Assembly (NCBI GenBank): GCA_000424365.1
Contig: AUJT01000005.1
Span: 1 to 64,000 of the forward strand
Reading direction: 5' to 3'
Source of the DNA: Lachnospiraceae bacterium NK4A144
GTDB lineage: Bacteria > Bacillota > Clostridia > Lachnospirales > Lachnospiraceae
Length of the DNA stretch: 64,000 nt
Shown here piece by piece: positions 1 to 64,000 of this stretch. Made by a program: the position numbers and the translations under genes. How positions within the stretch are numbered: the first letter of the stretch is position 1; each line of letters opens with the position of its first letter. The notes below the pieces were generated by a model. It ran no database searches. It worked only from the letters and a program-made list of their open reading frames with translations, and was not told the origin of the DNA.

Positions 1-43
1 TGACCTCCTTGAAATCAACGATTATGTTTTGTTAATTTCAAGG
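1..43 (-). promoter_or_regulatory. 5' leader and Shine-Dalgarno of a gene starting just left of the window
   Basis: Read on the minus strand, positions 10 to 1 give AAGGAGGTCA, a near-perfect Shine-Dalgarno that must serve a start codon just beyond position 1. The same strand carries an inverted repeat (positions 43-31 and 19-7, 13 pairs including one G-T wobble, 11-nt loop) whose 3' arm includes the AAGG of the Shine-Dalgarno. The folded leader could therefore hide the ribosome site. The gene itself is not visible. Confidence 0.55.
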
Positions 44-96
44 GCCGCTCTCGCTACTTCTAAATGCAATCAGTAGCGAGAGCGGCCGCATTTTTG
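43..96 (+). terminator. Perfect 16-bp GC-rich hairpin, terminator-like on the plus strand
   Basis: Positions 43-58 and 72-87 are perfect inverted repeats of 16 bp (GGCCGCTCTCGCTACT and its complement) with a 13-nt loop. On the plus strand they are followed by GCATTTTTG. It could terminate a plus-strand transcript entering from the left, or be a leader hairpin of the minus-strand gene that starts at the left edge. Confidence 0.45.
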
Positions 97-121
97 AGCT
101 TTCTTGTCAACTGTTTTTTTA

Positions 122-158
122 CAAAAAAATGAGTTAGACCCCTAAAAGAATCTAACTC
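122..158 (-). terminator. Rho-independent terminator of the dtxR operon
   Basis: GAGTTAGA at 131-138 pairs with TCTAACTC at 151-158. On the minus strand the hairpin runs straight into seven T residues (A7 at 123-129 on the plus strand). It is the first terminator downstream of the minus-strand dtxR-like gene. Confidence 0.6.
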
Positions 159-183
159 AAAGTATCTTAACTAAATGACATTG

Positions 184-324
184 GTTCACTCGCTATCAGC
201 TCGTTCCAGTAACTGATTTTGCCAATTAAATCGCCTACGGCGATGGGCAAAATCATAATGGCTCGCCTTATTCTATGGTCGCAACCTCCGCAGCGTAGTG
301 CTCCGGTTGCGTCTGAACAGTAAC
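184..324 (-). repeat. Dispersed structured intergenic repeat, copy A
   Basis: About 141 bp that matches, in opposite orientation, the block at 36996-37140. It contains three nested inverted repeats: CGCAACC (280-286) with GGTTGCG (305-311), a TTTTGCC...GGCAAAA stem around an ATCGCC/GGCGAT hairpin, and an end that reads TGAACAGTAAC. The stem at 280-311 differs from copy B by two paired (compensatory) changes, so base pairing is conserved. No coding capacity is evident. Confidence 0.8.
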
Positions 325-350
325 GTACAAACGGCCATATTATTCGGTCA

Positions 351-725
351 TTATACCTGTTCCGTTTTTCCCTTAATATATTTTTTTATACCACGAAACG
401 TTGATTCGCTTATCACATGCTCGATACGACACGCATCTGCTTCTGCCGTCTTCTCCGATACACTCGCCGTTTCCATAAGGAATCTCGTAAGTGTCCTGTG
501 CCGGTCATAAACTCCGGTTGCCTTTTTCCTGCCCTTATCTGTAAGCTCGAGCTCGCCGCTCTCATCCATAGTGATGTATCCGTCTCTCTTAAGTATTCCT
601 ACTGCTCTGGATACACTCGGTCTTGAAAATCCAAGTTCTTTCGCCACGTCAACCGATCTTACTGTTCCATTTTTCTTTTTCAGGCGATAGATTGTCTCGA
701 TATAGTCTTCTCCTGATTCCTGCAT
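351..725 (-). CDS. DtxR/MntR-family metal-dependent transcriptional regulator
   Basis: The 124-residue protein has an N-terminal winged helix of the iron-dependent-repressor type (residues about 5-65, ESGEDYIETIYRL then a recognition helix with FSRPSVSRAV). A metal-binding and dimerisation domain follows, with the His/Glu/Cys-containing RHRTLTRFL and ADACRIEHVIS segments typical of DtxR/MntR. Members repress iron or manganese uptake genes when loaded with metal. It lacks the SH3-like third domain, as short clostridial members do. It starts 3 bp after the stop of the FeoB-associated protein gene, so the two form one operon, which points to iron as the likely metal. The terminator lies about 190 bp downstream, beyond a dispersed repeat. 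The family call is firm; the metal is inferred. Confidence 0.85.
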   Translation of the reverse strand: MQESGEDYIETIYRLKKKNGTVRSVDVAKELGFSRPSVSRAVGILKRDGYITMDESGELELTDKGRKKATGVYDRHRTLTRFLMETASVSEKTAEADACRIEHVISESTFRGIKKYIKGKTEQV

Positions 726-728
726 TCT

Positions 729-941
729 TTACCCCTGTCTTTTTTCTTCCGCTACCTTTGCCGCACGGATTTCTCTTATCTTCCTCAATTCTTCCTGTTC
801 CTCTGCATAGTGAGCGCAGCTATGACTGCATTTCCCCTGAGCGCATCCTACGCAGTGTCCGCTTTTCTTTTCCATATACAGATAACGGACAGCGATACCT
901 ACACAAATGACCAATATGATAAAAACTATAATTGATGCCAT
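729..941 (-). CDS. FeoB-associated Cys-rich membrane protein
   Basis: A 70-residue protein with one N-terminal membrane helix (about residues 2-22), then a cysteine cluster (CVGCAQGKCSHSC) and a charged C-terminal helix. This is the layout of the small Cys-rich proteins usually found beside feoB. The start is set at 941 because AGGAGG lies 7 bases upstream of that ATG; an in-frame ATG seven codons earlier has no ribosome site. It is co-transcribed with the DtxR-like regulator. No feoA or feoB is visible in the window; the truncated gene off the left edge could be related, but that is not shown. The biochemical role in ferrous iron transport is unclear even in characterised genomes. Confidence 0.75.
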   Translation of the reverse strand: MASIIVFIILVICVGIAVRYLYMEKKSGHCVGCAQGKCSHSCAHYAEEQEELRKIREIRAAKVAEEKRQG

Positions 942-1005
942 TAAAAGCCTCCTGATAAACACAATAAAACACGCAAAGAGTGCTTTAGAGTCATGTTAGC
1001 ATATT

Positions 1006-1860
1006 CTAACGAGCAATGCAAGGTTCTTTACCGTCCTTAAACAGACACATCATCTCATTTGTGAGGCTATAGTTATCGGGCTGTGGGATCACTTCATCCC
1101 TGCTGAGCCAAACAGCTTCTCTGAGCTCCGCGGTATCCATATGAATTTCCCTGCTGCCCTTTACATGGCAGAAAAATCCGATCATTAGGTCATCTACGAT
1201 CCCCCAGGGCTGAGATTTGTAATAATGAAGATTCTCTATCTCAAGTCCTGTTTCTTCCATGACTTCTCTCGCCGCAGTCTCTTCCAAAGTCTCTCCAATC
1301 TCGTTGAATCCTGCAACCAGCGCATAGTATGGATATGCACCACGTGATGCAGCATACTTTGTAAGAAGTATCTTGTCCGCTTCCGGATCTATAATAGCTA
1401 CCACTACTGCCGGAGCTATTTTGGGATACTCCCTCTGTCCGCAAACAGGACAGACTATAGCGCGTTCCTCCTCTGAGCGGATCGTATCTGTTCCACAATG
1501 TCCGCAAAATCTATGAACACTGTACCAATGCGACAGCTGATATGCTGTAAACGCCGCAAACATAAAGTGCTGTGATGCATTTCCTGTCTTTCGTATAACC
1601 CGGATATCCCTATATGCGTATCCATATGATGCATCCGGTGTTTCATGAGGCAAAAAACAACCTGTCCCGTCAAAAGAAAAAAGATATACCGCGTCTTCTA
1701 TATCCTTAAACTCAGATGCTCTCGGAAGCACTATCTCATCTTCGTTTTTTTTACAGAATAGCTCACTTCCCCTAAAAAAGAACAAGATACTGTCCGGTTG
1801 AACCTTTGCATCCGGATCATACTGATTATTTAACACATGCGGTGCAATTTCCTGAAGCAT
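1006..1860 (-). CDS. nudC: NAD(+)/NADH pyrophosphatase (Nudix hydrolase)
   Basis: The 284-residue protein has the NudC architecture: a divergent N-terminal domain, a four-cysteine zinc ribbon (CGHC ... CPVC) and a Nudix domain with the full signature GFNEIGETLEETAAREVMEETG. NudC enzymes hydrolyse NAD(H) to NMN(H) and AMP and remove NAD caps from RNA. The start at 1860 (MLQEIAPHVLNN) is preferred over an in-frame ATG at 1989, because it has an AGAGGG site 6 bases upstream and matches where NudC proteins normally begin. The longer form would add 43 unrelated residues. It is a single-gene unit, divergent from the chemoreceptor gene. An exact copy of the 14-bp intergenic motif lies 29 bp upstream. 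Confidence 0.9.
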   Translation of the reverse strand: MLQEIAPHVLNNQYDPDAKVQPDSILFFFRGSELFCKKNEDEIVLPRASEFKDIEDAVYLFSFDGTGCFLPHETPDASYGYAYRDIRVIRKTGNASQHFMFAAFTAYQLSHWYSVHRFCGHCGTDTIRSEEERAIVCPVCGQREYPKIAPAVVVAIIDPEADKILLTKYAASRGAYPYYALVAGFNEIGETLEETAAREVMEETGLEIENLHYYKSQPWGIVDDLMIGFFCHVKGSREIHMDTAELREAVWLSRDEVIPQPDNYSLTNEMMCLFKDGKEPCIAR

Positions 1861-1888
1861 ATTTACCCTCTTTTCATCTAATGATGTA

Positions 1889-1902
1889 AGGGTCAAAAGT
1901 AA
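1889..1902 (+). repeat. 14-bp intergenic motif AGGGTCAAAAGTAA, copy 1
   Basis: This exact 14-mer recurs at 11946-11959 (minus) and 42991-43004 (plus), with a one-mismatch copy at 11232-11245. All copies lie between genes, close to a start codon. No function is known to me. Confidence 0.6.
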
Positions 1903-2013
1903 ATTTTGCCCCTTACTGATGTCCCGTGCTTTGGGCTGTTCTGAATAGTTAAATACTTTACACCTTTTCTGAAAATAAATCCATTTCAAAGTATACTCTT
2001 TGCTTTCCCCGGT

Positions 2014-2040
2014 TAAAAATTTCTCTTATAGCACCGATAT
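2014..2040 (+). promoter_or_regulatory. Sigma-D (sigma-28, FliA-type) promoter of the chemoreceptor operon
   Basis: TAAA at 2014-2017, a 15-base spacer, then ACCGATAT at 2033-2040. This matches the flagellar/chemotaxis consensus TAAA-N15-GCCGATAT with a single mismatch and lies 46 bases before the chemoreceptor start. Confidence 0.75.
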
Positions 2041-2085
2041 AGACTAAAGATATACATGTTTTTTCTTACAAAGGGGGATAACCAC

Positions 2086-4110
2086 ATGAAAAAACAAAAT
2101 GGGAACAAAAAGCAGCAAAAAAATAATGCTGCCATCAGAAAAAGAGGAAGTATCAGAAATAAGCTCCTCCTCTGCATCATGCCCGTCGTAGTTCTGACGA
2201 TCGTAATAATCGTATTTCTTTCTACGACATTATCACGAAAATATCTGACTTCGATGGCTCAGCAGGCACTGGATTCGTCTATTTCCAATCAGGCTGATAA
2301 TATCGAATCCTGGCTTAATGAAAACATGGAATATTTTTCCACGGTCAAACGTGCCATAGAGTACATGAAGCCCTCCGAAAAGGAACTCCAGACTTTACTT
2401 GACGGATATTATTCTTTTAATGATAATTCCAAAAACGGCTTGTACATAGGCACGTCTACCGGAAAATTTTATAAAGCTTCCGAATCTGATATGGAAGTGT
2501 CCGATCCTACTTCTACCGAATGGTTTAAGCAAGGAATGACGCGCATAAATATGGACTATGGAGGAGCTTATAAAAACAATGATGGACAATACGTTATCAG
2601 TGCGACCGGCATACTTGACGATGGCGAAAGCGATCTGAAAGTTATAGGCGCCAATGTGCCCTTAAATCAGATAAGCATCATCGTTAATTCCGGCGTAAAA
2701 ATGACCGATGCCAGTTCATTTCTGGTGGATACACAAACAGGTACGATCCTTGCCCATCGTGACGGCACTAAGGTATCTTCGACCATATCCGAATCTGATC
2801 CGGACAAATTGATGAGCGGAGTCGCTACTGCTCTGAAAAACAGAAATTACAAAGCTCAGATCATCGGTGATTACATGGTTGACTTTGAAGAAATCGGAAC
2901 AACAGACTGGGTTCTGGTATCTTCGATAAAGACAGACATTATCCTTGCAAATGTTACTAAGCTCGGAAACCTTTTACTACTGATCGGCGTGGCCGCTGTT
3001 ATTATTATTATTTTCCTAATCCTCTTTGTTGTTAATAGAGTAATCGCTCCGTTGTCTGATATTACAAAGAACATTATCGATATGTCCTCAGGCGACTTCA
3101 CTATTTCAGTGACTGCAAACAGCAATGATGAGATCGGTCTCATGGGCAACAAGATTAATGACTTCATTACCAGTATGCGAAGCATGATCTCGTCCATCAG
3201 CACCGCATCTGAAAAACTCGGACGTCAGGCTGATGACAGTGCAACGGTTTCTCAGGAAATGTATGATGCTTCACAATCACAATCTGAAGCCATGCAGCAA
3301 TTAAATGAAACTGTTGATCAGCTCGCTAATGCTGTAAATGAGATCGCTCAGAACGCAACAGTTCTCGCAGGTGTAGTTTCCGATACTAAGGCTAACAGCG
3401 ATAATGCAAATAACCGTATGCAGGAAACTGTAGAAATGTCAAAGAACGGCAGAGCCGGCATGCAGAAACTCAGTGATGCAATGAGTGTTATCGAAAATGC
3501 AAATATAGAACTCGTAGAGTCTATTAATAAGGTTGGCGAAGCATCCGGAAAGATCACAAATATCGTAAGCCTTATCGGAGAAATATCCGAAGAAACAAAT
3601 CTCCTGTCTCTCAATGCTTCTATAGAAGCTGCAAGAGCAGGCGAGGTCGGAAAGGGCTTTGCAGTAGTTGCGACAGAGATAGGAAAGCTCGCACAGACAA
3701 GTTCTGAAAGTGCACAAAGGATCACAGAACTGATCGAAGACGTAAATCACCTGATCCAGGATTCAGTCGATAAAGCAAAAGAAAGTTCTATCAGTATAAG
3801 AGCCAATACTGAACTCATCAACTCGGCTGTAGAAACCTTTGATCAGATTTATGCCAAGGTACAGGCAACTGACGCCGAAGTATCTTCAATGATCGATAAC
3901 ATTAATAAGGTAGATGATGTAGCAACTAACGTAGCAGCCATTTCTGAAGAACAGGCTGCAAGCGCAGATGAAATACTGGAAACAAGTCAGCACATGGTAG
4001 AACAGGCCCGCGGCATCACAACAAACAGCCAGAGCGTATCAGATAATGCTCAGGATCTCGAAAAGACATCCGAAACACTTGCGTCCTATGTTGAGAAGTT
4101 CCGTGTCTGA
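2086..4110 (+). CDS. Methyl-accepting chemotaxis protein (dCache chemoreceptor)
   Basis: The 674-residue transmembrane receptor has a first membrane helix at about 27-49, an extracellular Cache-type ligand-binding domain of about 240 residues, a second membrane helix at about 292-320, a HAMP linker, and a long cytoplasmic coiled coil. The coiled coil carries the conserved signalling tip ([19 protein letters not shown], near residue 505). It would signal to CheA/CheW. The start at 2086 follows AAGGGGG; an ATG ten codons upstream lacks one. The sigma-D-like promoter upstream fits a motility regulon. The next gene, 20 bp downstream, is a periplasmic-type binding lipoprotein, suggesting that the receptor senses the loaded binding protein. 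The ligand is unknown. Confidence 0.93.
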
Positions 4111-4130
4111 TCTGAAAGGAAAGGTTGATC

Positions 4131-5123
4131 ATGAATAATAAAACATTATTAAAAAACCTCAGTGTGCTGATGATCTCCATTATGACCATCACACTGCTAA
4201 CCGGATGCGGTTCATCAAATGGAAGTGCCTCCTCCGGCAGCATAAAGATTCTTTACACTATTAATGATAACAATGATTCTTTCCGCGAAAATCTTTACGC
4301 CAGCATAAAGTCCGAAGCAGCTGCCCAAGGCGCCACTCTGGACCTTAGCATGTGCGGAGATAACGTCGAAGATCAGGTAGCCGAAATAACACAGGCAGCC
4401 TCAAAAGGATACTCTGCGATCATCTGTCGTCCGACAGATTCTTCCACAGCTCTCCAGCTGCAGGCTGCGACAACGCTTCCTATCGTATATGTAAACAGCG
4501 CTCCTGACGATTCAGTACTAAAAGCAGATCGTTATATCTACGCAGGTTCTGATGAGGGTGATGCCGGAAAGCTGCAGGCAGAATATGTAATTAAAAAACT
4601 CGGAAATAAATCTTCCATGAACCTCATTATCGTCATGGGAGAAAAGGGACATTCTGCCGCTATTGGTCGTACCAAAGCTATAAAAAATACACTGAAAGAT
4701 GCCGGAATTCAGTACAACATCGTTTTTTCTGACAACGGTCCATCCTGGAGCGTCGAAGATGGAAAGAAACAGATGGATACATTTTATAAAACCGGTCAGT
4801 CCGTTGATGCTATTTTTTGCAACAATGATAATCTGGCTCTCGGCGTTATCGAATCAGTAAAGGCACATAACGAAAATCCTTCTGCTATCCCGATTCTCGG
4901 TGTTGACGCTACTGCTGAAGGATGTGCTTCTGTCGCTGCAGGAGACATGAGCTTTACCGCCCTTCAGAACGCAAAAGGTCAGGGCGAATCTGCCGTAAGA
5001 GCTGCAGTTCTTCTGGCACAGGGAAAGTCTATATCTTCACTGGAAGGAGCAACAAAAGACCGACTCCATGTATTTGTTCCGTTTGAGCCGGTTGACGCTT
5101 CTAATGTAAAGCAGTATCAATGA
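4131..5123 (+). CDS. Sugar-type substrate-binding lipoprotein (Peripla_BP_4 family)
   Basis: A 330-residue ribose/galactose-binding-type protein. It has a lipoprotein signal peptide ending in LLTGC (Cys26), then the two-lobe fold motifs AIICRPTDSSTALQ, IYAGSDEG, KGHSAAIGRTKA, DAIFCNNDNLALG and ILGVDATAEG. Such proteins deliver a ligand to an ABC importer or to a chemoreceptor. The ATG at 4131 is preceded by GGAAAGG; a TTG two codons earlier is unlikely. No ABC permease or ATPase gene is adjacent, and the gene follows the chemoreceptor by 20 bp and is followed by a strong terminator, so a dedicated sensing role is the simplest reading. Ligand class (pentose, hexose or autoinducer-2-like) cannot be decided from sequence. 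Confidence 0.88.
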   Translation: MNNKTLLKNLSVLMISIMTITLLTGCGSSNGSASSGSIKILYTINDNNDSFRENLYASIKSEAAAQGATLDLSMCGDNVEDQVAEITQAASKGYSAIICRPTDSSTALQLQAATTLPIVYVNSAPDDSVLKADRYIYAGSDEGDAGKLQAEYVIKKLGNKSSMNLIIVMGEKGHSAAIGRTKAIKNTLKDAGIQYNIVFSDNGPSWSVEDGKKQMDTFYKTGQSVDAIFCNNDNLALGVIESVKAHNENPSAIPILGVDATAEGCASVAAGDMSFTALQNAKGQGESAVRAAVLLAQGKSISSLEGATKDRLHVFVPFEPVDASNVKQYQ

Positions 5124-5205
5124 ACCTAAAGCTATTTTTGTAACAATGCGTCGTATCCAATGCATGCTGCGTATTTAATTTCAACGGAATTTCCTATAAG
5201 TTAAT

Positions 5206-5240
5206 AAAAAATCAGGCGGGAAAACCTCGCCTGATTTTTT
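5206..5240. terminator. Bidirectional terminator between the binding-protein gene and mobA
   Basis: A 13-bp perfect stem (5206-5218 with 5228-5240) with A-runs on the left and T-runs on the right, so it works on both strands. It ends the chemoreceptor operon on the plus strand and the mob operon on the minus strand; the mobA stop codon lies in its right arm. Confidence 0.9.
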
Positions 5241-5823
5241 ATTTTATAAATTTCTGATAATCTTCACGACTGTTTACATTTACTGTAGACTGATCATCTT
5301 CCCCGAGATCCACATACTGTACTCCTGCTTCTTGGATCACAGACATCATCCGATAATTTTCCTCTTTTACCCTGTTCTCAACGATCGGCAATATGCTTCT
5401 CGGATAAATAGCAAGCAGAGGATGAACTTTCTTATCATAAAGAGTTCGAACCACGCAGCATTTCTGTTCCTTTTCCCAAATCTTTATAAGCTCTCCGATG
5501 ATTTCCTGTGATACAAAGGGCATATCTGATGCTACAACCAGTAATGCCTCTGCATCTATTTTACGCATAGCAGATAGCAAACCACCCATTGGTCCGATAC
5601 CTGCGATCTCATCTATGACCATAGGCAATCCGAGCTTTTCATATGGTTCGGGCGTATTAACAGACAGATATATTTCCGGTATACCATCCATGGCTTCTAT
5701 TATCTTTTGAAAAAAGGTTTTCTCACCGACTTTCAGAAATAATTTGATCTCTCCGCCCATGCGGCTGTTTTTTCCGCCGGTCATGATAAGACCTGCTATT
5801 TTCTCTTTTACCTCAGATTTCAT
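5239..5823 (-). CDS. mobA: Molybdenum cofactor guanylyltransferase
   Basis: The 194-residue protein has the nucleotidyltransferase P-loop AGLIMTGGKNSRMG, a downstream KLFLKVGEKTFFQ segment and the metal-site motif VASDMPF typical of MobA. MobA transfers GMP from GTP to molybdopterin. The ATG at 5823 overlaps the end of moeA by 11 bases, suggesting translational coupling. An alternative ATG at 5859 has AGGAA immediately against it, which is too close for a good ribosome site. It is the last gene of mobB-moeA-mobA. A CTP-using MocA-type activity cannot be excluded from sequence alone. Confidence 0.85.
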   Translation of the reverse strand: MKSEVKEKIAGLIMTGGKNSRMGGEIKLFLKVGEKTFFQKIIEAMDGIPEIYLSVNTPEPYEKLGLPMVIDEIAGIGPMGGLLSAMRKIDAEALLVVASDMPFVSQEIIGELIKIWEKEQKCCVVRTLYDKKVHPLLAIYPRSILPIVENRVKEENYRMMSVIQEAGVQYVDLGEDDQSTVNVNSREDYQKFIK

Positions 5824-7009
5824 ATATCCGAACCCGGTCTCCAACCTTTGCACCCTCATTTCCTGCAGGTATCTCGATCATACAGTTGCAGTGAGCCATT
5901 CCTGATATTGCTCCTGAAGTCTGCAAACCTTCACTGAATACAACCGTATCATCATCTGCATATCCACGCAAAAATCTTTTCATTCCGGATGGTTTTGCTA
6001 GAGCTCCTTTCATCGTAACCAACCGGCTCTTTATCCTTATCCGCTCTGACGGATACATTTTGTACAAAATATTTCTGCCAAGAATTTCAAAGTTTGCAAC
6101 CGCAGCGAATGCATTGCCGGAAAGCGCAAGCACTAGCGTATCCTTGTACATAAAAGCAAGTGTCGGTGATCCAGGCTTAACTTTTACTTTCCAAAACAGC
6201 TTCTTTGCCTTAAGTATCTCCTGTACATCGTGCATTATATCTTTTTCGCCGACCGAAACTCCTCCGGTAGTGATCACGAGATCTGCCTTCTCTGCAATTT
6301 TTTGTATCTTTTCGGCCATCAAATCCGGATCATCAGGGACGATTTCCGCTGATACAGGTGTCATCCCATATTCCATAAGGCGTGAACTTATATATGTATT
6401 ATTTGATTCATATATCTTTCCCGGCTGCACCGGACTTCCGGGCATCAGGAGTTCATCTCCTGTAGAAAAAACTGCAACGCGCGGTTTTCTGTATACCCTT
6501 ACCGTATTCTTTCCAAGAGATGCCAGAACCGCCATGATCCCACTGTTTACCGTCAGGTCTTTTTCAAGGATCACTTCTCCTTTTTTGAAATCTTCGCCTG
6601 CATGGCAGTAGTTACTCCAAGGCTTCTGTCCTTTATATATTCCTACTGTCTCAGCACCGTAGTCAGTGTCTTCCTGCCGTATCACAGTATCGGCTCCGTC
6701 GGGTATCGGCGCACCGGTCATGATACGTACCGCCTCGCCATTTGAGACTTTACCTTTATACACTTCGCCTGCATATACTTTTCCGATGACTTTAAGGATC
6801 ACCGGACTTTCTTCCGATGCATCAAATGTATCCACGCCCTTTACCGCGTATCCATCAAGAGGAGACCGTGGAAAAGGCGGCTGATCAAACTCTGCACAGA
6901 CATCCTCTGCAAGTATCCGTCCGTTACTATCAATAAGCGAAACTTCTTCTGTTTCCTTTATAGGAAGCACATTCTTGCACAGGATCTTTATCGCCTCTTC
7001 TATTTCCAT
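5813..7009 (-). CDS. moeA: Molybdopterin molybdenumtransferase
   Basis: The 398-residue protein covers the full MoeA length. It carries the N-terminal PFPRSPLDGYAVKG motif, the MoCF-binding domain with STGDELLMPG, ITTGGVSVGEKD and ALSGNAFA, and the C-terminal beta-barrel domain. MoeA inserts molybdate into adenylylated molybdopterin. AAAGG lies 8 bases before the start. It sits between mobB (22 bp upstream) and mobA (overlapping), so the three are one operon for late cofactor assembly. The early genes (moaA, moaC, moaE, moaD) are not in the window. The usual SGNP motif reads SGNA here, a mild deviation near the active-site loop. Confidence 0.93.
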   Translation of the reverse strand: MEIEEAIKILCKNVLPIKETEEVSLIDSNGRILAEDVCAEFDQPPFPRSPLDGYAVKGVDTFDASEESPVILKVIGKVYAGEVYKGKVSNGEAVRIMTGAPIPDGADTVIRQEDTDYGAETVGIYKGQKPWSNYCHAGEDFKKGEVILEKDLTVNSGIMAVLASLGKNTVRVYRKPRVAVFSTGDELLMPGSPVQPGKIYESNNTYISSRLMEYGMTPVSAEIVPDDPDLMAEKIQKIAEKADLVITTGGVSVGEKDIMHDVQEILKAKKLFWKVKVKPGSPTLAFMYKDTLVLALSGNAFAAVANFEILGRNILYKMYPSERIRIKSRLVTMKGALAKPSGMKRFLRGYADDDTVVFSEGLQTSGAISGMAHCNCMIEIPAGNEGAKVGDRVRIYEI

Positions 7010-7031
7010 GATCTAGCCTTTCGTGTTAAAA

Positions 7032-7442
7032 CTATTTTTCAGGCAATAAACCTATGATCTCGTCGACAAGCTTTTCCGCAGGAATTACCGGCTCTGCAGG
7101 ATAATTACAGAAGTATCCCGGAAAATCCTTATTCTTAAGACCTTCGATCATTATGATATCCGCTTCCGGAAATGCCTCGGCAATTTTTTGCTCATCCATT
7201 CCTTTACATTCTTTATGGATCATCACTCTGTTTTGAGAGAATACTGCAACTCCATAAGCACCTGCGTCTTTTATCCTCCGGCTGTCCGTCCCCGGTACAT
7301 CCGGTTCAAAGTCATGCCCGTCATGCTTTATGACCGCTACTTTATATCCTTTTTCCGAAAGGATTTTCACGACCTTTGTCATAAGTGTAGTCTTTCCGGA
7401 ATTTTTATATCCGCGGATAGCATAAAAGAAAGGTTTATTCAT
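7032..7442 (-). CDS. mobB: Molybdopterin-guanine dinucleotide biosynthesis adaptor protein
   Basis: The 136-residue P-loop GTPase begins with the Walker A AIRGYKNSGKTTL and contains the IKHDGHDFEPDVPGTDSRRIKDAGA segment that marks MobB. MobB binds GTP and helps MobA attach the guanine dinucleotide. It is the first gene of the mobB-moeA-mobA operon. Length is short for the family but includes all core motifs. Confidence 0.88.
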   Translation of the reverse strand: MNKPFFYAIRGYKNSGKTTLMTKVVKILSEKGYKVAVIKHDGHDFEPDVPGTDSRRIKDAGAYGVAVFSQNRVMIHKECKGMDEQKIAEAFPEADIIMIEGLKNKDFPGYFCNYPAEPVIPAEKLVDEIIGLLPEK

Positions 7443-7633
7443 TCAACGTCCTTTACAATTAATATGAAACGATGTGTTTCCTAATTTCTCACCAAAGTAT
7501 ACCGCAGCTTTATTACATGCCACAATACCTATTGCCATGGGTGATTTAAAAAGGCTAAAATTAACGTCTGTATAAAAATTGTATTTTGACGATATATACT
7601 ATGAACTAGTGAAGTCGTGGGGAGTTGAAAACA

Positions 7634-9658
7634 ATGTTATACTCTATAGCGCCGGCATCATTGCTGATAATAAATTTAATTCTTAACTATGAATCGTTAA
7701 AAAAATACGGTTTCAGGGAAAAAGGGCAAATTAATAAGAAACGTGTACCTGTACGCTATAATTTCTTTATTCTTGCTTCAAATTGCTACTTGATCGTGGA
7801 CATGACCTGGGGGCTCTTATATGAACACCATGATATCCCTGTGCTTTTTCCTTTTATCTATTTATTGACAGTTTTTTACTTCATGTTTATGCTCCTGACC
7901 ATGCTGACATGGACACGCTATATAGTTGCGTTTCTTGATAAGGACGGCCGAAGCAGCTCTTTTCTTCTGCATGGAGTATGGACAATGTTCCTGATAGGAA
8001 TAATCTGCCTTATACTCAATCATTTTTCTCATTTCATGTTTTCCTATAATGATGCACATGAATATATAGGAAAAACCGGAAGAAATATCTTGTTTCTTCA
8101 GATCGTTTTCTATATCACAGTTTCACTTTATCTACTATACGTTTCTCATAGAAGCGTTGGTCGCCAAAAAGTCAGATACAAAGCAGTCGCTTTGACAAGC
8201 ATAGTATTAGGCGTATTTCTCATACTCCAGATAGTTTATGTCTTTCTCCCTTCCTATGCGATCGGACTTTTGATCGGAATATGCCTTGTTCACTCTTTTG
8301 TTCAGTTAAGTGAGAAAAAAATGAACGAAATACACGATCATATCGCTTCCGCAATGGCTGCAGATTATGAAGCCATATCCTGCATTGAAATAGAATCAGG
8401 TGAATATCTGGTATTTTCAAAAAGTCAAAAGTACATGTCTTTGAATCTACCGGAGACGGGCAAAGATTTCTTTAGAGATATCCTGGATAACATTGATAAA
8501 TACGTTTATTCTGAGGATCGTGAATATGCCAGAACCTTATATGATAGAGATACGATACTGAAAAATCTTGATGGACGACATTCATTTTCATTCAAATACA
8601 GACTTCTAATAAATGATGAGCCAAGGTATTTTTTGTTCACCATGATGCTTGATAGTAACAGCCAGTTCCTTATCTTCTATGAGAAGGACATAGAAGATGA
8701 GCTCAAAGCCGAAAAGATCAATAGAGAAAATCAAATGTCAACTATAACTTTCGGACAGATTGCCGAAAGCCTTGCTTCCAACTATGACGCGATATACTAT
8801 GTGGATATAGAAAGCTCTGCATATGTCGGCTATGAAGTAAGCAATATCTATGGACAGCTGGAGATCAGTCAATCCGGCGATGATTTCTTTATTGATTGTA
8901 TGAAAAATATTCCACTGGTTGTTCACATGCAAGATTGCGATCAGGTAACTGAATTTCTCAATAAAGACAATTTGATTTGCGCACTTGATAATCACAAGGA
9001 CTACAGTCTTGATTACCGTATCACAGTCAACGGTAAGCCCCGTTTTACGAGGATGATCGTTCGGCGTACCAGTGACGGTTCTCATTTTATCATCGGTGTC
9101 GAAGATGTAGATGCTGAGATTCAGCGAGAAAAGCAGCATCTCAGAGCACTGAACACAGAAAAAGAACTTGCAAGGCGTGATGAACTGACCGGAGTCAAAA
9201 ACAAAAAAGCTTACAAGGAGTTGGAGGCATCTGCACAAGGAAATATTGACAACGGCATGGACTACCTGACGTTTGCGCTAGTTGTATGTGACGCCAATAA
9301 CCTGAAACAAATAAATGATACTCTGGGTCACGCTGCCGGCGATGAATACATAAAAGAAGCCGCACACCTCTTATGCAACATTTTCGTTCATAGTCCCGTA
9401 TTCCGAATTGGCGGAGACGAGTTCGCAGTATTTCTCCGCGGTAATGATTACGAATCAAGGCATGAACTTATGGCAACATTACAGAATCAGGTTCTCGAAA
9501 ATAAGCGGACCGGCACCGGCGTGATCTTAGCTTCCGGAATGTCAGAATATCAGCCTAAAGTCGACAGCTTCGTATCTGACATATTTGAAAGAGCCGACAA
9601 AAAAATGTACGAGGATAAACAAAGACTTAAGACAGAACAAAAATTTATAATCGCGTAG
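7634..9658 (+). CDS. Membrane-bound GGDEF protein (putative diguanylate cyclase)
   Basis: The 674-residue protein has an N-terminal block of six or seven hydrophobic helices (about residues 1-220), two PAS-like cytosolic modules (each with a Y-D-A-I/E-A-I-S segment followed by a YRxxxxDxPRY/F stretch) and a C-terminal GGDEF domain with intact FRIGGDEFAVF near residue 593. It probably makes cyclic di-GMP in response to a membrane or cytosolic signal. No RxxD inhibitory site is seen five residues before GGDEF, so product inhibition there is unlikely. The ATG at 7634 has GGGGAG upstream; a TTG three codons earlier overlaps that site. It is monocistronic, with its own terminator. Confidence 0.9.
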   Translation: MLYSIAPASLLIINLILNYESLKKYGFREKGQINKKRVPVRYNFFILASNCYLIVDMTWGLLYEHHDIPVLFPFIYLLTVFYFMFMLLTMLTWTRYIVAFLDKDGRSSSFLLHGVWTMFLIGIICLILNHFSHFMFSYNDAHEYIGKTGRNILFLQIVFYITVSLYLLYVSHRSVGRQKVRYKAVALTSIVLGVFLILQIVYVFLPSYAIGLLIGICLVHSFVQLSEKKMNEIHDHIASAMAADYEAISCIEIESGEYLVFSKSQKYMSLNLPETGKDFFRDILDNIDKYVYSEDREYARTLYDRDTILKNLDGRHSFSFKYRLLINDEPRYFLFTMMLDSNSQFLIFYEKDIEDELKAEKINRENQMSTITFGQIAESLASNYDAIYYVDIESSAYVGYEVSNIYGQLEISQSGDDFFIDCMKNIPLVVHMQDCDQVTEFLNKDNLICALDNHKDYSLDYRITVNGKPRFTRMIVRRTSDGSHFIIGVEDVDAEIQREKQHLRALNTEKELARRDELTGVKNKKAYKELEASAQGNIDNGMDYLTFALVVCDANNLKQINDTLGHAAGDEYIKEAAHLLCNIFVHSPVFRIGGDEFAVFLRGNDYESRHELMATLQNQVLENKRTGTGVILASGMSEYQPKVDSFVSDIFERADKKMYEDKQRLKTEQKFIIA

Positions 9659-9661
9659 TTT

Positions 9662-9700
9662 AAAGACCTGTCCCGATATATGAGACAGGTCTTTCGATTT
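9662..9700 (+). terminator. Terminator of the GGDEF gene
   Basis: AAAGACCTGTC (9662-9672) pairs with GACAGGTCTTT (9684-9694) and is followed by a T-rich stretch. It starts within a few bases of the stop codon. Confidence 0.85.
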
Positions 9701-9741
9701 ATTAGTATTTTTTACCGGAGGATTTTCATGTTACCTGACAT

Positions 9742-11025
9742 TTATTCCACTGCTGCAAAGCCCTTTTCAAGATCAGCAATGATGTCATCGATATGCTCTG
9801 TACCTATTGAAAGTCTGATAGTACTCTGAGTTATGCCCTGATCATTGAGTTCTTCTTCACTAAGCTGTGAATGAGTCGTTGTTGCCGGATGGATCACGAG
9901 GCTCTTTACATCAGCTACATTTGCAAGGAGCGAAAAAATCTCAAGATTGTCGATAAACTTCCAGGCCGCTTCCTTTCCGCCCTTGATTTCAAATGTAAAG
10001 ATAGATGCTCCGCCATTTGGGAAATACTTCTCGTACAGTGCATGATCAGGATGATCCTCGATCGCCGGATGATTTACCTTCTCAACCTTCGGATGATTCT
10101 TCAGAAATTCTACTACTTTCTTTGTATTCTCAGCATGTCTGTCGAGTCTCAGTGACAATGTTTCAACTCCCTGAAGCAGGAGGAATGCATTAAATGGTGA
10201 GATCGTTGCCCCTGTATCTCTTAACAGGATTGCTCTGATATAGGTAACAAAGGCTGCAGGACCTACTGCATCTGCGAAGGATACGCCGTGATAGCTGGGA
10301 TTTGGAGCTGCGATATTCGGATACTTTCCGCTTGCCTTCCAGTCAAATTTGCCGGATTCTACGATAATTCCGCCAAGGGTTGTGCCATGACCGCCGATGA
10401 ACTTGGTTGCGGAATGGACTACGATATCAGCGCCATGCTCTATAGGTCTGATAAGGTAAGGTGTACCGAAAGTATTATCAATTACAAGAGGAAGTCCATG
10501 CTTATGTGCGATCTCTGCGATTGCATCGATATCAGGAATGTCACTATTAGGATTACCAAGTGTTTCAAGGTAGATAGCTCTGGTATTTTCCTGAATTGCT
10601 CCCTCAACTTCGCTTAAATTGTGAGCATCTACAAATGTTGTGGTCACTCCGTACTGTGGAAGTGTATGCGCCAGCAGATTATAGCTTCCACCGTAGATAG
10701 TCTTCTGCGCTACGATGTGTCCACCATTTGCTGCCAGTGCCTCGATCGTATAAGTGATGGCTGCTGCACCTGATGCAACTGCAAGAGCTGCGCTTCCTCC
10801 CTCAAGAGCTGCCAGTCTCTTTTCTAAAACATCCTGTGTGGTGTTTGTGAGTCTTCCGTAGATATTTCCTGCATCTGCAAGACCAAATCTGTCTGCCGCA
10901 TGCTGGCTGTTTCTGAATACGTATGATGTTGTCTGATAGATCGGTACTGCTCTTGCGTCTGTTGCCGGATCCGGCTGTTCCTGTCCTACATGAATCTGTA
11001 ATGTCTCAAATCTGTAATCACCCAT
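9742..11025 (-). CDS. metY: O-acetylhomoserine aminocarboxypropyltransferase (sulfhydrylase)
   Basis: The 427-residue enzyme belongs to the Cys/Met-metabolism PLP family. It has the MetY N-terminus (RFETLQIHVGQEQPDPAT), the cofactor-binding loop with VVHSATKFIGGHGT (Schiff-base Lys208), and a C-terminal THSQLSEEE segment. It condenses O-acetylhomoserine with sulfide to homocysteine, bypassing cystathionine. A strong AAGGAGG site precedes the start. A consensus promoter lies about 100 bp upstream. The divergent gene encodes an Rrf2-type regulator, the arrangement expected for CymR-like sulfur control. The family call is secure; use of sulfide versus methanethiol is not resolved. Confidence 0.93.
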   Translation of the reverse strand: MGDYRFETLQIHVGQEQPDPATDARAVPIYQTTSYVFRNSQHAADRFGLADAGNIYGRLTNTTQDVLEKRLAALEGGSAALAVASGAAAITYTIEALAANGGHIVAQKTIYGGSYNLLAHTLPQYGVTTTFVDAHNLSEVEGAIQENTRAIYLETLGNPNSDIPDIDAIAEIAHKHGLPLVIDNTFGTPYLIRPIEHGADIVVHSATKFIGGHGTTLGGIIVESGKFDWKASGKYPNIAAPNPSYHGVSFADAVGPAAFVTYIRAILLRDTGATISPFNAFLLLQGVETLSLRLDRHAENTKKVVEFLKNHPKVEKVNHPAIEDHPDHALYEKYFPNGGASIFTFEIKGGKEAAWKFIDNLEIFSLLANVADVKSLVIHPATTTHSQLSEEELNDQGITQSTIRLSIGTEHIDDIIADLEKGFAAVE

Positions 11026-11127
11026 CTTATTCTCCTCCTTAGTTATGTCAGGCTAATTCTTTTTCTATAAAAAGCCCGTTATCAAGCGCTTTCCGATGTG
11101 CTTGTTGCTTGTTTTTTTGTTGAATTA

Positions 11128-11156
11128 ATAATACTTTTATCAACCTACTATGTCAA
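11128..11156 (-). promoter_or_regulatory. Consensus promoter of metY
   Basis: On the minus strand, TTGACA (11156-11151), exactly 17 bases, then TATTAT (11133-11128). It drives metY with a leader of about 95 nt. It lies between metY and the divergent rrf2-type gene and so could be the target of that regulator. Confidence 0.8.
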
Positions 11157-11286
11157 TGGGTTTTAAGTTATGATATACTTATTACTACTGATAAGTTTGG
11201 GTTATAACAAAAATTTATATGATACGATAACAGAGTCAAAAGTAAAAAATACGATTGTGCTTGCACATGAAGTAAAGGGAGGTTCT

Positions 11287-11685
11287 ATGTTTTCTACAAA
11301 AGGAAGATATGCTCTGAGAGTGATAATAGACCTTGCGGAACAGAATAGTGACAATCCGGTACCGCTTAAAGATATCGCAGAAAGGCAGGAAATCTCAAAA
11401 AAGTATCTTGAGATCATCGCAAAAAAGATGGTAGAAGCTGGTTTCATCGCTGGCGCAAGCGGAAAACACGGCGGATACAGACTCACACGCCGTCCCGACG
11501 AATATACTGTTGGTGAGATAATCGAGCTCATGGAAGGACCGATCATCCCCGTGTCATGCCTAGCCCCCGATGCCGAAGAATGCCCCCGTAAGGGCAAATG
11601 CAAAACCATATCCATGTGGGAAGAATTCGCCAAGCTGGAACACGATTTCTTCTACGGAAAGAAGATCAGTGATCTGATCGGGTAA
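11287..11685 (+). CDS. Rrf2-family transcriptional regulator (CymR/IscR-like)
   Basis: The 132-residue protein starts with the family hallmark MFSTKGRYALRVIIDLA, has a winged helix with the recognition segment EISKKYLEIIAKKM, and GASGKHGGYRL. Three cysteines (91, 99, 105; spacing C-x7-C-x5-C) sit where IscR binds a 2Fe-2S cluster, although IscR spacing is x5-x5. A cluster or thiol sensing is possible. The start at 11287 follows GGGAGG by 4 bases; an upstream extension in frame is non-coding. Divergent placement from metY suggests control of sulfur assimilation, as CymR does. The true ligand and regulon are inferred, not shown. Confidence 0.88.
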   Translation: MFSTKGRYALRVIIDLAEQNSDNPVPLKDIAERQEISKKYLEIIAKKMVEAGFIAGASGKHGGYRLTRRPDEYTVGEIIELMEGPIIPVSCLAPDAEECPRKGKCKTISMWEEFAKLEHDFFYGKKISDLIG

Positions 11686-11698
11686 TGTGATGAAAATA

Positions 11699-11785
11699 GC
11701 AAACTACGCTATAATTCTCTAAAACAGGTGTTATTTAGGGCGTTTTAGAGAGTTATAGCGTAGTTTTTGCTTATAATTCTCTAAA
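11699..11785. repeat. Three alternating copies of a GTTTTAGAGARTTATA repeat forming competing hairpins
   Basis: Copy 1 (11699-11725) is on the minus strand, copy 2 (11742-11770) on the plus strand, copy 3 (11771-11785 and on) on the minus strand. Copies 1 and 2 form a stem of about 26 bp around a 16-nt loop. Copies 2 and 3 form a 16-bp stem around a 14-nt loop. Only one can form at a time. Copy 3 overlaps the stop codon of the 49-aa minus-strand ORF. The block could terminate that gene and the plus-strand rrf2-type gene, or be a mobile repeat remnant. The GTTTTAGAG start resembles type II CRISPR repeats by chance only: there are no spacers or cas genes. Confidence 0.7.
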
Positions 11786-11930
11786 ACACTTTACCTACAT
11801 ATATTGAATTAACGATGATGATTATACTTCGCGATTTTCCTGATACTTCGGCATATTTATCATTTCCATCATAATTAATGGTATATGAACCCTTTTCCTG
11901 CAGGATAACCCTTGCTCTAACTTCTTTCAT
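11781..11930 (-). CDS. Small protein of unknown function (49 aa)
   Basis: An intact ORF of 49 codons beginning MKEVRARVILQEKGSY and ending with the hydrophobic RSIIIIVNSIYVGKVF. The ATG is preceded by AAAGGGGGGACACC, a strong ribosome site at good spacing, which is the main support for translation. The predicted product looks like a small mostly beta protein. I recognise no family. An exact 14-bp intergenic motif lies 16 bp upstream of its start and the alternating-repeat block begins at its stop codon. It is flanked by a terminator on the upstream side, so it would be its own unit. Confidence 0.5.
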   Translation of the reverse strand: MKEVRARVILQEKGSYTINYDGNDKYAEVSGKSRSIIIIVNSIYVGKVF

Positions 11931-11945
11931 GGTGTCCCCCCTTTA

Positions 11946-11959
11946 TTACTTTTGACCCT
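11946..11959 (-). repeat. 14-bp intergenic motif AGGGTCAAAAGTAA, copy 2
   Basis: Exact copy on the minus strand, directly upstream of the ribosome site of the 49-aa ORF. The same 14-mer is at 1889 and 42991. Confidence 0.6.
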
Positions 11960-11985
11960 GTCATCAGTTATTTTATCCCCTTAAC

Positions 11986-12026
11986 GTAAACAAACCCGAT
12001 CCTACACGGATTCGGGTCTGTTTTAC
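11986..12026. terminator. Terminator of the prsW-zinc ribbon-traX operon
   Basis: GTAAACAAACCCGATCC (11986-12002) pairs, with one mismatch and one bulge, with the segment at 12008-12026. T-runs are present on both sides, so it is probably bidirectional. It is the first hairpin after the traX-like stop on the minus strand. Confidence 0.75.
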
Positions 12027-12059
12027 ATCGATTATTTTAGTTTTCATGATCTGCCGGTA

Positions 12060-12806
12060 TCACAAGCAGATATTCACATTACCATAGACTACTATTCGGA
12101 TAATGCCAATTATTATGAGGTGCGCCGGATAGTAGAGGTAGAAAAACCACTTCATCCACTTAGCTTTTCCGCGTTCTCCATTATAGAGCTTCAAGAGCGG
12201 ATAAATCATGAGCACGCCCACGAGTTCCAGCGCATATACTTTGCTTACAAAGAAATAGGATACAACACCATACACCAGAACCCACTGGGCCATTTTAAGC
12301 ATCTGCTTTTCCAGATTTCCTCTTTCGTTATACATACCATGTATCGCAAGGACTGCTATACAACTCCAGTCCGCCGGGAAAGCACTTAGAACCAATGGTA
12401 TCTGTATTGCTCTTTTCTGCCATGCTTTCCATGTAGTCATGTGCTCTTCCAGATAGAGTGTCGCTACGGCAATAAAAAGCGGATACATAACACTAGTTCT
12501 GTTAAAAACACTCCCTTTAAAGGGATTGAGGCTTATGCCAAATCCAAAGCAGTATGCGAAGTGAGAAATGATCGCAAATATGCCGAGGCGAAGCATATAT
12601 TTCTTTACGTCTTTTGTATAATGATATCCTTCACATACAAAAAACCACATGATAGGTGCTGTCAGTCGACCAATGAAGTGAAGAATGAGCGGTATCGGTT
12701 CAGCCGGAAATCCGGGATATAAGAGATCCGTTCCATGATCGATAGTCATGGCAATAATAGCTATCAGCTTTAAATAGTTTGAGTTGAAAAGTTTTTTCAA
12801 AGTCAT
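12060..12806 (-). CDS. TraX family membrane protein (putative acyltransferase)
   Basis: The 248-residue polytopic membrane protein has the TraX-family opening NYLKLIAIIAMTIDHGTDLL, then about eight hydrophobic helices, with FIGRLTAPIMWFFVCEGYHYT and the C-terminal FYLYYPAHLIIIGII. F-plasmid TraX acetylates pilin; chromosomal Firmicute homologues have no known substrate. The two genes before it encode a membrane zinc-ribbon protein and a PrsW-type protease, 26 bp and an overlap apart, so the three are one operon. Nothing here suggests conjugation. Confidence 0.88.
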   Translation of the reverse strand: MTLKKLFNSNYLKLIAIIAMTIDHGTDLLYPGFPAEPIPLILHFIGRLTAPIMWFFVCEGYHYTKDVKKYMLRLGIFAIISHFAYCFGFGISLNPFKGSVFNRTSVMYPLFIAVATLYLEEHMTTWKAWQKRAIQIPLVLSAFPADWSCIAVLAIHGMYNERGNLEKQMLKMAQWVLVYGVVSYFFVSKVYALELVGVLMIYPLLKLYNGERGKAKWMKWFFYLYYPAHLIIIGIIRIVVYGNVNICL

Positions 12807-12832
12807 CAGTTACTTCCTGCATATTTTCTTTT

Positions 12833-13723
12833 TTACCAGTCCGAATCCCAGTCAGAGCCGCCAGAGTCCCATGAGCCGCCGCTGTCCCAGGTGGAATCTC
12901 CCCAGGAACTTCCCGAATCATCCCAGAAACTGTCAGAGTCCCAATCGGAATCATCATCCGAAGTACCGCTGTCATACCAGTTTGTATCTTCGAAACGCTT
13001 TCCCTCATTGTAGTCTATGCGGTAATCGTTATCGGTATCACTGTTAATGATCTCGTTTAGTTCATCCTTATTTGAAGCGTATGACCAGTCATCCGAAATC
13101 GGATCGTAGGAATACCACGATGAACCCTGATAATAATAATCTTTTCCATTGTAGTTATAGTAGCCCTTGGCCGGAGAATGATCGAAAAGGCTTATTATAA
13201 ATATCGCAATAGCAATATATATCGTTCCAAAAATAGGACACACGAAAGGAAGAAGAACGATTGTTATAAGTATATCCCATATTGTAGTGCCCTTCTTCTT
13301 GCCCTTGTTCTTATTCTTATTGCTATTGTTATTGTTGTTATTCCTGCCTCTGCCATTTGCCTTCTGATCAGCGATTTCGCTCCTAAGTCTCTGATACAGC
13401 TCGTTTACGGCATAACCTTCATCCGTCCCCTGATAACGAACTACTCTTTCTCCGTTACTCTTATTTTTATAAACGACAAAGTCACCCGCACTGTTTTTAT
13501 AAATCCCAAATGCCTTAGGCTCTTTTATGTCCTTTCCGATAAAGAATCTTGTGATCTTCTCCGGCGGAAGCTTATGATCGATATACCACTGCTTCAATTC
13601 TTCGATCGTTTTCGGCTGTCCCCCTGCCATTCGATTCGCTGTTGGCATGGGTGCTCCGCAATTTGGACAGATTTTTTGATTTTCGTCTATCTGCTGACCG
13701 CAGTATTCACATTTTACCTTCAT
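12833..13723 (-). CDS. Zinc-ribbon membrane protein with an acidic Asp/Trp/Ser-rich tail
   Basis: The 296-residue protein opens with a zinc ribbon (Cys5, Cys8, Cys19, Cys22), then a KPKTIEEL-like helix and a YVVYKNKSNGERVVRYQG beta region. A basic Asn/Lys linker and one or two membrane helices (about residues 148-180) follow. A tail of about 110 residues is dominated by D, S, W and G. AGGAGGGG precedes the start. It overlaps the end of the PrsW-like gene by 17 bases, indicating coupled translation. I do not recognise a named family beyond the zinc ribbon. It may be a substrate or partner of the neighbouring protease, but that is inference from position. Confidence 0.75.
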   Translation of the reverse strand: MKVKCEYCGQQIDENQKICPNCGAPMPTANRMAGGQPKTIEELKQWYIDHKLPPEKITRFFIGKDIKEPKAFGIYKNSAGDFVVYKNKSNGERVVRYQGTDEGYAVNELYQRLRSEIADQKANGRGRNNNNNNSNKNKNKGKKKGTTIWDILITIVLLPFVCPIFGTIYIAIAIFIISLFDHSPAKGYYNYNGKDYYYQGSSWYSYDPISDDWSYASNKDELNEIINSDTDNDYRIDYNEGKRFEDTNWYDSGTSDDDSDWDSDSFWDDSGSSWGDSTWDSGGSWDSGGSDWDSDW

Positions 13724-14456
13724 CTGTCCCCTCCTGCTCGTCGTCGTCCCAATCGATCGTAAATTCCATTCCCGGGATCAGCATATCGTTCTTTGATAGT
13801 TTCAAAAACTGCCATACTGTAAATGATGCTATCACGATTTCATATATCGCAAACAGGATAAAGAAGATGCTTTTTTTCGTTCCTAAGCAAAATACATAAA
13901 GTCCATGCATCACAGCCGGAACCATTACTGCTTCCGCCGTATGCATCAGGACTTTTTTCTTATCACCAAGTCCCTTATTTAACCTGGCGAGTCCATAGAA
14001 ATATCCCATAAATATCGCATATATGAGATGTCCCGGTGCCTGCAGGAGAACTCGCACCAGACTGGCTCCGCTGCCATTTACTATCACATAGATAATGTTT
14101 TCTATGGTCGCAAAACCAAGTGACACCATTGCGGCATATACCACACCGTCAAATGTATAGTTAAATTCATTATTTTTCCATGTAAGAAACCTAAGCACTA
14201 AATACTTGCCCGCTTCCTCCACGAGTCCCACAAGGAAAAACGAGAAAATAAAAAAGTACACAAGCGAATCTGTATCTTTATTACATATCCGCAAAAGTTT
14301 CTCACCTAGAAAGCCAAATACCTGCGTGCTTATAATAGTGAGCGCACCGCCTACAAATAACTTTGCCAATAGCCCGATCGGTTCTTTTTCTACCGTATCA
14401 AATTTCCATACGGCAAACAGTAATATCAAACTTGGTATTATCGCCAGAATAAGCAT
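13707..14456 (-). CDS. PrsW-family intramembrane metalloprotease
   Basis: The 249-residue protein has about eight membrane helices and the family motifs: EEAGKYLVLR in one helix (Glu-Glu pair), GVVYAAMVSLGFATIENIIYV, and HLIYAIFMGYFYGLAR plus MHGLY with the metal-binding histidines. PrsW in Bacillus subtilis starts cleavage of the anti-sigma factor RsiW. Here no sigma or anti-sigma gene is adjacent. AGGAGGGGGG precedes the start. It is the first gene of an operon with the zinc-ribbon membrane protein and the TraX-like protein. The family assignment is confident; the substrate is unknown. Confidence 0.88.
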   Translation of the reverse strand: MLILAIIPSLILLFAVWKFDTVEKEPIGLLAKLFVGGALTIISTQVFGFLGEKLLRICNKDTDSLVYFFIFSFFLVGLVEEAGKYLVLRFLTWKNNEFNYTFDGVVYAAMVSLGFATIENIIYVIVNGSGASLVRVLLQAPGHLIYAIFMGYFYGLARLNKGLGDKKKVLMHTAEAVMVPAVMHGLYVFCLGTKKSIFFILFAIYEIVIASFTVWQFLKLSKNDMLIPGMEFTIDWDDDEQEGTDEGKM

Positions 14457-14537
14457 GAAATCCCCCCCTCCTGTCTTTATCTTACAGATAATCTTATCAC
14501 ATCAGGCAGGAAAAAGTATGGAAGTCTAAGCTGTATC

Positions 14538-15398
14538 CTAAAAAATTCTTTCCGGCATAGATTTTGATCTGTACTGCATCTCACTGACCTTATATACAGT
14601 AATAAATGCCTGTGGATCTATCTTATCCACGAATGCCATCAGCTTTTGGAATTCATTTTTATCTACTATGGTAATTATCTCATTGTGCTCTTCCATGCGG
14701 TAAGCACCTATTACTTTATAGATACTTGCACCGCTGTGCAGATCGTTCAAAATAAAGCTTCGTATTTCTTTTTCACACGGAGAAACGATGCATACTCTCC
14801 GTTTAAGCTTCTGATCAAAAATAAAATGATCCAGGATCACTCCATTAAAATATGTCCCTAAAATACTCAGGATCAGGGTTTTAGAATCATATACAAGTAT
14901 TGATGATACCGCCACACACAGACCTGCCGCTGACATGGCTTTTCCAAGATCGATCCTCAGATATTTATTGAGGATCTTTGCTACGATATCCAATCCGCCC
15001 GAAGACGCATTTCTGTTGAATAATACTGCGATACCAATACTTACAAAAAATATATAGCACAAAACATCAAGTGCCGCGTCTCCGGTAAACGAAACAAAAT
15101 CCGGAAAACACTTCTCAAATACTCCTATGACCACTGGCAGCAAAATCGATGTATATACTGTCTTATATCCAAACTCCGGTCCGCAGGTAATAAACCCGAT
15201 CACTAACAAAACCACATTCAATATCATCGTAATCGCCGAAACCGGCAATGGTACAAAATTTGTAAGTACGATCGACAAACCTGATATGCTGCTGACTGAT
15301 GCATGACTCGGCATGAGAAAAAAGAAAACAGCCGTTCCGATTATTATCGTAGCTATTGTTAAAATAAGTATCTCTTTTACTATTGCAAACTTTTTCAT
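14538..15398 (-). CDS. YitT family membrane protein with C-terminal DUF2179 domain
   Basis: The 286-residue protein has five or six membrane helices, the YitT motif FNRNASSGGLDIVAKILNKY, and a cytosolic DUF2179 domain (RRVCIVSPCEKEI ... DPQAFITVYKVSEM). Function is unknown in all studied species; a transporter role is often proposed. It follows the sensor kinase gene by 16 bp on the same strand, so it is likely the last gene of the phosphate operon. A second YitT paralogue is encoded at 39204-40076. Confidence 0.88.
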   Translation of the reverse strand: MKKFAIVKEILILTIATIIIGTAVFFFLMPSHASVSSISGLSIVLTNFVPLPVSAITMILNVVLLVIGFITCGPEFGYKTVYTSILLPVVIGVFEKCFPDFVSFTGDAALDVLCYIFFVSIGIAVLFNRNASSGGLDIVAKILNKYLRIDLGKAMSAAGLCVAVSSILVYDSKTLILSILGTYFNGVILDHFIFDQKLKRRVCIVSPCEKEIRSFILNDLHSGASIYKVIGAYRMEEHNEIITIVDKNEFQKLMAFVDKIDPQAFITVYKVSEMQYRSKSMPERIF

Positions 15399-15414
15399 AA
15401 CCTCAAAAAACCTT

Positions 15415-16740
15415 TTAAAATAATACTGTTATGGTCGTACCTACTCCGGGTGCACTATCCAACTCAATTTTTGCATCATGTATTTCAACAATATGCTTTA
15501 CAATGGCTAGTCCTAATCCGGTTCCGCCTGTGGCTTTTGATCTGCTTTTATCAACCCTGTAAAACCTTTCAAATACTCTCTGTTGATCTGCCGCAGGAAT
15601 TCCAATCCCATTATCTTTTACGATCAGGCAGGTAAAATTGTCTCTGGTATTAACCGATACCAAGACTTTTCCACCCGGATTATTATATCTAATAGCATTT
15701 TGAACCAGGTTCTCAATAAGTTCCTTTATCAATTCTCTATTTCCGTGTATAGCACTTTCTTTTCCCTCAATGGCTATATTGATATCTTTAAGCCTTGCAT
15801 TTACTGACAATTCATTGACACATTCATGAGCCACCTCATATAGATCGATTTTCTCTAATGATATCCCATGATCTACCCTGTCAAGTTCTGAGAGTTTAAT
15901 GATATCGTTGATGAGTGCAAGCAATCTGTCAGCATTTTTTCGAATTTCCTGATAGAAATGCTTCTGTTTCTCTTCTCCGACCATCCCTCCTTCTAATAGT
16001 TCCGCATAACCTGAAATCGCTGTAAGCGGAGTCTTTAATTCGTGAGATACATTTGCAGTAAAATCCTGCCTTGCCTTTGCTGCTGCCAAAATATCAGTAT
16101 GCTGCGCTCTTAACATTTCAGAAAGAGGTTCTAATTCCCTATATGGCGACTCATAATCTGCATTTTCCAGATTTGAAACCATCACCTCGATCGGTCTTAT
16201 CAGCTGCTCTGTAAGTAAATGAGAAATCAATACACAAACAGAAATAACGATAAGAATGATCATGATTATAATCGGCGCCACTGACATAAATACTGCCCAA
16301 AGGCTTTGTACATTTGTAGCTACCCTAAGAACGGTTCCATTGTCAAGCAGCACTGCATAATAGAAGGTATTCTTGTTCATAGTGTCAGACTTTCTGACTG
16401 CCTCACCCACTCCATCGGTAAACGCTTCCTGTATCTCCGGTCTGTCATTATGATTTTGCATAAGCTTTGCTGATGTATCATTGTCGTAAAAAACTGTTCC
16501 ATCTTTTGCAACCCAGGTAACACGCAGCTCATCTATATCTGTGGACAGATCTATCTCATCTATATCATTATTAACTGACTCAAAATAATGTGTATCTCTT
16601 AATAGTTTTGCACTTACTGACAGATCCGCCCGCACCTGTCTCTGAAACAGATTATAATAAATTATTGTAATACCGATCACCGTTGCCCAAACCGCAATGA
16701 TAGCGATCCCAACAAGTCGTACATTAATTTTATTTTTCAT
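15415..16740 (-). CDS. phoR: Sensor histidine kinase, PhoR-like
   Basis: The 441-residue kinase has a first membrane helix at about 8-28, an extracellular sensor region of about 125 residues, and a second helix at about 150-175. HAMP follows, then the HisKA motif TANVSHELKTPLTAISGYAE (phospho-acceptor His233) and an ATPase with N, G1 and G2 boxes (ENLVQNAIRYN, DNGIGIPA, GGTGLGLAIVKH). It overlaps the response regulator gene by 4 bases. Upstream in the same operon is a sodium-phosphate symporter with a PhoU domain, which supports a phosphate-sensing role. The sensor domain is divergent, so the signal is inferred from context. Confidence 0.88.
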   Translation of the reverse strand: MKNKINVRLVGIAIIAVWATVIGITIIYYNLFQRQVRADLSVSAKLLRDTHYFESVNNDIDEIDLSTDIDELRVTWVAKDGTVFYDNDTSAKLMQNHNDRPEIQEAFTDGVGEAVRKSDTMNKNTFYYAVLLDNGTVLRVATNVQSLWAVFMSVAPIIIMIILIVISVCVLISHLLTEQLIRPIEVMVSNLENADYESPYRELEPLSEMLRAQHTDILAAAKARQDFTANVSHELKTPLTAISGYAELLEGGMVGEEKQKHFYQEIRKNADRLLALINDIIKLSELDRVDHGISLEKIDLYEVAHECVNELSVNARLKDINIAIEGKESAIHGNRELIKELIENLVQNAIRYNNPGGKVLVSVNTRDNFTCLIVKDNGIGIPAADQQRVFERFYRVDKSRSKATGGTGLGLAIVKHIVEIHDAKIELDSAPGVGTTITVLF

Positions 16741-17405
16741 TCCATTACATAACCTACATTTCTGATGGTTTTTATTCTGGTTCCATAATCTCCCAGCTTT
16801 TGCCGAAGTGTTTTTACGTGCATATCTACGGTTCTTGACTCGCCTTCATAATATGTTCCCCAAACCAGATTCATTATAGTATCTCGACTAAGCACTATTC
16901 CTTTATTTATCATAAATTGAGAGAGAAGCTCATACTCCTTAAAAGTAAGCTCTATAACCCTGCCTTCTACGGACACCTCGTGTTTTTCGTTATTTATCAC
17001 AAGTTCATCTAGTTTTAGTTCCTTTATTTCTTCTACGTGAGTTCTTCGCAGCAACGCCTTAACTCTTGATATAAGTTCCATCACAGAAAACGGTTTTTTG
17101 ATATAATCATCTGCACCATCTTCAATTCCTTTGACTAGATCAAACTCTCCTGTTTTTGCTGTAACCATGATGACCGGAATCTTTTTGGTATCCGGATTTT
17201 TTCTGAGTTTTCTCGTGATCTCATTTCCATTTTCATCCGGCAACATAATGTCCACCAGGCATAAATCCGGTATGATCTCTTCCATTTTCTTAAAAAAATC
17301 ACTGGCACAAGTAAATCCGCATACCTTATGTCCTGCGTTTAACAAAGCAAACTCTTCTATCTCCCTAATGCTGTCATCATCCTCTATAATGTAAATCAGC
17401 GCCAT
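16737..17405 (-). CDS. phoP: OmpR/PhoB-type response regulator
   Basis: The 222-residue protein has a receiver domain (acidic pocket EDDDS, phospho-Asp52 in LVDIMLPDENG, VTAKTGEFD, KPF switch Lys) and a winged-helix DNA-binding domain (ELTFKEYELL, RTVDMHVKTLRQKL). It is cognate to the overlapping kinase. Direct repeats of TTTACA type with 11-bp period upstream of the symporter gene fit PhoP binding in Firmicutes, so autoregulation of the whole operon is likely. The symbol is by context. Confidence 0.88.
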   Translation of the reverse strand: MALIYIIEDDDSIREIEEFALLNAGHKVCGFTCASDFFKKMEEIIPDLCLVDIMLPDENGNEITRKLRKNPDTKKIPVIMVTAKTGEFDLVKGIEDGADDYIKKPFSVMELISRVKALLRRTHVEEIKELKLDELVINNEKHEVSVEGRVIELTFKEYELLSQFMINKGIVLSRDTIMNLVWGTYYEGESRTVDMHVKTLRQKLGDYGTRIKTIRNVGYVME

Positions 17406-17424
17406 ATAATCACTCCTGTTATTG

Positions 17425-19212
17425 TCATTCTGACATCATAGCTTTCTGCTTTCCAATCGGATAGCGTTGCAACAATTCCTCGTACTCTTTTTCAAACAAA
17501 GCTCTCTCATCGGACGATAACTTTTTGAAATACTCATGAGTACTATAATCATTATCGTAAATTGTGATCATCTCTACAGCTATATTAGAACAATGGTCAG
17601 ATACTCTTTCAAGACCTGTTAAGATATCTTCCAGAATAAATCCCATCTCAATGGTACATTTTCCCTTTTTGAGCCGTTTTATGTGATTTTCCTTTATATT
17701 TTTTGCTAATGTATCTATCACTTCTTCTAAAGGTTCCACATGTAATGCCATTTCCAAATCATCTTTGCAGAAGCTTTCTACTGTAAGACTGCAAATGTCA
17801 TTTATGGCTCTGCTCAGTGTTTCAATTTCTTTTTTGGCTTTCTTGGTAAAAGACAGCTCTTTTTTATGAATCTCTTCGGCAGAGTTAACAATATCCATAG
17901 CATGATCTGAAATTCTTTCAAAATCACTGATACTGTGAAGAATTATCGACATACTTTGGCTATCTGCTGTGGAAATATTCTCACTTGATATCTTTACAAG
18001 ATATGATCCTAATACATCTTCATATTTATCTATCACCGATTCAAGTCTTATTACTTCTTTTACCTTCTCTTCATCATAACTATTTAAGGCATCAAGAGCC
18101 AGACCTATTGATTTTTTTGAAAGCTCAGCCATTTCTTTAACTTTTCCTCTGCAAAGCTCCATTGCAAAGGCAGGACGGCTAATAAATCTTTCATCAATAG
18201 AAACTGTCTCTGTGACAGCTGATTCTATTTTGGTTCCATCAGAAATTGTAACTTCTGCAAGCTTAACAAGTAAATCTGAAAACGGGAAAAGCACGATCGT
18301 TGCTCCAATATTAAACAAACTATGTATTACTGCTATTCCTGCAGCGCTTGCTGACTCACCCAGAAACGCAAAATCAATAAATGTATTTATAGTATAAAAA
18401 ACTGTCATGAACAAAATAGTTCCGACCAGATTAAAATACAAATGGATCATTGCTGCTCTTCTAGCATTCTTACTTGCTCCAATTGAGGAAATGATCGATG
18501 TGACGCATGTTCCAATATTTTGTCCCATAATAATCGGCAGTGCTACAGAATAATGTACAGCACCTGTTGCGCATAATGCCTGAAGTATACCAACGGAAGC
18601 TGACGAACTCTGAATGATCGCTGTAAGAATCGCTCCTACCGCCATTCCCAGGATCGGATTACGAAAAGCCGTCATCATTTTTGTAAACGACGGATTATCC
18701 GCAAGTCCCGATACAGCACCGCTCATGGTTTCCATTCCAAACATCAAAATTGCAAAGCCAAGTAATATGCCTCCCAAATCTTTTTTCTTTGAGTCACCTT
18801 TACTGGCCATAAAAAGAATAGTACCGATAGCTGCAAGAACAGGCGAAAAAGAGGATGGCTTTAATAGCTTTAACCAGATGGTGCTGCCTTCTATCCCCGT
18901 AAGCGATAACATCCACGAGGTGATCGTGGTTCCAATGTTTGCCCCCATAATAACCCCTACCGCCTGCGATAATTTCATGATCCCTGAATTAACAAAGCCT
19001 ACTACCATAACTGTAGTGGCTGATGAGGACTGTATTACAGCGGTGACACCGGCGCCTAAAAGCACTGCAAAAATCCGTTTCGTAGTTAGTTTTTCCAGAA
19101 TTTTTTCTAACTTTCCTCCAGCCATCTTGGAAAGTCCATTTCCCATAACACTCATTCCATACAGAAAAAGTGATAAGCCTCCAATCATATTTAATACACA
19201 AAAAATGTCCAT
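17425..19212 (-). CDS. Na/Pi cotransporter family protein with C-terminal PhoU domain
   Basis: The 595-residue protein has two inverted membrane repeats with the family's QSSSA signatures (AVIQSSSATTVMVVGFVNSG and AIIQSSSASVGILQALC) and GANIGTT / GQNIGTC. A cytosolic helical region of about 220 residues related to PhoU follows. Members import (or export) phosphate with sodium; the PhoU part couples transport to regulation. It is the first gene of the operon with the two-component pair and carries a Pho-box-like array in its promoter region. Length and motifs are complete. Confidence 0.9.
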   Translation of the reverse strand: MDIFCVLNMIGGLSLFLYGMSVMGNGLSKMAGGKLEKILEKLTTKRIFAVLLGAGVTAVIQSSSATTVMVVGFVNSGIMKLSQAVGVIMGANIGTTITSWMLSLTGIEGSTIWLKLLKPSSFSPVLAAIGTILFMASKGDSKKKDLGGILLGFAILMFGMETMSGAVSGLADNPSFTKMMTAFRNPILGMAVGAILTAIIQSSSASVGILQALCATGAVHYSVALPIIMGQNIGTCVTSIISSIGASKNARRAAMIHLYFNLVGTILFMTVFYTINTFIDFAFLGESASAAGIAVIHSLFNIGATIVLFPFSDLLVKLAEVTISDGTKIESAVTETVSIDERFISRPAFAMELCRGKVKEMAELSKKSIGLALDALNSYDEEKVKEVIRLESVIDKYEDVLGSYLVKISSENISTADSQSMSIILHSISDFERISDHAMDIVNSAEEIHKKELSFTKKAKKEIETLSRAINDICSLTVESFCKDDLEMALHVEPLEEVIDTLAKNIKENHIKRLKKGKCTIEMGFILEDILTGLERVSDHCSNIAVEMITIYDNDYSTHEYFKKLSSDERALFEKEYEELLQRYPIGKQKAMMSE

Positions 19213-19269
19213 ACAAATTCCTTCCTTGTATATCCCAGATATTTTCCGTGTCTAAGGATATAAAACGCA

Positions 19270-19309
19270 AGTAAAATGTATGAACATGTTTTTGTAAAAT
19301 CTGTGTAAA
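19270..19309 (-). promoter_or_regulatory. Pho-box-like direct repeats upstream of the Na/Pi symporter operon
   Basis: On the minus strand, TTTACA (19309-19304), CAGAT, TTTACA (19298-19293), then weaker TGTTCA (19286-19281) and TTTACT (19275-19270). Spacers are 5, 6 and 5 bases. Bacillus PhoP binds TTAACA-type hexamers with 11-bp period. The array lies 58-97 bp before the start codon. Confidence 0.65.
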
Positions 19310-19467
19310 ATTATTATTCAATCTAACCCGGATAGGCAATTTCATCAGCTCTGTCTTTAAGCGCTGACTTAATGCCATCTGGATCATATATTAAATATCC
19401 TGCATCTTTTAATCGAAACTATGTATAAGACTTCTTTTTTTCTTTACACAATCATAATCACATCTTT

Positions 19468-20370
19468 TTACTTAGCTGTTTGTACCGCCTTTTGTATAAT
19501 ACTGTTAATCACATCCGTACCTTCTATTTTGTTTATTCCGAAGCATTTCTTACCCGCATCCTTAAGAGAAGCTCCGATATGATATCCCTCAGTGTCATCT
19601 ATAATCAGGAAACGATCATGAAATGCCGTTGTCTTTTTTACTGTTAATGCGGGATACTGCGCATTGAAATTATTAATATCCTGCACAGATATCTTTGCAC
19701 TAGGAAGCGTATACACAAAAACATTAACGCCTGCTTTTTTCTTTGCTATTATGTTTAATGTAATTACATCAACGTATCCATCAATCAAAATAATTTTCTT
19801 TTTAGCGTGTCCGATAATATCTGTAAGCAGGATAAACGCATCAAAAATCTGACCATCAAAGAAAATCTTCTGATTACTTTCCTCGTGCTCCGCCATATAT
19901 TCAAATATTTTACTGAATTTTTCATCAGAACCCTTTTGATATTCAAATTGTTTCAACTCAATTGCATTAATTTTTTCAAACATAAGAGCATTATTAGCTA
20001 TGAAATGTCGCATTTCCTTAAATGCACGCATAATATTAATGCTTTGTTTCGTGGCTAATTCCCCTTTTAGAACAGTTGCTAGCATATAGATACCTTGTTC
20101 TGTAAATGCATAGGGCAAACTTCTTGACATAACATTCTTAATTGCGGTGACATTTTGGCACCGCAAATTTTCATACTCATCCTTTGTAAGCTGAAACATA
20201 AAATCTTCAGGAAAACGCTCAATATTTCTCTTAACTTGGCGATTTAAGTATTTCACCTCATATCCATAAATAATTGCCAAATCACTATCCAACATCACCT
20301 GCTGTCCACGAATCATATATACACATTTCCTAATTGATTCCAATGTAATTATTTCTGTTGAGTCTTCCAT
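19468..20370 (-). CDS. ORF6N domain protein with a PLD-like C-terminal region
   Basis: The 300-residue protein has an N-terminal ORF6N domain (VMLDSDLAIIYGYEVKYLNR through MLATVLKGE), a DNA-binding module common in phages and mobile islands. A coiled linker follows, then a C-terminal region with ILIDGYVD and FHDRFLIIDDTEGYHIGASLKDAG, resembling a phospholipase-D-type phosphodiesterase half with His-Asp-Arg instead of the canonical HxK. The start at 20370 is chosen because GAGGAAG precedes it; an earlier in-frame start lacks a ribosome site. It is often found as a cargo or defence-related gene of unknown action. It sits next to an XRE regulator, in a patch that looks accessory. Confidence 0.8.
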   Translation of the reverse strand: MEDSTEIITLESIRKCVYMIRGQQVMLDSDLAIIYGYEVKYLNRQVKRNIERFPEDFMFQLTKDEYENLRCQNVTAIKNVMSRSLPYAFTEQGIYMLATVLKGELATKQSINIMRAFKEMRHFIANNALMFEKINAIELKQFEYQKGSDEKFSKIFEYMAEHEESNQKIFFDGQIFDAFILLTDIIGHAKKKIILIDGYVDVITLNIIAKKKAGVNVFVYTLPSAKISVQDINNFNAQYPALTVKKTTAFHDRFLIIDDTEGYHIGASLKDAGKKCFGINKIEGTDVINSIIQKAVQTAK

Positions 20371-20406
20371 AAATATTTTCTTCCTCGTTAAATGATCATA
20401 ATGCCT

Positions 20407-20437
20407 ATCGTGAAGTCGCAAATTGCGACTTCACGAT
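20407..20437. promoter_or_regulatory. 31-bp palindrome upstream of the ORF6N gene
   Basis: ATCGTGAAGTCGCAA (20407-20421) and its exact reverse complement (20423-20437) separated by one base. No T-run follows on the minus strand, so an operator is more likely than a terminator. The neighbouring XRE regulator is a candidate binder. Confidence 0.6.
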
Positions 20438-20473
20438 GTCCAAGTTTTATCCATTTTTGTACTTCAAAACCTT

Positions 20474-20836
20474 TTACATCTCTTCCAAGCTCTCTATCTT
20501 CTTCAGAGCTTCCATATAGGCCATGAGTCTCTTCTGCTGCTCTTCTTTAAGATGATGATAATCTTCAATCATCTGAATATCTCCGGGTGTAAATTTGCTT
20601 GAAGGACTTGCAGCTGCGATTTCTTCCTCGTCTTCGATTCCTTTTCCGGTAAGAAGCTGCTCCGGTGTGATCTGAAGAACGTTACATATGTCCATGATTT
20701 TTTCTACAGTAGGATTTGTCTTTTTCTTCTTCCATTCACTTATTGTGCTCGAAGCAATTCCTACCTGCTTGGCAAATTCTGTCTGTGTCATATGGCGCTC
20801 TTTCATAACCTTTATAATTCTCTCGCTAATTATCAT
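20474..20836 (-). CDS. XRE-family transcriptional regulator
   Basis: The 120-residue protein has a Cro/C1-type helix-turn-helix at residues about 5-60 (MTQTEFAKQVGIASSTISEWKKKKTNPTVEKI) and a C-terminal helical tail (EDYHHLKEEQQKRLMAYMEAL) probably for dimerisation. It precedes the ORF6N gene by about 100 bp on the same strand, with a perfect palindrome between them. Target and signal are unknown. Confidence 0.85.
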   Translation of the reverse strand: MIISERIIKVMKERHMTQTEFAKQVGIASSTISEWKKKKTNPTVEKIMDICNVLQITPEQLLTGKGIEDEEEIAAASPSSKFTPGDIQMIEDYHHLKEEQQKRLMAYMEALKKIESLEEM

Positions 20837-20896
20837 ATCTTAATCCCTCACCCTTATATTCATTTATATCATTTTCATATTTCTGAATATAGTGTA

Positions 20897-21307
20897 TCAC
20901 TTCTTCCCCTTTCCTTCAATGCATGACTGTTTCGATCCATAACGGAGCCTCATATACGTCTTATAAGACTCATATACATATCTTTTTTGTAAGTACGCAT
21001 CAGGATCCGGCAATGAATCAAAATCTATTACATCAGCAAGATACGCCTGCAAAGCAGGCTGGAAATCCCATCACATAAGTTCAAGATATTTGTCAAAGCA
21101 CTTCTCAACTTTCTTTAAAACCCTTTCATGTTCAGTCTTCATATCAGATATAACTTTGCTGTCTACTGCACTATATGTATTTACAACTTTTGCAATCTGA
21201 TTTCCACGCTTTTGGATTTTAGTGTTTATACAGAACCTCCATTCTGATATGATGGTATTTACAAACGAATAACAGTCGTTACGGGAGTGTAAAATTATGA
21301 AATGCAA
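20897..21307 (-). pseudogene. Interrupted ORF with one in-frame TGA (possible decayed gene)
   Basis: A minus-strand frame is open from 21307 to a TGA at 21073-21071, and resumes in the same frame for 57 codons (WDFQPALQAYLADVIDFDS ... ) to a TGA at 20899-20897. Both parts look protein-like (KTEHERVLKKVEKCFDKYLELM before the stop; tyrosine-rich helix after). No good ribosome site is seen, and the 5' end overlaps the divergent XRE gene. It is most simply a nonsense-mutated or truncated accessory gene. I recognise no family. Confidence 0.35.
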
Positions 21308-21731
21308 ATTATCGATTCAGGAAAAATTGAAAGATTTACGCATAGAAAAAGGTCTGTCTCTGCAAGAACTTTCAGAGCAGACCGGTATTTCAAGAGCAGC
21401 ACTTGGAAATTATGAAACTGACGAATACAAAGAAATAACTCACAAGGCAATCATCACCCTTGCAAATTTCTACGGTGTTTCAGCAGACTATTTGTTGGGA
21501 CTTACAGAAAATAGAGATCATCACCAATTTCCTGTAGATGAACTTGGATTGGATGATGATACTGTAGAATTATTAAAAAGCGGCAAACTCAATGTCCGCC
21601 TGATCTGTGAAATGATAAAGCATCCAGAATTTCTAAATTTCCTTTCAGACATGGAGATCTACGTTGATAATCTTGCCGGAATGCAATTTCGTAATCTAAA
21701 CAAAATGATCGAACAGATACGGATCCGATAG
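21297..21731 (+). CDS. XRE-family transcriptional regulator
   Basis: The 144-residue protein has an N-terminal helix-turn-helix (LRIEKGLSLQELSEQTGISRAALGNYE ... LANFYGVSADYLLGLTE) and a helical C-terminal part (LLKSGKLNVRLICEMIKHPEFLNFLSDMEIYVDN) seen in regulators of integrative elements. ACGGGAG lies 9 bases before the ATG. It stands alone, divergent from the interrupted ORF. It may be shorter than its relatives, whose C-termini usually continue, so truncation is possible. Confidence 0.85.
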   Translation: MKCKLSIQEKLKDLRIEKGLSLQELSEQTGISRAALGNYETDEYKEITHKAIITLANFYGVSADYLLGLTENRDHHQFPVDELGLDDDTVELLKSGKLNVRLICEMIKHPEFLNFLSDMEIYVDNLAGMQFRNLNKMIEQIRIR

Positions 21732-21810
21732 TATCGCCTATCTCTTAAGCCGTTGAAATATCTATGTAGTGAATGGTTAATTTTTTGTAGTAAACGGCTT
21801 AGTAATAAAG

Positions 21811-21854
21811 AAAAAAGCCCGTGACCATCCATATTTTCGAATAGTCGCGAGCTT
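21811..21854 (-). terminator. Terminator of rlmD
   Basis: On the minus strand AAGCTCGCGAC (21854-21844) pairs with GTCACGGGCTT (21825-21815), with one mismatch and one wobble, followed by a T-run (A-run 21811-21816 on the plus strand). Confidence 0.75.
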
Positions 21855-21938
21855 ATACTCATATTATTTAGATCACAAATTTTATAATATTATATGCTTT
21901 CTTCCACATCTGATACATAAACAGGTCATGTCACAACC

Positions 21939-23429
21939 TTATTCCTTAACGAAAAGCGCACATGTTTCTATACTCGATGTGAATGGGAACATGTCCACGC
22001 ATCCTGCTTTTACAAGTCTGTAGCCCGATTTGATGATCGCATCGATATCACGTGCCAGACTTGTTGGCTTGCAGGAAATATAAACAATACTCTTTACTCC
22101 GTAGTCGAGGATCTTTGTAAGCGCTTTTGGTGTGCATCCCTCTCTCGGCGGATCCAGCATGATAAAATCAGGCTTTTCATCCACTGTTTCAAGCATCTTT
22201 AGTACATCGCCCGCGATAAACTCAGTATTTGTGAGACCGTTTAGCTCTGCATTTTCCTTTGCTGCCGCTACAGCCTCTCCAACTATCTCGATACCGATGA
22301 CTTTCTCTGCTACAGGTGCCATTATCTGACCGATAGTGCCGGTTCCGCTGTACAGGTCAAAAATAACCGGTTTTCTCACAGCATCATCACCTTCGTGCAT
22401 GAGCTTCATTCCCTCGATCGCGTACTCACGAGCCTTTTCATAAAGCACTTCCGCACCGTAGGAATTTGTCTGGAAGAAAGAAAAAGGTGTGATCTTAAAT
22501 CTGAGTCCCAGGATCTCCTCAAAGAAATAATCTCTGCCATAGATGATCTCGATATCATCACCCTTAACCGCATCACCTGAGAGATCGTTTGTGAGATGCA
22601 GAAGTCCTACTATTTCACCCTCAAGATCAAGTGACAGGAGACAATCCTTAAATTCATTGAGGTCAGGCGCCATCTGGGAAGTTGTCTCAAGGAGGATCAG
22701 GATCTCTCCTGTCTTATGAGCTTTTCTCACGAGGAAATGACGCAGATAACCTTCCTCTGTCCGCTTTCTCCAGAAAGGTATTTCTCTGCTCTTAAAGAAA
22801 TCATGTGTTGCAGACAGTATCTTTCTGTAGTCCTCATCCACTATACGGCACTTGTCAACCGTTACCACATCATTAAAGCGACCTGCACGGTGCATACCGA
22901 GTTCAAGCGGACCGTCAATCACCGCATTACCAAAGGAATACTCCATCTTATTTCTGTAGCCTTCAGTCTTCGGAGATTCTGTAACACTCTCAAACCAGTC
23001 ACCATTTTTCAGGATATCAGTAGGTACATTAACAGAACCCGGCACTGTATCCTCAGTGATCACAGGCATATCTACTCCGCTGCCGTAAAAAGCCGCATCA
23101 CCAAAATTCTGCAGAGCATTTGTAAGGAGTTTTCTAACCTGTCCTGCCTTCATCTCAGCCTGTGACTCAGCAGACAGATTCTGATAAGTACAGCCTCCGC
23201 AAATGCCGAAATGCGGACACTGAGGCTCTACTTCATTCGGCGCATGAGTAATTACTTCCTCTAAACGTCCTTCCAGTCTCTCATGCTTCTTTTTCGTCAG
23301 CTTAAAAGAAACTTTCTGCCCCGGGAGTACACCCTTAACAGTCACGTTTCCTTCCTCTGTCTGTACTATACCCTTATTCGGAAATTTAAGTTCTGTGACA
23401 ATACCTTCGTAGATTTCGTTTTTCTTCAT
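21939..23429 (-). CDS. rlmD: 23S rRNA (uracil-C5)-methyltransferase (RlmD/RlmCD type)
   Basis: The 496-residue protein has a TRAM RNA-binding domain (YEGIVTELKFPNKG), a four-cysteine iron-sulfur motif (CPHFGICGGC plus a later Cys), and the SAM-binding and catalytic motifs FDLYSGTGTIGQI, MLDPPREG and YISCKPTSLARD (nucleophilic Cys in SCKP). It methylates C5 of a uridine in 23S rRNA. The start at 23429 is preferred because in-frame extension upstream runs into the terminator of the next gene at 23466-23496. The exact target (U747, U1939 or both) cannot be read from sequence. Confidence 0.9.
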   Translation of the reverse strand: MKKNEIYEGIVTELKFPNKGIVQTEEGNVTVKGVLPGQKVSFKLTKKKHERLEGRLEEVITHAPNEVEPQCPHFGICGGCTYQNLSAESQAEMKAGQVRKLLTNALQNFGDAAFYGSGVDMPVITEDTVPGSVNVPTDILKNGDWFESVTESPKTEGYRNKMEYSFGNAVIDGPLELGMHRAGRFNDVVTVDKCRIVDEDYRKILSATHDFFKSREIPFWRKRTEEGYLRHFLVRKAHKTGEILILLETTSQMAPDLNEFKDCLLSLDLEGEIVGLLHLTNDLSGDAVKGDDIEIIYGRDYFFEEILGLRFKITPFSFFQTNSYGAEVLYEKAREYAIEGMKLMHEGDDAVRKPVIFDLYSGTGTIGQIMAPVAEKVIGIEIVGEAVAAAKENAELNGLTNTEFIAGDVLKMLETVDEKPDFIMLDPPREGCTPKALTKILDYGVKSIVYISCKPTSLARDIDAIIKSGYRLVKAGCVDMFPFTSSIETCALFVKE

Positions 23430-23465
23430 TATTTCTCTTACCTTGCTATTCAACATATCTAGGCA

Positions 23466-23496
23466 CAAAAGACCCCGGCAGTTTTCTGCCGGGGTT
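23466..23496 (-). terminator. Terminator of the 111-aa membrane protein gene
   Basis: ACCCCGGCAG (23472-23481) and CTGCCGGGGT (23486-23495), a perfect 10-bp stem with a tetraloop. On the minus strand it is followed by CTTTTGTG. Confidence 0.85.
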
Positions 23497-23521
23497 GCAG
23501 TACCACATTTTATGTCAGATC

Positions 23522-23857
23522 TCAGTCTGCCTTCTTCTCTGTTGCCTGGATCGGAATCTCATCTTCCTCGTCATCAAAGAAATCATCGTCAAATCTGTCA
23601 TCATAGTCATCATCATAATCTTCCAGATAATCCGGAGTAAAATACTTATACACTGCAAACGCAATAGCTGCAACTGCAGCAACTGCACCGATGATAGCGA
23701 GCAGTGTAAGGATCGGATCTCTGTCGTTTCTGTCTCTCATTTCTTTGTCCCTCCATTTGTTTTCCTGCAGCAGATCGATTCCGCTGCGAACATGATTCAG
23801 GTTCTGTCTAATGTTGCTTAACGCGCTTTCTAAACCTTGTAAATCAAAAAAATCCAT
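23522..23857 (-). CDS. Small membrane protein with acidic tail, unknown function
   Basis: The 111-residue protein has an N-terminal amphipathic helical part (FFDLQGLESALSNIRQNLNHVRSGIDLL), a basic stretch, one membrane helix at about 50-72 (ILTLLAIIGAVAAVAAIAFAVYKYF) and a C-terminal run rich in Asp and Tyr (about residues 76-100). AAGGGG precedes the ATG at 23857; an ATG three codons earlier overlaps that site. It lies 35 bp downstream of pcrA on the same strand and has its own terminator. Similar single-helix acidic-tail proteins are common beside pcrA or rlmD in Lachnospiraceae, but I know no function. Confidence 0.75.
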   Translation of the reverse strand: MDFFDLQGLESALSNIRQNLNHVRSGIDLLQENKWRDKEMRDRNDRDPILTLLAIIGAVAAVAAIAFAVYKYFTPDYLEDYDDDYDDRFDDDFFDDEEDEIPIQATEKKAD

Positions 23858-23892
23858 GTAAGGCATCCCCTTTTCTATTTGTATTTAAACTA

Positions 23893-26148
23893 TCATACTT
23901 TCTTCAGCTTTGCAAACCCGGCGAACATCTTGCGAACCCCCACTTTATCGAAATTCACCGTTACTTCGTAGTCTCTGGCGCCCTGTACAATTTCCTGTAC
24001 AGTACCTTCACCAAACTTAAAGTGTCTCACACGGTCACCTTCATTGTAGTCAGGTTTCGTTCCACCAATGTCTTTTCCGAGCTTTATCTTCTGAAAGCCC
24101 TTTGAAAAAGCCTGCGGCTTTTCGTTAAACGCAGCTTTAGCGATCTGCCTCGAGGTCGGCTCCATATACTCTGTGCGTTCCGTCTTTTTCGGATGGATGT
24201 TCATATCCAGGAGTTCTGTCGGAATCTCTTTCATAAAGCGTGACGCAGCTGCATATCTGGTCTCACCATTTGTCATTCTCTGACGGGCACAGCTTATGGT
24301 CAGATTCTTTCTGGCTCTTGTGATCGCCACATAGCAAAGTCTTCGCTCTTCTTCCATTGCCATATGATCCTCACTGCTGATCGCACCGTAACCGGGGAAA
24401 AGACCTTCCTCCATACCCGCGATATACACATTCGGAAACTCAAGACCCTTTGCATTATGCATTGTCATTACAAGTACACGGTCTTTTGTCTCCCCATCTC
24501 CGGTCTTGTCGAGATTATTTCCCTCAAGTCCATTCTGACGCATAAAATCTATGAGATCAGGCTCATCCGTATCCTCTTCATAGGAATCCAGTGACTCCTT
24601 AAGTTTATTGATATAATCAATAAATTCTAAATATTTATCGGTCGTATCTGCCTCACCCATGAGATATTCGTTGTAGCCAGTATCCTTTATTATCCTGTCA
24701 AGGATCTCAGAAAACTTCGCATCCTTCATGTCCTCACGTATATCGAGGATCATCTGATGGAATGAAAGGAGTCCCGTCTTTGCCTTTGCGGATACACCGG
24801 GAATACTGTCTGCCTTTGCACAGGCTTCCAAAAATGATAGTCCGTTTTCTTCTGCATAAACACGAGCCTTTTCTACGCTGGCTGCGCCGATGCCGCGCTT
24901 AGGGAGGTTGATGATACGAAGAGTTCTCATATCATTTGCGCCACCTGCTACAGTCAGCAGGTAACTGGTCAGATCCTTTATGACCTTTGTATCCCAGAAA
25001 CGAAGTCCCTTTACCACATCATAGTCTATACGGCGAACACGGAAAGCATCCTCAAGTTCCTTACTCTGGACATTTGTACGGATAAGCACCGCGCAGTCTC
25101 CATAGGTACATTCTCCCTTTTCAACTTTCTTTCTGATGTCCTCGGCAATAAAAACTGCTTCTCCACCTGCCGTATCAAGCTGACGGAAGCGAATCAGGCT
25201 GCCCGGTTCTTCATTGGTACGGAGAACTTTCTGTTTTCTCTCTCTGTTATTTGAGATAACCTCATTTGCCGCTGCCAGTATATTTCCTGTAGAACGGTAA
25301 TTCTGCTCGAGTTTTACGACCTTTGCATCAGGGAAATTCTTCTCAAAATCAAGGATATTATAGATATTTGCTCCGCGGAATCTGTAGATAGACTGGTCAT
25401 CATCACCTACAACACAGAGATTTCTGTACTTTGATGCAAGAAGACGCACCAGCTCAAACTGAGCAGTATTTGTATCCTGATACTCGTCAACCATTATGTA
25501 CTTAAATTTTTCCTGATAATGATCGAGAACCTCCGGAAAATTCTTAAAGAGGCGAACCGTGTTCATGATCAGATCGTCAAAATCCATAGAACCATTTGCA
25601 CGAAGCGCATCCTGATAAGCGTGATATATCTCCATTATCTTTAAGAGCGACATATCTCCCTTATGTGCTTCTGCAAATTCATTTGGTCCCATCAGCTCAT
25701 CCTTTGCGGAAGATATGATCCTTGCCACCTTTTTTTCCGGGAAATATTTGGGATCTACCGAAAGTTTTTTATACACATCACGCATCAAAGTCTTTTGATC
25801 TGACGCATCGGCAATCTCAAAATTCTTCGGATATCCGAGCTTCTCTGCGTGAGCAAAAAGTATCTTTAAGCAGGTGGAATGAAATGTCGATACCCACATA
25901 TCACGAGCATCCTCAGGAACCATCTCTCTTATCCTGTCGCGCATTTCCTTTGCTGCCTTGTTTGTAAAGGTCAGAGCAAGGATATTCCATGGTCTTACCT
26001 GCATCTCATCTAATAGATAAGCCATGCGATATACTATGGTCCTTGTCTTACCCGATCCGGCACCGGCAAGTATCAAAACCGGACCGTCAGTCTGGCGTAC
26101 CGCCTCTGCCTGTTCTTTATTTAATTCTTTCTCAAGATCTATGGCCAT
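23893..26148 (-). CDS. pcrA: ATP-dependent DNA helicase PcrA (UvrD/Rep family)
   Basis: The 751-residue superfamily 1A helicase has the Q motif LNKEQAEAV, Walker A LILAGAGSGKTRT, TFTNKAAKEM, VDEYQDTN, GDDDQSIYRFRGA, QNYRST, and VTRARKNL-type motif VI (AITRARKNL). It ends with a Tudor-like RNA-polymerase-interaction domain (GDRVRHFKFGEGTVQEI). It unwinds DNA in repair and clears replication-transcription conflicts. The ATG at 26148 has GAGGAG upstream; an ATG 12 codons earlier does not. Full length for the family. Confidence 0.95.
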   Translation of the reverse strand: MAIDLEKELNKEQAEAVRQTDGPVLILAGAGSGKTRTIVYRMAYLLDEMQVRPWNILALTFTNKAAKEMRDRIREMVPEDARDMWVSTFHSTCLKILFAHAEKLGYPKNFEIADASDQKTLMRDVYKKLSVDPKYFPEKKVARIISSAKDELMGPNEFAEAHKGDMSLLKIMEIYHAYQDALRANGSMDFDDLIMNTVRLFKNFPEVLDHYQEKFKYIMVDEYQDTNTAQFELVRLLASKYRNLCVVGDDDQSIYRFRGANIYNILDFEKNFPDAKVVKLEQNYRSTGNILAAANEVISNNRERKQKVLRTNEEPGSLIRFRQLDTAGGEAVFIAEDIRKKVEKGECTYGDCAVLIRTNVQSKELEDAFRVRRIDYDVVKGLRFWDTKVIKDLTSYLLTVAGGANDMRTLRIINLPKRGIGAASVEKARVYAEENGLSFLEACAKADSIPGVSAKAKTGLLSFHQMILDIREDMKDAKFSEILDRIIKDTGYNEYLMGEADTTDKYLEFIDYINKLKESLDSYEEDTDEPDLIDFMRQNGLEGNNLDKTGDGETKDRVLVMTMHNAKGLEFPNVYIAGMEEGLFPGYGAISSEDHMAMEEERRLCYVAITRARKNLTISCARQRMTNGETRYAAASRFMKEIPTELLDMNIHPKKTERTEYMEPTSRQIAKAAFNEKPQAFSKGFQKIKLGKDIGGTKPDYNEGDRVRHFKFGEGTVQEIVQGARDYEVTVNFDKVGVRKMFAGFAKLKKV

Positions 26149-26337
26149 TAAAATTAGCTCCTCTACAACATTTGTACCTGTCATTATACGATGTAAAGGG
26201 CAAAAATACTACTGTACACAGGTATAAATGCAGGCGGTATGGACAAGTGGTTTTAAAAACCGTATAATCTATTGCAAATGATCAATTACTGTAACCGGGA
26301 ATTATCCCAAATAAAGTTTTTATAAAAATGGTGAAAA

Positions 26338-26976
26338 ATGACACTCGACTCTGAAAATCTGCTTGAAAGTATTCTATCCAGTCTTGACCGGGTTGATTAT
26401 ATCGACCTTGAAGATATCCCAAATATAGATCTCTACATGGATCAGGTGACAACTCTCATGGAAGCTCGCCTGTCACACAGCAAGAGATATCCGGAAGACA
26501 AGATTCTCACAAAAACGATGATAAACAATTACGCAAAAAACGATCTCCTTCCGCCTCCTGTAAGAAAGAAATACAGCAGACGGCATGTGCTTATGCTGAT
26601 ATTCATTTATTACTTCAAAAATATCCTCACTATAAATGATATAAAAAAGCTCATGTCACCTCTCGCCGAAGATTACTTCGATAAGGAAAGCGGCATAAAA
26701 CTTGAAGATATCTATAGCGAGATCGCTAAATTCATAACCTCTGAAACTGATGAGATCAAAGATTTTGTTACAAGCAAGTTTAAGGCTTCCGAAGATGCCG
26801 CACGTCTTGCCGAAGAAGACGGTGGAGATGAAGAAAACCAGCAGTTTTTACAGTACTTTACTCTTATCTGCGCTCTGAGCTTTGATGCATATGTTAAGCG
26901 CCTCATGATAGAAAAGATCATAGATCTGATGCCGGAACCTGTTCCGAGAAAAAAGAGAAAAAAAGATCGTGATTAA
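26338..26976 (+). CDS. DUF1836 domain-containing protein
   Basis: The 212-residue protein contains the DUF1836 core (KILTKTMINNYAKNDLLPPPVRKKYSRRHVLMLIFIYYFKNILTINDIKKLM), which resembles a MerR-like helix-turn-helix, followed by acidic helices and a basic C-terminus (RKKRKKDRD). DUF1836 proteins are widespread in Clostridia and probably bind DNA; no target is known. It is divergent from pcrA and monocistronic. The ribosome site is weak (GGTGAAA). Confidence 0.85.
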   Translation: MTLDSENLLESILSSLDRVDYIDLEDIPNIDLYMDQVTTLMEARLSHSKRYPEDKILTKTMINNYAKNDLLPPPVRKKYSRRHVLMLIFIYYFKNILTINDIKKLMSPLAEDYFDKESGIKLEDIYSEIAKFITSETDEIKDFVTSKFKASEDAARLAEEDGGDEENQQFLQYFTLICALSFDAYVKRLMIEKIIDLMPEPVPRKKRKKDRD

Positions 26977-26994
26977 AAATATTCACATAAAGAG

Positions 26995-27032
26995 ATCGCC
27001 CGTCATTCAAACTTGAATAACGGGCGATTTTC
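26995..27032. terminator. Bidirectional terminator between DUF1836 gene and yerC
   Basis: ATCGCCCGT-C-ATTCAA (26995-27010) pairs with TTGAAT-A-ACGGGCGAT (27013-27028), followed by TTTTCTTA. It serves the converging genes on both sides. Confidence 0.85.
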
Positions 27033-27042
27033 TTATCATTTT

Positions 27043-27330
27043 TTACTTTCCGATTCTTCCGAAAACCATTTCATAACCATCGTTTCCATAGTTAAGAGAA
27101 CGATTTACACGGCTGATCGTCGCTGTAGAAGCTCCTGTCTTCTGTGCGATCTCAAGATAGGTTTTTTTCTCGCGAAGCATTCCTGCTACCTCAAAACGCT
27201 GAGAAAGCGAAAGGATCTCATTGATCGTTGCCAGATCCTCAAAAAATGTGTAACACTCATCTCTATCTTTCAAACTTAAAATCGCATCAAACAGCGTATC
27301 AACTGCTTCTGTATGAAGTTTTTTGTTCAA
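27043..27330 (-). CDS. YerC/YecD family TrpR-related regulator
   Basis: The 95-residue helical protein belongs to the TrpR superfamily: LSLSQRFEVAGMLREKKTYLEIAQKTGASTATISRVNRSL contains the TrpR-type helix-turn-helix. These are small dimeric DNA-binding proteins of unknown effector in Firmicutes. The start codon is TTG (27330), supported by GGAGG eight bases upstream; the nearby ATG is out of frame with a quick stop. It stands alone, converging on the DUF1836 gene. Confidence 0.88.
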   Translation of the reverse strand: MNKKLHTEAVDTLFDAILSLKDRDECYTFFEDLATINEILSLSQRFEVAGMLREKKTYLEIAQKTGASTATISRVNRSLNYGNDGYEMVFGRIGK

Positions 27331-27504
27331 TATACCATTCCTCCATTTCGTACCCCTGGTTAAAAGCCAACCCCGACTGTTTAATGTTCCGTAACGTACT
27401 TCGAGCGGTTATCCGCCCTTTTCATTACTATACTACATTAAAGTGTCACAGTAAAGAAGTCGAAATACCTTTTTTGCACTTATTTCTTAACGTTTTTTAC
27501 GATT

Positions 27505-28881
27505 TTACGCCTTGATAAATGCCTTGTATGCCTTATATCCTTCATAAACGTCTGACTTACTTGTAACTTCCCACGGTGCATGCATGGAAAGTACAGCCAT
27601 TCCGCAGTCAACAACATCCATGCCATAGAGAGACATGATATAAGCGATCGTTCCGCCGCCGCCTGCATCTACCTTTCCAAGCTCGGCTGTCTGATATGCT
27701 ATATCATCCTTTTCCATTACAGAACGAACAAATGCGAAGTACTCTGCATTTGCATCATTTGATCCGGACTTTCCTCTTGCACCGGTATATTTGTTGAATA
27801 CGATTCCTTTTCCAAAGAATGCAGCGTTTTTCTTATCAAACTGTGAAGCATAGAGCGGATCAAATGCAGCACTTACATCACTTGAGAGCATTCTGGAATT
27901 TGCAAGAGTTCTGCGAAGAGCAAGCGGGTTTGTGTTGCCCATGCAGACAATGAGCTCAGCCAGAGCGTTTTCAAAGAATCTGGACTGCATACCTGTTGCG
28001 CCAACGCTTCCGATCTCTTCCTTATCAACAAGAAGACATACTGATGTGCGCTTAACACTCTCAACATCCAGAAATGCCTTGAGTGATGTGTATGCACAAA
28101 CTCTGTCATCCTGACCATATGCCATGATCATTGAACGGTCAAAACCTGCTTCTCTTGCTTTTCCTGCCGGAACGATCTCGAGCTCAGCTGACTCAAAATC
28201 ACGTTCTTCAATGTCATACTTATCCTTAAGGAGCTTCAGCACACCTTCTTTAACAGCTTCTTTTTCCTTACCCTTTAACGGTTCGCTTCCTATAAGCAGA
28301 TCGAGATTTTCGCCTTCTACTACCTTTGCACCCTTTTTATCAAGCTGATCAGATGCAAGATGGATCAGAAGATCCGTAACACAGAATACCGGATCGTCCT
28401 CATCCTCTCCAATACATACTTCGGCAGTTGTTCCGTCTGTCTTTACGATCACACCATGGATTGCAAGAGGAATAGTTACCCACTGATACTTCTTGATGCC
28501 GCCATAATAATGTGTATCAAGATATGCCAGTTCTGAATCCTCATAAAGCGGGTTCTGCTTTACATCAAGTCTCGGAGAATCGATGTGTGCACCAAGGATG
28601 TTCAGACCATCCTCAATATTGTCCTCACCGATATTGAAAAGTGCGATAGTCTTTCCCATGCACTCTGCATATACCTTGTCTCCTGCCTTAAGCTTATCGC
28701 CCTTCTTAATAACCTGCTTTAAGTCACGATAGCCTGCCTTTTCTGCAGCTTCTACCGCATAGTCAGTACATTCTCTTTCTGTTTTGCCGAGATCAAGAAA
28801 TTCACGATAACCCTTTGCGATCTTCTCAAGTTCCTTCTTCTGGGCTGCTGTGTAGCTCAGCCATGTATTTTTCTGTTCCAT
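27505..28881 (-). CDS. M18-family aminopeptidase
   Basis: The 458-residue enzyme has the M18 metal-binding motifs: GAHIDSPRLDVKQNPLYED, then LLVDKEEIGSVGATGMQS (catalytic Glu-Glu), and the C-terminal GGGGTIAYIMSLYGMDVVDCGMAVLSMHAPWEV with the last histidine ligand. It removes N-terminal residues from peptides in the cytosol as a tetrahedral dodecamer. The start at 28881 is chosen because GGAGG lies six bases upstream, although an ATG four codons earlier exists. Monocistronic. Confidence 0.93.
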   Translation of the reverse strand: MEQKNTWLSYTAAQKKELEKIAKGYREFLDLGKTERECTDYAVEAAEKAGYRDLKQVIKKGDKLKAGDKVYAECMGKTIALFNIGEDNIEDGLNILGAHIDSPRLDVKQNPLYEDSELAYLDTHYYGGIKKYQWVTIPLAIHGVIVKTDGTTAEVCIGEDEDDPVFCVTDLLIHLASDQLDKKGAKVVEGENLDLLIGSEPLKGKEKEAVKEGVLKLLKDKYDIEERDFESAELEIVPAGKAREAGFDRSMIMAYGQDDRVCAYTSLKAFLDVESVKRTSVCLLVDKEEIGSVGATGMQSRFFENALAELIVCMGNTNPLALRRTLANSRMLSSDVSAAFDPLYASQFDKKNAAFFGKGIVFNKYTGARGKSGSNDANAEYFAFVRSVMEKDDIAYQTAELGKVDAGGGGTIAYIMSLYGMDVVDCGMAVLSMHAPWEVTSKSDVYEGYKAYKAFIKA

Positions 28882-28923
28882 TTTTGCCTCCATAAATTTA
28901 TAGGTTCAAAAAAATATTCCTCG

Positions 28924-29640
28924 TCATCCGTCAATTTTCATGATGGTAGACGGATCGATGGATTTATCCTGATACGTTACCTTATATACAAATGTAGGAC
29001 TGCCTGCGGTGCATGAAAAAAGCGTCGTGCCTCTAAGCACCGATGTTCCCTTGGAAACAAGTGGTTCTGTCGGGTATCCGTAGTAAGAAATATAATCATT
29101 TCCATGATCTACAGCTACCAGATATCCATAGTCAGAATCAGCCCGTACGATAGTGACCGTGCCGTTACCTGATGCAACGATCTTTGTTCCGTCGCCTACA
29201 CTAAAAGATACATTTTCTTTATCGGAAGAATATTCCGATGGTGTAGAGATCTGTCCCGAGATTGGCAGTCCTGATGGTATGTAATTCAATGCTTCAGCCG
29301 AATCTGACTGCTGCTCCACATACTTTTTGGTATCAAGCTGTGAATTTGCTGCCGCAAGCTTCTGCTGAAGATCTTCGTTTTCTGCCTGAAGAATAATATT
29401 TCCGCTGATAACATTTTCCAGCTGGGCACTCAAAGCCAATATCTGATTTCTTTCGTCCGATACCTCTCCCGCCACATATATCATATATGACATGGCAAGA
29501 ATAAGTGCCGCAAAAAAAAGCACGGCAGCAGCTGTCAGAAAATCCCTTGAGGTTCTGAACTCCCGGACATTTCCGGATCCCTCAGGAATAACCAGCACAG
29601 TGAGCCGTCTTAATTTCTTCTTATTATTCGGTTCCCTCAT
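28924..29640 (-). CDS. M23/LytM-like membrane protein, probably non-catalytic
   Basis: The 238-residue protein has a basic N-terminus, one membrane helix (about residues 35-57), a coiled coil (about 60-105) and a C-terminal LytM/M23 fold (VGDGTKIVASGNGTVTIVRADSDYGYLVAVDHGNDYISYYGY). The motif that carries the second zinc histidines (HLHFE in active enzymes) reads FVYKV here, and the first HxxxD is also absent. Hydrolysis is therefore unlikely. The architecture resembles EnvC- or SpoIIQ-type regulators that bind or activate amidases. The start at 29640 has GGGAGG upstream; a GTG at 29703 would extend it. It lies about 40 bp upstream of the aminopeptidase gene on the same strand. Confidence 0.8.
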   Translation of the reverse strand: MREPNNKKKLRRLTVLVIPEGSGNVREFRTSRDFLTAAAVLFFAALILAMSYMIYVAGEVSDERNQILALSAQLENVISGNIILQAENEDLQQKLAAANSQLDTKKYVEQQSDSAEALNYIPSGLPISGQISTPSEYSSDKENVSFSVGDGTKIVASGNGTVTIVRADSDYGYLVAVDHGNDYISYYGYPTEPLVSKGTSVLRGTTLFSCTAGSPTFVYKVTYQDKSIDPSTIMKIDG

Positions 29641-29812
29641 GTTGTAAAAAGCCCTCCCCCGATGGCTATTTATTTTTTTCGGATTCCAGGCAAAATTATG
29701 CACAGGACACAGTAATCCATCTTTGTTACTGCACTATATCACAGAATGAAATTATAATCAACTTCCTGCCCTAATAATCGGCATTTTTCCTAGGGCGTTT
29801 CATTTTTTTGCA

Positions 29813-29841
29813 TTGAACTCTATGCATAAATGTGGTAATAT
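29813..29841 (+). promoter_or_regulatory. Promoter of the cold shock gene
   Basis: TTGAAC (29813-29818), 17 bases, TAATAT (29836-29841), about 60 bases before the start codon. The resulting leader is about 55 nt, shorter than the long thermo-sensing leader of E. coli cspA. Confidence 0.75.
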
Positions 29842-29902
29842 ACACGTATGTTGTGCTAGTCATAACATATAACTATTTTTTATTTTTCTTGGAGGTATCA
29901 AA

Positions 29903-30100
29903 ATGAAAGGTACAGTTAAGTGGTTCAACAACCAGAAGGGTTATGGTTTCATCTCTGATGAGCAGGGTAACGATGTATTCGTACACTACTCAGGACTGAA
30001 CATGGAAGGTTTCAAGTCTCTTGATGAAGGCCAGAAGGTTGAGTTCGACGTTGTTAACGGCGAAAAGGGACCGCAGGCAGTAAACGTAAACAAGCTGTAA
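29903..30100 (+). CDS. Cold shock protein, CspA family
   Basis: The 65-residue single cold-shock domain carries both RNA-binding motifs (KGYGFI and VFVHYS, the RNP1/RNP2 equivalents). It binds single-stranded RNA or DNA and melts secondary structure. CTTGGAGG precedes the ATG. The gene is followed by about 160 bases of structured non-coding DNA before a strong terminator. Codon use looks highly expressed (AAG, GGT, GTT rich). Confidence 0.95.
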
Positions 30101-30262
30101 TTTTCCAAAATCCAGAATACAAGATTGTGCCTTAGATAATATAACACACATCATTGATGTCGGGGGTCATCATGACGGTTCGTATTAACCGGGGGTAATG
30201 ATTCAGATTTCAAAGAAGTTTTATTGTATAAGAAAACAGAATTGTGAACTGAGATTGAAGGG
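30101..30262 (+). other. Structured 3' region of the cold shock transcript
   Basis: Between the csp stop and its terminator lie about 160 bases with no ORF but several small inverted repeats: ACATCAttGATGT near 30146, GTCATcATGAC near 30167, GGTTcgtattAACC near 30177, and two GGGGGT runs. It could be a structured trailer or a small RNA sharing the terminator. I match it to no known RNA family. Confidence 0.35.
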
Positions 30263-30313
30263 GGCATCTGCACCAGCGATATTTTTAATATCGTATGGTG
30301 CAGATGCCTTTTT
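30263..30313 (+). terminator. Strong terminator of the cold shock transcript
   Basis: GGCATCTGCACCA (30263-30275) pairs perfectly with TGGTGCAGATGCC (30296-30308), with an inner GATATT/AATATC stem, followed by five T residues. Confidence 0.9.
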
Positions 30314-30760
30314 CTGATGTTTTTTAATTCTCTCTTCTCCCTTCCAGTTCAAAGCATGTCACAACCGAACAAAAAAAAATACTTTTATTCCTTATATCAT
30401 CATATTTATAGCAGTATTTCGATGATCTAAATAACATACTTCCAATCACCTTTTCTAAAATACAACTTATAACTTGTACCCTTTCTTTTCTTATTGTCCG
30501 TTGCATTTTTCATTTCTTCATTAGACCAATATAAATATTGCACAACCATTCTCTATATTCATTTTACACATTCAACATATTTCCCTGTTATGTATTTAGT
30601 TTTATATTACAAGCTGTTATAATTAATCATATTCAATACAACTTTATGCTTTTTATCGTTTTCGCAACTTGTATAATTGAATCAAAAAAGATACATTATT
30701 AATATCAGAGTTGTATTTTCCATCACAGCTTCTGAGCTACACAAAACAGGAAATAAAACT
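30314..30760. other. AT-rich intergenic region upstream of araR-like gene
   Basis: About 450 bp with very high AT content and no convincing gene. A minus-strand 60-codon ORF (30324-30506) lacks a ribosome site and looks random. The region must hold the araR-like promoter; the clearest element is the ribosome site CAGGAAATAAAACT before 30761. Confidence 0.5.
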
Positions 30761-31879
30761 ATGTCAAACGAAAAAACTTTAATGAACGAAAGTCTGAAGT
30801 ACGTAAAGCTGTATAACTGGGCACGAACTCTTATCTTGAGCGGTGTCATGAAAAATGGCGACAAGCTCCCCAGTGAACACATGCTTCAAAAGAAATTTGG
30901 TTATTCCCGTCAGACTGTTCGTACGGCACTTGATGTACTTGAACACGAAGGACTTATAAGCCGTGTCAGAGGAAGTGGTACTTTTGTTTCCTATGAAACC
31001 GGCATAAGCAAAAGCGGACGTCAGCACATAGGACTTATCATGAGCTACTTTGCTGACTACATGTTCCCTCAGGTCTATGAAGGTATCGAATCTGTCATGC
31101 ACGACCGCGGGATTGAGATCGATGTTACCGTCACACGTAATAATCTAAACGACGAAGCCGTTTATCTCGAACGTTTCCTTAATTCAAACGTGTGCGGACT
31201 GATCGTTGAAGGTACCCGCTCAACCTTCCCGAACCCTAATATCAGATATTATAAGGAACTTCTTAACAGAGGCATTCCTATAATATTTATTCATAACCAC
31301 TACAGCAATCTGGAATGCAGCAGCGTGGAAATGGCAGATGCAAGATGCAGTTACGAGCTCACTGAGCAGCTCATAGAAAACGGTCACGAAAGGATCGGCG
31401 GAATATTTAAGTATGACGATCTGCAGGGCATCGAGCGTTATCGCGGTTTTATGGAATGTATGTCCGACCACAATCTGCCCATAAATGATGAATGTATAAA
31501 GTGGTATTCGACAAAGGATCTGGACTTTCAGTTCAGTAAAAAGAGCCTCTCGCACTTCTTAAAACAGATAAGTGAGTGCACAGCTCTCATGACTTACAAT
31601 GACGAGATTGCCGAGACATTTATCGAATTTGCAGAGACACGGGATATGCACATTCCGGACGATCTGTCTATCGTTTCATTCGACAGCGCCGCATTTACCG
31701 ATAACGACAATAACGACCTGCATCTGACAAGTGCAGTTCATCCCAAATATGAATTAGGCCGAAGAGCTGCCAGAAATCTGCTTCGGATGATAGAAAATCC
31801 TCAAAGCAGCAGAGACAATTCTTCTTATCGTTTCCCGGTTTCGATAAGTAACGGCAACTCTATCCGGGATATCCGATAA
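30761..31879 (+). CDS. araR: AraR-type repressor (GntR helix-turn-helix with LacI-type sugar domain)
   Basis: The 372-residue protein has an N-terminal GntR winged helix (ARTLILSGVMKNGDKLPSEHMLQKKFGYSRQTVRTALDVLEHEGLI) fused to a LacI/periplasmic-binding-type effector domain (IGLIMSYFADYMFPQVYEGIE to LHLTSAVHPKYELGRRAARNLL). This chimera is the arabinose repressor AraR of Firmicutes. The next gene, about 95 bp downstream on the same strand, is L-arabinose isomerase, which supports the symbol. The ATG at 30761 is chosen over an upstream TTG frame extension. It should release DNA when L-arabinose binds. Confidence 0.88.
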   Translation: MSNEKTLMNESLKYVKLYNWARTLILSGVMKNGDKLPSEHMLQKKFGYSRQTVRTALDVLEHEGLISRVRGSGTFVSYETGISKSGRQHIGLIMSYFADYMFPQVYEGIESVMHDRGIEIDVTVTRNNLNDEAVYLERFLNSNVCGLIVEGTRSTFPNPNIRYYKELLNRGIPIIFIHNHYSNLECSSVEMADARCSYELTEQLIENGHERIGGIFKYDDLQGIERYRGFMECMSDHNLPINDECIKWYSTKDLDFQFSKKSLSHFLKQISECTALMTYNDEIAETFIEFAETRDMHIPDDLSIVSFDSAAFTDNDNNDLHLTSAVHPKYELGRRAARNLLRMIENPQSSRDNSSYRFPVSISNGNSIRDIR

Positions 31880-31975
31880 CCAACTTTGACCGGAGCAGGT
31901 GCACATTCCCTGTTCTGCGCTGCAAGACATATAGCAGCGTTAAATAGATATTAGCAATAAGAAAAGAGGAGAATC

Positions 31976-33421
31976 ATGAGCAAACTTTATTTTGTAGTAG
32001 GCAGCCAGGATCTTTACGGAGAGGAATGCCTCCGCCAGGTTGCAGCAGACAGCCAGAAAATGGTTGATTTCTTTAATAAGAAGCTCGGTGACACTGTTAC
32101 TTTTGAGCTCCTTCCCACAGTTGAGACATCTGAGATCTGTGTACAGGATATGCGCAAAGTCATGAACGATGACGACTGCGTAGGTGTAGTTACATGGATG
32201 CACACTTTCTCACCTGCAAAGATGTGGATCAAGGGTCTTCAGATCCTTCAGAAGCCGCTTCTTCACCTTCATACACAGGCTAATGAAAAGCTTCCGTATG
32301 ATGAGATCGATATGGACTTCATGAACCTTAATCAGGCTGCTCACGGTGACCGTGAATATGGTTACATTCTTGCAAGACTGAACAAGGCACACGAAGTTGT
32401 TGCAGGTTACTATGAGCATGAGGATGTTCTCGCAAAGATCCGTCAGTTCGCTCAGGTTGCAAAGGCTATTGACTACTCTCACAACATGCGCGTTGCTACA
32501 TTCGGTAATAACATGCGTGATGTTGCAGTTACAGACGGTAACCGTTTAAGCTGCGAGATCAAGTACGGCTGGGAGATCAAGTATTGGGGAATCGGCGAGA
32601 TCGCTGAGCTTGCCAAGACAGCTACTGATGCTGAAGTTGATGCAAAGGTTGCTGAGTACGAAAGCAAGTACACAATGGCTACTGACAACGTAGAGGCTGT
32701 TCGTGAGCAGGCAAGATACGAGGTTGCTTTCGAGAAGTTCCTTGCTGCAAATAAGTGCCACGCATTTACAGATACTTTCCAGGATCTCCACAACATGAGC
32801 CAGCTTCCGGGTATCGCAGTTCAGAATATCATGGCTAAGGGTGTTGGTTTCGGTCCTGAGGGAGATTACAAGATCTCTGCTTTCTCTGCTATCCTTATGA
32901 AGATGGCTGAGGGTCGTGACGGTGCTACAGGCTTTATCGAGGACTACACATATGACCTCACAGCAGGTCAGGAGCTTGAGCTTGCAAGCCACATGCTCGA
33001 GGTTCCGGCTTCATTCGCTGCTACAAAGCCGAAGATCGAGGTTCATCCTCTTGGAATCGGCGGCAAGGCTGATCCTGCACGTTTGGTATTTGACAGCGTT
33101 ACAGGCGATGGTATCCAGGTTACCCTTATCGATATGGGCGACCACTTCCGTATCATCTGCGCAGACATTGAGCTCGTTCCTGTTCCGAAGCCGATGCCGA
33201 AGCTTCCTGTTGCTCAGATCATGTATCGTCATAAGCCGAATTTCCAGATTGGTACTGCTGCATGGTGCTATGCAGGCGGCGCTCATCACTCTGTTGTTTC
33301 TACATGCCTGACTCGTGATGATATCGCTATGTTTGCACGTCTTACAGGCACAGAGCTTATCACTATCGGAGAGGATACTACCGAGGCTGATCTTCAGAAG
33401 TTCTTTATGCCGAAGTTTTGA
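31976..33421 (+). CDS. araA: L-arabinose isomerase
   Basis: The 481-residue enzyme starts KLYFVVGSQDLYGEECL and contains WMHTFSPAKMWIKGL, the metal-binding glutamates in EGDYKISAFSA and GATGFIEDYTYDL, and a His in GAHHSVVST. It converts L-arabinose to L-ribulose. GAGGAG precedes the start. araB and araD are not in the window, so the pathway is split. Codon use is that of a highly expressed gene. Length is close to the usual 490-500. Confidence 0.96.
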   Translation: MSKLYFVVGSQDLYGEECLRQVAADSQKMVDFFNKKLGDTVTFELLPTVETSEICVQDMRKVMNDDDCVGVVTWMHTFSPAKMWIKGLQILQKPLLHLHTQANEKLPYDEIDMDFMNLNQAAHGDREYGYILARLNKAHEVVAGYYEHEDVLAKIRQFAQVAKAIDYSHNMRVATFGNNMRDVAVTDGNRLSCEIKYGWEIKYWGIGEIAELAKTATDAEVDAKVAEYESKYTMATDNVEAVREQARYEVAFEKFLAANKCHAFTDTFQDLHNMSQLPGIAVQNIMAKGVGFGPEGDYKISAFSAILMKMAEGRDGATGFIEDYTYDLTAGQELELASHMLEVPASFAATKPKIEVHPLGIGGKADPARLVFDSVTGDGIQVTLIDMGDHFRIICADIELVPVPKPMPKLPVAQIMYRHKPNFQIGTAAWCYAGGAHHSVVSTCLTRDDIAMFARLTGTELITIGEDTTEADLQKFFMPKF

Positions 33422-33451
33422 GTAACATCAGGTAACATTATATAAATTTAC

Positions 33452-33493
33452 AAAAAATCTCCCGTGAACATTAATTGTTCACGTGAGATTTTT
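33452..33493. terminator. Bidirectional terminator between araA and hisA-like gene
   Basis: AAAAATCTC-CC-GTGAAC pairs with GTTCAC-GT-GAGATTTTT around a 7-nt loop. It ends araA on the plus strand and the dap operon on the minus strand; the hisA-like stop codon touches its right edge. Confidence 0.88.
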
Positions 33494-34275
33494 CACGCCT
33501 TTGCAGCTTTTATCAGTTCATCGACTTCTAACGCACCGCCAAAAAGTTTCAATGCGCTTCCTACTGTGAAGTTCACATGGTTTTGTCCGTTTTCACGAAG
33601 AATATCTACATCCTTAAGGCTTCGTACTCCTCCTGCATATGTGACAGGAATAGTATCGACTCCCGACAATATCTGAACAAGTTCCGGATCGATCCCGGTC
33701 CCTTTTCCTTCTACATCCACTGCGTGGATCAGGAACTCATCACACTCATCTGAAAGCGTTTTCAGAGTTGACTCATTTACTTCAAATCCGGTAAATTTCT
33801 GCCAACGGTCTGTTACTACAAAGTACGGTCCATCTGGTGTTTTCTTTCTGCACGAAAGATCAAGGACTATTTTTTCTCGTCCGACCTCTCTCTGCAGACG
33901 GCTCAGATTTTCACGATCAAACGATCCATTTCTAAAAACAAAACTTGTGACGATCACATGCGATGCTCCTGCATCCAGAAATTCCGCAGCATTTTCGTCA
34001 GTAATTCCGCCGCCGATCTGCATACCACCCGGAAATGCTTTTAACGCCGAGACCGCTTCTGCCTTAGTCGCTTCATAATAGTCCGAATCACGGCTATTAA
34101 GCAGTATCACATGTCCGCCGCTTAGATTTTTCTCCTTATACAACTCTGCATAATATGCCGCGCTTTTTTCAGAGACAAAGTTTTCGGAAGCAGTATCGCC
34201 ATCGTCTCTTAAAGAGCTTCCGACGATCTGCTTCACCTTTCCATTATGTATGTCTATACAGGGTCTAAACTGCAT
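33493..34275 (-). CDS. HisA-type ProFAR isomerase, eukaryotic-like subfamily
   Basis: The 260-residue TIM-barrel starts FRPCIDIHNGKVKQIVGSSL and contains MQIGGGITDENAAEFLDAGASHVIVTSFVF, VLDLSCRKKTPDGPYFVVTDRWQKFT and VTYAGGVRSLKD. These match the yeast HIS6 and plant form of phosphoribosylformimino-AICAR-ribotide isomerase better than typical bacterial HisA. The enzyme performs the fourth step of histidine synthesis. It is the third gene of the lysine-riboswitch operon dapA-dapB (12 bp after dapB), with no other his gene in the window. Catalytic aspartates (Asp8-type in CIDIH, and in HAVDVEGKG) are present. Confidence 0.85.
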   Translation of the reverse strand: MQFRPCIDIHNGKVKQIVGSSLRDDGDTASENFVSEKSAAYYAELYKEKNLSGGHVILLNSRDSDYYEATKAEAVSALKAFPGGMQIGGGITDENAAEFLDAGASHVIVTSFVFRNGSFDRENLSRLQREVGREKIVLDLSCRKKTPDGPYFVVTDRWQKFTGFEVNESTLKTLSDECDEFLIHAVDVEGKGTGIDPELVQILSGVDTIPVTYAGGVRSLKDVDILRENGQNHVNFTVGSALKLFGGALEVDELIKAAKA

Positions 34276-34287
34276 ACTCTATTCCTC

Positions 34288-35043
34288 TTAGGCAAGAGCA
34301 TCTGCCATGCTGTAGAGTCCGGGATTCTTTCCTGCAAGGAACTTAGCCGCTGTGATAGCGCCTTTTCCAAAGATTGCTCTGGAATATGCTCTGTGTGAGA
34401 AAGTGATCACTTCATCCTGTCCTGCGAATATAACATCATGATCACCGGGGATCGTCCCGCCTCTTACGGCAGAAATACCGATTTCCTTGACAGGACGGCT
34501 CTCACTTCTGCTGCTCCTGTCATAAGCATATTCATATTCGTTGTTGAGCGAATCATTAATAGCATCTGCAAGAGCAATGGCTGTTCCACTGGGCGCATCT
34601 TTTTTCTGGTTATGATGCTTCTCAACGATCTCGATATCAAAACCTGCTGCTGCGAGCTGAGGCGCAACATCATGAAGCACTTTGAGAAGAAGATTTACTC
34701 CAACAGACATATTCGCGCTGCGAAGTATAGCAACCTTTTCAGAAGCCTCTTTTACACGACCGATCTGCTCATCGGAAAGTCCTGTTGTACAAAGTACTAC
34801 AGGCGTACCAGTCTTTACCGCATAATCAAGAACTTTGTCTGTACCTGTCGGAAGTGAAAAATCAACGATAACATCAGCTTTCACATCACATTCTTCAATG
34901 GAAGTAAATACGGGATACTTATTTTCAACACCTGTATATACATCAACTCCTGCCACTATCTCGACATTTTCTTCCTTTGAAACAAGCTCTGTGATAATTC
35001 TTCCCATACGACCATTACAGCCGTTCATTATGATCTTTACCAT
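34288..35043 (-). CDS. dapB: 4-hydroxy-tetrahydrodipicolinate reductase
   Basis: The 251-residue enzyme has the nucleotide-binding start VKIIMNGCNGRMGRII, the substrate motif EKHHNQKKDAPSGTA (catalytic His and Lys) and a C-terminal FSHRAYSR. It reduces the DapA product in lysine and diaminopimelate synthesis. The ATG at 35043 follows AAAGGAA. It lies downstream of dapA with a weak terminator-like hairpin between, so its expression may be lower than that of dapA. Confidence 0.95.
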   Translation of the reverse strand: MVKIIMNGCNGRMGRIITELVSKEENVEIVAGVDVYTGVENKYPVFTSIEECDVKADVIVDFSLPTGTDKVLDYAVKTGTPVVLCTTGLSDEQIGRVKEASEKVAILRSANMSVGVNLLLKVLHDVAPQLAAAGFDIEIVEKHHNQKKDAPSGTAIALADAINDSLNNEYEYAYDRSSRSESRPVKEIGISAVRGGTIPGDHDVIFAGQDEVITFSHRAYSRAIFGKGAITAAKFLAGKNPGLYSMADALA

Positions 35044-35083
35044 GACGATTCCTTTCTCCATATAACCTTATGATACAATTAAA

Positions 35084-35116
35084 CCCCGCAGAAAAACGCA
35101 GTTTCTCCGCAGGGCT
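35084..35116 (-). terminator. Intercistronic hairpin between dapA and dapB
   Basis: On the minus strand CCCTGCGGAGAAA (35114-35102) pairs with TTTTTCTGCGGG (35096-35085), followed by GTTTAATTG, a short T-rich tail. It may partly terminate transcription or protect mRNA ends. Confidence 0.6.
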
Positions 35117-35126
35117 GCATAGTTTT

Positions 35127-36011
35127 TTATTTAAGAAGACCGAAGTTCTTCATTGCATTCTTAAGACGTACAAGGTTATTGTCCTGCATAGGCACGAGAG
35201 GCTTCCTGAGCGGGCCTACTTCCATACCCATGAGATTCATGGCATGCTTAACAGGAATAGGATTTGTTTCGCAGAAAAGCGCAGAAACAAGTTCTTCCTC
35301 TTCAAGCTGCATCTTTGCTGCTGTCTTTACGTCTCCGTTCAGGTAGCTTGCGCACATATCATGAACATAACGAGGTGCAACATTAGATACAACAGAAATA
35401 ACACCAAGTCCTCCAAGAGACATGATCGGAATAGTTATATCATCATCACCTGAATATACTTCACACTCAGGGCAGATGGAAAGGATCTTAGCAACCTGTG
35501 AAAGGCTTCCGCTAGCTTCCTTAACACCAACGATATTCGGAACATTCTTTACAAGATATGCCAGTGTTTCAGGCTCGATATTTACACCTGTTCTTGACTT
35601 AATGCTGTAAAGGATAATCGGGATCTTTACTGCATTTGCAACATCTGTGAAATGCTCGATAAGTCCTGCCTGTGTTGTCTTATTGTAGTAAGGTGTAACC
35701 TGCAGAAGCGCATCAACGCCAACTTTCTCTGCCTCCTGAGACAGATATACTGCAGTTCTTGTGCAGTTTGAACCTGTTCCTGCGATAACAGGAATACGAT
35801 GATTTACCTTTTCAACGCAGAATTTGATCGCTGCAAGATGCTCATCCTCAGTGAGAGTAGCCGCCTCACCTGTTGTTCCCATAACGACAATGGCATCTGT
35901 ACCATTTGTCACCTGATCCTCGATGATCTCCGCAAACTTTTCGTAGTTTATATCACCATTATCCTTAAATGGTGTAACTATCGCTACGCCTGCGCCTTTG
36001 AATACTGACAT
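35127..36011 (-). CDS. dapA: 4-hydroxy-tetrahydrodipicolinate synthase
   Basis: The 294-residue TIM-barrel has GAGVAIVTPFKDNGDINYEKF, VMGTTGEAATLTEDEH, VTPYYNKTTQAGLIEHF (Tyr of the catalytic triad), ILYSIKSRTGVNIEP, and the Schiff-base lysine in VGVKEASGS. It condenses pyruvate with aspartate semialdehyde. AAAGGAGAAAGG precedes the start. The leader carries a lysine riboswitch with terminator, so it is repressed by lysine. Confidence 0.96.
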   Translation of the reverse strand: MSVFKGAGVAIVTPFKDNGDINYEKFAEIIEDQVTNGTDAIVVMGTTGEAATLTEDEHLAAIKFCVEKVNHRIPVIAGTGSNCTRTAVYLSQEAEKVGVDALLQVTPYYNKTTQAGLIEHFTDVANAVKIPIILYSIKSRTGVNIEPETLAYLVKNVPNIVGVKEASGSLSQVAKILSICPECEVYSGDDDITIPIMSLGGLGVISVVSNVAPRYVHDMCASYLNGDVKTAAKMQLEEEELVSALFCETNPIPVKHAMNLMGMEVGPLRKPLVPMQDNNLVRLKNAMKNFGLLK

Positions 36012-36029
36012 AACCTTTCTCCTTTCATA

Positions 36030-36062
36030 AAGAAAACCGACGCTTTTCCGACGCCGGTTCTA
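36030..36062 (-). terminator. Riboswitch-controlled terminator before dapA
   Basis: On the minus strand AACCGGCGT pairs (with two wobble pairs) with GCGTCGGTT around a CGGAAAA loop, followed by TTTCTTTA. It is the expression platform of the lysine riboswitch. Confidence 0.8.
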
Positions 36063-36100
36063 AAATCTTCTCATAGAATTAATTATTAAATGAAAGATTC

Positions 36101-36270
36101 CGATAGCGCCCCACTTCCATAAGAAGTGACAGTTATGCAGGTATTTCCTGCATTCCCAAGGCTATTGAACACAGCATTCAATCCCTTTCGGCGCCGTTCC
36201 CTTTCTCCTGTCTTCGTCTGCAGCTGCTGCATCCGACAGATTACTGATGAAAAGCGCAACCTCTATCTCT
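36101..36270 (-). ncRNA. Lysine riboswitch (L box)
   Basis: Minus-strand leader of dapA. Conserved pieces in order: GATAGAGGTTGCGC at the 5' side of P1/P2, ATCAGTAA, GGAGAAAGGG, GCCGAAAGGG, TTGGG...TGCAGG, ACTGTCAC and closing GCTATCGG, whose CTATC pairs with the opening GATAG. These match the L-box aptamer with its five-way junction. A terminator follows 40 bases later. Lysine binding should stabilise the aptamer and allow termination. Confidence 0.92.
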
Positions 36271-36343
36271 TTTCAGTTGGTAAAAGAATAGCACAACCAC
36301 TATATACTGTCAATGCTAGTTTAACGCGCGAAAGTGGTAAAAT

Positions 36344-36841
36344 TTAAAGACGATCAAACTTTACTGTTTCCAGCTTAGTGACTTCATCCACGCATTTACA
36401 AACTTCATCGCTGATCTGTATTCCTGTCATTATTATCCCTACATTATCAGGTTTTGCACTGAGCAACGCTTTCAGATCATCTATAGTGAGCAGATCGTTA
36501 TCAAAAAGTCCAAGAAACTCGTCCAGGATCAGAAGATCGCACTCTCCTGTCACCAGACACTTCTTTGCGAAGTTAAATCCATTTCGGATATTCATCGCTT
36601 CTTCCTGCTTTGCTTCTTCTGAAAGATCCTCAAAGCATACTGCTGACTTTTCAAAGCTAAAAAGCTTGATCTCAGGCTCCAGACGCTTGATTATATCAAA
36701 TTCGCCCGTAGTTCTTCCTTTTAAAAACTGAATAATGACGACAGAACGCCCAAGATTAGCGGCTTTAAGTCCCTGTCCCACTGCGGCACTGGTCTTACCT
36801 CTGCCCTCACCGCCAAATATCTGTATTAGTCCCTGTTCCAT
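36344..36841 (-). CDS. cobO: Corrinoid adenosyltransferase (CobO/BtuR family)
   Basis: The 165-residue P-loop protein has the family Walker A IFGGEGRGKTSAA, VIIQFLKG, the helix with GFNFAKKCLVTGECDLLILDEFLG, and a C-terminal IIMTGIQISDEV region where CobO has LTGR. CobO adenylates cob(I)alamin or cobyrinate diamide. It stands alone between the lysine riboswitch and a dispersed repeat. The last motif is divergent (MTGIQ for LTGR), so activity on corrinoids is likely but not certain. Confidence 0.8.
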   Translation of the reverse strand: MEQGLIQIFGGEGRGKTSAAVGQGLKAANLGRSVVIIQFLKGRTTGEFDIIKRLEPEIKLFSFEKSAVCFEDLSEEAKQEEAMNIRNGFNFAKKCLVTGECDLLILDEFLGLFDNDLLTIDDLKALLSAKPDNVGIIMTGIQISDEVCKCVDEVTKLETVKFDRL

Positions 36842-36995
36842 AAGCAGACCTCTTTTTTTACATTAGATTCTTAAGATGTTTTAATCTCTTAAGAAAATCT
36901 TAATGTGTTTTTTAAAAACAGATGGAATAATAACACACTTCTGTATAATAATCAAATCTTTGGGTTTTACCATGATCAATACAGTAACAAAACCA

Positions 36996-37140
36996 GTTAC
37001 AGTTCACACGTAAACGGAGCATTTACTGCGGAGTTTACGACCAATAACGCTGAATAGCCATTGGATTTTGCTCATCGCCGTAGGCGATTTAATTGGCAAA
37101 ATCCGTTACGTGAGCGAGCTGTAAGCGAGTGAACAGTAAC
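36996..37140 (+). repeat. Dispersed structured intergenic repeat, copy B
   Basis: A 145-bp block bounded by GTTACAGTTCAC at the left and GTGAACAGTAAC at the right (imperfect terminal inverted repeats). A direct repeat CAGTAACAAAACCAG occurs just outside the left end and again across the right end. Internal stems: CGTAAAC (37009-37015) with GTTTACG (37033-37039), and GATTTTGC...GCAAAATC enclosing ATCGCC/GGCGAT. It matches copy A at 184-324 in inverted orientation. MITE-like or REP-like; no ORF. Confidence 0.8.
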
Positions 37141-37178
37141 AAAACCAGGTCGAAACTCCTTGAACATTAATAAAAACA

Positions 37179-37206
37179 TTGAAGTATCTTGAGAATGTGT
37201 TACAAT
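37179..37206 (+). promoter_or_regulatory. Promoter of typA
   Basis: TTGAAG (37179-37184), 16 bases, TACAAT (37201-37206), 60 bases before the start codon and just after the dispersed repeat. Confidence 0.7.
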
Positions 37207-37217
37207 AAATCGGTTAT

Positions 37218-37240
37218 TGCCTTAGAAACAGGCATTTTTT
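37218..37240 (+). terminator. Short terminator-like hairpin in the typA leader
   Basis: TGCCT (37218-37222) pairs with AGGCA (37230-37234) and is followed by six T residues. It lies between the promoter and the ribosome site, so it could attenuate typA transcription. Confidence 0.45.
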
Positions 37241-37266
37241 GTTTAAAATAAAGACAGGAGATTACA

Positions 37267-39126
37267 ATGGTAGAAAAAAGAGAAGACATTCGTAATGTAG
37301 CAATTATCGCCCATGTCGATCACGGTAAGACCACTTTGGTCGATGCCCTGCTTCGTCAGAGCGGAGTCTTCCGTGAAAATCAGGATGTTCAGGAGCGTGT
37401 AATGGACAGCAATGCTCTTGAGCGCGAGCGTGGTATCACAATCCTCTCCAAAAACACAGCTGTTAAATATAACGATACAAAGATCAACATCATCGACACC
37501 CCCGGTCATGCTGACTTCGGCGGTGAGGTTGAACGTATCCTTAAGATGGTAAACGGAGTAGTTCTGCTCGTAGATGCATTTGAAGGTGTTATGCCTCAGA
37601 CAAAGTTCGTTGTTATGAAGGCCCTTGCTCTGAAGCTTCCCATCATCGTATGTGTAAACAAGATCGACCGTCCGGGCGCAAGACCTCAGGAAGTTGTTGA
37701 CGAAGTTCTCGAGCTCTTTATGGATCTCGATGCAACAGATGAGCAGCTTGACTGCCCGTTTGTATTTGCATCCGCAAGAAACGGTATCGCTTCTCTTGAT
37801 CCGGAAGTTCCGGGTACAGATATGAAGCCCCTTTTCGACACGATCGTTGATTATGTACCGGCTCCTCAGGGTGATCCGGAAGGAAATCTTCAGATCCTCA
37901 TCAGTACTATCGACTACAATGAATATGTAGGACGTATCGGTGTTGGTAAGGTTGACAACGGTTCCGTAAAGGTTAACCAGGACGCTATCATCGTAAACCA
38001 CCACGATCCTTCCCGTAAGGAAAAGGTAAAGATCAGCAAGCTCTATGAGTATCAGGGTCTTTCAAAGGTTGACGTTGATACTGCTACTATCGGAGATATC
38101 GTTGCCGTTTCCGGTATTGCTGATCTGAAGATCGGTGATACTGTTTGCGGTACATCATCAGAGCCGGTTGCTATCCCGTTCCAGAAGATTTCCGAGCCCA
38201 CTATTTCCATGAATATCATGGTAAATGACTCTCCTCTCGCAGGACAGGAAGGAAAGTTCGTAACAAGCCGTCATCTTAAGGACAGGCTCTTCCGTGAGCT
38301 TAATACAGACGTATCTCTTCGTGTAGAAGAAACAGAGTCTACAGATACATTTAAGGTATCCGGTCGTGGTGAGCTTCACCTCAGCGTCCTTATCGAATCT
38401 ATGAGACGTGAAGGTTACGAGTTCGCAGTTAGTAAGGCAGAAGTTATCTATCACGAAGATGAAAACGGCAAGCTTCTTGAGCCTATGGAAACAGCTTATG
38501 TTGATGTTCCGGATGAGTTCTCCGGTACAATTATCTCCAGCCTTTCCGAGCGTAAGGGTGAGCTTCTGAACATGGGCTCCATCGCAGGCGGATATACTCG
38601 TCTCGAATTCAAAATCCCGTCTCGCGGTCTTATCGGCTTCCGTGGTCCCTTCATGACAGATACAAAGGGTAATGGTATCATCAACACCATTTTCTGCGGA
38701 TATGAGCCTTTCAGAGGTGAAATTTCCTATCGTAAGACAGGTTCCCTCATTGCGTTCGAGACAGGTGAAGCAGTTACATACGGACTCTTCAATGCGCAGG
38801 AGCGTGGTTCTCTCTTCATCGGTGCAGGAACAAAGGTTTATTCCGGTATGGTTATCGGAAGCAATCCGAGAAGTGAGGATATCGAGGTTAATGTCTGCAA
38901 GACAAAGCACCTCAGTAATACACGTACATCATCTTCTGATGAAGCACTTCGTCTGGTACCTCCGGTTGTTCTTTCTCTGGAGCAGGCTCTTGACTTCATC
39001 GATACAGATGAGCTTCTCGAGGTTACTCCTAAGAACCTCAGAATCCGTAAGAGAATCCTTGATGCTACTCTCCGTAAGAGAGCAGGTATCAGTGCCAAGG
39101 CAAAAGCTCAGGCTGCAAAGAACTAA
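37267..39126 (+). CDS. typA: Ribosome-associated GTPase BipA/TypA
   Basis: The 619-residue translational GTPase has all G motifs (AHVDHGKTTL, RGITI, DTPGHADF, NKIDRPGA, SARNGI), EF-G-like domains III and V, and the BipA-specific C-terminal domain (KTKHLSNTRTSSSDEALRL). It binds the 70S ribosome and aids 50S assembly, especially in the cold. ACAGGAG precedes the start. Codon use is highly biased, as for abundant proteins. Monocistronic with its own terminator. Confidence 0.97.
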   Translation: MVEKREDIRNVAIIAHVDHGKTTLVDALLRQSGVFRENQDVQERVMDSNALERERGITILSKNTAVKYNDTKINIIDTPGHADFGGEVERILKMVNGVVLLVDAFEGVMPQTKFVVMKALALKLPIIVCVNKIDRPGARPQEVVDEVLELFMDLDATDEQLDCPFVFASARNGIASLDPEVPGTDMKPLFDTIVDYVPAPQGDPEGNLQILISTIDYNEYVGRIGVGKVDNGSVKVNQDAIIVNHHDPSRKEKVKISKLYEYQGLSKVDVDTATIGDIVAVSGIADLKIGDTVCGTSSEPVAIPFQKISEPTISMNIMVNDSPLAGQEGKFVTSRHLKDRLFRELNTDVSLRVEETESTDTFKVSGRGELHLSVLIESMRREGYEFAVSKAEVIYHEDENGKLLEPMETAYVDVPDEFSGTIISSLSERKGELLNMGSIAGGYTRLEFKIPSRGLIGFRGPFMTDTKGNGIINTIFCGYEPFRGEISYRKTGSLIAFETGEAVTYGLFNAQERGSLFIGAGTKVYSGMVIGSNPRSEDIEVNVCKTKHLSNTRTSSSDEALRLVPPVVLSLEQALDFIDTDELLEVTPKNLRIRKRILDATLRKRAGISAKAKAQAAKN

Positions 39127-39141
39127 TCCAAATAGCTATAG

Positions 39142-39187
39142 AAAAAGGCGGTTCGGTGTGTATCAACACACTGAACCGTCTTTTTTC
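39142..39187. terminator. Terminator of typA, also facing the yitT paralogue
   Basis: AAAGGCGGTTCGGTGTG pairs with CACACTGAACCGTCTTTT with one mismatch and wobble, followed by a T6 run on the plus strand and A-rich sequence on the other side. Confidence 0.88.
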
Positions 39188-39203
39188 ATGCTTTATAAAC
39201 AAC

Positions 39204-40076
39204 TCAATCTGTTTTAGGAAGTGTAAATCTTCCCTCTACCTGATCTGTTTTTATGATATTAATAAATACGCACGGATCTATCTGCTTTATTGCCGATACT
39301 ACTTTCTTTAGCTCCGAATTTGAAACAACGGAGTATACGACTGTTCTCGGCGTATCCTGATAAGATCCCATACACTTTATATCAGTCGCTCCATGATGCG
39401 TAAGACGATAAATCTCATCTGTTACCAATTTAGGCTTATCCGTTACTATAAGCAGTGTATTTTTCCAATACCGCTTGTATAGACCATGTATCACCTGCGT
39501 GGTTGTAAACTGGAATATTATGGAATACAATGCCTTGTCCCATCCAAACATATATCCGTTTACTGCCAAAATACATGCATTAAAAATCAGGATATAGTTC
39601 CACGCATCGATATTAAATTTCTCTGACAAATACATCGCTACAAAGTCCGTACCGCCGCTCGTAGCATCTGCTCTGAGGCAAAGAGTAATTGCAAAACCGT
39701 TTACAAGACCTCCAAATATACTTATCAAAAGAATATCATAGGTAATAACCTTTAACGGTATCATATCTGTAAGGATAGATGTGAGTACGATCGTTATGCA
39801 CGAAAATATCGTAAACTTCTTTCCTATCGCCTTAAAGCTGATAATGATAGGGCCAGCATTTAGAGCAAGGTATATTGGTCCGTATGGCAGTTCTATAGAA
39901 AAGAATTTCTGACACACATTCTGTATAAGGATCGTGAGGCCGGAAAATCCTCCCGGCAATAAACCTCCTGTATGTACAAACGATCGTAGATTTATAGAAA
40001 TGATCGCACCTGCCAGAACACACAGAAGAACTCTTTTTATATCCCTAAGCAGTGTTTTTCTGCTGCAATCATTCAT
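39204..40076 (-). CDS. YitT family membrane protein with DUF2179 domain
   Basis: The 290-residue protein has six membrane helices, HTGGLLPGGFSGLTILIQ, CLRADATSGGTDFVAMYLSEKF and a C-terminal DUF2179 domain (TLLIVTDKPKLVTDEIYRL ... DPCVFINIIKTDQVEGRF). A paralogue is at 14538-15398. AGGAGG precedes the ATG at 40076. It lies about 50 bp after trkH on the same strand and may share that transcript. Function unknown. Confidence 0.88.
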   Translation of the reverse strand: MNDCSRKTLLRDIKRVLLCVLAGAIISINLRSFVHTGGLLPGGFSGLTILIQNVCQKFFSIELPYGPIYLALNAGPIIISFKAIGKKFTIFSCITIVLTSILTDMIPLKVITYDILLISIFGGLVNGFAITLCLRADATSGGTDFVAMYLSEKFNIDAWNYILIFNACILAVNGYMFGWDKALYSIIFQFTTTQVIHGLYKRYWKNTLLIVTDKPKLVTDEIYRLTHHGATDIKCMGSYQDTPRTVVYSVVSNSELKKVVSAIKQIDPCVFINIIKTDQVEGRFTLPKTD

Positions 40077-40127
40077 TCCCCGATTCCTCCTATATAGACA
40101 TATGAACATCCGTCGTTGAATGTCCGT

Positions 40128-41582
40128 TTACATCTTTTTCCATGTAGTTCTTGAGAATAGTGCCAAGATAGGGAAGATCTCCAGACGTCCTGCAAGCATA
40201 TCAAATGACAGTACTATTTTTGAAAACGCGCTGTACTCTGCAAAGTTGCAGGTAGGTCCTACCTGTCCGAGTCCCGGTCCTATATTATTAAATGTACATA
40301 AAATTGCAGAAAAATTAGTTTCTGTGGTAAAACCATCAAGCGATACCAGAAGCATACTGAGCATGATTATAATGATGTATGCCGTGAGATATGCGTTTGT
40401 ATTTGCAAGAATCTTTTCATCGACAACACGGTTATTTACACGTACAACCTGAATCTCTCTCGGATGCAGCACTGTCCTAATATTTCTCCTGAGGCCCTTC
40501 ATGAGAAGCATGAGTCTCGCGCATTTGAGACCGCCTCCCGTACTTCCGGCACTAGCTCCTATTACCATAAGTGCCAGTATTATCGTTTTAGAAAAACTTG
40601 GCCACAGATCAAAATCCGTGGTTGCGTAACCTGTTGTTGTGATGATACTCGCAACCTGAAAGAACGACTGTCTGAGAGTTTCTTCCAGCGTAGGATACAT
40701 ATTTCTGACATTAACTGCTATTAGCAGTGCTGCAACTACAACTATTCCAAGATAAAGCCTCAGTTCTTCATCCTTAAACAAAGACTTAAAGTCTTTCAAG
40801 AGTATCAGATAATAACAGCTGAAATTTACACCAAATAACAACATAAAGACCGTGGTGACATTTTGCAGATACGGACTGTAGCTCGCAAAACTATCAGCCT
40901 TTACTCCGAATCCACCTGTTCCCGCTGTACCAAATGCATGACACACGGACTCAAAAAGCGGCATCCCGCCAAGCAACAGGAAAACGATATTCAAAACTGT
41001 AAGTCCGATATACATAAGATACAGGATCATAGCAGTCTGACGCATCTTTGGCACGATCTTGCCTACACTCGGACCGGGGCTTTCTGCCCTGAGGAGATGG
41101 AGCGTAAAACCATTTCCACGTCCCGATGACGGAACAATAGCGAGCAAAAATACAAGTACTCCCATTCCTCCAACCCAGTGCGTAAAACTCCTCCAATAAA
41201 TAATTCCTCTCGAAAGCTTCTCTACATCAGGTACTATCGATGCTCCGGTAGTCGTAAAACCTGATACTACCTCAAAGAAACAATCCACATATCTCGGAAT
41301 TTCTCTTGAAAAATAAAAAGGCAGGCATCCAAGCAAACTCATAACTATCCAGGCAAGTCCTGTACATACCAGACCTTCTCTTGCATAAAAGCCCTTTTTT
41401 GCTCCCTTTGATACGAGCATGAGTAATCCTGCGGTAACAAGGATCAGTGCGATCGTTGAAAGGAAAGCACCTATCGCCACGTTCTCATGGTCATATATAG
41501 AAATTAAAAGCGCAGGAATCATGAATACAGCCTCAATAAGAAGGATATATCCATTTAGACGCGCCAGCATCTTATAATTCAT
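40128..41582 (-). CDS. trkH: Potassium uptake membrane protein TrkH/KtrB family
   Basis: The 484-residue protein has the four M1-P-M2 repeats with selectivity glycines (TTGASIV, GTAGTGGFG, TTGYATTDF, NNIGPGLGQVG) and about ten membrane helices. It forms the K+ channel-like subunit. It is preceded by trkA with a 6-bp gap. Potassium import driven by Na+ or H+ is expected. Confidence 0.94.
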   Translation of the reverse strand: MNYKMLARLNGYILLIEAVFMIPALLISIYDHENVAIGAFLSTIALILVTAGLLMLVSKGAKKGFYAREGLVCTGLAWIVMSLLGCLPFYFSREIPRYVDCFFEVVSGFTTTGASIVPDVEKLSRGIIYWRSFTHWVGGMGVLVFLLAIVPSSGRGNGFTLHLLRAESPGPSVGKIVPKMRQTAMILYLMYIGLTVLNIVFLLLGGMPLFESVCHAFGTAGTGGFGVKADSFASYSPYLQNVTTVFMLLFGVNFSCYYLILLKDFKSLFKDEELRLYLGIVVVAALLIAVNVRNMYPTLEETLRQSFFQVASIITTTGYATTDFDLWPSFSKTIILALMVIGASAGSTGGGLKCARLMLLMKGLRRNIRTVLHPREIQVVRVNNRVVDEKILANTNAYLTAYIIIIMLSMLLVSLDGFTTETNFSAILCTFNNIGPGLGQVGPTCNFAEYSAFSKIVLSFDMLAGRLEIFPILALFSRTTWKKM

Positions 41583-41588
41583 CTGTCT

Positions 41589-42950
41589 TTACTCCAAAAA
41601 TATATCATTGAACTGTCCGATTACTTCCTCACCCGCTGAAATAACGATAACAGAATCTCCCTTTTCAAACGTTGAGTCACCTGTAAGTATCCTTGACTTT
41701 CCTCTCTTTGAAGCGCATGCGATCAGTACATTTTTCCTGAGCTTCAGATTTTTAAGAGGTTCTCCGCAGTGCATTGTATTTTCATCCAGAATGAACTCTA
41801 TCGCTTCTGCCTGTCCATCCGCGATCATATGCACAGAAACAGCCGCGCCAACCTGATTTTCCATGGCACGTACATAACGGACTATGCTGTTTGTACAAAG
41901 ATCTTTCGGTGATATGATACTTCCGACCGGCAGATCATCAAGCATCTGGACATTTTCCTCACGGCTGAGCTTTGTTATGACCTGAGGAACGCCTCTGTGT
42001 GTTCCAAATATTGATAATACTATGTTTGTCTCATCAACACCTGTTAGCGTAACAAAAGCATCACAATCAGCAATACCCTCTTTATCCAGGATTTTCTGAT
42101 CTCCCGCATCGCCCAGAACAACCGTAGCCTCAGGCAGATCAGATGCAAGCTCTCTGCAGCGCTCCTGATTGTTTTCTATGATCCGGACATCTATCCCGTG
42201 TCTTATCAAAGCCTGTGCAAGATAGTAGCTTATACGGCTTCCTCCGGCGATCAGGACACGTCTCGCTTTACGGGTTATGATTCCTAAATGCTTAAGAAGC
42301 GTTGCAAGGTTTTCCGCATCACCTGTTACAAAGAGACGATCTCCCTCCTTAAGCACAAAATCACCTGACGGTATCGTTACCTCTCCGTCACGCACAGCAG
42401 CGCACACAAGTATCTGACAGCGGACTACACTATTTAATTTGCTGAGGGGAACCCCAATCGCTTTACTGTCTTCACGAACTCTGAGTTCTACGATCTCGAC
42501 TGTTCCTCTTGCAAAAGTATCTCGCTTAAGAAAGCCCGGATACTTTATGAGCCTGCCTATCTCACTTGCGGCCTGCCTGTCAGGGTTTACAGCCATAGAC
42601 AGTCCGAAGGCACTTCGAAGCGAATAGATCTGCCCTGCATATTCCGGGTTTTTTATACGTGTTACTGTGTGTAAACGGGGGTTCATCGAATGCGCCGTCA
42701 TACAGCAGAGAAGATTAACTTCATCTTTACCGGTCATGGCAACCAGAAGATCAGCATCTTCTACTCCCGCATCTCTCAGCGTGTCCATAGAAGCACAGTT
42801 TCCTTCTATTCCCATTACATCACAGTCTTCCATGATACTTTCAAGCACACCGGGATTTTCATCGATAACAGTGAGGTCGCATCCCTCTGCAGTAAGCTGT
42901 TTTGTGAGGCTTGCCCCCATTTTGCCGTTTCCGGCTACCAGAATCTTCAT
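41589..42950 (-). CDS. trkA: Trk potassium transport regulatory subunit TrkA
   Basis: The 453-residue cytosolic protein has two RCK_N Rossmann domains (MKILVAGNGKMGASLTKQL and RRVLIAGGSRISYYLAQAL) each followed by an RCK_C domain (VPLSKLNSVV ... and EPLKNLKLRK...). It gates TrkH in response to nucleotides. The ATG at 42950 has GGAAGG upstream. First gene of trkA-trkH. Confidence 0.94.
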   Translation of the reverse strand: MKILVAGNGKMGASLTKQLTAEGCDLTVIDENPGVLESIMEDCDVMGIEGNCASMDTLRDAGVEDADLLVAMTGKDEVNLLCCMTAHSMNPRLHTVTRIKNPEYAGQIYSLRSAFGLSMAVNPDRQAASEIGRLIKYPGFLKRDTFARGTVEIVELRVREDSKAIGVPLSKLNSVVRCQILVCAAVRDGEVTIPSGDFVLKEGDRLFVTGDAENLATLLKHLGIITRKARRVLIAGGSRISYYLAQALIRHGIDVRIIENNQERCRELASDLPEATVVLGDAGDQKILDKEGIADCDAFVTLTGVDETNIVLSIFGTHRGVPQVITKLSREENVQMLDDLPVGSIISPKDLCTNSIVRYVRAMENQVGAAVSVHMIADGQAEAIEFILDENTMHCGEPLKNLKLRKNVLIACASKRGKSRILTGDSTFEKGDSVIVISAGEEVIGQFNDIFLE

Positions 42951-42990
42951 TACGGTTCCTTCCAAACTATTTTTTAATGATCATTATCAC

Positions 42991-43004
42991 AGGGTCAAAA
43001 GTAA
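42991..43004 (+). repeat. 14-bp intergenic motif AGGGTCAAAAGTAA, copy 3
   Basis: Exact copy, 41 bp before the trkA start and on the opposite strand. It abuts a 10-bp inverted repeat (TTTATCCGAT at 43005-43014 with ATCGGATAAA at 43040-43049). Confidence 0.6.
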
Positions 43005-43081
43005 TTTATCCGATCATCCTTGCATTTTTCCCTGTATATATCGGATAAATATATATTCTTCAAAAGCGCAGTGTTCAACTC

Positions 43082-43136
43082 GTTACTGTTTGCTCGCTTT
43101 CAGCTCGCTCACGTATCCGTTTATGTCTGAACTGCA
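43082..43136 (-). repeat. Dispersed repeat, copy C (internally deleted)
   Basis: GTTACTGTTTGCTCGCTTTC followed by AGCTCGCTCACGTA matches one end of copies A and B, and the following TCCGTTTATGTCTGAACTG matches their other end. The central stems are missing. It has the same orientation as copy A. Confidence 0.6.
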
Positions 43137-43156
43137 GCTTCACTTCTGCATATTTG

Positions 43157-43918
43157 TCACTTTTTTAGGATCAATTCCACCGGGCAGTGATCTGAGCCCA
43201 TGATATCCGTATGGATCGACGCGTCCTCCAGAATATCTCTGAGTGAATCAGATATCAGGAAATAGTCTATTCTCCATCCTGCATTTTTCTCTCTTGCCTT
43301 AAATCTGTAAGACCACCAGGAATATACATCCGCAAGATCAGGATTCAGATACCTGAAGGTATCTGTCAGATGACCGTCTCTTAAGAGTACTGTCATCTTT
43401 TCTCTTTCTTCATCGGTAAAACCGGCATTATGATGGTTAGTCTTTGGATTTTTAATATCTATCTCTTCATGAGCCACATTTAAATCTCCGCAGATAATGA
43501 CCGGTTTCTTTTCCTGAAGATCGTTAACATACTTTAGAAACGCATCTTCCCAGTCCATCCTGTCATCGAGGCGCAGTAGCCCCTGCTTTGAATTGGGTGT
43601 ATAAACCGTTATCAGATAATACTCTTCAAATTCCAGACATATGATACGGCCCTCGTTATCGGCTTTATAGTCATCCATGCCATATGAAACACTGACAGGC
43701 TTTACACGGGTAAAAACAGCAGTCCCGGAATAACCTTTCTTTTCTGCATAGTTCCAGTACTGCTCATATTCATCCGAAATATCAAGTTTTATCTGACCTT
43801 CCTGAAGCTTTGTTTCCTGAAGACAAAAAACATCTGCATCCAGATCATTAAATGCTTCAATGAAATTTTTGCCCACACAGGCTCTGAGGCCGTTTACATT
43901 CCATGAAACAAATTTCAT
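43157..43918 (-). CDS. exoA: Exodeoxyribonuclease III (AP endonuclease)
   Basis: The 253-residue enzyme of the ExoIII/APE family has SWNVNGLRAC, LQETKLQ (metal Glu), YTPNSKQG, GDLNVAHEEIDI, and the C-terminal WRIDYFLIS ... GSDHCPVEL with the catalytic Asp-His. It cleaves DNA at abasic sites and removes 3' blocks. Complete and monocistronic; it converges on nothing and is divergent from the accessory island start. Confidence 0.95.
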   Translation of the reverse strand: MKFVSWNVNGLRACVGKNFIEAFNDLDADVFCLQETKLQEGQIKLDISDEYEQYWNYAEKKGYSGTAVFTRVKPVSVSYGMDDYKADNEGRIICLEFEEYYLITVYTPNSKQGLLRLDDRMDWEDAFLKYVNDLQEKKPVIICGDLNVAHEEIDIKNPKTNHHNAGFTDEEREKMTVLLRDGHLTDTFRYLNPDLADVYSWWSYRFKAREKNAGWRIDYFLISDSLRDILEDASIHTDIMGSDHCPVELILKK

Positions 43919-44092
43919 TCACTTTTCCTCCACTAAACGGCTCCTGACTTTTACAGTCATCTCACCGTTTCCTTTCGTTGTTTTTCACCAAAAACAAACA
44001 TAACGGATCACATCTCCATATGATCCGCTTCCATCAGTATCAACTATATCATTCATTCACTTTTGTGGCAACTTTTAGGGTTTGTAACTGTT

Positions 44093-44112
44093 CAGAACCC
44101 TTTTGGGTTCTG
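44093..44112. promoter_or_regulatory. Palindrome CAGAACCC-TTTT-GGGTTCTG at the head of the island
   Basis: An 8-bp perfect inverted repeat with a TTTT spacer. The half-site AGAACCCT recurs at 44141-44148, next to a TATAAT (44135-44140). The spacing brackets the probable promoter of the 158-aa gene, so an operator is plausible. Confidence 0.5.
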
Positions 44113-44164
44113 ATATAAATTCCGATATATAGAATATAATAGAACCCTATTTGGAGGTGTGCTC

Positions 44165-44641
44165 ATGGATGACAAAACCTTCGAGGCATTGATTGCCCAT
44201 AATCGCTTTATGTCGTTTTCAGAGACGGAGCTCGTGATCGACGGCATTCGTATTTGTAAGATACGTACACGTCTTTACCGGGAATTTCGAGAGTTTTTCG
44301 GTCATTCTCCGGAGTCTGAAGTTAAAAAACATATTTTATCATTTTGCCCTAACCGGCGCAAGACCCTTGTGCTGGGCTTAGCAATAATGCGGCTTATTCT
44401 CCCATGCACCATTGACGAAGATATTACGGATTACCTGACAGCCATGGTGAACGTGCGTTATCAGGAGACCTACGAAACCTATTCACGCGAAACCGGTAAA
44501 GTTGATGATTATTTTGAGCGCTTCATGCAAAAACATGATGAACTATTCAACAATATATCCGTCAAAGCTGCCCTAAATATCAGAAAACACATATATCGGG
44601 AGCTTGCCGGTGATGAACCACCGTACTTTACGCTAAAATAA
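44165..44641 (+). CDS. Protein of unknown function at the head of the lasso-like cluster (158 aa)
   Basis: The 158-residue soluble protein is mostly helical and rich in Arg and Tyr (KIRTRLYREFREFFGHSPESEVKKHIL; VRYQETYETYSRETGKVDDYF). GGAGG lies eight bases before the ATG. I recognise no family: it lacks the RRE fold pattern of lasso B1 and the Cys-His-Asp pattern of B2. It stands about 140 bp before the precursor gene on the same strand, with a palindrome upstream of its own promoter. A regulator of the cluster is one possibility, based only on position. Confidence 0.65.
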   Translation: MDDKTFEALIAHNRFMSFSETELVIDGIRICKIRTRLYREFREFFGHSPESEVKKHILSFCPNRRKTLVLGLAIMRLILPCTIDEDITDYLTAMVNVRYQETYETYSRETGKVDDYFERFMQKHDELFNNISVKAALNIRKHIYRELAGDEPPYFTLK

Positions 44642-44784
44642 CCTGGATAAAATACTAATTGTTACATTTTTGTAAGGTTTTTTTTCAACAATCTATTGTA
44701 TAATAACATCCTAGTCGAAAGACTTAAAAAAATATTAAGAAAGACGTCATAATATCATAAGTTATTTTGACGCAGGAGATGCTA

Positions 44785-45006
44785 ATGAAGAAACAGTGGG
44801 TAACACCCGAGTTAATGGAACTCAACATTAATGAAACAGCTTACGGAATTTTGGGTTGGTATGAAGATGGCGGTACTTGGGGAGATGGTATAATTTCCGG
44901 TCATCACACTTGGTGTCGTCCTAACCCTAGCCCTTGCAAGCCGGATAAGCCGTCTGATAATCCGTCCGATAATCCGACTAATCCGACAGAACCGTTTAGC
45001 TGCTGA
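44785..45006 (+). CDS. Lasso-peptide-like precursor (paeninodin-type leader, long Pro/Cys tail)
   Basis: The 73-residue peptide starts KKQWVTPELMELNINETAYG, which fits the paeninodin-type leader pattern KKxWxxPxLxxLxxxxT. Thr18 would be the conserved penultimate leader residue. The core would then begin at Tyr20 (or Gly21), placing Glu27 and Asp28 at ring-closing position 8 or 9 (7 or 8 if Gly21). Unlike known cores of 15-25 residues, the sequence continues for over 40 more: a Trp/His segment with Cys44 and Cys51, a Pro-Ser-Asp-Asn repeat stretch, and terminal Cys73. The ribosome site AGGAG is six bases before the ATG. The next two genes encode a kinase-like and a cyclase-like protein. Confidence 0.72.
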   Translation: MKKQWVTPELMELNINETAYGILGWYEDGGTWGDGIISGHHTWCRPNPSPCKPDKPSDNPSDNPTNPTEPFSC

Positions 45007-45043
45007 GTTCATGATCTATAAATATTTATTAAGGTTTTTAGAT

Positions 45044-45082
45044 GCCTTTGTATCATTTATATTGATACAAAGGTATTTTTTT
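45044..45082 (+). terminator. Hairpin between precursor and kinase genes
   Basis: CCTTTGTATC (45045-45054) pairs with GATACAAAGG (45064-45073), followed after TA by seven T residues. It is a rho-independent terminator that would give more precursor than enzyme mRNA, a common layout in peptide clusters. Confidence 0.8.
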
Positions 45083-45127
45083 GTATATGATGATAGCAGG
45101 ATCAAAAATACCCCCGAAAGGATACTT

Positions 45128-46018
45128 ATGTTTCAATACAGAATATATGGTCTGAAAATAGATTCTGACATCCCATTCAGACAGCTTATTGAGGACACTT
45201 CCAATAGTGCTCCTGATATCACTTTAAGAAAAGCCGAACCATCTGATGATCTGCTTAATCTTTCTAAAGACTCATTTTTTGATATGGATCCGAAATTCTG
45301 CTGGTTTCATAACCGCACACTATACTGTTGGATCGAGGATGGAAATCGTATTTTCTATTCACCGAAAGATAACGCAAATGAAGAATACATAAAAACCTAT
45401 ATTTTGGGTTACGCTCTGTCGATGCTCTTTTATCAGCGAAATATGCCATGCATTCACTGCAGTGGTCTTAGAAAAGGTGATCACGCTATACTCATATCCG
45501 GAAAGAGCGGTTCAGGCAAATCCACCATGGCTTCTCTTTTTCTTGATAACGGTTATGATCTTATGGCAGATGACATGTTGGTCACCAAAGTCTGTGATAA
45601 TACAGTCTACGGATCCCCTGCTTTTCCTTGGACAAAACTACAGCGTTCTATCGTAGAAAAGCGTTTTCCGGATCTATCCAAACTTATTTATATCGATGAA
45701 GATAAGGATAAGTTTCTGGTTCCCTGGGAAGGTGAATTTCGCACGGACAGCGCTGTCATCGATTCTATGTTTGTTATGATAGTTGCGCCTCCCGATACGG
45801 AGATACGTATCACAGAAGTGACCGGACCAGATAAGATTATGGTGATTCTTGACAACATGTTACCGGGGCGCGAGATAATGCTCCATAAGAATAATCCTAT
45901 CGCAGTATCAATGGCAGCTAAACTAGCAGCTTCTCTAAAGCTGTACGCTGTTTTCCGTCCAAAAGGAAAGGATACATCTGAGACAATATACAAACTTATT
46001 AACCAAACCGTAAAATAA
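45128..46018 (+). CDS. HPr-kinase-like protein of lasso-type cluster
   Basis: The 296-residue protein has a Walker A (ILISGKSGSGKSTMASL, near residue 124) and LMADDMLVTKV, as in HPr kinase/phosphorylase domains, but lacks the HprK N-terminal domain. Such proteins occur in paeninodin-type lasso clusters, where they phosphorylate the C-terminal serine of the precursor. Here the precursor ends Phe-Ser-Cys, so Ser72 is a candidate but not terminal. AAAGG precedes the ATG at 45128; in-frame upstream sequence spans the terminator and is not coding. It is followed by the cyclase gene after 57 bp. Confidence 0.8.
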   Translation: MFQYRIYGLKIDSDIPFRQLIEDTSNSAPDITLRKAEPSDDLLNLSKDSFFDMDPKFCWFHNRTLYCWIEDGNRIFYSPKDNANEEYIKTYILGYALSMLFYQRNMPCIHCSGLRKGDHAILISGKSGSGKSTMASLFLDNGYDLMADDMLVTKVCDNTVYGSPAFPWTKLQRSIVEKRFPDLSKLIYIDEDKDKFLVPWEGEFRTDSAVIDSMFVMIVAPPDTEIRITEVTGPDKIMVILDNMLPGREIMLHKNNPIAVSMAAKLAASLKLYAVFRPKGKDTSETIYKLINQTVK

Positions 46019-46075
46019 CACTTGTAATCACTTGTGATAAGCCAATCACATATCAATGTTTACAGAGGAATAACA

Positions 46076-48016
46076 ATGTCAGCAATTCTTGGATACTTAT
46101 TAACTAAAAACGATGTACCTGGCGCATCTGACTTTCCTGTCCTAATGGAAAAGGCCCTTCAAAGAAACGCGCGGTTGGATTCCATGCAAAGAATAGTCAA
46201 AGACCAAATTTATATAGCTTGTGGTGTTCAAAATATAACCGAAGAATCCACATACGAAAAACTCCCCTTTTATAATAAAGAGAAAGGTCTGTACTTCACT
46301 TTCGACGGAATCCTTGACAACAGAGAAGAACTGATACGAGAACTAGATCTTTCCTGCGAGCCAACTGAGATGATTGCTGACGGAACCATAGCATACAATG
46401 CGTTTCTTAAGTGGGGTAACAGTGCCGCAGAACATTTTATCGGCCTTTTTTGCTTTTCTGTTATTGACGAGCACTCCGGCACTGTCCGCTTATTTTCTGA
46501 TCCTGTAGCTTCACGCTGCCTCTACTACTACAGAAATCCTGCAGGATCTGTATTTTTCTCTACCCTTATTGCTCCAATACGTGCCGTTTGCCCAGAAATC
46601 GGCATTAATGAGACATATATGCAGGATTTTCTGGCAGCGCCGGGCCTTATGCCAAGCATAGTGTCAAACGAAACACCCTATAACGACGTCTATATCATGA
46701 ATCCGGGAACCATGATAACTATTTCAGCCGGTAGAATTGAACGAACAGTATGGTTTGATATGAGCCATTGTGATGAATCTTACGATCTTTCAAACGCAGC
46801 TAAAGTTGGACAGACATTTCGTTCGTTATACGAGCAGTGTGTCAAGGATGCGACCCGTACAAATGGCGAAATCGGCATATCCATGAGCAGTGGTTTCGAT
46901 TCTGCAACAGTCGGTTCTATTGCCGCGGATCATCTCTATAAGCAAGGACATTCTCTTTATTCATACACTTATTGTCCTTTGAAAAAACGCAACCGTGAAG
47001 GAGACTTTGTCTATGACGAAGAAGCCGATGTAAGAAATATCGCATCTATGCATCCGGCGATCAAAGCCACTTTTACAACTAATGATGGAAAAAATTGTCT
47101 GCAAGATCTGGAACACATTATTTCTATACTAGAGATGCCGGTTAAAGCCATCGTGAATTTTCCCAGTCTTTGTGAGATTTACAAAAAAGCCTCGAAAAAA
47201 GGCTGTCGCATAGTCCTCACCGGTCAATGTGGAAATGAAAGTGTTTCTCATGGTTACATTGATGATATTCTGTGTGACCTGTTCCTCAAGAAAAAATACT
47301 TCACGTTCCTTAGATACCTTAACCGCTACAGCAAGACCGTCCGCGAGAGCCGCAAAACAGCCCTTAAGAACTGTTTAAGGATTTTCCACTATACAAAGAA
47401 TGTTCTCTCCGGAAAGATAGGTTTACTGGCCAATTACACGCCTTCTAACAGATTTGTAAAAGATGATTACTTTAAGAATTATCCTCTTCATGAAAGATTT
47501 AGAATCGGAGAAATCCTCTACCTGGATCAAATCCCCACTACGCAGGAGCTTTATAGAAGTTTCCTAAAGAAAAAGGCTGTTTGGACATATATAGGAGCAA
47601 TGGAGACCAAACTGGGACTTTACTACGGCATCTTTCTTCGCGATCCTACGAAAGATGTCCGCATGCTCCGCTTCTGTTATGCTCTTCCATATAAATACTT
47701 TGCATATATGGGAGAACCAAGATGGCTTATCAGGGGTAATTGCAAGGATCTGATTCCGGCAGACCTGATTAATGACTGGATGCGGTACAGCGTGCAGAAT
47801 TATGACTATCTCGACCGCATTGAACGCGACTGGGATGATGTGAAAAAGATCATCTCTTTTATTATGGGCAAGGATTTTTCTTCTATTATCAACCAGACCG
47901 AGGCTGATACTTTTATTAACGGAAAAGAACCTATTTCTGAAAGATATTCCGATCCGGAGATTAAAGATTTCTTATTTGCTCTTTCTGCTGCTCTTTTTAA
48001 GAAGATTAATATGTAA
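46076..48016 (+). CDS. Asparagine-synthetase-like lasso macrolactam synthetase (LasC/McjC-type)
   Basis: The 646-residue protein has an N-terminal glutamine-amidotransferase-like half that starts MSAILGYLL, so it lacks the catalytic Cys2 of true asparagine synthetase. An ATP-pyrophosphatase half follows with GISMSSGFDSATVG (near residue 266) and VLTGQCGNES. Loss of glutaminase Cys with retained ATP loop is typical of lasso C proteins, which adenylate an Asp/Glu side chain to close the ring. The ATG at 46076 follows GAGGAA. Neighbouring precursor and kinase genes support this over a metabolic AsnB. The stop codon lies inside a 52-bp inverted repeat bordering the next segment. Confidence 0.82.
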   Translation: MSAILGYLLTKNDVPGASDFPVLMEKALQRNARLDSMQRIVKDQIYIACGVQNITEESTYEKLPFYNKEKGLYFTFDGILDNREELIRELDLSCEPTEMIADGTIAYNAFLKWGNSAAEHFIGLFCFSVIDEHSGTVRLFSDPVASRCLYYYRNPAGSVFFSTLIAPIRAVCPEIGINETYMQDFLAAPGLMPSIVSNETPYNDVYIMNPGTMITISAGRIERTVWFDMSHCDESYDLSNAAKVGQTFRSLYEQCVKDATRTNGEIGISMSSGFDSATVGSIAADHLYKQGHSLYSYTYCPLKKRNREGDFVYDEEADVRNIASMHPAIKATFTTNDGKNCLQDLEHIISILEMPVKAIVNFPSLCEIYKKASKKGCRIVLTGQCGNESVSHGYIDDILCDLFLKKKYFTFLRYLNRYSKTVRESRKTALKNCLRIFHYTKNVLSGKIGLLANYTPSNRFVKDDYFKNYPLHERFRIGEILYLDQIPTTQELYRSFLKKKAVWTYIGAMETKLGLYYGIFLRDPTKDVRMLRFCYALPYKYFAYMGEPRWLIRGNCKDLIPADLINDWMRYSVQNYDYLDRIERDWDDVKKIISFIMGKDFSSIINQTEADTFINGKEPISERYSDPEIKDFLFALSAALFKKINM

Positions 48017-48060
48017 CTAAGAAAGCGCCCCGCATTAGGCGGGGCGTCATAAGACAGTAA
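48009..48060 (+). repeat. Left 52-bp inverted repeat of the 4.5-kb segment
   Basis: It begins in the cyclase stop codon region and includes a GCCCCGC/GCGGGGC hairpin. The first 25 bases and last 13 bases are identical to the reverse complement of 52511-52563; only the hairpin loop differs. Homology stops sharply on both sides. Confidence 0.85.
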
Positions 48061-48085
48061 ATACTGTTAGAATTAAAAGAATGTG

Positions 48086-48113
48086 AAGGCGTGGCTTTGG
48101 TCACGCCTTTTCA
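48086..48113. terminator. Bidirectional terminator after the left inverted repeat
   Basis: AAGGCGTG (48086-48093) pairs with CACGCCTT (48102-48109), followed by TTTCAC. It lies at the 3' end of the recombinase remnant. Confidence 0.65.
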
Positions 48114-48809
48114 CTTGCTAAGAGTTCATTCAGAGGGATGAATCCTAATCCGTCGTACGGGATATGGTTAAGTTCAGATAAGCGTTTTCTGCTTCGTTCA
48201 AGTGTTTTGCGACTTGCAGTGATTTGCTTTGCACTCTCCGCAGTCAGAGCAGAACACAAGTCCCGAAAACATGCTGGTTCTTCCGGTCCTAGTCTTTCGA
48301 TGCCGCTGTTCACGTATCTTCTGAACCTTTTCAAACACATCATCTTCAATAATGCGTTCATGTGAGTCAGGAAAGACTGCCTGCTTCTCTATTGGGTTAT
48401 CCCTCTGTTTCTTGTCCCAGATGGAGTTTGTATACGTCTTCAAGTTGACGATACAGCCTGTATACTCACGGCGTTCTAAGATAGCAACCACAGAACTACT
48501 ATGCCATCTGAAAGGATCGTCTGGATCTTTTACATATCCGTAAGGGACATTTGTCGTAAGTGGTGCGCCTTTTTCGCCCTTTGCCCGCTGAACAGCTCTG
48601 ATCTTGCGGCTGGTATCTCTGGCATAAAATTCGTTGAACCAGTTTTTGATACCGGCAAAATCGTTGTTGATGCTGTTAGGATCATCGGAATCATAATTGT
48701 CATTGATAGCGATGTATCGGACTCCGTATTTCGGGAATGTCATGCTGGTATAAAGACCTACCAAAGAAGAATTTCTTCCCAATCGGGATAAATCTTTGGT
48801 AAGAGCCAC
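48101..48809 (-). pseudogene. Remnant of a large serine recombinase
   Basis: The longer piece (48198-48809, about 203 codons) begins inside the resolvase domain (KDLSRLGRNSSLVGLYTSMTFPKYGVRYIAIND) and runs through the recombinase domain (NVPYGYVKDPDDPFRWH ... RREYTGCIVNLKTYTNS) to the first half of the zinc ribbon (GLVFCSDCGECKAN). The N-terminal catalytic serine region is missing. A second piece in another frame (48101-48361) carries a coiled-coil fragment (ITASRKTLERSRKRLSELN) from the C-terminal part. Deletion and frameshift leave it inactive. It is probably what remains of the element that brought in the neighbouring genes. Confidence 0.82.
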
Positions 48810-48916
48810 CTCCTTTCCGGCTGAAATCCATCCCTCTACTTATATACGCACGAAAGAGGGTCAAATGTTCCATGTGTTCCAAAAAAATTTAAATTTTTTT
48901 TGAAGATTGAATGTTT

Positions 48917-49723
48917 TTATGATTCTAATGATTTCAGGAAATCAATCAGTCTCGTTGTTACGGTAGGTATTTCTTTTCCAATCCAGTTCTTTTTTGAATC
49001 AGTCAGCCTATCAATATATCTCTTTGATGAGAATGTTCGTGTAATTCTCCTTACCACGGCATCCATATCATTTTCTTTCATGCCGGGATCAGAAATGACA
49101 AATGTATCTAGACATTGTAATAGCTTTTGGGGTTCAACCTTGTCTGCAAGATAGAACATATCAAAAACATCTTTATATCGTGTTGAGTTTAGTCCGAACT
49201 TCAAAAGTGAGCGTAGCTTTTCGGTAAACATCTGCTCTTTTGAGTTGATAAGCAGGGTGGCACTGCCATCATAGCAGGCAATATCGAAGCAATATTCTTC
49301 CTGTTCTATATTAAGATTCTTATGCACACCAAGATCAATCTTACTTTCTATTGAATCGCCGGAATCATCGGAAATAATGACATAAACACGTTTGCCATGA
49401 TAATCCTGTTGCTTTAGTTCCGTTATTTCTCCCGTCTGCTTGATATGAATACCTTCAAGACAATCCAGCTTTTTGATAAACTGACGAATCGAATCGTCAC
49501 CAAGAGAATATCGGATGAAATCGATATCCATATCCTGTGTAGCTCTTCTTGCATCCTTTGATATGCTGCGCATTACTACGCCGCCTTTGATAGTGACGTT
49601 TCTGCTGAGCGTACTTTCAGAAATTGCCTTGAGCACAACATCCTGACATACCTTTGCTTCTGCATTATCATCAACATATCCGTCTGCATTGGCTTGTCGG
49701 ATCATTTCTTTTATCGTTGTCAT
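48917..49723 (-). CDS. abiEii: AbiEii-type nucleotidyltransferase toxin
   Basis: The 268-residue protein has the nucleotidyltransferase core of AbiEii/AbiGii toxins: TIKGGVVMRSISKDARRATQDMDIDF (Gly-Gly and Asp-x-Asp motifs), IKIDLGVHK-like metal/phosphate residues, and a helical C-terminus. AbiEii toxins of this family modify tRNA or other targets and arrest growth during phage infection. The start overlaps the antitoxin stop as TAATG. Complete; it is the second gene of a two-gene unit. Confidence 0.88.
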   Translation of the reverse strand: MTTIKEMIRQANADGYVDDNAEAKVCQDVVLKAISESTLSRNVTIKGGVVMRSISKDARRATQDMDIDFIRYSLGDDSIRQFIKKLDCLEGIHIKQTGEITELKQQDYHGKRVYVIISDDSGDSIESKIDLGVHKNLNIEQEEYCFDIACYDGSATLLINSKEQMFTEKLRSLLKFGLNSTRYKDVFDMFYLADKVEPQKLLQCLDTFVISDPGMKENDMDAVVRRITRTFSSKRYIDRLTDSKKNWIGKEIPTVTTRLIDFLKSLES

Positions 49724-50265
49724 TAAAATACCTCCATTTCAAGAGCGTCAGTGATCATTTTGCTTCGCGGAAAACTCTCCGCATAGTCCTGTATACGCTC
49801 AATATCAAGATCATAGATTAGATTCCTGTAATTTCTGATGATCTCCTTGTAATAGTCAAAAGGGAATTTATTCTTAAACCGGAGCAGTTCTATCAACATT
49901 CTTTCTTTATCGTAAATCCTGATAGTCGCATCTCTTCGTTCTATAGTTGTAACACCGATGTTTAGTAAATCGGAAAGAACGTAATACTGATGGACACGCT
50001 TATCGTTAATGTAAATAGCGTGTTTGTCTGTTGCGATATGGAATTCGTCAGGAATGACATCGGTTAAACCATGATAATAGAATGCGCTGTCCATGGTCAT
50101 TATTCCTTTGGGGTATTTAAAGGCAATAACGGCCAATGTAGAAACATCGGGAACGTCTGAATAAACGCCCCTCTCAATCTGGTACAGGTTGCCTTCTGAT
50201 ATTTGTTTTTTAATCTGATAATCTGATTGCCATTTTTTAAGACAATCCGGATAGGATAATAACAT
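49723..50265 (-). CDS. abiEi: AbiEi-type antitoxin and autorepressor
   Basis: The 180-residue protein has the N-terminal winged helix of AbiEi (DYQIKKQISEGNLYQIERGVYSD) and the C-terminal antitoxin domain (TMDSAFYYHGLTDVIPDEFHIATDK ... ERMLIELLRFKN). AbiEi neutralises AbiEii without direct binding (type IV) and represses its own promoter by binding inverted repeats. Two such repeats lie just upstream. Complete. Confidence 0.88.
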   Translation of the reverse strand: MLLSYPDCLKKWQSDYQIKKQISEGNLYQIERGVYSDVPDVSTLAVIAFKYPKGIMTMDSAFYYHGLTDVIPDEFHIATDKHAIYINDKRVHQYYVLSDLLNIGVTTIERRDATIRIYDKERMLIELLRFKNKFPFDYYKEIIRNYRNLIYDLDIERIQDYAESFPRSKMITDALEMEVF

Positions 50266-50279
50266 AGTAAACCTCTTCG

Positions 50280-50320
50280 AGTAAATATAGACTTTTGTTT
50301 GACTACAGCCTATATTTACT
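50280..50320. promoter_or_regulatory. AbiE operator 1
   Basis: AGTAAATATAG (50280-50290) and its exact complement CTATATTTACT (50310-50320), 15-45 bp before the antitoxin start. The half-site resembles that of operator 2. Confidence 0.7.
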
Positions 50321-50347
50321 GTAATCGCATAACAATATTGGTGATAT

Positions 50348-50398
50348 ATTTAAGCAATTATAGGTTCTTTATGCACGAAAGCCTATAATTACTTAAAT
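50348..50398. promoter_or_regulatory. AbiE operator 2
   Basis: ATTTAAGCAATTATAGG (50348-50364) and CCTATAATTACTTAAAT (50382-50398), a 17-bp inverted repeat with one mismatch. With operator 1 it gives four half-sites containing ATATAG or TTATAG in two pairs about 70 bp apart, the layout seen for AbiEi autorepression. Confidence 0.65.
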
Positions 50399-50615
50399 AA
50401 TTATAAAAAAAGCATCTTCTATTGTAAACAGCAAACTTGCTCCTCATGTTTGGTAAGTGCCTGAGAAATATAACGATTATAATGATGTATAGTCGTTTTA
50501 TTACATTTCATAGCCGTTTTATGCAGAGGGGTTTAATGTAGAAGTGGGCATTACGATAATAGTTATAGAAAAGAATATCTATCAGGATTACTTATATAAA
50601 GTGAGGTAGGTTATT

Positions 50616-51113
50616 ATGCGTATTGGTATGGATGGTGCTAATGGAGTATCAGATCAGGAGAGATATGCAAAGTTACATGAAGCGGATGCTGTAAAGAAGG
50701 CCGAACAGGTTGAAAAGCCGGAGGATTCTGGAAAGGCTGATAAAGGTGGTATGCCTGTCGATGAATATATCCCTTCGGATCCTGTAAAGGGATTATACCG
50801 ACCGGGAAAAGATTCTGATGGGAATCCGAAGATTGATTATATTGATCCTAAAAAGGATGTATCGCCCGAGGCAAAGGCAGATGATAAGGTTTCCAGTGAT
50901 TCCAAGAAGAGCGAATCTACTACGACCGATACCGATAAGGTAGATCGAGAAATAGAAAAGCTCAAGGAAAAGAAAGCACGTTTGGAGCAGGAAATCCGTA
51001 CCGCTGAAGATGATCAGAAGAAGAGATTGGAGCAGGAGCTTCATCAGGTTGAGGCAGAGCTTGCACAGAAGGATAACGACAATTACAGGCGACAAAATGC
51101 GGTAGTTTTTTAA
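50616..51113 (+). CDS. Charged coiled-coil protein of unknown function
   Basis: The 165-residue hydrophilic protein has an N-terminal RIGMDGANGVSDQERYAKLHE, a central segment YIPSDPVKGLYRPGKDSDGNP, a Lys/Ser/Asp-rich linker, and a C-terminal coiled coil (DREIEKLKEKKARLEQEIR ... LEQELHQVEAELAQKDND). There is no signal peptide or membrane helix. GAGGTAGG precedes the start. It is followed after 20 bp by a 330-aa unknown protein, so the pair is probably an operon. Similar paired proteins occur in Lachnospiraceae, but I know no function. Confidence 0.75.
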   Translation: MRIGMDGANGVSDQERYAKLHEADAVKKAEQVEKPEDSGKADKGGMPVDEYIPSDPVKGLYRPGKDSDGNPKIDYIDPKKDVSPEAKADDKVSSDSKKSESTTTDTDKVDREIEKLKEKKARLEQEIRTAEDDQKKRLEQELHQVEAELAQKDNDNYRRQNAVVF

Positions 51114-51133
51114 TATTTTTAGGAGGTGTTGCT

Positions 51134-52126
51134 ATGGACATTGGTAGTTTGGGTGACGTGACGAGTATGTATCAATATGCAAATCAGATCAGAAATAGGC
51201 AAGTAACTTCTTCTGATTTTGCAAAATCATTTCCTTTTTTTGAAAATTCCAGAGCTGCTGGTCTTAAAAATATTAATCAAGATAGTTTTGCAGGTGTATC
51301 TTCCATAGCATTTTCAAGAAATTATATACGGAATGATATTGTTTCATTAGATAAGGACGCAAAAACTGTTAATGCATCAGAATTCAAGGAAGTTCAGAGT
51401 GCAAATTATAAATTAGTGCCTGAGTCAGATGTGGGTGCTCTCCGCATATATGTTGATGGTGAAAGCGCAGGGCTCTTCTTTCCGGAAAACATGACTATTC
51501 AAGAAGATCCAACAACTGGACTTAAGGTGTTGGTAGGAGAGATTCCCAGTGTGAAAGATAGCTGGTATGATACGATACCGGTAACGGATGAACTTGAAAA
51601 GACATTGACAGAAGCTATAGGGGTTGATGTAATTCCGCATAAAAAACTTGAGGGATTTTATATCGGGACACATGAAGGAACAGGAATCCGATATCTCATG
51701 AGACCGGGAGATGAAGGAAGGGGTGGCAAGGTTCTTCTGTGCAATGCTGTTGATGAGGCGAGATATAGAGCATTAGGTGAAGAATATGCGAAAAAATATC
51801 CTAATTTGGTTACTTCTCAGGAGGCAGGACTATTTTATGCAAGCTTAGAAATCCGCGGAATGGCTCACAGAGGGGAAAACGGCATTGTCATGACTCATCC
51901 GGGTAATATTTCCTACAATGATAATGATGATGCAAAAAAGAACTGGTCAGCCAAGATTGATGAAATAACGTGGAATTTGATGCTTGGTTGGTTTGAAAAT
52001 CACAGATTAAATACTGAAGAAATGACAATGTTTAAGTATTGGGATGATTTGTTTAACAAAATCGGTGGCAGTTATGAAAGAATTTGGTCAGATGAAGAAG
52101 AACGGCAGGGGTATCTGTATCAGTGA
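51134..52126 (+). CDS. Protein of unknown function (330 aa), partner of the coiled-coil protein
   Basis: The 330-residue soluble protein opens MDIGSLGDVTSMYQYANQIRN, then a beta-rich middle (ALRIYVDGESAGLFFPENM; VLVGEIPSVKDSWYDTIPV) and a helical C-terminal part (WSAKIDEITWNLMLGWFENHRLNTEEM). No signal peptide, membrane helix, catalytic motif or repeat is visible. AGGAGG lies seven bases before the ATG. It shares an apparent transcript with the coiled-coil gene. The short N-terminus with 'GSxxDVTSxYQYA' resembles export-associated or flagellum-adjacent proteins only loosely; I assign no function. Confidence 0.75.
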   Translation: MDIGSLGDVTSMYQYANQIRNRQVTSSDFAKSFPFFENSRAAGLKNINQDSFAGVSSIAFSRNYIRNDIVSLDKDAKTVNASEFKEVQSANYKLVPESDVGALRIYVDGESAGLFFPENMTIQEDPTTGLKVLVGEIPSVKDSWYDTIPVTDELEKTLTEAIGVDVIPHKKLEGFYIGTHEGTGIRYLMRPGDEGRGGKVLLCNAVDEARYRALGEEYAKKYPNLVTSQEAGLFYASLEIRGMAHRGENGIVMTHPGNISYNDNDDAKKNWSAKIDEITWNLMLGWFENHRLNTEEMTMFKYWDDLFNKIGGSYERIWSDEEERQGYLYQ

Positions 52127-52342
52127 TTCCATAATAATTATGCTGATATATGTTGAGACTTGAATTTTGAATAATGATGACGGATACGGGATAGATATAT
52201 AAATGGAGGATAATAATATTCTTTTTTACATATGTGTTTCTTTGGAAAGTAATTGGGATTTGTCGGACTAACCAACAGTAATACTGTATTGTAATAAAAC
52301 GGATGAAAAAGATGGCAGGAACAATTATATCAGGGGTGATTT

Positions 52343-52456
52343 ATGAATATAGATAGGGAGTTTGATATTCCGTTTTCCCAAGTGTCAGCGATATATGATA
52401 AAAACCTCATATGTAGATATAAAAATAAACGACGCCATATAAAAAATGCTCCTTAA
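52343..52456 (+). CDS. Short ORF (37 aa), possibly the start of a truncated paralogue
   Basis: MNIDREFDIPFSQVSAIYDKN followed by a basic tail, with CAGGGGTGATTT before the ATG. The N-terminus has the same style as the 330-aa protein upstream (short polar start, then Ser-x-x-x-x-Tyr), so it may be a truncated relative. The stop codon lies in the left arm of the terminator. Confidence 0.3.
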   Translation: MNIDREFDIPFSQVSAIYDKNLICRYKNKRRHIKNAP

Positions 52457-52477
52457 CAAATTGTAAGGAGCATTTTT
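52442..52477. terminator. Bidirectional terminator before the right inverted repeat
   Basis: AAAAATGCTCCTTA (52442-52455) pairs with TAAGGAGCATTTTT (52464-52477), with A/T runs on both sides. Confidence 0.85.
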
Positions 52478-52510
52478 GTGCCAATCCGCCCACGATAGTG
52501 CTCATTTTGT

Positions 52511-52563
52511 GTTACTGTCTTATGAACACTGCCCCTTCGCGGGGCGCTTTCTTAGTTACATAT
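52511..52563 (-). repeat. Right inverted repeat of the 4.5-kb segment, adjoining the tRNA operon
   Basis: Reverse complement of 48009-48060 apart from the hairpin loop. It ends 2 bases before the tRNA-His 3' end and would form the tRNA operon's 3' hairpin (GCCCC-GCGAA-GGGGC), although no T-run follows. Confidence 0.85.
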
Positions 52564-52565
52564 AG

Positions 52566-52640
52566 GGTGGAATGAGGGATTCGAACCCTCGATCTCCAGA
52601 ACCACAATCTGGCGCGTTAACCAACTACGCCAATTCCACC
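52566..52640 (-). tRNA. tRNA-His (GTG), copy 1
   Basis: Full cloverleaf on the minus strand; anticodon loop TTGTGGT in a CCAGA/TCTGG stem, T-loop GGTTCGAATCC, and an encoded extra 5' G opposite C73 as in histidine tRNAs. CCA is not encoded. Last gene of the tRNA operon. Confidence 0.97.
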
Positions 52641-52678
52641 ATTATTGGCAGATAACGACGATCACGGTTATCTACAAC

Positions 52679-52752
52679 TGTGCTCGCAGGGATTCGAACC
52701 CTGGACCTACGGCTTAGAAGGCCGTTGCTCTATCCAGCTGAGCTACGAACAC
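52679..52752 (-). tRNA. tRNA-Arg (TCT), copy 1
   Basis: Cloverleaf with anticodon loop CTTCTAA (TCT) in an ACGGC/GCCGT stem; acceptor GTGTTCG/CGAGCAC with one wobble; discriminator A. Identical to 53239-53312. Confidence 0.97.
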
Positions 52753-52912
52753 ATTTCTCTGAGCTTTTATTGGCTCAACGAGTTATGATGTTATCATCTT
52801 TGCGCGCAGTTGTCAAATGTTTTTTATGTAACGGATTGAAAGCAACGGGTTTGGCTCCCGCGCATAAACGCAGCAAAGTCCCCACAAATAAATTCGTGGG
52901 GACTCATAAGTC

Positions 52913-52985
52913 TGAGACACGCGGGAGTCGAACCCGCGACAACCTGATTAAAAGTCAGGTGCTCTACCAACTGAGCTAGTATCTC
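52913..52985 (-). tRNA. tRNA-Lys (TTT)
   Basis: Acceptor GAGATAC/GTGTCTC, anticodon loop CTTTTAA in a CCTGA/TCAGG stem, T-loop GGTTCGACTCC, discriminator A. Confidence 0.97.
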
Positions 52986-53034
52986 ATAGTATTTAATTAA
53001 TCGATCAGCTTTACGTTCAAGCTAGTAAAGCAAG

Positions 53035-53106
53035 CAGGGCTAGCCGGATTCGAACCGGCGAATACAGCAGTCAAAGTGCTGTGCCTTACCGCTTGGCGAT
53101 AGCCCT
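53035..53106 (-). tRNA. tRNA-Gln (TTG)
   Basis: Acceptor AGGGCTA/TAGCCCT, D-stem GCC/GGC, anticodon loop CTTTGAC (TTG), discriminator G, as is usual for glutamine tRNAs. Confidence 0.96.
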
Positions 53107-53128
53107 AAATGGCTCTCTGACCAATCAG

Positions 53129-53203
53129 GGTGGAATGAGGGACTCGAACCCTCGATCTCCAGAACCACAATCTGGCGCGTTAACCAACTACGCCAATCCC
53201 ACC
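53129..53203 (-). tRNA. tRNA-His (GTG), copy 2
   Basis: Same as copy 1 except for two changes, one in the acceptor (a G-T wobble) and one in the T-loop (GGTTCGAGTCC). With the following Arg gene it forms a duplicated His-Arg unit. Confidence 0.97.
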
Positions 53204-53238
53204 ATTAAAGGTAGATACCGATCACGGTTATCTACAAC

Positions 53239-53312
53239 TGTGCTCGCAGGGATTCGAACCCTGGACCTACGGCTTAGAAGGCCGTTGCTCTATCCAGCTG
53301 AGCTACGAACAC
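53239..53312 (-). tRNA. tRNA-Arg (TCT), copy 2
   Basis: Identical to 52679-52752. The spacer on its 3' side (GATCACGGTTATCTACAACTG) is also the same, so the His-Arg pair arose by tandem duplication. Confidence 0.97.
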
Positions 53313-53339
53313 ATTTCCCCGTTCCGAATTTCGGAACGA

Positions 53340-53410
53340 AGCGGGTGATGGGAATCGAACCCACGTATCCAGCTTGGAAGGCTGGTGTTCTACCATTGAA
53401 CTACACCCGC
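53340..53410 (-). tRNA. tRNA-Gly (TCC)
   Basis: Acceptor GCGGGTG/CACCCGC, anticodon loop CTTCCAA (TCC), T-loop GGTTCGATTCC, discriminator T. A small perfect palindrome (GTTCCGA/TCGGAAC, 53321-53337) separates it from tRNA-Arg. Confidence 0.97.
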
Positions 53411-53439
53411 ATCAGCGACTTAAGCTTTACCAATTCAAG

Positions 53440-53514
53440 TCGGGGTGACAGGATTCGAACCTGCGACTTCCTGGTCCCAAACCAGGCGCTCTAGCCAAAC
53501 TGAGCCACACCCCG
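53440..53514 (-). tRNA. tRNA-Pro (TGG)
   Basis: Acceptor CGGGGTG/CACCCCG, anticodon loop TTTGGGA (TGG) in a CCTGG/CCAGG stem, T-loop GGTTCGAATCC. First gene of the operon. Confidence 0.97.
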
Positions 53515-53552
53515 TTTTCGGAATCGCAACCTCAAATCGTGACGCAAGGAAT

Positions 53553-53581
53553 ATTATATGCACTTCATAGGTTTATGTCAA
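53553..53581 (-). promoter_or_regulatory. Consensus promoter of the tRNA operon
   Basis: On the minus strand TTGACA (53581-53576), exactly 17 bases, TATAAT (53558-53553). About 35 bases before tRNA-Pro. A perfect vegetative promoter, as expected for stable RNA. Confidence 0.93.
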
Positions 53582-53674
53582 CAATATTTTTCAACTTTTT
53601 TTATTTTTTTGAAAATATTTTAAAAAACCGCATAAACACTGGTTTTCTCGTTTGATAACAATCGATTTTTTCAA

Positions 53675-54154
53675 TCAAAGATAATGGATCGCGATGAAAG
53701 GAGTACCGTTCTGATCAAATTCCATTACCATATATGAAGGCTTACGACCTTCCTGTCTTGGATATGAAAGACTACCCGGATTTAGAACTCTGACATTGCC
53801 TATCTTCTCATTTGCAGGCTTGTGAGTGTGACCGCAAAATACAAAATCCACATCGCGGTCTTCTCCCTCTTCAGCCAGTCTCTCCGGTCCCATACCTACA
53901 CCATATCTGTGACCATGTGTCAGAAATGCCCTATATTCTCCGATCTCAAATTCTTCCTCCTGTGGAAGATCTGTCATCCAGTCATTATTTCCTGCCACGA
54001 TATGTACAGGACACTCGGCGATGCACTCTATCATATCTTCCTGACCTTCTACATCTCCGCAATGGATCAGCATGTCATACGGACCGGTTCTTTCAAGTAC
54101 GTCCTCTAAATTGTACAGTTTTCCATGGGTATCACTTACTATCAGGATTCTCAT
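53675..54154 (-). CDS. YfcE/MJ0936-family metallophosphodiesterase
   Basis: The 159-residue protein has the calcineurin-like metal motifs SDTHG, HCGDVEG, AGNND, TLTHGHRY-like LTHGHRYG and FCGHTHKP, followed by LNPGSLSYPR. Members hydrolyse phosphodiesters such as p-nitrophenyl esters in vitro; the in vivo substrate is unknown. It starts 2 bp after the RdgB stop, last gene of a four-gene operon (rlmL, amidase, rdgB, yfcE). Confidence 0.92.
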   Translation of the reverse strand: MRILIVSDTHGKLYNLEDVLERTGPYDMLIHCGDVEGQEDMIECIAECPVHIVAGNNDWMTDLPQEEEFEIGEYRAFLTHGHRYGVGMGPERLAEEGEDRDVDFVFCGHTHKPANEKIGNVRVLNPGSLSYPRQEGRKPSYMVMEFDQNGTPFIAIHYL

Positions 54155-54156
54155 TC

Positions 54157-54768
54157 TTATTCAGCCTTTTCGTATTCTTCTATTACTTTACTTATTTCTC
54201 TAAGCGCCTTTCCGCGATGGCTCTCTTCATTCTTTGTTTCCGCAGGAAGTTCAGCAGTTGTTACACCATATTTAGGAAGGATAAAGATCGGATCATACCC
54301 AAAACCGTTTTCTCCGGCTTCTTTATATCCGATGCGGCCTTCCATTACTCCACGTACCACTTTCTCCGTTCCATCCGGAAATACAGCCGCAACCGCGCAT
54401 ACAAAACGCGCAGTTCTCTTCTCATCAGGAACCCCCTCGAGGCGTTCTATCAGATTGGCATTCTTCACATGATAAGAAGTATCTTCTCCCATATAACGTG
54501 CAGAATAGATGCCAGGCTCCTTGTTGAGAGCATCGATTTCCAGACCGGAATCATCTGAAAGCACCAGACCACCTGTTATGTTCCAGATGGTTTTTGCCTT
54601 TATGAGAGCGTTTTCCTCAAAGGTCGTACCGTTTTCATTTATTTCAGCCTGAACACCAGCTTCCTTCATAGAAAGCACAGGTACGTCTATGCCTGTAAGA
54701 ATTTCTTTGATCTCACGAACTTTATCTTTATTTCCGGTTGCAAATACGATCTTATCTATTCTGCTCAT
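54157..54768 (-). CDS. rdgB: XTP/dITP diphosphatase (RdgB/HAM1 family)
   Basis: The 203-residue protein has IVFATGNKDKVREIKEIL, FEENALIKAK, LSDDSGLEIDAL, and the C-terminal GENGFGYDPIF and SHRGKAL motifs. It removes non-canonical purine nucleotides (ITP, dITP, XTP) from the pool. It overlaps the end of the amidase gene by four bases (ATGA). Confidence 0.95.
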   Translation of the reverse strand: MSRIDKIVFATGNKDKVREIKEILTGIDVPVLSMKEAGVQAEINENGTTFEENALIKAKTIWNITGGLVLSDDSGLEIDALNKEPGIYSARYMGEDTSYHVKNANLIERLEGVPDEKRTARFVCAVAAVFPDGTEKVVRGVMEGRIGYKEAGENGFGYDPIFILPKYGVTTAELPAETKNEESHRGKALREISKVIEEYEKAE

Positions 54769-55823
54769 TTTTCTGTCCCTTTATCGCTTTTTGTTTTGTT
54801 TCCACTTGCAGTCGCTGTGTCAGTTTCTAAAAGCGAAGCTGTTATCGTTTCCGCTGCCTTTTCAGCAAACTCCTCAGATGCCATTTTCTCCGCTTCTGCC
54901 TTATTTGTGATATAGCCGAGTCTGATGAAATACACAGGGCAGGATGATGCACTGACAATTTCCGGCGTAACGTTATCTTCATCTACCGGTGCCAGACTCA
55001 AATCTAGTGCTTCCGCAAGTTTTCCCGCCATTTCAGCAGCCTTTTCGTTATTTTCCTCCTGCGAGACAACCTGAATACCATGTGTTACTCTGGTTCTCGA
55101 ATCAGCATTTGTGTGAATACTGATGATCACATCAGCACTTACGGACTCAGCTGCCTGTATTCTGGTAGGGATATCCGCATTTACATCAGAACTATGCGTG
55201 AAATATGTCTTTATCCCCTGCTTTTCAAATTCTTCCGCAAGTTTTCCCGCGCAGCGCTCTGATATTTCTCTCTCCGTTATTCCATAAGCCACAGAGCCTT
55301 CTTCCGAACCACCATGCCCTGTATCGACCGCAGCGACCATTTTATATACATCCTGGATCTCTTTCAGTCCGAAATACAAATTTCCGTTTTCAAAAACAGT
55401 GTCAGGTTCAAATATCCCATTGGTGTCGAGTTCGATCTTGGCAACCTGATTTTCGTATCCGTAACGGATATTTTGGATATTTTTCATATCACCGGACAGG
55501 AAATTTCTATGGTAAAAATACACAGGCACATCAGAAATAGCGATTTTGATCTTTTGCTCAGAATCATCTGTTGTGACCAAAACATTTTCTTCGCCTATAC
55601 CATCCGGTAGCGGTATCGTAAGATACCCGTTCCTGTCCGCGTCACGATTACTGACTTCTTCCGTCATATCAGTTTTTTCGGTGAGCTTCCGAAGCATTCC
55701 TTCCTTCATTGGAGTATCATCGACCGGAAGACTGGCAGCAAAACATAAAGATGCAGCAGAAAGGCCGGCAAAAACCAGGCTTACTATCGTCATTTTTTTA
55801 AGGAAATGATATGAATTATTCAT
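54765..55823 (-). CDS. N-acetylmuramoyl-L-alanine amidase family 3 protein
   Basis: The 352-residue protein has a signal peptide (residues 1-30, LVFAGLSAASLCFA), a beta-rich N-terminal domain with tandem AMIN-like character (residues about 60-160) and an Amidase_3 domain. Zinc ligands are His170 (VDTGHGG), Glu184 (GITERE) and His237 (SIHTNAD). The position of the usual second catalytic Glu (VEVGFLSN in active enzymes) is Arg301 here (FIRLGYITN), so catalysis may be lost or altered. It overlaps rlmL by eight bases and rdgB by four. Confidence 0.88.
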   Translation of the reverse strand: MNNSYHFLKKMTIVSLVFAGLSAASLCFAASLPVDDTPMKEGMLRKLTEKTDMTEEVSNRDADRNGYLTIPLPDGIGEENVLVTTDDSEQKIKIAISDVPVYFYHRNFLSGDMKNIQNIRYGYENQVAKIELDTNGIFEPDTVFENGNLYFGLKEIQDVYKMVAAVDTGHGGSEEGSVAYGITEREISERCAGKLAEEFEKQGIKTYFTHSSDVNADIPTRIQAAESVSADVIISIHTNADSRTRVTHGIQVVSQEENNEKAAEMAGKLAEALDLSLAPVDEDNVTPEIVSASSCPVYFIRLGYITNKAEAEKMASEEFAEKAAETITASLLETDTATASGNKTKSDKGTEK

Positions 55824-56976
55824 TTCCCGGACCTCTCTTTTTAGGTGGTTTCGGTCCGAGGAACTGATAAAATCTGGTTTCCAGCATTCCGTTATAGATC
55901 TTTCGATTCTTTGTAGCTTTCTTTCCTATATATTTTTCCGTATCAGCATAGGATGTGATCACATAACTCGACCATGTATCCAGACGCTTCATCGCATTTC
56001 CAAGATCTTTATAGATTCCGGGAAGAGTATTTTTTTCTTCCATTCTTTCACCATACGGTGGATTCGTAATAATGAATCCATACGGTTTTGGATGACTCAG
56101 ATCCTTAACCGGTCTGCACTGGAAATGGATAAGATCTGCAACACCTGCCATTTCCGCATTTTCCCGGGCAATCTTAATAATCTCAGGATCAGCATCATAA
56201 CCCTGAATATCTGTCTCAATATTAAGATTTACAAGACTTCTTGCCTCATCCGAAACATTGTACCAAACCTTGCGGCCTATGAGATTTGACCAGTTTTCAG
56301 CCGTAAATTCTCTCTCCATTCCCGGAGCGATATTTGCCGCTATCATTGCCGCTTCTATAGGAAATGTTCCGCTGCCGCAAAAAGGATCCACAAGTATCCT
56401 GTCACCATGCCATGGCGTCAGGAGTATTAGTGCTGCAGCCAGATTTTCTGCTATCGGTGCCATTCCCTGTTTCTTTCTGTAACCTCTCTTATGAAGGGAA
56501 TCGCCGGTCGTATCCAGTCCTACTGTAACTTTGTCTTTATATAAGAATACACGGACAGGATAATCCTCTCCGTCTTCTTCAAAGCGCTCATGATGGTACT
56601 TGAGCTTCATTCGCTCGACCATGGCTTTTTTCATAATAGACTGGATATCAGACGGACTGAAAAGCTTTGATTTTACAGTGCTTGCTTTTTTTACCCAAAA
56701 TCTCGCATCTTCCGGAAGATACTCTTCCCATGGCAATGCCTTTGTCGCTTCAAAAAGCTCGTCGTAAGTCCTTGCTTCAAATGAACCTACACAGATCAGG
56801 ATTCTCTCCGCAGTCCTAAGAAAAACGTTGGCACGTGCCACCGCATCCTCGTCACCTGCAAAGGTCACACGACCATCTTCAACGCTGGTGATCTCATATC
56901 CAAGTTCTGTTATTTCTCGTTTTAATACCGCTTCCAGTCCAAAATGACATGGAGCTATCAATTCAAATTTTCTCAT
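55816..56976 (-). CDS. THUMP-domain RNA methyltransferase (RlmL/YpsC type)
   Basis: The 386-residue protein has an N-terminal ferredoxin-like/THUMP region (LIAPCHFGLEAVLKREITELGYEI; FEARTYDELFEATKALPWEEY) and a SAM-dependent N2-guanine methyltransferase domain (ILVDPFCGSGTFPIEAA, GYDADPEIIKIARENAEMAG, FIITNPPYGERM). It methylates 23S rRNA guanine (G2445 in E. coli RlmL). The bacterial fused C-terminal RlmK domain is absent, as in other Firmicutes. First gene of the four-gene operon. The ribosome site is weak at this ATG. Confidence 0.9.
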   Translation of the reverse strand: MRKFELIAPCHFGLEAVLKREITELGYEITSVEDGRVTFAGDEDAVARANVFLRTAERILICVGSFEARTYDELFEATKALPWEEYLPEDARFWVKKASTVKSKLFSPSDIQSIMKKAMVERMKLKYHHERFEEDGEDYPVRVFLYKDKVTVGLDTTGDSLHKRGYRKKQGMAPIAENLAAALILLTPWHGDRILVDPFCGSGTFPIEAAMIAANIAPGMEREFTAENWSNLIGRKVWYNVSDEARSLVNLNIETDIQGYDADPEIIKIARENAEMAGVADLIHFQCRPVKDLSHPKPYGFIITNPPYGERMEEKNTLPGIYKDLGNAMKRLDTWSSYVITSYADTEKYIGKKATKNRKIYNGMLETRFYQFLGPKPPKKRGPGNE

Positions 56977-57031
56977 AAGGATTATTTTATTACTCCTGTG
57001 GATAAATGTCGATGATTAGTCATATGTATTT

Positions 57032-57065
57032 TAAAAGAAAAGACCCGGCGGGGGAACCGCCGGGC
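57032..57065 (-). terminator. GC-rich terminator on the minus strand
   Basis: CCCGGCGG (57044-57051) and CCGCCGGG (57057-57064); on the minus strand followed by TCTTTTCTTTT. Confidence 0.8.
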
Positions 57066-57365
57066 CATTGAGGGGAGTATAAATATTTATAAAGGGGTTA
57101 TCATAAAAAGAATTATTGAAGGGTTAATTCTTTTTACAAGAATGATAATAGCACCACTCTACTAACAATGCAAGTACTTTTTGGTTGTTCACAATATTTT
57201 TATTTTTTTCTCGCAAACCCGCATAAAATAAGGCTTTTAGTCTTGTATACAGTATCCATTGTCCTCTATTGCACTCCATTTAGAACAATTTTGCATTTAT
57301 TTTCAGCCATTTTCTCAACCTAAAAACGTTTTCCACACACATCTCATCCACGAGATTTTTCTAAA

Positions 57366-57420
57366 GAAGAAAGCCGATACTAAGGACATGGATCATGCTT
57401 ACTTAGTATCGGCCTTAATT
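57366..57420 (-). terminator. Terminator of the 194-aa unknown gene
   Basis: AAGCCGATACTAAG (57371-57384) pairs with CTTAGTATCGGCCTT (57402-57416); on the minus strand followed by TTCTTCTTT. It sits about 10 bases after the stop codon. Confidence 0.8.
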
Positions 57421-57426
57421 CTATTT

Positions 57427-58011
57427 TTAGAAGATCTGCTTAGGATAATACTCCTTCAGGATCTCACAGTAACCTATTAGAAGTGCTCTGAATTCTGCAA
57501 ATGTGAATTTTGCTTTGAAATTTTCAATCTTTTCGATTTTATGATTGTTATGCGGATTTCTTCTGTCTTTTGCAAACACATGCTCTTTATTCCAGTAACC
57601 TGTATCCGTAAATCTGGTCACATCATTAAATGTGATAGTCTGAGCCTCCGGATCGATAGCCGGATGTGTATGAATCACTGCATGACGCATTCTAAGAAGG
57701 ATATTCTTAGGAGTAACTTCCTCTTCCTTATTCATGATACGAAAAAATCCATCCACATAGCCACGAGCAAAATAGCTGTCTACGATTGCTTTCTCCTCAT
57801 CACTTCCTGAGTGTTCCGCAAAAACCTTAGCTGCTTCTGAGCCCTCATTAAACGCCATGTCATCTGCCAGTACAGACAGATCGTCTGCCTTAGGATAAAG
57901 TGCCAGACCGGTCATCGCATTGACCAACACACTAAAATCATCCTCAGCTGCACCCTTAAGTGTCTCAGCAGTCTTATCAAAGAAAAGACCCATGAGTTCT
58001 CTTTCTACCAT
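57427..58011 (-). CDS. Protein of unknown function (194 aa)
   Basis: The 194-residue soluble protein has a helical N-terminus (LMGLFFDKTAETLKGAAEDDFSVLVNAMTGLALYPKADDLSVLAD), a central ILLRMRHAVIHTHPAID segment and a C-terminal FTFAEFRALLIGYCEILKEYYPKQIF. No signal peptide or known motif. The ATG at 58011 has AAAGGAAA upstream; a later ATG at 57993 is also possible. It follows the HAAS-domain gene by 19 bp on the same strand. I recognise no family. Confidence 0.7.
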   Translation of the reverse strand: MVERELMGLFFDKTAETLKGAAEDDFSVLVNAMTGLALYPKADDLSVLADDMAFNEGSEAAKVFAEHSGSDEEKAIVDSYFARGYVDGFFRIMNKEEEVTPKNILLRMRHAVIHTHPAIDPEAQTITFNDVTRFTDTGYWNKEHVFAKDRRNPHNNHKIEKIENFKAKFTFAEFRALLIGYCEILKEYYPKQIF

Positions 58012-58030
58012 TTTGAAAAAATTTCCTTTC

Positions 58031-58501
58031 TCAGTTTTTGTTCCATAATCCAAACACGATCCAGACAGCAACTATGAGAATGAACACAGGTCCTAAAAAT
58101 ATGATAAATGATCCAACAAGGTACACAACAAGTATAAGGAAAAGTATCATAACGATAGGTATCGCTATCAGTGCCAGAGTCGCTTTCCATCCTGTCAAAA
58201 TACGTGCACGTTCCCTTCTGGCTTCTTCCTGTTCTTCCTGCTTTTCCTGCTTTTCCTCTTCCTCTTTCCATTCTTCATAGGAAGCCCCACGCAGATTCTG
58301 AGGATCACTGGTATCTATTACAGTTTTTGCCAGAAGACGCGGATTACCAAGGCTGTCAAGCACCTCTTCCATGCTCCTGCCTTTTCTAACCTCCGTCTCA
58401 ATGTACTCTTCATAATAACGGACATTTTCATTTATAGTCTGTGAATCTACACTACCTTTAAGCGCATCTCTTAGTTCAGTTAAAAAAAACTCTTCTGTCA
58501 T
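58031..58501 (-). CDS. HAAS-domain (DUF1700-type) membrane protein
   Basis: The 156-residue protein has the HAAS domain at residues about 1-60 (EEFFLTELRDALKG ... VRYYEEYIETEVRKGRSMEEVLDSLGNPRLLAKTVI), a charged Glu/Lys linker, and two membrane helices (about residues 100-150). HAAS proteins usually sit next to PadR regulators and may be their membrane partners; no PadR gene is visible here. An extended -10 promoter is just upstream. Confidence 0.82.
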   Translation of the reverse strand: MTEEFFLTELRDALKGSVDSQTINENVRYYEEYIETEVRKGRSMEEVLDSLGNPRLLAKTVIDTSDPQNLRGASYEEWKEEEEKQEKQEEQEEARRERARILTGWKATLALIAIPIVMILFLILVVYLVGSFIIFLGPVFILIVAVWIVFGLWNKN

Positions 58502-58531
58502 ATGTATTCCTTCCGTGCTCAGATGCTCCTA

Positions 58532-58541
58532 ATTATACCAT
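58532..58541 (-). promoter_or_regulatory. Extended -10 promoter of the HAAS gene
   Basis: On the minus strand ATGGTATAAT: TATAAT (58537-58532) with an upstream TG one base away. No good -35 at standard spacing. About 30 bases before the start codon. Confidence 0.55.
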
Positions 58542-58710
58542 AATGCCGTATTTTCAATTATTAAGACTTCGTGAATTACGTACGCAGGAATTCCTGCAAT
58601 CTAATGTTTTTTATTTCATACACTTGCAAAACTTATGTTTTACCCTGTTTTTTCCGATAAATTTTATTTGGAGACCTATTCCAGGTTTCAAAGTTTACGC
58701 ACAAGTGTTA

Positions 58711-61700
58711 TTAAGCCTTGTTTTCTTCTGTCCTGTCTTCTTTTACCATCTTTTTACCGCCGTTCTTCTTTTTCCCTAAAAGTATAAAGAGCAAGATCAG
58801 CAAAAGGATTCCTGCTATTCCGACTGCAGCAATAACAACATAATTGTATTTAGGTTCCAATATACAGAAAGTTCCGTCCCCTTTCATAGGAAATACCAGA
58901 TATCTTCCGTCTCTCTCTGTATCTATAGGTGTTATATGACCGTTTTCTATTATTCCTGCCTGTACTTTTCCTTTTATGCCATCTGCAAGGAGACGAACAA
59001 CCCACTGATCACCTATGGTGCCATAATCACTATGAACCTGATAGGTAAACTGCTTTAAGACTTTTCTATATCCTTCCGGAACCGTCATATCCGCTGCCGG
59101 AGTCTGTTCAGTATAGGTAAGCGTCGTTCCTCTGTAAAAATTACCTGAAACCAGCATTACCGGGAATGGCTCCTCAGATGCAACGGTAGTAACTATCGTT
59201 ATATATTTTGCCTTCACCGTGATATTTTTTCTAATATCAGAAAGATCCTTTTCTTCCCATACGCCAAATCTGTCTCCTACTATTGGAAGCTCCGGATAGT
59301 CCGTCTCCATGACTGCTCCGCCATACGGCACTTCCATCATCTTCAGGATCATTCCGTCAGCCACAAAGCTCACATGCATTTTTCTCGCGTCTTCCGGTGT
59401 ATTGTCAAGTTCGATAAACTCCGTATATGATACCGCTTTTGCTTCATCTGTGTAGGTCAGACCGTTTACTGCTCCAAGTTTATTTTCTACATATATATTA
59501 CCCGAAACCACCTTTTTTTCGTCATTGATATCACCAGCTATCGTTCCCAGATATTCCTTATCATCAACGGAAATATCAGTCATTGAACGGTTACCGACCA
59601 CTCTGCACCCATATCCTGCGATGCCGCCTATGTAATTATTTCCGGAGATACTGCTCATCGAAAAACTGTCACGGATCAGATAACCACTTTTACCAATGAT
59701 ACCTCCGGCATAATCTCCATCTTCTGTCTGGACTCCGCCAAAATTATATGATGATATTACTGCGCCTATGTCCATACTTCCGGCAATGCCGCCAGCGTTA
59801 CTGTTTTTAACCGATACAAATCCATAATTCGTACAGTCTATCACCGTTGCCCGTTTTGTCCTGTCATACTTAAGGCTGACCTGTCCTGAAGAAACCACTT
59901 CAAAATCAGACTGCAGATCAATGTCTGTATCTGCCATTCCGACTATTCCACCGCCATTTATATCAGCTGTAATGGCACCCGTATTGTTACACTTTGTGAT
60001 CCTTCCCTTTGCGGGAGTATCATCTGAATCATCTGAAATGTCATCAAATATATCATTCAGGTTATCGGTATTGCGATAACGCTCAAGAACGGTCCTCATC
60101 TCGTCAAAGCTATCATTCACAGCCTTATTCAGGCTTTTCAGATTACTGTTGATCTCGTCCGTCTGCTCTCTTATCCTGCTGTCGCTTCCCTTCAGATCTT
60201 CATTCAGCTTATCCATTTCATCCGCTATCTTATCGATCCGTTCGGTAATGCTGGCATCTGTGGCACGAAAATCCGACTTATAGCTGTCATAAACCATCCG
60301 AAGCGTATCATCAAGCGAATTTCCTGCATCTCTAAGACGCTCCAGATCCTTTTCTGTATCTTTAAGGCTCTTCCCTGCCGACATGGCATCGCCAAGAAGC
60401 GTATCCACCTGCGTCAACATATCTTTTGATAAATTAAGCATCTTACTGCTGTAATTTGTCATATCAAGTGTTACACCTGATCCGGCAGCCTTTTCTGCAG
60501 CCTCCATAAGAACATTCATATCATTCAGATCCTGCTGGAGTGCCTTAAACGCAGATTTTGTATCCCTACCAACAAGATCAGGATCAAGTCCGTCTATAAT
60601 ATTGCGGACTGCTCCTGTATGTTCACGTATCTCAGCCTCCATCTGGTCATCTTTTGCGCGATAGTAATTCTTATATCCGCTCACTGTACCACGCAGATCG
60701 TCAGCTGTTCCCCTTATTGCATCAATATCCGCCTGTGTATTGATATCTTCCTGTTCCAACGTTTTTTGAAGCGAAGCGATATGATCTACCAGTTTGTCTG
60801 TTTCCTGTCTGGCGGTATTTATCGCATCATCATGATATGCATTTACCGTATACGGCTCAAACTGCCCCGCAATGCCGCCGATACTCTTTCTACCCTTAAC
60901 GGTACCGTTATTACTGCATGAATCAAGTATTCCTCTTTCATATCCGACAATACCGCCTGTTTTATAACCAGTGTGATCAAACCCAACTTTACCGGTATTC
61001 AGGCATCCTGAGACAATTCCGGAAGATGCTCCCGCTATTCCGCCGGTATAATTAACTTTCTGATCGTTCTGAAGGAGTTCCGTCAGATCATCATTTTTCG
61101 GATCCATACTATCCGGGATGAGTTTACTAAGCTTATCGTCAGTCTTGCTTTCTGACTCATCATCATCATCTTCTTCTCCGATAGCTGCATCTTCTTCTGC
61201 TTTTTCACGCTCATCGTTAATTTCCCAGGCGGTCTTACGTCCTGCGTTTACTTCACCCTTATTTTCACAGTCAAGAATGGTTCCCTCGTTAAATCCTGCT
61301 ATACCGCCGGTACGCCGCATTCCTGTAACAGTACTTTCATTAACTGTCCCTATAATACGACCGCTTTCCATATTATGTCCCGCTGCCGCACCGACTGCCT
61401 CGAGTCCTAAAAGGTTTCCGGACAAGGTACAGTTTTCGATCTTACCATAGTTAACACCTGTTAGTATTCCAACCTCATTCATTTCTCCTGACGGAGTAAC
61501 ATAGCTTTCAACCCTGAGATCACGGACAACGCCTTTTTCAGTAAGAACTCTTATAAGACCGACCTTTGAACCCTGCGTATCATAGAAAAATCCTGATATA
61601 GTATGACCGTTTCCATCAAAAGTTCCTGCAAAAACAGGTATCATGCTAAAATCAGTACCCGCAAGATCAATATCCGTCGTTAATACCCAGCTTTTTCCTT

Positions 61701-61923
61701 CACTATCCGCATCACTGTTCAGAAATCGTGCAAACCGCAAAAAATCATCCAGTGACGAGATCTTAATAGTTTTACTGTCAGAGGTATTCTCTTCCTGCAT
61801 TTCTGCAGCATACGCAGGCGCCGCGGCGCATGGCATACCGGTCGTTATCCCAGTTAACGTAAGCCCTGCTGCGAGCATCAACGCAAGTTCTCTATGAAAA
61901 TGTCTGATACGTCTTATTTTCAT
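58711..61923 (-). CDS. Large GLUG-repeat surface protein with coiled coil and C-terminal membrane anchor
   Basis: The 1070-residue protein has a signal peptide (cleavage near PAYAA), then GLUG-type repeats (VGILTGVNYGKIENC, TGGIAGFNEGTILDC, TGGIAGASSGIVSGC, TGGIVGYERGILDSC). A long coiled coil of about 270 residues follows (TARQETDKLVDHIASLQKTLEQ to KSLNKAVNDSFDEMRTVLERY), then more GLUG repeats, a beta region, and a C-terminal membrane helix (VVIAAVGIAGILLLILLFILLG) with a basic tail. GLUG repeats occur in adhesins and IgA-protease-type proteins. It starts 13 bp after an MMPL-family exporter gene, so the two are co-transcribed. The coiled coil resembles the YhgE/Pip-type segment of phage-receptor and export-associated proteins. 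Confidence 0.85.
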   Translation of the reverse strand: MKIRRIRHFHRELALMLAAGLTLTGITTGMPCAAAPAYAAEMQEENTSDSKTIKISSLDDFLRFARFLNSDADSEGKSWVLTTDIDLAGTDFSMIPVFAGTFDGNGHTISGFFYDTQGSKVGLIRVLTEKGVVRDLRVESYVTPSGEMNEVGILTGVNYGKIENCTLSGNLLGLEAVGAAAGHNMESGRIIGTVNESTVTGMRRTGGIAGFNEGTILDCENKGEVNAGRKTAWEINDEREKAEEDAAIGEEDDDDESESKTDDKLSKLIPDSMDPKNDDLTELLQNDQKVNYTGGIAGASSGIVSGCLNTGKVGFDHTGYKTGGIVGYERGILDSCSNNGTVKGRKSIGGIAGQFEPYTVNAYHDDAINTARQETDKLVDHIASLQKTLEQEDINTQADIDAIRGTADDLRGTVSGYKNYYRAKDDQMEAEIREHTGAVRNIIDGLDPDLVGRDTKSAFKALQQDLNDMNVLMEAAEKAAGSGVTLDMTNYSSKMLNLSKDMLTQVDTLLGDAMSAGKSLKDTEKDLERLRDAGNSLDDTLRMVYDSYKSDFRATDASITERIDKIADEMDKLNEDLKGSDSRIREQTDEINSNLKSLNKAVNDSFDEMRTVLERYRNTDNLNDIFDDISDDSDDTPAKGRITKCNNTGAITADINGGGIVGMADTDIDLQSDFEVVSSGQVSLKYDRTKRATVIDCTNYGFVSVKNSNAGGIAGSMDIGAVISSYNFGGVQTEDGDYAGGIIGKSGYLIRDSFSMSSISGNNYIGGIAGYGCRVVGNRSMTDISVDDKEYLGTIAGDINDEKKVVSGNIYVENKLGAVNGLTYTDEAKAVSYTEFIELDNTPEDARKMHVSFVADGMILKMMEVPYGGAVMETDYPELPIVGDRFGVWEEKDLSDIRKNITVKAKYITIVTTVASEEPFPVMLVSGNFYRGTTLTYTEQTPAADMTVPEGYRKVLKQFTYQVHSDYGTIGDQWVVRLLADGIKGKVQAGIIENGHITPIDTERDGRYLVFPMKGDGTFCILEPKYNYVVIAAVGIAGILLLILLFILLGKKKNGGKKMVKEDRTEENKA

Positions 61924-61936
61924 ATTATCTACCAAG

Positions 61937-64000
61937 TCATTCTTTATTATCTGTTTCTGAATCTGAATCTGTATCTGTAACGGTGTCGACATCATCCGCT
62001 ATTGTTTTATCCGTTACTGCATTATCCGATGCTGTTTTATCCTCAGCTTCGCCTCGTCTCAGCGTGAGGTTCAGATCTCCGTTCATGGTACCCTTAAATT
62101 CTCCTATCATGTATCCTGAGAAATAACCGTTTACCATACCGTTGAGGACAACTGTTCCGGCAGTTTTCTGAAGTACCGATCCTGCTCCGCCAACCGAGAT
62201 CTCCGGTGTCTTTACACTAAAGCTCGTCTTATCAAGGATAGGATCTGCCATGAATAAAAGCTGGGGAAGAACCGTCATTACAAGTACTATACTTGTAAGT
62301 GTTCCTCTGCCAAGCACCAGTCCAAGGTTTGCTATAACCGCGTTACTCGTGATATTTGCAATAAGGAAGCCGCATGCTGTGAGGATAGTTCCACTTGTAA
62401 GGATAGTCGCAAAGGACTCATTAAGGCTCTGTACTATCGCCTGCTGTCTGTCCGGAACTTCTTTTCTCAGATGCACATATCTGTTTGTGATAACGATCGC
62501 ATAGTCAATGGTCGCGCCCATCTGGATAGAACTAACGATCAGATAGGCAAGGAAGTAAAGCGGTGCATTCTGAAGATAAGGGAAGGAGAAGTTGATCCAG
62601 ATACTTCCCTGTATAGTTATCAGCAGGATAAGCGGTAAACTTATCGACTGGAAAGTAAAGAGCAGGATCATTCCTACAAAGAACGCTGTCAGTATGCTTA
62701 TCAGCAGGTTATCGTGGCTGAAAGATCCTGAAAGGTCATCATTACTCGTTGCATCACCGACCACATAGATCCTTTCCTTATAGTAAGACTGTGCCATTGA
62801 ACGGATATCGCGGATCTTTTCATACACTTCCTGTCCTTCAGCCGGTCCTGTAAGCGTAAATACTATTCTGGAATAATTATCACTTTCCAGCTGTTTACGG
62901 GCATTCTGTATCTGATCGTGAATATCTGTTATGTCCTGAGACTGCTTGGCGCTAAGATTAAATGCACCGGCTTCTTTTTTATCATAGATAAAGTCGATGA
63001 GATCAATAACAGCCACTCTGTATTCATCGATACCGTCTATAAAAGCACCGTAAATCTCTTTATCCTGCGCATATGCTGTATAAAGAAGCTTTGCAAGTCC
63101 CGCGTCAACCTTTGCAACTTCCGCAAATTCTCTGGGATTTAAGTCATCAGTCAGGACATATTCCTTTTCATCACCTACATCTACATTTGCGAGAGCCAAT
63201 ATATCATCTACATAATCCCTGCTTTTCAGATTAGCGATGATCTCCGCCTCTGTCGCATAATCTCCCTTAGGAAGGACTATCGCTACATTCGTTCCCGTCT
63301 CAAAGGTCTGATCTATGCGTTCCTTTGCAGCTATAAAATCCGTCATTTTAGGACCGCGCGCAGTGTTTTTATCAAAGATATACGGACAGTTCTGTGAGAA
63401 ACGGAATGCAAAAACAAGTGTTACTATAAATAACAGAGGCAGTATATATCTCGTTTTATAGATAAATTTTCCCCAATAATTGATCTGTGGAACAAAGCTC
63501 TTGTGGCGCGTCTTATCTATCATATCCCTAAAGGTCATGATGAGTCCCGGCATAAACAGGAATACCGTGATCATTGAAAACATGATTGCCTTGCAAAGCA
63601 CCAGACCAAGATCCCGACCTATCTGGAACTTCATAAATACCAGAGCTACCATTCCTGCCATCGTTGTAAGGGAACTGGAAGAAATCTCGACTATCGCCTT
63701 TGAAAGAGCAACCACCATAGCGTCTCTTGGACTCAGTCCATTGTCACGTTCTTCCATATACCGGTGAAACATGATGATCGCGTAGTCGATAGCAAGTGCC
63801 AGCTGAAGGATTATATCAACGGCATTTGAAATATAAGATACTGTGCCAAAAATATAATTCGTACCCTTATTAAGTACAGCTGCCATGGCAAATGTCAGCA
63901 TGAAGATCGGTACTTCGGCATAAGTAGATGATGTAAAGATCAATACCGCAAGAATGACTATAACTGCCATTCCAAGAATTACTTTTACATCGCTTTGAAG
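61937..64000 (-). CDS. MMPL/RND-family exporter, N-terminus beyond the window
   Basis: At least 688 residues; the frame stays open to the right edge, so the start lies outside. It has two sterol-sensing-type membrane bundles (ISNAVDIILQLALAIDYAIIMFHRY and YLIVSSIQMGATIDYAIVITNRYVHLR, with the family's paired Asp-Tyr-Ala motif), an extracellular loop of about 250 residues between them, and an acidic, Thr/Asp-rich C-terminal tail. MMPL proteins export lipids or support surface-protein assembly. Co-transcription with the GLUG-repeat surface protein suggests a shared surface task. Confidence 0.92.
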   Translation of the reverse strand, partial: LQSDVKVILGMAVIVILAVLIFTSSTYAEVPIFMLTFAMAAVLNKGTNYIFGTVSYISNAVDIILQLALAIDYAIIMFHRYMEERDNGLSPRDAMVVALSKAIVEISSSSLTTMAGMVALVFMKFQIGRDLGLVLCKAIMFSMITVFLFMPGLIMTFRDMIDKTRHKSFVPQINYWGKFIYKTRYILPLLFIVTLVFAFRFSQNCPYIFDKNTARGPKMTDFIAAKERIDQTFETGTNVAIVLPKGDYATEAEIIANLKSRDYVDDILALANVDVGDEKEYVLTDDLNPREFAEVAKVDAGLAKLLYTAYAQDKEIYGAFIDGIDEYRVAVIDLIDFIYDKKEAGAFNLSAKQSQDITDIHDQIQNARKQLESDNYSRIVFTLTGPAEGQEVYEKIRDIRSMAQSYYKERIYVVGDATSNDDLSGSFSHDNLLISILTAFFVGMILLFTFQSISLPLILLITIQGSIWINFSFPYLQNAPLYFLAYLIVSSIQMGATIDYAIVITNRYVHLRKEVPDRQQAIVQSLNESFATILTSGTILTACGFLIANITSNAVIANLGLVLGRGTLTSIVLVMTVLPQLLFMADPILDKTSFSVKTPEISVGGAGSVLQKTAGTVVLNGMVNGYFSGYMIGEFKGTMNGDLNLTLRRGEAEDKTASDNAVTDKTIADDVDTVTDTDSDSETDNKE

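Follow-up and report, generated by a model that had tools for sequence, protein, structure and literature searches.

The 64,000-nucleotide stretch of Lachnospiraceae bacterium NK4A144 analysed here (contig AUJT01000005.1; hereafter the window) contains an intact three-gene lasso-peptide-like module that encodes a precursor (A), a kinase (K) and a cyclase (C). As judged from gene content, this module is probably a satellite, the leader of which would be removed and the product of which would be exported in trans by proteins from a hub on contig C2 of the same genome, while its own kinase would phosphorylate the C-terminus.

An intact three-gene module

Re-examination of the window bears out the A-K-C order, the shared plus strand and the sizes given in the preliminary description, namely a 73-aa precursor, a kinase and a 646-aa cyclase (Table 1). 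Paeninodin-type lasso clusters are ordered PadeA-K-C-B1-B2-D, and of this layout the window holds A-K-C only. Specifically, custom profiles were made for B1, B2, D, K and C and run at E up to 1e-4 against the window ORFs of at least 45 aa; K and C alone were matched, A was recognised by motif, and neither B1, B2 nor an exporter was found, as had been noted earlier. The start previously assigned to the module, 44165, belongs instead to a separate 158-aa ORF (best Pfam E 0.51, no NCBIfam match), which we rejected as a module member; it was not found beside the copy in strain KH1P17, where homology begins at 44652. Both C and K are under purifying selection, with YN00 dN/dS estimates of 0.105-0.140 and 0.085-0.124, respectively.

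Table 1. Features of the module and its flanks (window positions).
Feature	Position	Strand	Remarks
Upstream region of module	44652..44784	+	Left edge of blastn homology with KH1P17 copy (L027)
A, 73-aa paeninodin-like precursor	44785..45006	+	NF033524 match and 7-locus alignment
Hairpin followed by T run, between A and K	45040..45079	+	-20.1 kcal/mol, z -7.0
K, 296-aa HprK/PEPCK-fold kinase, His110-Lys131-Asp148-Asp149	45128..46018	+	
C, 646-aa lasso-cyclase-type asparagine-synthetase homologue	46076..48016	+	PP-loop SSGFDS, GQCGN motif, Ser2
End of C and first arm of terminator hairpin	48009..48033	+	Perfect 25-nt complement now at 52539-52563
Inserted element, 14-bp perfect terminal inverted repeats, outside module	48047..52525		

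The downstream element lies beyond the module

The preliminary description placed a 4.5-kb segment right after C. Its mobile-element features stand, and it carries a truncated serine recombinase and an AbiEii-like gene, but it begins at about 48047, past the start of the cluster's terminator. The position of this segment directly after C, together with these features, had suggested that the module is the remnant of a full A-K-C-B1-B2-D cluster cut by the 48-52.5-kb event; this truncation is refuted by two further copies of the three-gene block, both without adjoining B1/B2. The related genome G047 presents the empty site, in which the same block and left flank are followed by a continuous terminator hairpin running directly into tRNA genes, and in KH1P17 (G030) the same three genes occupy an unrelated genomic site. 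The purifying selection on C and K also speaks against a remnant, which we consider highly improbable. On the other hand, B genes may have been lost from the neighbourhood at an earlier time, because B2 lies nearby in G216, G511 and G721 (see below).

The cyclase and the kinase

The best match of C is the NCBIfam lasso cyclase model NF033535 (176 bits, cut-off 525), which outscores the asparagine synthase model (95.6 bits, cut-off 267); the hub cyclase likewise stays below the NF033535 cut-off, at 206.9 bits. In the tree, C groups with other lasso-type cyclases, and the genome's AsnB-like protein falls far outside, so that metabolic AsnB, the identity against which the earlier description had asked for a profile check, is rejected by both scores and tree. 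The C model matches the Asn synthetase/TsnB9 fold, and C is thus of the asparagine-synthetase type of macrolactam cyclases, distinct from AsnB. The lack of Cys2 pointed out previously is correct, yet it is nothing unusual, because residue 2 is Ser (20) or Ala (2) in 22 of 23 aligned rows; Cys occurs only in the genome's AsnB-like protein.

K adopts the HprK/PEPCK fold, and its His-Lys-Asp-Asp quartet is invariant in all 22 kinases aligned; its action on the C-terminal Ser is putative. The hairpin between A and K, also present in the G030 and G047 copies, is likely a terminator or attenuator. Two points favour 45128 over 45011 as the start of K: positions 45040-45079 are taken up by this conserved hairpin, and the KH1P17 kinase begins with the same MFQY.

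The precursor and its predicted product

A carries W5xxP8 and T18-A19 in the leader, and D28-G-G and a near-terminal Ser in the core, which ends FSC. Its match to the paeninodin family model NF033524 (E 5e-4, 19.7 bits) is below the 27-bit cut-off, as is that of the hub precursor (19.2 bits). In the alignment of seven satellite loci, the invariant columns include W5, L13, T18, A19, D28, G29, G30, G33, D34, G39 and S72; the leader Thr and acceptor Asp expected of a lasso precursor are thereby present in all seven. Ser is the C-terminal residue in six of these precursors and the penultimate one in the window copy, in which the possible ring spans eight (G21-D28) or nine (Y20-D28) residues.

At 53-54 aa, the core is long and its tail is rich in Pro and Asn, and linear polyphosphorylated peptides with HprK kinases are reported to co-occur often with lasso clusters (PMC13381572); both points would accord with a product that is not a threaded lasso, either an unthreaded macrolactam or a linear phosphopeptide. 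However, the LPP systems are described in that report as having YxxP leaders and no cyclase, whereas the window has a WxxP leader, together with a conserved cyclase and an invariant acceptor Asp. We regard a non-lasso product as unlikely, and the option raised earlier that it is not a classical lasso is not favoured.

A single set of B proteins on contig C2

A single lasso-type B1, a single B2 and a D-like ABC exporter are encoded in the window's genome, all on contig C2, where they adjoin a second A/K/C set and an NTP_transf_5 gene; KH1P17 carries the same hub. The earlier suggestion that maturation uses B proteins encoded elsewhere is thus supported at the gene level, with this B1 and B2 as candidates for acting on the module precursor. 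B2 is above the Pfam cut-off and scores 65.3 bits against the NCBIfam lasso-B2 model (cut-off 33), and B1 reaches 64.5 bits against NF033536 (cut-off 80). A second PqqD match in the genome (C2:112874) has no match to lasso PqqD models. Additionally, B1 is closer to the WxxP-binding PbaB1 (PDB 9x90, E 8e-8) than to LppB (9x8z, E 0.01), with Lys in place of Gly42 of PbaB1 in an alignment read by eye; for B2, a sequence search of the PDB at E up to 1 gave no relative. Because WxxP is usual for paeninodin-like leaders, compatibility of the module leader with the genome's own B1 is expected but not specific.

Satellite cyclases commonly lack neighbouring B genes

C belongs to a satellite cyclase clade (n = 8, support 100/99) with members from six genera in the sampled genomes. 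With B1/B2 presence marks assigned by hand, the order-level rows judged on 14-19.5-kb stretches and the B1 genes of G511 and G721 found on locus stretches, neither B1 nor B2 lies within 9 kb in 6/8 clade members versus 2/25 other lasso cyclases (Fisher p 0.0006); B1 does so in 1/8 versus 17/25 (p 0.012), and B2 in 2/8 versus 19/25 (p 0.015). These values replace an earlier count with six satellites (B1 within 15 kb, 0/6 versus 12/15), since the order-level search brought in two more clade members, G511 and G721, whose B2 is at most about 10 kb away and which weaken the contrast.

For the B1 list, 13 of 34 PqqD rows were left out as non-lasso by score, frame length or place; all 13 exceed the Pfam cut-off, none is on a satellite's contig, and one of them (C2:112874) was compared with lasso PqqD models. 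Three of 20 rows, all below cut-off, were left out of the B2 list, and the B2 set retained 16 of 17, G430 falling out. Neither group includes G039, whose C, B1 and B2 each sit on a small contig of their own, or the C19 protein of G284 (AsnB-like, GGDE motif). G631, with its cyclase divided between two ORFs, and G653 are absent from the tree but were tallied with the other lasso cyclases; the C25 cyclase of G216 was absent from the first tree (motif filter) and included in the second.

In two further genomes, one B set accompanies more than one precursor-cyclase set. In G721 (L153), two A/C pairs share a cluster with a single B2-B1-D set; one pair belongs to the satellite clade and has the same core motif. 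G216 combines one lasso-like B1 and one B2 with two C/A sets, each on its own contig.

Alternatively, the module could be self-sufficient, with a host protease removing the leader or the cyclase acting on the core without B1/B2. According to the title of a published paper, pseudomycoidin is formed in vivo in the absence of leader and leader peptidase, and two genomes have the module without matching B genes: G284 (93% complete; clade member present) yields no B2 at E 0.001 and has a lone B1 next to a YxxP precursor, which makes it, by gene content, a counter-example to the shared-hub reading, and in G047 no B1 or B2 was seen in a genome that is 75% complete. However, the window leader is 95% identical to each of two close copies, compared with 63% and 56% for the core, and this conservation of the leader beyond the core argues for continued leader recognition. 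In addition, B1 and B2 are retained in each of the two well-assembled carriers of the module in the genus, which are among the five of 22 high-quality genomes with B2 (chance 0.043). Self-sufficiency is, on balance, improbable.

Proposed maturation in trans

We propose that, once A is translated, K would phosphorylate the Ser at or next to its C-terminus, the leader WxxP would be bound by the single lasso-type B1 from contig C2, and the single C2-encoded B2 would remove the leader just after Thr18-Ala19. The module's own C may then join the new N-terminus to Asp28 by an isopeptide bond, closing an 8- or 9-residue ring, and the product, presumably of lasso topology, would leave through the ABC exporter encoded at the C2 locus. 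At the sequence level, support for this scheme comes from the intact genes under selection, the acceptor Asp, the leader motif, the gene counts, the empty site and G721. Whether one RRE/protease/exporter hub matures several separately placed precursor-cyclase(-kinase) modules more generally is, in our estimation, evenly poised; such biosynthesis would be a combinatorial system, in which each cyclase serves its own core while the B proteins are held in common.

If true, cluster mining that requires A, B and C together overlooks a class of lasso peptides, and the products of some "incomplete" clusters become predictable.

Comparison with known systems

Our literature search found no published description of a shared-hub lasso arrangement. 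The module shares with paeninodin-type clusters the WxxP leader, the HprK-like kinase with His-Lys-Asp-Asp, the lasso-type cyclase and the (near-)C-terminal Ser. Unlike them, it has no adjacent B1, B2, D or nucleotidyltransferase, and its precursor, unlike paeninodin, ends Ser-Cys and has a 53-54-aa core with a DGGxxGDGxISGH block.

"Incomplete" lasso clusters have already been published for rumen Lachnospiraceae by Sabino et al. 2020 (PMC7533575), who describe leader T at -3, G1 and D8-9, and whose set has the family, strain KH1P17 and this residue pattern in common with ours. For KH1P17, Table 1 of that paper gives lasB and lasC and no lasA or lasD, and its Table 3 gives only the hub-type precursor (GPQDNHTEDG...), the satellite module not being listed there.

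A RiPP leader protease encoded away from its cluster is also described for lanthipeptides (PMC8960859); that case, as presented there, concerns another RiPP class and protease, and here the RRE is remote too. With the LPP systems, as outlined in PMC13381572, the module shares an HprK-like kinase, a discrete RRE and co-occurrence with lasso clusters; they differ in their YxxP leaders, signal-peptidase-like protease and absence of a cyclase. If the proposed scheme holds, the genome would serve as a natural experiment on the tolerance of a single paeninodin-type RRE/protease pair for two precursors in the same cell, the converse of the reported discrimination between LPP and lasso systems.

An A-K-C module of lasso type

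The window lies on contig C5 of a genome of 4.09 Mb in 68 contigs, and its closest relatives belong to the Lachnospiraceae. A single strand (44785-48016) encodes a precursor of 73 aa, then a kinase, then a cyclase of 646 aa, in the A-K-C order of the preliminary description. For the cyclase, the best NCBIfam model is lasso cyclase NF033535 (176 bits; cut-off 525), with asparagine synthase behind at 95.6 bits. Specifically, residue 2 is Ser or Ala in 22 of 23 aligned rows, Cys occurring only in the genome's AsnB-like protein, and GN is present in 21 of 23, with AD in the AsnB-like protein and GGDE in that of genome G284, contig C19. The model scores and the deviation of the AsnB-like protein at residue 2 and GN uphold a lasso-type protein rather than a metabolic AsnB; the absence of Cys2 noted earlier is real, yet ordinary for such cyclases because of the Ser/Ala found in 22 of 23 rows. 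AlphaFold models of the cyclase (pLDDT 91) and kinase (pLDDT 94) are similar to TsnB9 and asparagine synthetases, and to HPr kinase and PEP carboxykinase, respectively. Kinase residues H110, K131, D148 and D149 do not vary across the 22 kinases compared and agree with the His-Lys-Asp-Asp motif known from lasso tailoring kinases (PMC9266682).

A hairpin with a T run lies between A and K in the window, KH1P17 and G047 copies (z -7.0, -6.9 and -5.5). Three pairwise comparisons per gene gave dN/dS values (NG86) of 0.105-0.140 (cyclase), 0.085-0.124 (kinase) and 0.23-0.28 (precursor), with saturation a concern because dS is about 0.5-1.4. A 158-aa ORF of no recognised family adjoins the module here and in G047 (96% protein identity), and was not found at the KH1P17 copy.

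Coordinates of the module and of related features
Feature	Location	Strand	Description
158-aa ORF	window 44165-44641
Precursor A	window 44785-45006	+	leader MKKQWVTPELMELNINETA; NF033524 (paeninodin family), E 5e-4, below cut-off
Kinase K	window 45128-46018	+
Cyclase C	window 46076-48016	+
Inserted element	window 48047-52525		14-bp perfect terminal inverted repeats at 48047-48060 and 52512-52525
B2	C2:56500-56739		PF13471, 1.3e-16; NCBIfam lasso B2, 65.3 bits (cut-off 33)
Two-product lasso cluster (G721)	L153:2874-12824		also two kinases
WxxP precursors ending in Ser	L132:14239-14397; L135:15312-15530; L157:11026-11310
AsnB-like protein (G284 C19)	L135:13242-15260		adjoins WxxP precursor
YxxP precursor (G284 C192)	L134:11649-11885		immediately 5' of B1

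The module was not truncated by the adjoining element

The preliminary description had considered truncation by the segment at 48-52.5 kb. That segment carries the broken recombinase described earlier, a truncated serine recombinase, together with an AbiEii-like gene, its 180-aa partner and a further two ORFs without any Pfam family over its cut-off. In G047 (75% complete), which shares the left flank (xthA 98% and trkA 99% protein identity, besides the 158-aa ORF), window 48047-52535 is absent: the same three genes are followed by the cluster terminator, which runs directly into a tRNA-His cluster. In KH1P17, the same three genes lie at an unrelated site, with DNA homology confined to window 44652-47998 (76%). 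Together, these two copies rule out truncation by this segment. The element is flanked by a pair of complementary 25-nt arms, of which the left one covers the end of C and the beginning of the C terminator. In G047, a single continuous hairpin occupies this place; apparently, the element inserted at the terminator hairpin.

B1, B2 and an exporter are encoded on contig C2

Another earlier suggestion, B proteins encoded elsewhere, agrees with the genome search, which gave one B2 (leader protease) and one lasso-type B1 (leader binding), both on contig C2. A second PF13471 match (12.6 bits, with stops) is under the cut-off. Two PqqD matches exceed theirs; the stronger protein has lasso PqqD NF033536 as best model (64.5 bits; cut-off 80), and no lasso PqqD model matched the weaker. 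Next to this B1 stand a further kinase, WxxP precursor and cyclase, the last with 28% identity to the window cyclase. The stretch of C2 from 30 to 60 kb also holds genes for an MsbA-like ABC exporter and an NTP_transf_5 protein. KH1P17 has the same hub, with identities to the window genome's proteins of 96% (B2), 84% (B1), 77% (kinase) and only 60% (cyclase). Neither B1 nor B2 was found in the search of the 75% complete G047.

Neighbourhoods of the cyclase clade form a series

The cyclase found matches in 13 of 396 family genomes and in 15 of 392 order genomes; in a tree of 32 cyclases, the window cyclase falls in a clade of eight (support 100/99). Seven members have precursors with a common extended core (consensus about xWxGxYxDGGYIGDGxISGH); six of these end in Ser, which is penultimate in the window precursor. 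The latter ends in Cys (FSC; 44995-45006), where the KH1P17 and G047 copies end in Ser; this last codon seems to stem from a duplication of 3 bp at the stop.

The surroundings form a series. One contig of G511 carries D (exporter) and B2 at a distance of 8-10 kb and B1 at 26 kb. In G721, one B2-B1-D set adjoins two A/C pairs, the first belonging to the window clade, the other to the common type; a further PF13471 match 24 kb off is barely over the cut-off (27.4 versus 26 bits). G216 keeps B2; the sole lasso-like B1 of this genome lies on another contig, and a third holds a further C/A set together with a D. In G144, C and A are the only ones of these lasso genes on an 18.4-kb contig, which also encodes two paired regulators and an NTP-transferase-like protein; B1, two B2 and D are on a different contig. 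A-K-C stands alone in the window, KH1P17 and G047, as does K-C-A in G284, whose B1 adjoins a YxxP precursor and whose genome search found no B2. Both B genes are missing from the 9 kb around C in six of eight clade members, against 2 of the 25 remaining lasso cyclases (p 0.0006, which overstates independence because the eight include three close orthologues).

Kinases on the stretches with Ser-ending WxxP precursors are 35-38% identical to the window kinase. G284 C19 also carries an HprK-like kinase, and its AsnB-like/WxxP locus may be another RiPP type. The G284 C192 B1 has, by our reading, Asn in an LppB-like position, and with its YxxP precursor fits the Tyr/Asn pairing described for systems of linear polyphosphorylated peptides (LPP).

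Proposed mechanism and comparison with known systems

We propose that the C2 hub would supply B1, B2 and exporter in trans to the A-K-C module, because the A leader is of WxxP type and the genome's B1 is nearer to the paeninodin-type PbaB1 (9x90, E 8e-8) than to LppB of LPP systems (9x8z, E 0.01); what is shown of this scheme is at the sequence level, and its biochemical steps are predicted. The usual position of the leader T is -2, which would give a nine-residue ring (Y20-D28). Sabino et al. assign T to -3 and Gly to +1 in rumen precursors of this kind (PMC7533575); on that numbering, the ring would be G21-D28, of eight residues. Their Table 1 lists KH1P17 with lasB and lasC and without lasA or lasD, and their Table 3 gives its hub-type precursor only; the available main text of the Hungate1000 bacteriocin paper (PMC13289728) leaves KH1P17 unmentioned. 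No title or abstract opening found by a full-text literature search, with subscription papers mostly outside it, described lasso modules sharing remote B genes.

The kinase of the paeninodin system modifies the C-terminal Ser of its precursor ahead of B2 and C (PMC9266682). PbaB1 binds its own WxxP leader tightly, still binds it after a W-to-Y change (about 40 uM), and binds the wild-type YxxP LPP leader weakly (about 1.5 mM; PMC13381572). By our reading of the alignments, the genome's B1 has neither the Asn nor the Asp with which LppB holds Tyr, and has Lys where PbaB1 has Gly42. Taken together, comparison gives good support, at the level of genes and their order, for ordinary enzymes in an unusual arrangement.
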